Shown: positions 1 through 11,207 of the stretch, piece after piece
How the letters are laid out: every line of letters starts with the position of its first letter
How positions within the stretch are numbered: position 1 is the stretch's first letter
Source of the DNA: Anaerolineae bacterium
Lineage (GTDB): Bacteria; Chloroflexota; Anaerolineae; JAAYZQ01
Direction: 5' to 3'
NCBI GenBank assembly: GCA_016926595.1
Contig: JAFGOG010000469.1
Location: 1-11,207 of the forward strand
Length of the DNA: 11,207 nucleotides
Notes under the pieces: model-generated
Database searches by the model: none
What the model was told of the DNA's origin: nothing
Seen by the model: only the letters and a program-made list of their open reading frames with translations
Translations under genes and position numbers: made by a program

Positions 1-366
1 GGCTGCGCCAAGTATCGCTACAACAAGCTCGACCTGGGCGACATTGGCGGGATCCCGCGCGTGCTTGACGCCGGGCAGTGCAACGACTCGTACTCGCTGG
101 CCTACATCGCCCTGCAGCTCAAGGAGGCTTTTGGCCTGGAGGACATCAACGATCTGCCGATCGCCTATGACATTGCCTGGTACGAGCAGAAAGCAGTGAT
201 CGTCCTGCTGGCGCTGCTCTACCTGGGCGTCAAGCACATCCGCCTGGGGCCATCGCTGCCCGCCTTTGTCTCGCCAGGCGTGCTGGATGTGCTGGTCAAG
301 CATTTTGACATCAAGCCGATCGCCGGCGTAGAGCAAGACCTGGCCGCGATCGTCGCCGGGAACTAG
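1..366 (+). CDS. hcp: Hydroxylamine reductase / hybrid cluster protein, C-terminal part (5' end outside window)
   Basis: This is the last 121 codons of the hybrid cluster protein, a cytoplasmic Fe-S-O enzyme linked to hydroxylamine reduction and NO detoxification. The frame is open from base 1 and ends with TAG at 364-366. The fragment begins GCAKYRYNK. Three expected ligands of the hybrid cluster are present with family spacing: Cys at fragment residue 2, Cys at 27 (AGQCNDSY) and Glu at 62 (WYEQKAV). Those gaps of 25 and 35 match Cys434, Cys459 and Glu494 of the Desulfovibrio enzyme. The end ([18 protein letters not shown]) is typical of full-length Hcp, so the 3' end looks intact. The gene converges on the ECF operon. 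No T-rich intrinsic terminator is seen for it, only hairpins in the 219-bp gap. The N-terminal Cys cluster is outside the window, so the Hcp class cannot be judged. Confidence 0.95.
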
Positions 367-387
367 CCGGCAGCCGTCGCCTGGACA

Positions 388-448
388 AGGTGCCAGGCAC
401 TAGGCGGCCCCCGCCGGGCGGCGGGATCCGCGCAAGTGCCTGGCACCT
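388..448. repeat. Long inverted repeat (14-bp perfect arms) after hcp
   Basis: Arms AGGTGCCAGGCACT (388-401) and AGTGCCTGGCACCT (435-448) are exact reverse complements. Each arm also contains the near-palindrome TGCCAGGCA. The 33-nt spacer is itself GC-rich and partly self-complementary. No T-run follows on either strand, so it is not a standard intrinsic terminator. It could be a REP-like element or an mRNA 3'-end stabiliser for hcp. Its mobility and copy number cannot be judged here. Confidence 0.7.
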
Positions 449-479
449 GGCGTGTGCCAAACATGTACGCCAGGCGGAT

Positions 480-497
480 CGAGCACTCGCGTGCTCG
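480..497. repeat. Short perfect hairpin, CGAGCAC-TCGC-GTGCTCG
   Basis: Seven-bp perfect arms (480-486 and 491-497) enclose a 4-nt loop between hcp and the end of the ECF operon. No T-run follows on the + strand. It may contribute to hcp mRNA 3'-end formation, but its role is unknown. Confidence 0.45.
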
Positions 498-503
498 TCC
501 AAC

Positions 504-538
504 AAAAAACGGCGGCATCTCGAAAGGAGACACCGCCG
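504..538 (-). terminator. Intrinsic terminator of the ECF operon
   Basis: On the minus strand a 12-bp stem (538-527 with 521-510, two G-U wobbles) closes a 5-nt CTTTC loop. It is followed directly by six T's (509-504). It lies 47 bp past the S-component stop codon and ends the five-gene minus-strand operon. Confidence 0.9.
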
Positions 539-585
539 GCAACGACCAGGCAAAGCACGCCCCTAACGTGGCAAGCGAACACACG

Positions 586-1131
586 TCAGCGTTTTTCGGC
601 CAGGTAGGCAAAGAAACCGGCTCTTCTGAGCGCCTTGAGCGTCAGCGCACCGAGTATGCCGCCCAGTGCACCCCAGACGACATAGTTCACCAGCGACCAT
701 GCCAATCCCAGCGCTACAAAGCCCAGCGGCACACCGGTCAGGACGCCCAGCACCCACTTGATCACAAACTTGCCCAGGTGTCCGATCGCTCCGGCTAGCG
801 CCGCCGTCAGGATGTTTTCAGGTTTCTGCAGCAGCCAGAGCGCCAGGTCAGTGCTTACCCCGACCATCGTATAGGACAACAAGGTGTTCAGCGCACCAAA
901 ATCACCCATACCCAGGAACGCAGCCAGGATCCCCGAGGTAAGCCCGACAAGGCTGGATGCACCGTGCTTGGGGACGATGCCGGCAGCAACGATGACGATG
1001 GCCATCCAAAAGAGCCCCGAATGGCCGGGAAGCTGTAGAGGTAGCCGGAACGCGATCTTGGCGACGACGACCAGGGCGGAAAACATGGCCAGCAAGATAA
1101 GCTCAAACGTTGTCAAGTACAGTTTCTTCAT
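586..1131 (-). CDS. ECF transporter S component (substrate-binding membrane subunit), substrate unknown
   Basis: The product is a 181-aa, almost wholly hydrophobic protein with about six predicted membrane segments, the usual size for an S component. Such subunits bind a micronutrient and dock onto the shared T/A module. The conserved-looking core LPGHSGLFW near residue 34 and the following Gly-rich helices (GLTSGILAAFLG) fit an S component. I cannot assign it to a ligand-known class such as ThiT, RibU, BioY or CbiM. The start is set by an ATGA overlap with the upstream gene (1128-1131). The open frame runs upstream to 1170, but that extension is inside the previous gene and lacks family character. 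It is the last gene of the riboswitch-controlled operon and is followed by a strong terminator. A link to Mo/W cofactor chemistry is inferred from regulation only. Confidence 0.8.
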   Translation of the reverse strand: MKKLYLTTFELILLAMFSALVVVAKIAFRLPLQLPGHSGLFWMAIVIVAAGIVPKHGASSLVGLTSGILAAFLGMGDFGALNTLLSYTMVGVSTDLALWLLQKPENILTAALAGAIGHLGKFVIKWVLGVLTGVPLGFVALGLAWSLVNYVVWGALGGILGALTLKALRRAGFFAYLAEKR

Positions 1132-1613
1132 GGCGTCCAGACCTCGATCTTGTCCACATCCTGTATCCACTCGTCCCGTACGTCCAGCCGTTCAAGGGTC
1201 GACACCAGCTTGAGCGTACTCCTCCCGGACAGATCAAACAGAACCCTGTTGGCCACGTCATCAACCTCGGCCCAGGTCAGTTCGACGGACTTGCCCCGGC
1301 TGCTGCTGCTCACAACGATCTGGGTATCGGGTTGCAGCGTGCCCTTTTTCAGGCGCAGGATCAGCACTTTGCGCAGCAGCCATCCCTCTTGTGTCTTGCC
1401 CTCCTCGGCATCGACAAAGCTCACCTTTTCCAGCTTTTCCAGGTCGATGGGCAAGAACCTTCCGCTCAAATCCCCATCCAGATAAATGGGGATGCTTCCC
1501 GGTTCCAGCACAGCGGCTCGGCTCCGTCGCCAAGCGTCAATGCCCAGTACCAAGCCTGCCACGACCACGATGATGGCGGCTGCGATCAAGGACCGTTTTT
1601 GTGTTTGATTCAT
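1128..1613 (-). CDS. Membrane-anchored protein with predicted sulfite-oxidase-like (molybdopterin-binding) fold
   Basis: The product has 161 aa. Residues 8-26 form one hydrophobic N-terminal anchor (IAAAIIVVVAGLVLGI), and the remaining roughly 130 residues would lie outside the membrane. The soluble part has no lipobox. Its pattern parallels the C-terminal domain of TupA in this window: an initial strand, a 'T.xGW/T.TG..L..LL' helix start, 'VVSSSSRGKSVELTWAEV', and an ending of the type '..V.xIEV'. That pattern is reminiscent of the small Oxidored_molyb domain family, but the catalytic Cys that ligates Mo in sulfite oxidase is not obvious; in fact I see no Cys in this protein. A binding rather than redox role is therefore likely. 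It sits between the T and S genes, 20 bp after the T gene and overlapping the S gene by 4 bp. The fold assignment is by eye and tentative; the gene itself is certain. Confidence 0.7.
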   Translation of the reverse strand: MNQTQKRSLIAAAIIVVVAGLVLGIDAWRRSRAAVLEPGSIPIYLDGDLSGRFLPIDLEKLEKVSFVDAEEGKTQEGWLLRKVLILRLKKGTLQPDTQIVVSSSSRGKSVELTWAEVDDVANRVLFDLSGRSTLKLVSTLERLDVRDEWIQDVDKIEVWTP

Positions 1614-1633
1614 TCCCTATGCCTCTGTCGATT

Positions 1634-2359
1634 CTACCATAGAATGAGGGTGACAACGATGGCAGCAGCCAAACCGACCAGCATCCAGTCCCACCACCGC
1701 ATCGCCAGTTGGCGGTATGCGTGGCGATGCGGCGAGTCAAAGCCGCGTGCACACGCCGCTTCGGTCATCGCCCACGCGCGGCGTGTGGTGAGCACGATCG
1801 CCGGCACGGTCATCGCCACCCAATCTCGTAGCCTGAAAAGGATGCTCCGCAGCCCATGCACTTGGCCGAGCGCGCCGCGCGACAACTGCGCTTCGTGGAT
1901 CGCGTGCCATTCCTCGCTCAACAGGTTCACGCTCTGGAACGCCAGGCTCAGGCTAAAGGCATAACGATAAGGAACGCGCAGCCTCTCCAGCGCCAGACGA
2001 AGCTCGTCCGGCGTCGTCGTGCTCACAAAGAGCGTAAACACGCTGGCCAACATGATCACGCGCAGGGTGACGATCACAGCCAGATCGAGGCCCACGAGCA
2101 GCCAGTCCACTACAAACAGCATGACCAGCAGCCACCTGAGCCGCCAGACCTGCTGCGCCGCTGCCGGCAGCAGGCGGGCCCATAACAGGACGAGCAGGTA
2201 TAACCCCATGAACATCGCCAGGCGTTCCAGGGGAAGCATCACCGCCAACGACGCGCATGTGCTCAGCGCAAGCTTGGTGCGCGGATCAGCCCTGCACAGG
2301 GGCGACCCCTCCACTCGGCCTGGCACATAGAAACGGCGATGTGCAGCACGGTTGCTCAT
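1634..2359 (-). CDS. ECF transporter T component (energy-coupling transmembrane protein, EcfT/CbiQ-like)
   Basis: The 241-aa integral membrane protein couples the ATPases to the S component. The N-terminal DPRTKL (25-30) is characteristic, hydrophobic helices fill about 31-113, and the cytosolic coupling helices carry the two signature Arg motifs, SRG (160-162) and ARG (204-206, AACARGF). Two C-terminal hydrophobic stretches close the protein. The start at 2359 is chosen because it overlaps the upstream stop as ATGA (2356-2359). The longer frame to 2410 would run back into the ATPase gene. It is the third gene of the operon. Confidence 0.9.
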   Translation of the reverse strand: MSNRAAHRRFYVPGRVEGSPLCRADPRTKLALSTCASLAVMLPLERLAMFMGLYLLVLLWARLLPAAAQQVWRLRWLLVMLFVVDWLLVGLDLAVIVTLRVIMLASVFTLFVSTTTPDELRLALERLRVPYRYAFSLSLAFQSVNLLSEEWHAIHEAQLSRGALGQVHGLRSILFRLRDWVAMTVPAIVLTTRRAWAMTEAACARGFDSPHRHAYRQLAMRWWDWMLVGLAAAIVVTLILW

Positions 2360-3774
2360 CCGATCTGTTCCAATACCCAATCGGGCACGGTCAGCCCTGC
2401 CCGTGTCCATGATGCTTTGTCGCGCAACACTTCGTCAGGGGGCCCGTCGGCGACAAAGCCGGTCTCGCCTAACAGCAGCAAGCGATCGGCCTGCGCGGCC
2501 AGCGACAGGTCGTGCGTGGTCATCACGACCAGACGCCCGGTGTGAGCCAATGCCCGCGCCAGTTGGATGAGACGCGCCTTGTGCGCTGCATCTTGTCCCA
2601 ACGCAGGTTCGTCTAGCAGCACACCGTGCGACGGCTTGCGCATCAAAGCGATGGCCAACGCCACTCGCTTTTTCTCCCCCTCGCTCAACAAGAGCGGGGG
2701 CGTACTCTTGTACTCGCGGAGACCCAGTGCGCTGATGAGCCAGCGATGCCATGCCAGGTCCGGATCGGACACCTTGTACAGGATCTCTTCGTTGACGGTA
2801 GCGTTGAACAATTGCAGGTCTGGGTTCTGAAAGACCATCGCCAGGTCGGGTTGTTTGCCGCCGACCTGGACTGTGCCCCTAAAGTGTTGCAGTCCCGCCA
2901 GCGCGCGCAACAGTGTCGTCTTGCCCACGCCGTTACGTCCGGCGATCGACAGCACCTGGCCGCTCGCAGCAGAAAACTCTAGGCCGTGCAGGACATCTCG
3001 GCTGCCCAGGCGGACGCTCAGGCCACGCACATCCAGCGTAAACGGCTCGACATGTCGCCACGCCAGGCGCTCTGTTGGCAGATGCCTTTCGGCATGCTCG
3101 GCCTCTGGATCGCCCAGGTCAATGACCCTGATCCCGGGAATGCGCTGCAGAGGCTCGGTACGGTGCTCACAGATGATGATACTTGTGCCCCTTCTCGATA
3201 GCTCTGCCAGGTGCGTGACCAGGCTCTCCATCGCCATGCTATCCAGCATCGAGAGCGGTTCGTCGAGCACCAATGCTGCGGGCCTGCGGGCGGAGATCGC
3301 CGCCAGTGCCAGGCGCTGCTGCTCGCCGCCGGACAGCGCCAGGGGAGAGCGGTCTCGCAGATCGTGTAGTCCAAAGCCGGTCAATGACTCTTCCAGCCGC
3401 GCGCCGATCTCGCTGCGCGGCAGGCCCAGGGTCTCCAGTCCAAAAACGATCTCTTCTTCTACGGTGGACGCGAGCATCTGCGATGCAGGGTTCTGGAAGA
3501 CCATTCCCATCCGCTCGGTCAGCCGCCACAGCGGCGCGCCGGCGGTGTCCAGGCCGTCGACCACGACCCTGCCGCCCAGGTCACCGCGGTAAAGGTGTGG
3601 GATCAGGCCGGCTAAACAGCGGGCGAACGTGCTCTTGCCGCACCCGGATGGGCCGGTGAGCAGGACCACTTCCCCGGCGCGGACGTCGAGCGCCGCCAGT
3701 TCCAGGCTGCGTGTATGCTGCGGATATCGGTAGGAGAGTTCCTCAACGTGGATCAGGCTGTCGACATCCAACAT
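2356..3774 (-). CDS. ECF transporter energizing ATPase, two fused nucleotide-binding domains (EcfA-A' / CbiO-like)
   Basis: The 472-aa protein carries both ATPases of an ECF module in one chain. NBD1 has Walker A GPSGCGKST (41-49), Q-loop VFQNPASQ (92-99), signature LSGGEQQR (147-154), Walker B ALVLDEP (167-173) and switch His204. NBD2 has Walker A GRNGVGKTT (279-287), VFQNPDLQ (314-321), signature LSEGEKKR (363-370, Glu in place of the usual second Gly), Walker B GVLLDEP (384-390) and His421. All catalytic residues are present in both halves, so both sites look hydrolysis-competent. The ATG abuts the TGA of the upstream TiaS-like gene with no gap (3775/3774), and the stop overlaps the T gene by 4 bp, indicating translational coupling. 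Fused A-A' proteins are typical of several dedicated or shared ECF systems. Confidence 0.93.
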   Translation of the reverse strand: MLDVDSLIHVEELSYRYPQHTRSLELAALDVRAGEVVLLTGPSGCGKSTFARCLAGLIPHLYRGDLGGRVVVDGLDTAGAPLWRLTERMGMVFQNPASQMLASTVEEEIVFGLETLGLPRSEIGARLEESLTGFGLHDLRDRSPLALSGGEQQRLALAAISARRPAALVLDEPLSMLDSMAMESLVTHLAELSRRGTSIIICEHRTEPLQRIPGIRVIDLGDPEAEHAERHLPTERLAWRHVEPFTLDVRGLSVRLGSRDVLHGLEFSAASGQVLSIAGRNGVGKTTLLRALAGLQHFRGTVQVGGKQPDLAMVFQNPDLQLFNATVNEEILYKVSDPDLAWHRWLISALGLREYKSTPPLLLSEGEKKRVALAIALMRKPSHGVLLDEPALGQDAAHKARLIQLARALAHTGRLVVMTTHDLSLAAQADRLLLLGETGFVADGPPDEVLRDKASWTRAGLTVPDWVLEQIG

Positions 3775-4464
3775 TCAATCTAGCTTGAGCGGCTGCCAAT
3801 GGTCCGCCGCCTGCTCCACGATGGCAATAGGCTGCCCGCCACGTCGAGCAGGGCGCAGTTTGTTTGTCTGCACCAGTCCTTCTGTCACCGGCTGCCCATC
3901 GACGGTCCGGACGGCGGCAATTCCGGCTGCCAGAAGAGTCGACACCGGCTGCAGGCCGCTCAGTTCGCGAGAACGTCCGACGAGCACATAGCGACCATCC
4001 TCTCCACAGGCCGCCAGTCCAACCGCTGCCAGCGCCCCGATGACGCCGCTCTCATCGCCGCCCAGGCCGAGCAGCGGCAAGCGGTTCTCCTCCGCAAGCG
4101 CGCGTGCCTCTGCCTGCGCGACGATCTCGCGCTGTGCACGCCGTCCAAAGCCAGTGATCGGGGCCGCTAGGGGCAGGGCAGCTACGCAGAGGCCGGGGTC
4201 GCTGCCATCCTGAAAGTCAGCCAGCATGAGCGTCTTGACGCGCAGGAACAATTCGTCCAGGTCAGGTTCTTTGCAGCCGTCGAGCAGGATCGCCGAGCAA
4301 CTGTTGTTTTTTGTACAGGGCACTCTCGGATCGAGCAGTAGCTGGTGGCGCGTCACGCCAAGCAACCCATAGTCGACGCTGAGCTGGGCAGCGATTTCGC
4401 GCGCGAGGTGCCCTGTGCCGCGTGAAGCCAATACGTCTGTGTCATCCAGTCCAATCAAGATCAT
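3775..4464 (-). CDS. TiaS-like protein with GLDDTD motif (kinase-like plus ferredoxin-like part; lacks OB-fold and Zn domains)
   Basis: The 229-aa protein resembles the first half of archaeal TiaS, the ATP-dependent enzyme that joins agmatine to cytidine 34 of tRNA-Ile2. Visible hallmarks are the N-terminal GLDDTD (5-10), GTGHLAREIA (16-25), a DPRVPCTKNNSCSA segment (45-58) matching the TiaS 'NPNVPWKT.GNGA' region, GDESGVIGALAAVGLAA (136-152) and a C-terminal QPVTEGLVQTNKLRPARRGG. The OB-fold and zinc-finger tRNA-binding parts of TiaS are absent, so a tRNA substrate is doubtful. A small-molecule ATP-dependent enzyme is the more likely role. The ATG at 4464 gives the family N-terminus MILIGLDDTD; an in-frame TTG at 4485 is the alternative. 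It is the first gene after the riboswitch, and its stop abuts the ATPase start. The name TiaS should not be transferred as a function. Confidence 0.75.
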   Translation of the reverse strand: MILIGLDDTDVLASRGTGHLAREIAAQLSVDYGLLGVTRHQLLLDPRVPCTKNNSCSAILLDGCKEPDLDELFLRVKTLMLADFQDGSDPGLCVAALPLAAPITGFGRRAQREIVAQAEARALAEENRLPLLGLGGDESGVIGALAAVGLAACGEDGRYVLVGRSRELSGLQPVSTLLAAGIAAVRTVDGQPVTEGLVQTNKLRPARRGGQPIAIVEQAADHWQPLKLD

Positions 4465-4528
4465 CGTAAACGTCCATCCATTCAATCATCCAGGGTTTTC
4501 TGCCCCTCACCTCTCGCATCTTGGCCAG

Positions 4529-4561
4529 AAACACAAAACGGCGTCCCCACTGGAGACGCCG
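4529..4561 (-). terminator. Riboswitch-associated intrinsic terminator of the ECF operon leader
   Basis: On the minus strand a 10-bp GC-rich stem (4561-4552 with 4548-4539, one T-G wobble) closes a 3-nt loop. It is followed by TTTTGTGTTT (4538-4529). It lies between the aptamer and the first gene, so it is the likely expression platform for transcriptional control. The stem sequence (CGGCGTC/GACGCCG) is nearly the same as the terminator behind the second riboswitch. Confidence 0.85.
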
Positions 4562-4604
4562 CTCACGCAACGCCTAAAGGCAAGGCTGCCTGCCATGACG
4601 CTGC

Positions 4605-4721
4605 CTGACGCATCTCCTTTCCAGACACGGGAGGCATCGCCGTTTCCAGCGACACCCTATCGCCCAATGCCCATAGGCTCGATTGGCTGTTAGGACAGTT
4701 GGGTCGGAGATGAGGTATCAG
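4605..4721 (-). promoter_or_regulatory. Moco/Tuco (molybdenum or tungsten cofactor) riboswitch aptamer, copy 1
   Basis: The minus-strand RNA from 4721 to 4605 shows a closing stem (CATCTCC with GGAGATG, continuing as CTGA with TCAG) and an arm CCCAA/TTGGG (4703-4699, 4667-4663). A 6-bp hairpin is capped by a GAAA tetraloop (4646-4643). A near-canonical GAAA receptor is formed by CCTAAC (4694-4689) and TATGG (4675-4671), followed by the conserved GCCTCCCGTG...GGAAAGGAG block (4635-4614). The tetraloop/receptor pair and the CCTCCC/AAGGAG block are as I remember them for the Moco RNA motif, and the second copy here precedes a tungstate importer. The ligand (Moco, or the tungsten form) cannot be decided by eye. 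It sits 5 bp after the expected start of transcription and upstream of the terminator at 4529-4561. Confidence 0.82.
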
Positions 4722-4732
4722 ATTATGCATGG

Positions 4733-4761
4733 ATTATACATGATCTTGCTCGGAAGGGCAA
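4733..4761 (-). promoter_or_regulatory. Sigma-70-type promoter of the ECF operon
   Basis: On the minus strand TTGCCC (4761-4756), a 17-bp spacer and a perfect TATAAT (4738-4733) are followed within about 7 nt by the riboswitch leader. The arrangement matches the promoter of the tup operon (TTGCGC-17-TATAAT), including the bases ATG directly before TATAAT. Confidence 0.85.
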
Positions 4762-4786
4762 AAGCCCGCTCACCTCTCTCGGGCTT
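4762..4786. promoter_or_regulatory. Inverted repeat between divergent promoters (possible operator)
   Basis: AAGCCCG (4762-4768) and CGGGCTT (4780-4786) are exact reverse complements with an 11-bp spacer. They lie between the -35 box of the minus-strand ECF promoter (ends 4761) and that of the + strand orphan gene (begins 4792). With one bulge the arms extend into GGCA/TGCC. The position suits a regulator acting on both promoters, but no regulator gene is in the window. Confidence 0.4.
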
Positions 4787-4791
4787 GCCAA

Positions 4792-4820
4792 TTGACATGG
4801 AAATCCGTCTGGCGTACACT
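4792..4820 (+). promoter_or_regulatory. Sigma-70-type promoter of the small orphan gene
   Basis: A perfect TTGACA (4792-4797), a 17-bp spacer and TACACT (4815-4820) precede the small gene at 4876 with a leader of about 50 nt. It runs divergently from the ECF operon promoter. Unlike the two minus-strand operons, no aptamer follows it. Confidence 0.75.
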
Positions 4821-4875
4821 ACTGGCGTGGGAACACCTGCTATGCCGCTTGACGCTCGAAGGAAAGGAGTTCAGC

Positions 4876-5118
4876 ATGGCCAAGATATTCATTCGCCAAC
4901 GGCGGGACGTCACCGAAGGAAAGCAGCGTCCCCGCTTTGCCGTCGTTGCCGTCCAGGGCGCAGACCTGCAGTTCTACCGCCCCTTTCTCCGGCGTGTGGA
5001 GCTGGAACAGATCGCTGCTGAGACCGGCGCCGAGATCGTCTATCTGCCCGTTGGAGAGCACAGTCGAGAGGGACAAAGGGACGAGCAAAGGGGCCGCCGC
5101 CACCGCGATCAGGAGTGA
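4876..5118 (+). CDS. Small conserved-looking protein of unknown function (80 aa)
   Basis: ATG at 4876 has a strong ribosome-binding site (GGAAAGGAG, 4861-4869, 6-nt spacing), so it is preferred over the longer frame beginning at 4792 inside the promoter. Residues 1-58 look like a compact alpha/beta domain: an initial strand (MAKIFIR), a basic RQRRDVTEGKQRPRF turn, a strand FAVVAVQG, a helix LRRVELEQIAAETG and a strand AEIVYL. Residues 60-80 are a very charged, probably disordered tail. There is no signal peptide, membrane segment or Cys. I do not recognise the family. It is transcribed from its own promoter and lies between the two riboswitch-controlled operons, which suggests but does not show a link to Mo/W metabolism. 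Confidence 0.8.
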   Translation: MAKIFIRQRRDVTEGKQRPRFAVVAVQGADLQFYRPFLRRVELEQIAAETGAEIVYLPVGEHSREGQRDEQRGRRHRDQE

Positions 5119-5130
5119 GGCGTGCCCTTG

Positions 5131-5184
5131 AGAAAAAGGTGCGTGGTTGGGAAGCCGGGCACCCGGCTTCCCAACCACGCACCT
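5131..5184 (-). terminator. Terminator of the tup operon: perfect 23-bp stem
   Basis: Arms 5137-5159 and 5162-5184 are exact reverse complements separated by only 2 nt. On the minus strand the stem is followed by TTTTTCT (5137-5131), so it terminates tupBCA 14 bp past the tupA stop. On the + strand, where the orphan gene ends at 5118, there is no T-run after the stem. It may still act as a bidirectional barrier between the convergent genes. Confidence 0.85.
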
Positions 5185-5198
5185 GGGTCACCTGTGAC

Positions 5199-6512
5199 CT
5201 ATTTGACCTGCATCTCGATCACACCCTTGACCTGCAGTTCGCCCGAAAACCCTGGCAGCACGGTGCTAAACCCGCCCTGGTTGCGGAATGAGACGATGCA
5301 GTCCTGGCACGCTTGCACCTCGGCCAATGCGACCTCGGCCGTAGAGCCGTCATCGGCCACCAAGACGAGCGTCGCCGCATCGCCCTGCAGACCGGCCAGA
5401 TCAAGCAGAGCCGTGATCGGCACGCCGGTATAGGTGGAGGTTTCACCCTGCTTGTTGGTCGACTGGGCCTCGATCGTATCCATCGCCCGCACCTCGGCCT
5501 CGGTCCAGCCGATCTCATTCTCGACCTTGCCCGTGACCTTGAGCGCAGCATCCGCTGGAACGCCTCCTGAGGGCTGCCCGGCCTTGGGGTGCGCCTCGCG
5601 CCAGAGTGCCGAGTCAGGGGTAAAGAGCGGCGCACCAAACTCGGCGACGCCAAACTGGCCGATTTTCTCCTGCGTCGGCAGCGAGATCAGCCAGTCGATA
5701 AAGGTGTTGGCCAGCTCGATCTGGATCTGTTCGCTCTTGTCCGGGTTGACGGCCAGCACCCCGTAGGGGTTGAACAGGATCGGGTCCCCTTCGACCAGGA
5801 TCTGCAGCTCGGTCCCTTCCAGTGTGCGCGCTAGGTAGGTGGCCCGGTCGCTCAGGGTGTATGCCTGCTGCTCGTCGGCCATGGTCAGCACGGCGCCCAT
5901 GCCCTGCCCGGCCGAGATGTACCAGTCTCCAGAAGGCTCGATGTCTGCCGCCTTCCAGATCGCCTTTTCCTTCGAGTGCGTGCCCGACTCGTCGCCGCGC
6001 GAGACAAAGGGTGCCGCAGCTTCGGATATCTTTTGCATCGCCTCGGGGGCGTTGGTCATGCCCGCAACGCCTGCCGGATCGCTCGCCGGGCCGACGATGA
6101 TAAAGTCGTTGTACATCACGTCTTCGCGGCGCACGCCGTGGCCGGCCTCCATAAAGGCATGTTCGCTGGCGCGGGCGTGCACCAGGAGGACGTCCGCGTC
6201 GCCGGCCTCACCTAACGCGATGGCCTGGCCGGTGCCCACGGCGATCACGTCCACGTCAACGCCATGCGCTGCCGTAAAGTCGGGCAGAATCAAGTCCAGC
6301 AGGCCCGAGTCCTGGGTGCTGGTGGTGGTAGCCAGGATCAGCTTTTGACCCTCGGTTGTCGCGGGCACCTCGGCTTCCGGTGTGTTCGTCGGGGCGACAG
6401 TCGCCGCTGGCGCAACGGTCGCTGTCGGTGCCGGCGCGGGTGTGCCGCAGCCGATCAGGCAACCGATCAGCAGCAGTCCCAGTACGATCTGAATCAACCC
6501 ATTCTTTTTCAA
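5199..6512 (-). CDS. tupA: Tungstate ABC transporter substrate-binding lipoprotein with extra C-terminal sulfite-oxidase-like domain
   Basis: This is the surface-anchored binding protein of the tungstate importer, 437 aa. A signal peptide with two candidate lipoboxes (LIGC, Cys18 or Cys22) is followed by a Thr/Pro/Ala linker (24-52). The TupA domain (about 56-305) carries TTTSTQDSGLLD (62-73), VGTGQA (92-97) and SRGDESGTHSKE (171-182), oxyanion-site motifs of the family. Residues 318-437 form an added domain patterned like a molybdopterin-binding sulfite-oxidase core (TYTGVPITALLDLAG 360-374, then DDGSTAEVALAEV), with a CxxC at 402-405. Ordinary TupA ends near residue 300. A TTG start at 6512 is chosen because AAGGAG lies 7 nt upstream; an ATG at 6530 covers that ribosome site. 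It is the last gene of the operon, 40 bp after tupC. Confidence 0.9.
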   Translation of the reverse strand: MKKNGLIQIVLGLLLIGCLIGCGTPAPAPTATVAPAATVAPTNTPEAEVPATTEGQKLILATTTSTQDSGLLDLILPDFTAAHGVDVDVIAVGTGQAIALGEAGDADVLLVHARASEHAFMEAGHGVRREDVMYNDFIIVGPASDPAGVAGMTNAPEAMQKISEAAAPFVSRGDESGTHSKEKAIWKAADIEPSGDWYISAGQGMGAVLTMADEQQAYTLSDRATYLARTLEGTELQILVEGDPILFNPYGVLAVNPDKSEQIQIELANTFIDWLISLPTQEKIGQFGVAEFGAPLFTPDSALWREAHPKAGQPSGGVPADAALKVTGKVENEIGWTEAEVRAMDTIEAQSTNKQGETSTYTGVPITALLDLAGLQGDAATLVLVADDGSTAEVALAEVQACQDCIVSFRNQGGFSTVLPGFSGELQVKGVIEMQVK

Positions 6513-6552
6513 GTGTCTTCTCCTTTTCATCTGTGGTTTGAACTGCAGATTC

Positions 6553-7329
6553 CTAATACACCATCTCACCGCGCACAAAGGCGGCCGTGCGCGGGTCGCG
6601 GGGGGACTCGAAAAAGGCCGTCCCCTCGGCCACCTCGACGATGCGCCCCTCCAGGAGCAGCCCCACGCGATGGGCCAGCCGCCGGGCCTGGAATACATTG
6701 TGCGTGACCAGCACGATCGTCGTCCCCTGGCGATGGTTCAAAGTGCGCGCGATCTCTTCGATCAGGCCGACGTTGTACGGGTCCAGGTTAGCAGTCGGCT
6801 CGTCCAGCAGGAGCACATCGGGCTGTAGAACGATGGCCCGAGCCAGCGACACGCGCTGCGCCTCGCCGCCCGAAAGGGTACGCGCCCGCTGATGGGCCAG
6901 GCCGGCCAGGCCGACCTGCTCGAGGGCGTCCTCTACCTGGTGCGCCGCATCGTGCACGCCACGCAGCCGTAGGCCATAGCGCACGTTGGCATACACGCTG
7001 CGATTGAGCAGGATCGGGCGCTGAAAGACGGTGGTCACGCGCCGGCGCAGATCAAGGGGCACCGGGCGCGTCGCATCGAACGTCGCTTCTTGCAGGCTGC
7101 TCGGCGCGCCGTTCGGCGTGTCGTTCGGGGCTGCATGAAAGTGAATCGTGCCGCTGCTCGGCGGCTCCAGGAAATTGAGCAGGCGCAGCAAAGTGCTCTT
7201 GCCCGCCCCGCTGGGACCAACCAGGGCCAGGATCTCGCCGCGATACACCTCCAACTCGTCGACGTCCAGGATACGCCGCTGTTCGTACACCTTGGTGACC
7301 CCGCGCAGCCGATAGATCCTCTCGCTCAT
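6553..7329 (-). CDS. tupC: Tungstate ABC transporter ATP-binding protein
   Basis: The 258-aa cytoplasmic ATPase drives tungstate import. Walker A GPSGAGKST (38-46), Q-loop VFQRP (101-105), signature LSGGEAQR (152-159), Walker B VLLLDEP (172-178) with D-loop NLD, and switch His210 are all intact. Between the arm strand and the Q-loop there is a polar insertion (about 66-88, rich in Asn/Thr/Pro/Ala) that most homologues lack. ATG at 7329 overlaps the tupB stop as ATGA. Assignment to tungstate rather than another oxyanion rests on the neighbouring TupA and TupB; the ATPase alone would not be specific. Confidence 0.9.
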   Translation of the reverse strand: MSERIYRLRGVTKVYEQRRILDVDELEVYRGEILALVGPSGAGKSTLLRLLNFLEPPSSGTIHFHAAPNDTPNGAPSSLQEATFDATRPVPLDLRRRVTTVFQRPILLNRSVYANVRYGLRLRGVHDAAHQVEDALEQVGLAGLAHQRARTLSGGEAQRVSLARAIVLQPDVLLLDEPTANLDPYNVGLIEEIARTLNHRQGTTIVLVTHNVFQARRLAHRVGLLLEGRIVEVAEGTAFFESPRDPRTAAFVRGEMVY

Positions 7330-8039
7330 TCCTCGAACGTCCTCCCCTGCAGGTAGAGCATGGCCACGTTGATCAGAAAGGAGAGCGTGAGCAGGATCAC
7401 GCCCAGGGCCATGGCCAGGTCAAAGGCTCCTTTGCGCGTCTCCAGGACGATGGCCGTGGTCAGCATGCGCGTCCGCCCCTCGATGTTGCCGCCGACCAGC
7501 ATGACCGCACCCACCTCCGAGATGATGCTCCCGAACCCGGCGATCACCGACACGACCACGCCCACCCGCGCCTCGGCCAGGACGGTCCACGTCGTCTGCC
7601 AGCGGGTGGCGCCCAGGGACCGCACTTGCTGGCGCAGTTGGGGATCGACGCCCATCACTGCGGCCATGGTGAACCCGGCCACCAGCGGAAACGAGATGAT
7701 GCTCTGCGCCACGACCATGGCCGCTGGCGTAAATAGGGTGGGCATGGCCGGCCAGCCCAGGCTGCCCAGGGGGCCGCTGCGCGACAGCATCAGGTAGACA
7801 AAGAGCCCCACAACCACCGGCGGGAAGCCCATGCCGGTGTAGAGCAGGGCCACGACCACCCGGCGCCCGATAAAGCGGCTCAACCCCAGCAGTGCGCCCA
7901 GGGGGACGCCGACCATGGTGCTAAACAGCAGGGCGATGCCCGACACCTGCAGGGACAGGATCACGATCTCCATCACTGCCGCGTCTCGGGTCACGATCAG
8001 TTGAATGGCCTGGATCAGGCCGCGTAGGATCTGGTCGAT
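7326..8039 (-). CDS. tupB: Tungstate ABC transporter permease, possible ATC start codon
   Basis: The protein is a membrane permease of about 237 aa with five to six hydrophobic segments. The EAA-type loop that contacts TupC is visible (VRSLGATRWQTTWTVLAEA, about 145-163), followed by a typical GFGSIISEVGAVMLVGGNI segment. Family similarity begins near IDQILRGLIQAIQLI. No ATG, GTG, TTG or CTG lies in frame between there and terminator 8096-8132. ATC at 8039 has GAGGAG (8051-8046) 6 nt upstream and gives the usual family length. Alternatives are GTG at 7994, GTG at 7976 or ATG at 7973, which would cut about 15 to 22 residues and have no good ribosome site. It is the first gene of the operon; its stop overlaps tupC by 4 bp. 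Confidence 0.88.
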   Translation of the reverse strand: MDQILRGLIQAIQLIVTRDAAVMEIVILSLQVSGIALLFSTMVGVPLGALLGLSRFIGRRVVVALLYTGMGFPPVVVGLFVYLMLSRSGPLGSLGWPAMPTLFTPAAMVVAQSIISFPLVAGFTMAAVMGVDPQLRQQVRSLGATRWQTTWTVLAEARVGVVVSVIAGFGSIISEVGAVMLVGGNIEGRTRMLTTAIVLETRKGAFDLAMALGVILLTLSFLINVAMLYLQGRTFEE

Positions 8040-8095
8040 GGTTGACTCCTCGTCAAGAGCTCGAGGCGTGCAGTTGCTGCGCGCGCGAGCGTGGC

Positions 8096-8132
8096 AAAGA
8101 AAAAGGCGTCTCGGGAGAGCCAGGAGACGCCT
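8096..8132 (-). terminator. Second (promoter-distal) terminator of the tup leader
   Basis: On the minus strand AGGCGTCTC (8132-8124) pairs with GAGACGCCT (8112-8104) around an 11-nt loop, followed by TTTTCTTT (8103-8096). It lies only 20 bp beyond the first terminator and about 45 bp before the tupB ribosome site. Its 5' arm could also pair with the 3' arm of the first terminator. Confidence 0.82.
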
Positions 8133-8152
8133 GAATAGGCCGGGAGCGGCAC

Positions 8153-8182
8153 AAAAATCGGCGTCCCGGAAAGGGACGCCGA
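8153..8182 (-). terminator. First (promoter-proximal) terminator of the tup leader
   Basis: On the minus strand a perfect 10-bp stem (8182-8173 with 8167-8158) with a TTTCC loop is followed directly by five T's (8157-8153). It lies after the riboswitch aptamer and a strong spacer hairpin. It is the natural candidate for the regulated terminator, and its stem matches the one at 4529-4561. Confidence 0.88.
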
Positions 8183-8201
8183 CATGGCAATCACACCTCA
8201 T

Positions 8202-8241
8202 GTGCCCGGGAGCGAGCCATGCGCAAGCAAGCTCCCGGCAC
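8202..8241 (-). promoter_or_regulatory. Hairpin between aptamer and first terminator in the tup leader
   Basis: GTGCCGGGAGC (minus 8241-8231) pairs with GCTCCCGGGCAC (8213-8202) over 11 bp with one bulged base and a 17-nt loop. No T-run follows, so it is not a terminator. Its 5' arm can instead form GGCAC-ACG-GTGCC with the end of the aptamer region (8249-8237), giving a possible switch between aptamer and expression platform. Confidence 0.55.
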
Positions 8242-8248
8242 CGTGTGC

Positions 8249-8379
8249 CTGTCGCCGCATCTCCTTTCCAAACACGGGAGGCATCGTCGTTTCCAGCGAT
8301 ACCCTATCGCCCAACGTCCATAGACGGTTCCGTCCACAGGAGCGTTGGGTCGGAGAAGACGGTATTTGATTGTCGGCCC
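8249..8379 (-). promoter_or_regulatory. Moco/Tuco riboswitch aptamer, copy 2 (tup operon)
   Basis: It matches copy 1 closely over its core: CTCCGACCCAAC, TTGGGCGATAGGGT, TCGCTGGAAACG, CGATGCCTCCCGTGT and GGAAAGGAGATGCG, with differences concentrated in the variable arm. Elements on the minus strand are the arm CCCAACG/CGTTGGG (8349-8343, 8316-8310), a GAAA tetraloop (8293-8290), and a receptor-like CCTGTG (8340-8335) with TATGG (8322-8318). The variable arm contains a GGACGG/CCGTCT stem absent from copy 1. One tetraloop-stem pair is a C-A mismatch here (C-G in copy 1). Outer limits are approximate. It precedes tandem terminators and the tungstate importer, which supports sensing of a Mo/W cofactor. 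Confidence 0.85.
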
Positions 8380-8380
8380 G

Positions 8381-8409
8381 ATTATACATGAATTGGGGAG
8401 GGGGCGCAA
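8381..8409 (-). promoter_or_regulatory. Sigma-70-type promoter of the tup operon
   Basis: On the minus strand TTGCGC (8409-8404), a 17-bp spacer and TATAAT (8386-8381) lie directly upstream of the riboswitch leader. Transcription would start near 8374. It has the same layout as the ECF operon promoter at 4733-4761. Confidence 0.85.
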
Positions 8410-8459
8410 ATTGCCTTGATGTCCTAGAGCAGATCGACGGTCAGATTGGGTGGGCCGGC

Positions 8460-8488
8460 TTGTGCAGGCCAGCAATCGATGGTATACT
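8460..8488 (+). promoter_or_regulatory. Promoter of the toxin-antitoxin operon
   Basis: TTGTGC (8460-8465), a 17-bp spacer and TATACT (8483-8488) lie 43 bp upstream of the antitoxin ATG. It diverges from the tup promoter, with about 50 bp between the two -35 boxes in which I see nothing further. Confidence 0.75.
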
Positions 8489-8521
8489 GTGCCCTCAATT
8501 GGAACTACTATTAAGGGCACA
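8488..8521 (+). promoter_or_regulatory. Inverted repeat at the antitoxin start region (likely autoregulatory operator)
   Basis: TGTGCCCT (8488-8495) and AGGGCACA (8514-8521) are exact reverse complements with an 18-bp spacer. The left arm begins at the last base of the -10 box and the right arm ends at the first base of the ribosome site AGGAGGT (8521-8527). Phd/YefM-type antitoxins usually bind such palindromes to repress their own operon. In RNA the same stem could partly mask the ribosome site. Confidence 0.6.
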
Positions 8522-8531
8522 GGAGGTGTTC

Positions 8532-8810
8532 ATGTCTCTGATCGGAGTGCGTGAGCTGCGGGAACGGACCAGTGAGGTCATTCGCCGCGTCCGTGAGGAT
8601 CATGCCGAATACGTGGTGACGTACCAGGGCCGGCCGGTCGCTGTGATCCTGCCGCTGGACACAGAGCGAGCCGAACAAGAGATGGTTCAGGCGGGGAGAA
8701 AAGCCGTTCTCAGCAGCGGAGAGCAGTACGACCAGATCGCCCAAGAGATCAGGGATGCCTGGCCGGCAGACGTCTCCACTCAAGACTTGATCGACGCCAT
8801 CCGGCGATAG
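8532..8810 (+). CDS. Phd/YefM-family antitoxin
   Basis: This 92-aa cytoplasmic protein would neutralise the PIN toxin encoded just downstream and bind operator DNA. The N-terminal MSLIGVRELRERTSEVIRRV followed by a two-strand YVVTYQGRPVAVILPL core is the standard Phd/YefM fold. The C-terminal about 50 residues (from AEQEMVQ) are the toxin-binding tail. The ATG at 8532 has a near-perfect ribosome site (AGGAGGT, 5-nt spacing), so the longer open frame from 8370 is rejected. The toxin gene starts 12 bp after its stop, which indicates one operon. Confidence 0.92.
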   Translation: MSLIGVRELRERTSEVIRRVREDHAEYVVTYQGRPVAVILPLDTERAEQEMVQAGRKAVLSSGEQYDQIAQEIRDAWPADVSTQDLIDAIRR

Positions 8811-8822
8811 AGTGCAGAGCCA

Positions 8823-9269
8823 ATGTACACCATTGATGCCAGCGTTCACGTCAATGCGGTCAATCCCGCAGAGGCCGATTCTGCCACCAGTCAGGAATTC
8901 CTGGCCGTTGTCCGGCAACGCGCGCTGCCTTTGTTTTGCCCTACACTGCTCTTGGTTGAGGTTTCTGCCGCTATCGCGCGTGTCTTTGCCGACGCTCACC
9001 CCGCCATCTCGCTTGCCTCTAGTCTGCAAGACTGGACCAACCAGACACTTGTTCCCCTCGATGCAGCGCTGGCGAATCGCGCGATCCACTTGGCAGCAAC
9101 CGTACGCCTCCGCGGCGCTGATGCTGTATATGCCGCCGTTGCCCAGCACTATGGCACCACGCTGGTCACACTCGATCGCCAACAGTTGGAGCGACTGCCG
9201 GCTGTCGTGAGCGTCGTTCGACCAGACGAAGCACTGCGCAAGGTGCAAGCAGGAGGGGCTACAGAGTAG
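8823..9269 (+). CDS. PIN-domain ribonuclease toxin (VapC-like)
   Basis: The 148-aa PIN-domain protein is a presumed Mg-dependent RNase toxin paired with the Phd-type antitoxin. The acidic active-site set is complete: Asp5 (YTIDAS), Glu46 (LLLVEVSAA), Asp100 (RGADAVYAAVA) and Asp118 (LVTLDRQ). The length is normal, so it appears functional. No strong ribosome site precedes the ATG at 8823, consistent with lower translation than the antitoxin. Its RNA target cannot be inferred. It converges on the FAD oxidoreductase gene with a 61-bp gap. Confidence 0.92.
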   Translation: MYTIDASVHVNAVNPAEADSATSQEFLAVVRQRALPLFCPTLLLVEVSAAIARVFADAHPAISLASSLQDWTNQTLVPLDAALANRAIHLAATVRLRGADAVYAAVAQHYGTTLVTLDRQQLERLPAVVSVVRPDEALRKVQAGGATE

Positions 9270-9330
9270 AGGCTTTTTTCAAGTCCAGGTGGCGCGGTAT
9301 GGAAACCGCAGCTACGACCGTGGTCAGGCC

Positions 9331-10554
9331 TTATCCGAGGTACACGTCCTGCGCCCGCAGCGCCTCGCGTAACGCCTCCACGGGCACGTCGCGCGGGGCG
9401 CACCCCTCGCGCGCGGCGATGGCTGCCGCAACGCCCGCCGCCTGGCCCGTGGCCAGGCAGGGCACGAGCAGGCGCATCGTGTTCCCGGCGATCGGGTCGG
9501 CGGAAAGGCAGCGCCCGGCCACCAACAACCCATCTATGGATTCGGGCACCAGGCAGCGGTAGGGCACGTCGTAGCGCAGGCCCTTGATCAGGTAACTGGG
9601 CCCCCAGTCGGGGAAATAGACGCCCAGGCGGGCGATGCCGTCGGGGAACTGGCGGCTGGCCTTGAGGTCGTCGTCGGTCAGGCGGTACAGGCCGTGGATG
9701 CGCCGGCTGAGGCGCACGCCGAGCTGCGGCCAGGTCAGCGACACGCGCGCCTCCTCGTAGCCCGGCAGGTGCCTGCGCAGGTGCATCAGGGCCTGAAAGC
9801 CCTCCCGACGCAGCCGGATTTCGGCCTGGGTCAGCGACTCGGCGTTTGTGGCGTCCACGCCGGCCAGCAGGCGGACCCGGCCCGGCAGCCTGCCACCGTT
9901 CATCTCCATAGCCTCGACCACGATCGCTTCGTACTCGGCCGGGGACCGGCGGCGGAAATCATCCACCCGGGCCTGATCCACGCCCTCGATCACCAAGCCC
10001 AGCGTGGTGTCGTGCGTCTCGTTGTCGCAGGCGCAACCGGCGCGGTAGGCCAGGTCGGCATCGGCGGTGACGTCGATCGTCACCCTGGCGCGAAAGGCCT
10101 CGCGTCCGCTCTTGCTCTCGGCAAAGGCGCCGCCGACACGCGCGTCGGTAGCCACGATCGGCGCGCAGGCCCAGGTGTGCAGCCGGATGCGCACCCCCGC
10201 CTCTTGCAGCATCTCGACCGCCTGCCATTTGAATATCTCGGCATCGACATCGTAATCGCCCGGGTCGTTGCGCGGCCGGACGGCCCCCAGGCGTTCCATC
10301 CGCTCGCGGATCTCGGTCGTGATCCCGCGCACCACGGGCACAGTGCCGTCGCCTGCCCCGAGGATGGCCACCACATAGGCGCCGGTGATCATGCCGCCCA
10401 GGTAGCCGTACCGTTCGACGAGCACGGTGCGCGCGCCGGCGCGCGCGGCGGACAGCGCGGCGGCGATGCCTGCCGGTCCGCCGCCGGCGATCAACACATC
10501 TGCATCAGCGACGACGGGAATGTCGCGTGCGGGTTCTTGGATCGTGTCTGCCAT
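9331..10554 (-). CDS. FAD-dependent oxidoreductase (FAD_oxidored-like)
   Basis: The 407-aa flavoprotein has an N-terminal Rossmann motif GGGPAGIAAALSAARAG (24-40) ending in VLVER (44-48), then YGYLGGM (49-55). The C-terminal LLVAGRCLSADPIAGNTMRL segment followed by a GQAAGVAAAIA helix completes the FAD site. This is the pattern of the broad FAD_oxidored family found near glucan and carbohydrate genes; the substrate is not predictable. The start at 10554 has GAGGAG 6 nt upstream. The open frame to 10662 is rejected because it crosses the repeat tract and enters the phosphorylase gene. The gene follows the phosphorylase by 71 bp on the same strand, so co-transcription is possible. There is no signal peptide, so the protein is probably cytoplasmic. 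Confidence 0.88.
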   Translation of the reverse strand: MADTIQEPARDIPVVADADVLIAGGGPAGIAAALSAARAGARTVLVERYGYLGGMITGAYVVAILGAGDGTVPVVRGITTEIRERMERLGAVRPRNDPGDYDVDAEIFKWQAVEMLQEAGVRIRLHTWACAPIVATDARVGGAFAESKSGREAFRARVTIDVTADADLAYRAGCACDNETHDTTLGLVIEGVDQARVDDFRRRSPAEYEAIVVEAMEMNGGRLPGRVRLLAGVDATNAESLTQAEIRLRREGFQALMHLRRHLPGYEEARVSLTWPQLGVRLSRRIHGLYRLTDDDLKASRQFPDGIARLGVYFPDWGPSYLIKGLRYDVPYRCLVPESIDGLLVAGRCLSADPIAGNTMRLLVPCLATGQAAGVAAAIAAREGCAPRDVPVEALREALRAQDVYLG

Positions 10555-10572
10555 ATTCAGCTCCTCATCTCT

Positions 10573-10622
10573 CGTCCGTCGTCGTTCGTCCGTCGTCGTT
10601 CTTTGTCGTTCGTCCTTCGTCG
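10573..10622. repeat. Short tandem repeat tract between phosphorylase and oxidoreductase genes
   Basis: Two perfect 14-bp copies of CGTCCGTCGTCGTT (10573-10586 and 10587-10600) are followed by a degenerate stretch of the same CGTC/CGTT units to about 10622. The tract fills most of the 71-bp gap and begins just upstream of the oxidoreductase ribosome site. On the transcribed minus strand it is a purine-rich ACGA/ACGG repeat. Its function is unknown; it may vary in length between strains. Confidence 0.75.
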
Positions 10623-10625
10623 CCC

Positions 10626-11207
10626 CTACGGGGCCGGCACCCGCACCGGCTTGACGCCCCACACCTCTTCGCAGTACTGCCGGATGGTGCGATCGGAGGA
10701 GAAAAAGCCGCAGCGCGCCGCGTTGAGGATCGACATGCGCGTCCAGCGCTCCTCGTCCAGGTAGGTTTGGGCGGCCTGATCCTGGCAGTCCACGTAGGAT
10801 CGGTAATCGGCCAGCAGCATGTACTCGTCGTGAGAGAGCAGCGAATCGACGATCGGCTTGAACAGGCTCCGATCCGGCGCGAACGCGCCCAGGGCAATGC
10901 TGTCGATGGCCCGCTGCAGCTCGGGGTCGTCGTTATAATAGTCCAATGGCTGGTAACCTGCGGACGTTTTACGTCCGCGCTCATTGAGAGCCAAGACCTC
11001 CTCGGCAGTCAGCCCAAAGAGAAAGAAATTCTCTTTTCCCACACGCTCGCGGATCTCGATGTTGGCCCCGTCCAGGGTTCCGATGGTGATCGCGCCGTTG
11101 AGGGCGAATTTCATATTGCCCGTCCCCGACGCCTCTTTGCCGGCCAACGATATCTGTTCTGAGAGGTCGGCGGCGGGATAGATCCTTTCGGCCACGGTCA
11201 CGTTGAA
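10626..11207 (-). CDS. Glycogen/alpha-glucan phosphorylase, C-terminal part (5' end outside window)
   Basis: The last 193 residues of a glycogen phosphorylase-type enzyme, which releases glucose-1-phosphate from alpha-1,4-glucans. The frame is open through base 11207 and ends with TAG at 10628-10626. The pyridoxal-phosphate signature [14 protein letters not shown] is present with its Lys. The preceding [20 protein letters not shown] and following [13 protein letters not shown] are strongly conserved in the family. The C-terminus ([20 protein letters not shown]) is the usual family end, so the 3' end is complete. A small GCCCC-GTA-GGGGC hairpin spans the stop codon, but no T-run follows. Confidence 0.96.

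Follow-up and report, generated by a model that had tools for sequence, protein, structure and literature searches.

The window analysed here, a stretch of DNA of 11,207 nucleotides, carries a five-gene operon which, on balance, we favour as encoding a group-I-type ECF importer that would be on when Tuco/Moco is short. Its ligand would be a molybdopterin-type pterin, either the intact W/Mo-pyranopterin or a dephosphorylated or metal-free form. A wider reading, which we put forward more tentatively, is that this and related operons may be the first dedicated importers of Mo/W cofactors (molybdopterin or W/Mo-pyranopterin). These would be of more than one ECF type, each with an S component of YkoE fold and capture domains resembling PruR. 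They would serve tungsten-dependent bacteria, some of which lack MoaA and MoaC and would draw on cofactor set free by their neighbours; in some cases an outer nucleotide pyrophosphatase would first cut the dinucleotide form. The initial annotation had proposed a Mo/W-cofactor-related uptake system, and this is supported by linkage to W/Mo genes, by a PruR-like fold, and by RF01055 and the absence of MoaA and MoaC in a sister type. It had arrived at the substrate by inference, as we still infer the exact ligand.

Read along the minus strand, a promoter-like site, an aptamer and a terminator-like hairpin are followed by the genes for a TiaS-like protein, EcfA-A', EcfT, a membrane-anchored protein and the S component (Table 1). 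All parts of the five-gene layout first described, behind the same RNA element as precedes tupBCA, are thus present, at the same coordinates and on this strand. The best starts are ATG 4464 for the TiaS-like gene, 2359 for EcfT and 1131 for the S component, and the last two genes each overlap the preceding gene by 4 nt. Positions 1-5400 contain 6 terminator-like sites, against a mean of 3.9 in shuffles, and folds of the leader also show the hairpin 4564-4536. The 80-aa protein had no match in a Pfam scan; it is kept in five other loci of the window's type (type 1) and in six TiaS-like loci, usually in the interval between mosB and the TiaS-like gene.

Table 1. Features of the ECF operon, the tup unit and the DNA between them
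Feature	Position	Strand	Basis
Sigma-70-like promoter, TTGCCC - 17 nt - TATAAT	4733..4761	-	Consensus scan, 10/12; consensus match only
Moco/Tuco aptamer RF01055, P3 stem missing, before ECF operon	4598..4721	-	65.1 bits, E 3.9e-14
Terminator-like hairpin, candidate expression platform, aptamer to first gene	4536..4564	-	13 pairs and T-rich tail
TiaS-like protein (TCKD kinase-type domain, GLDDTD motif)	3775..4464	-	PF22641 27.5 bits, cut-off 27
EcfA-A' fused ATPase	2356..3774	-	Two PF00005 stretches; TIGR04520 275.8 bits, below cut-off 315
EcfT transmembrane component	1634..2359	-	PF02361 70.5 bits
Membrane-anchored sulfite-oxidase-fold / PruR-like protein, no cysteine	1128..1613	-	AlphaFold2 model
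S component, YkoE fold, PF09819	586..1131	-	PF09819 26.3 bits, cut-off 25.2
Terminator-like hairpin 3' of S component	510..538	-	12 pairs, then TTTTTT
Small conserved protein, 80 aa, divergent from operon	4876..5118	+	
Second Moco/Tuco aptamer, P3 missing, before tupBCA	8245..8367	-	74.2 bits
Terminator-like hairpin downstream of second aptamer	8157..8183	-	
TupB-like permease, start uncertain (taken 3' of hairpin 8183-8157)	7326..8156	-	NF041773 155 bits, cut-off 320
TupC-like ATPase	6553..7329	-	PF00005 111.9 bits
TupA-like binding protein	5199..6530	-	PF12849 169 bits; NF041772 231 bits, cut-off 400
Strong terminator-like hairpin closing tup unit	5138..5183	-	20 counted pairs, TTTTT tail

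The initial annotation had suggested an Rfam search for RF01055 in 4500-4761, and the Moco covariance model is passed there, with 65.1 bits against a gathering score of 36. In the alignment, the P3 columns are nearly empty in both aptamers of the window, which places them in the tungsten-cofactor subtype. According to passages of Regulski 2008 (PMC2408646), RF01055 RNAs respond to the cofactor and those lacking P3 track tungsten-cofactor metabolism. The window is one of four of the 31 type-1 operons with RF01055 directly before, or inside, the ECF/tup unit (the others are L014, L018 and L022); in L010, L020 and L034 it heads adjoining moa genes instead. None was found at the remaining type-1 loci, and a search for weak copies in L001, L012, L015, L021 and L024 also found none. 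There was no TPP riboswitch match within the window. The tupBCA genes are classed as Tup-like, since TupA and TupB score under the NCBIfam equivalog cut-offs. At its C-terminus (about 5199-5579) the TupA-like protein has a sulfite-oxidase-like domain (weak PF00174, E 0.0033; domain family A6).

The S component has the six helices required for group I ECF transporters. Its model has the YkoE fold by structure comparison, and its membership of PF09819 is marginal. There are 1246 homologs at E up to 1e-3, whereas a search of PDB sequences with the profile (A1) was empty up to E 1. Of the thiamine ligands of YkoE given in parts of PMC5037267 (Y46, W49, E77, Q95 and D131), W49 alone is retained, as W42, in 49/49 homologs, and K25, H37, K121 and K125 are invariant in the same 49. 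The invariant His and Lys residues suggest an anionic ligand. The initial annotation had named two outcomes as fatal to its proposal, an S component in a class of known ligand and an RNA that fails the Moco covariance model. Neither occurred: the RNA passes, and the S component, though marginally in the YkoE family and of its fold, keeps one of five thiamine residues. One homolog (L005) has a stop codon within its S reading frame and was omitted from alignment A5.

The anchored protein has 161 aa and not a single Cys, so the Mo-binding Cys of sulfite oxidases is absent. It had no match in Pfam, PF00174 included, and its sequence links to the PDB were none, or one unrelated match at E 1.2. The AlphaFold2 model (mean pLDDT 90.9) nevertheless has a sulfite-oxidase fold, for which Foldseek gave the pterin-binding PruR as the best match; in the VIA structure comparison PruR was tied with sulfite oxidases. 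W149, near the C-terminus, is invariant in 34 sequences. Of the pterin residues of PruR (Trp160, Tyr104 and Asn102), the Tyr and Asn seem to be replaced in the window's protein, where S-R-x-K stands at their positions in an alignment made by eye to an incomplete PruR sequence. Profile comparison with the TupA C-terminal domain gave no significant score, and PDB sequence searches with the other sulfite-oxidase-like domains returned weak PruR or sulfite-oxidase matches (E 0.13 and more) or none.

The TiaS-like protein represents a conserved family (alignment A4; A3, A4 and A6 each cover part of the loci). It is related to methanogenesis marker 11 (TIGR03280, 50 bits, cut-off 255.8), and against full-length TiaS it scores 28.5 bits (NF040849, cut-off 600), with the TCKD part alone just passing in Pfam. 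Genes of this family adjoin W/Mo genes with or without ECF genes.

Type-1 operons were found in 27 genomes from one scan and in further ones. A-A', T, the anchored protein and the S component are jointly present on every contig of sufficient length, and S, A and T share one operon at 28 loci, the window included, with altered order in L022, where tupBCA is inserted between ecfA and ecfT, and in L027. The plasmid collection held no type-1 relative. Relatives of Tup, Wtp, MosB, Moa or MoeA are found at 16/31 type-1 loci (window included), against 0/20 arbitrarily chosen stretches; by kind, Tup/Wtp adjoin 15/31 loci and MosB 6/31. Tup and MosB as neighbours would equally fit metal uptake. At the genome level the co-occurrence that the initial annotation had led us to expect is absent for RF01055 (17/28 S-component carriers, 31/49 others, p 1) and not significant for AOR genes (AFOR_N in 28/28 carriers, 44/49 others, p 0.15), because both are common in the class. 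MoaC is present in 26/30 type-1 genomes, and MoaA and MoaC are both missing in 3/30. Hosts that keep MoaC are not auxotrophs, which counts against the pterin reading, as do the small share of type-1 operons with RF01055 at the ECF/tup unit, the seeming replacement of the pterin Tyr and Asn, the tie of PruR with sulfite oxidases in VIA and the non-significant profile comparison with the TupA domain. Obligate salvage is thus unsupported for the window's type, and the best reading is that it serves mostly prototrophic hosts.

The sister ECF type, in which the S component is fused to sulfite-oxidase-like domains, shows a different pattern. Its fused-protein profile matches 40 genomes of the class; 15 of the matches span both the S and the sulfite-oxidase parts, and the others are partial or weak. 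RF01055 precedes the matched part by 52-613 nt, on the same strand, in 18/18 genomes (excluding G256, a fragment, and G212 and G265, with the S part only), and no RF01055 was found within the 18 kb around the unfused S gene of G073. Among the sister-type hosts without type 1, and counted within these only, MoaA and MoaC are both missing in 11/14, and in 6 of those 11 AOR-family genes lie behind another RF01055 (a tally that leaves out G145, G093, G251 and G236). G004 was left out of one sister-type analysis. The riboswitch in all 18 genomes, the absent MoaA and MoaC and the retained AOR genes together read as a signature of cofactor salvage. At 7/10 loci with sufficient contig, the sister operon ends with a nucleotide pyrophosphatase that has a lipoprotein-like start and would be suited to freeing molybdopterin from its dinucleotide forms.

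We propose that at low Tuco the P3-less aptamer would be empty and the terminator 4564-4536 would stay unformed, so that the operon would be read along with tupBCA. Outside the membrane, the pterin would be captured by the anchored PruR-like protein and then handed on to the S component, in whose YkoE fold the invariant Trp could stack on the rings and the invariant His/Lys face could hold the anionic part. EcfT and the fused EcfA-A' would power uptake with ATP, and inside the cell the TiaS-like kinase-type protein may act on the imported compound, for example by restoring a phosphate.

The main rival, unlikely but serious, is that the system would bring in the metal, as tungstate, as molybdate or in a thio-form, in the way CbiMNQO takes up cobalt, with the sulfite-oxidase-fold protein as a metal-capturing accessory in place of CbiN or NikN. 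The neighbours are mostly metal genes, the invariant positive residues of the S component suit an oxyanion, and most type-1 hosts have MoaC. A precedent for sensing of the product is the predicted B12 riboswitch over cbiMNQO described in parts of PMC13119186, which concerns cobalt. However, Tup-like oxyanion uptake often already adjoins the type-1 operon, and the S component has a YkoE-like fold, a vitamin fold, and an invariant Trp. The sister type, moreover, occurs in genomes without MoaA and MoaC, a defect that metal would not cure, and often beside the nucleotide pyrophosphatase.

Import of a tungsten or molybdenum metallophore, or of a pterin other than Moco, is improbable. A chelate would fit the Peripla_BP_2 protein found beside the TiaS-like gene at two loci in the sample of the Spirochaetes phylum; at L076 there is also a TonB-receptor plug domain, together with a permease of FecCD type and an ATPase recognised by reading the sequence, as in a chelate-type importer. 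For a non-Moco pterin speaks section 7 of a 2026 review (PMC13259868), according to which PruR takes small pterins and is believed incapable of holding Moco. Against both stand the response of RF01055 RNAs to the cofactor and the loss of MoaA and MoaC in sister hosts, which points to the Moco pathway.

An ordinary thiamin/HMP-type transporter lying near tup genes by chance is very improbable. PF09819, the YkoE fold and the fusion of A and A', as in YkoD (parts of PMC5037267), would agree with it. Two nearer YkoE homologs from the same class (L108 and L109) keep E77 and Q95 and have likewise lost the other three of the five residues, so the lost residues cannot by themselves rule thiamine out. 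With this caveat, residues and context together led us to drop plain thiamin transport: 49/49 homologs keep one ligand of five and have gained His and Lys, and the window has RF01055, no TPP riboswitch, and W/Mo-gene linkage repeated over many loci. As a contrast, a TPP riboswitch was sought before the canonical YkoE genes of the class (L108-L110) and not found. A membrane sensor, or a complex inserting cofactor into exported W/Mo enzymes and importing no nutrient, would suit the sulfite-oxidase-like domains of several exported-looking proteins beside Tup/Wtp, but has very little to recommend it when A-A', T and S occur jointly in every sufficiently long type-1 locus and the ECF transporters known to us are all importers.

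As far as we know, Moco and Tuco are usually seen as made by each cell for itself. If import of a molybdopterin-type pterin is true, they would join B12, thiamin and folate as shared, salvageable cofactors of anaerobic communities, and absence of moaA would no longer mean absence of Moco enzymes. The same 2026 review, in the part relevant here, treats the passage of pterins, folate derivatives apart, across bacterial membranes as unexplained (PMC13259868); there are now named proteins with which this passage and the self-synthesis view can be tested. The TiaS-like family also gains a genomic context in W/Mo metabolism. Among the literature matches listed (titles and abstract openings, with subscription papers mostly outside), none concerns ECF-type transport of molybdate, tungstate, molybdopterin or Moco.

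Several known systems resemble parts of this operon. CbiMNQO and NikMNQO, the metal ECF systems, have in their operons a small membrane-bound accessory protein, CbiN or NikN, comparable to the anchored protein here. A further feature in common would be a riboswitch that senses a cofactor built from what is imported (the B12 case, in parts of PMC13119186). The RF01055 copies of the window agree with the riboswitch of Regulski 2008 in sequence and structure, above the gathering score, and are P3-less as at tungsten-cofactor genes, but the first heads an ECF operon; the term ECF has 0 occurrences in the main text of that paper (PMC2408646). With TiaS (tRNA-Ile2 agmatidine synthetase) and methanogenesis marker 11 the TiaS-like protein shares the TCKD domain and GLDDTD motif, but it has just 230 aa and falls far under both family cut-offs. 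PruR, a periplasmic protein known from Agrobacterium, Vibrio and Klebsiella structures, shares with the anchored protein the sulfite-oxidase fold, the lack of the Mo-binding Cys, a Trp close to the C-terminus (here W149) and, as far as the model suggests, a location outside the membrane. The window protein differs in its membrane anchor and in having an ECF partner in place of DcpA; a DcpA/DTB partner gene is absent among the 13 window proteins scanned. YkoEDC of Bacillus subtilis, a group I ECF thiamin transporter, has the thiamine residues Y46, E77, Q95 and D131, which the S component of the window does not keep, and the operon described here differs from it further in its Moco/Tuco riboswitch and its additional PruR-like and TiaS-like proteins.

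The minus strand of the window carries two units, each with one aptamer of RF01055, the molybdenum/tungsten-cofactor (Moco/Tuco) riboswitch family. In unit 2, the genes for EcfA-A' and EcfT overlap by 4 bases, as do those for the anchored protein and the S component. Matches to promoter (2 versus a shuffled mean of 1.1) and terminator (6 versus 3.9) consensuses occur at about the frequency that shuffling allows, and the sites listed are credible because of their positions. On the plus strand, 4876-5118 encodes a small conserved protein (MAKIF...) with no Pfam family, which in Chloroflexota and Spirochaetes loci typically lies between mosB and the TiaS-like gene, and a Phd/YefM-type antitoxin and PIN-domain toxin pair (8370-9269) adjoins the unit 1 riboswitch.

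Features of the two units in the window, and of the gene closing the fused-type ECF operon at other loci (L-numbers)
Feature	Coordinates	Strand	Detail
Unit 1 aptamer, RF01055	8367-8245	-	74.2 bits
Unit 1 tupB-, tupC-, tupA-like genes	after aptamer 8367-8245	-	
Strong hairpin closing unit 1	5183-5138	-	
Unit 2 promoter-like site	4761-4733	-	consensus match
Unit 2 aptamer, RF01055	4721-4598	-	65.1 bits
Unit 2 terminator-like hairpin	4564-4536	-	consensus match
TiaS-like gene	4464-3775	-	
Fused EcfA-A'	3774-2356	-	
EcfT	2359-1634	-	
Anchored protein	1613-1128	-	
S component	1131-586	-	
Hairpin ending unit 2	538-510	-	
Type I phosphodiesterase/nucleotide pyrophosphatase	L103:11837-13072, L163:4676-5866, L166:11758-12966, L168:2493-3620		end of fused-type ECF operon

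Searches with the S component and the anchored protein recovered 1246 and 1254 proteins, respectively, and the organisms named among the best 120 of each are Anaerolineae or Chloroflexi. A single genome-contig scan gave 27 loci of this kind (type 1), 2 titled Spirochaetes and 25 Chloroflexota (one Ornatilinea sp.); the window and the later loci L034, L074 and L075 bring the number to 31. All 31 include the S component, 30 the anchored protein, 28 EcfT, 28 EcfA-A' and 26 the TiaS-like protein. Absences of the first three partners are due to contig edges (L004, L007 and L026). The TiaS-like gene is also lost to a contig edge in L001 and truly missing in L006, and the sole copy in L003 is remote (34 % identity) and upstream. 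Distribution is patchy, with a strong S component in 4 of 248 class-sample genomes; weak matches there represent a divergent relative (G124) and the fused type described below (G251). In L005 (10001-10543), the S-component reading frame is interrupted by one stop codon.

Relatives of Tup, Wtp, MosB, MoaC/E or MoeA were found with one tblastn set in 16 of the 31 loci, window included (3 to 21 kb long), and in 0 of 20 control stretches of 20 kb, chosen arbitrarily from eight carrier genomes on contigs already known from other matches (Fisher p 4e-5). Counting the TupA-type sulfite-oxidase-like domain raises this to 21 of 31 (p 7e-7). The tup genes lie upstream, downstream (L011, L020, L034), divergently (L025, L074, L075) or between ecfA and ecfT (L022), and thus do not form one frozen block with the ECF genes. 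The L020 MosB matches a solved molybdenum storage protein beta (E 7.6e-74), and the L006 WtpA exceeds one of two family cut-offs (TIGR03730). Large exported-looking proteins with repeated sulfite-oxidase-like domains adjoin WtpA at L003:721-2187 and L020:15444-16889. A sulfite-oxidase-like domain with a CxxC motif (two invariant cysteines; alignment A6) is encoded at 5199-5579 (-) in the window, and occurs as a TupA fusion or alone 5' of the TiaS-like gene.

For both window aptamers, the Rfam alignment has almost no residues in its P3 columns, and P3 is missing in 5 of ten RF01055 alignments compared (L022, L034, L102, L103, L104). According to Regulski et al. (2008, PMC2408646), P3 is absent from 58 of 176 Moco RNAs, and 17 of the 19 organisms possessing P3-less RNAs have tungsten-cofactor metabolism genes. 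RF01055 lies immediately before or within the type-1 unit in the window, L014, L018 and L022, and heads adjacent moa genes in L010, L020 and L034; none was found at the remaining type-1 loci (L074 and L075 were covered by genome search). Riboswitch control is therefore a trait of some type-1 operons, not all. In L020 and L034, RF01055 precedes moaA-moaC-moaD-moaE-moeA-mosB-TiaS-like-ECF-tupBCA, and its control of the ECF genes is only possible, because a small opposite-strand gene separates mos and ECF. Five loci (L002, L009, L017, L023, L027) include a regulator of one cluster, with a DNA-binding domain and PF12727 in all three scanned, that perhaps substitutes for the riboswitch. In one Spirochaetes genome, the ECF operon is followed by a NiCo riboswitch (L008:11632-11713).

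The TiaS-like protein was found in 15 of the 248 genomes sampled from the class and in 9 of the 247 sampled from the Spirochaetes phylum. In 10 of 15 further loci without a type-1 S component, it adjoins MosB, Tup or Wtp. Two loci place it beside a Peripla_BP_2 protein: L076:9716-15688, which adds a TonB-receptor plug domain and, by sequence reading, a FecCD-type permease and ATPase, and L077:7914-12274, with a TonB-receptor-like gene, likewise recognised by sequence. These sets may possibly take up a W/Mo compound across two membranes. The DDTD motif and invariant Thr19 are retained, and a kinase-like role of the TiaS-like protein on an imported compound is our guess. At L035:8020-9743, the gene accompanies a sulfite-oxidase-like lipoprotein and a divergent S component, and the 20 kb read showed no relative of A or T.

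A PF09819 (YkoE-type S component) search of 29 carriers, compared with RF01055 coordinates, revealed a second kind, in which the S component and sulfite-oxidase-like domains form one protein, followed by EcfA-A' and EcfT. PF09819 was detected in 7/7 and PF00174 in 6/7 fused proteins scanned, and 595 homologs were found at E up to 1e-3. The profile of the fused protein has a match of some kind in 40 of the 248 class genomes, and the fusion itself is present in 15, full-length in 14 and partial in G214. In all 18 fused-type genomes (these 15 plus G012, G015 and G021), the matched part is preceded by RF01055 in the same orientation, at a distance of 52-613 nt. A third kind, in G002 (L106:3511-7588), has the order RF01055, NTPase, EcfA-A', S component (PF09819 22.6 bits, below cut-off), sulfite-oxidase-like lipoprotein, EcfT. 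There are therefore several separate pairings of the riboswitch with an S component of PF09819 type and a sulfite-oxidase-like domain, one of them as a gene fusion. A pyrophosphatase with a lipoprotein-like start closes the fused-type operon in 7 of 10 loci on long enough contigs (four by Pfam, three more by tblastn; none was seen in L162, L165 and L167); its predicted activity is what extracellular cutting of molybdopterin dinucleotides would want.

MoaA (PF06463) and MoaC (PF01967) are both absent from the same 11 of 14 genomes with the fused type and without type 1 (G185, G232, G066, G175, G269, G145, G094, G093, G251, G236, G214). Both are present in the other three (G049, G082, G200) and in the four genomes with both types. 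Joint absence occurs in 3 of 30 type-1 genomes (Fisher p 1.3e-5 for these type-1 genomes against the 14 fused-type ones). Were each genome 15 % incomplete, 11 of 14 absences would have a chance of 2e-7; at least 85 % completeness is the threshold requested for the class sample, not a per-genome value. In six of the 11 (G175, G094, G269, G232, G185, G214), another RF01055 precedes AOR-family genes, and G066 contains eight matches to AFOR_N. In G145, which has no PF06463 or MoaC match, a 47-residue MoaA-like piece directly behind a Moco riboswitch (L174:6486-6620), with no other significant moaA part within the 13 kb read, is perhaps a gene relic.

A molybdopterin-type pterin as ligand of the window's operon, to which we give about an even chance, is favoured by the accessory-protein fold, an S component of vitamin type, the sister type with its fused protein and the pattern of MoaA and MoaC. 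Room is left for import of tungstate or molybdate, because metal genes neighbour the ECF operon and most type-1 hosts are prototrophic. Among the best matches in the literature, searched by title and abstract start, we found no description of such a W/Mo-cofactor ECF system, and supply of this cofactor is very probably what the window's ECF operon serves.
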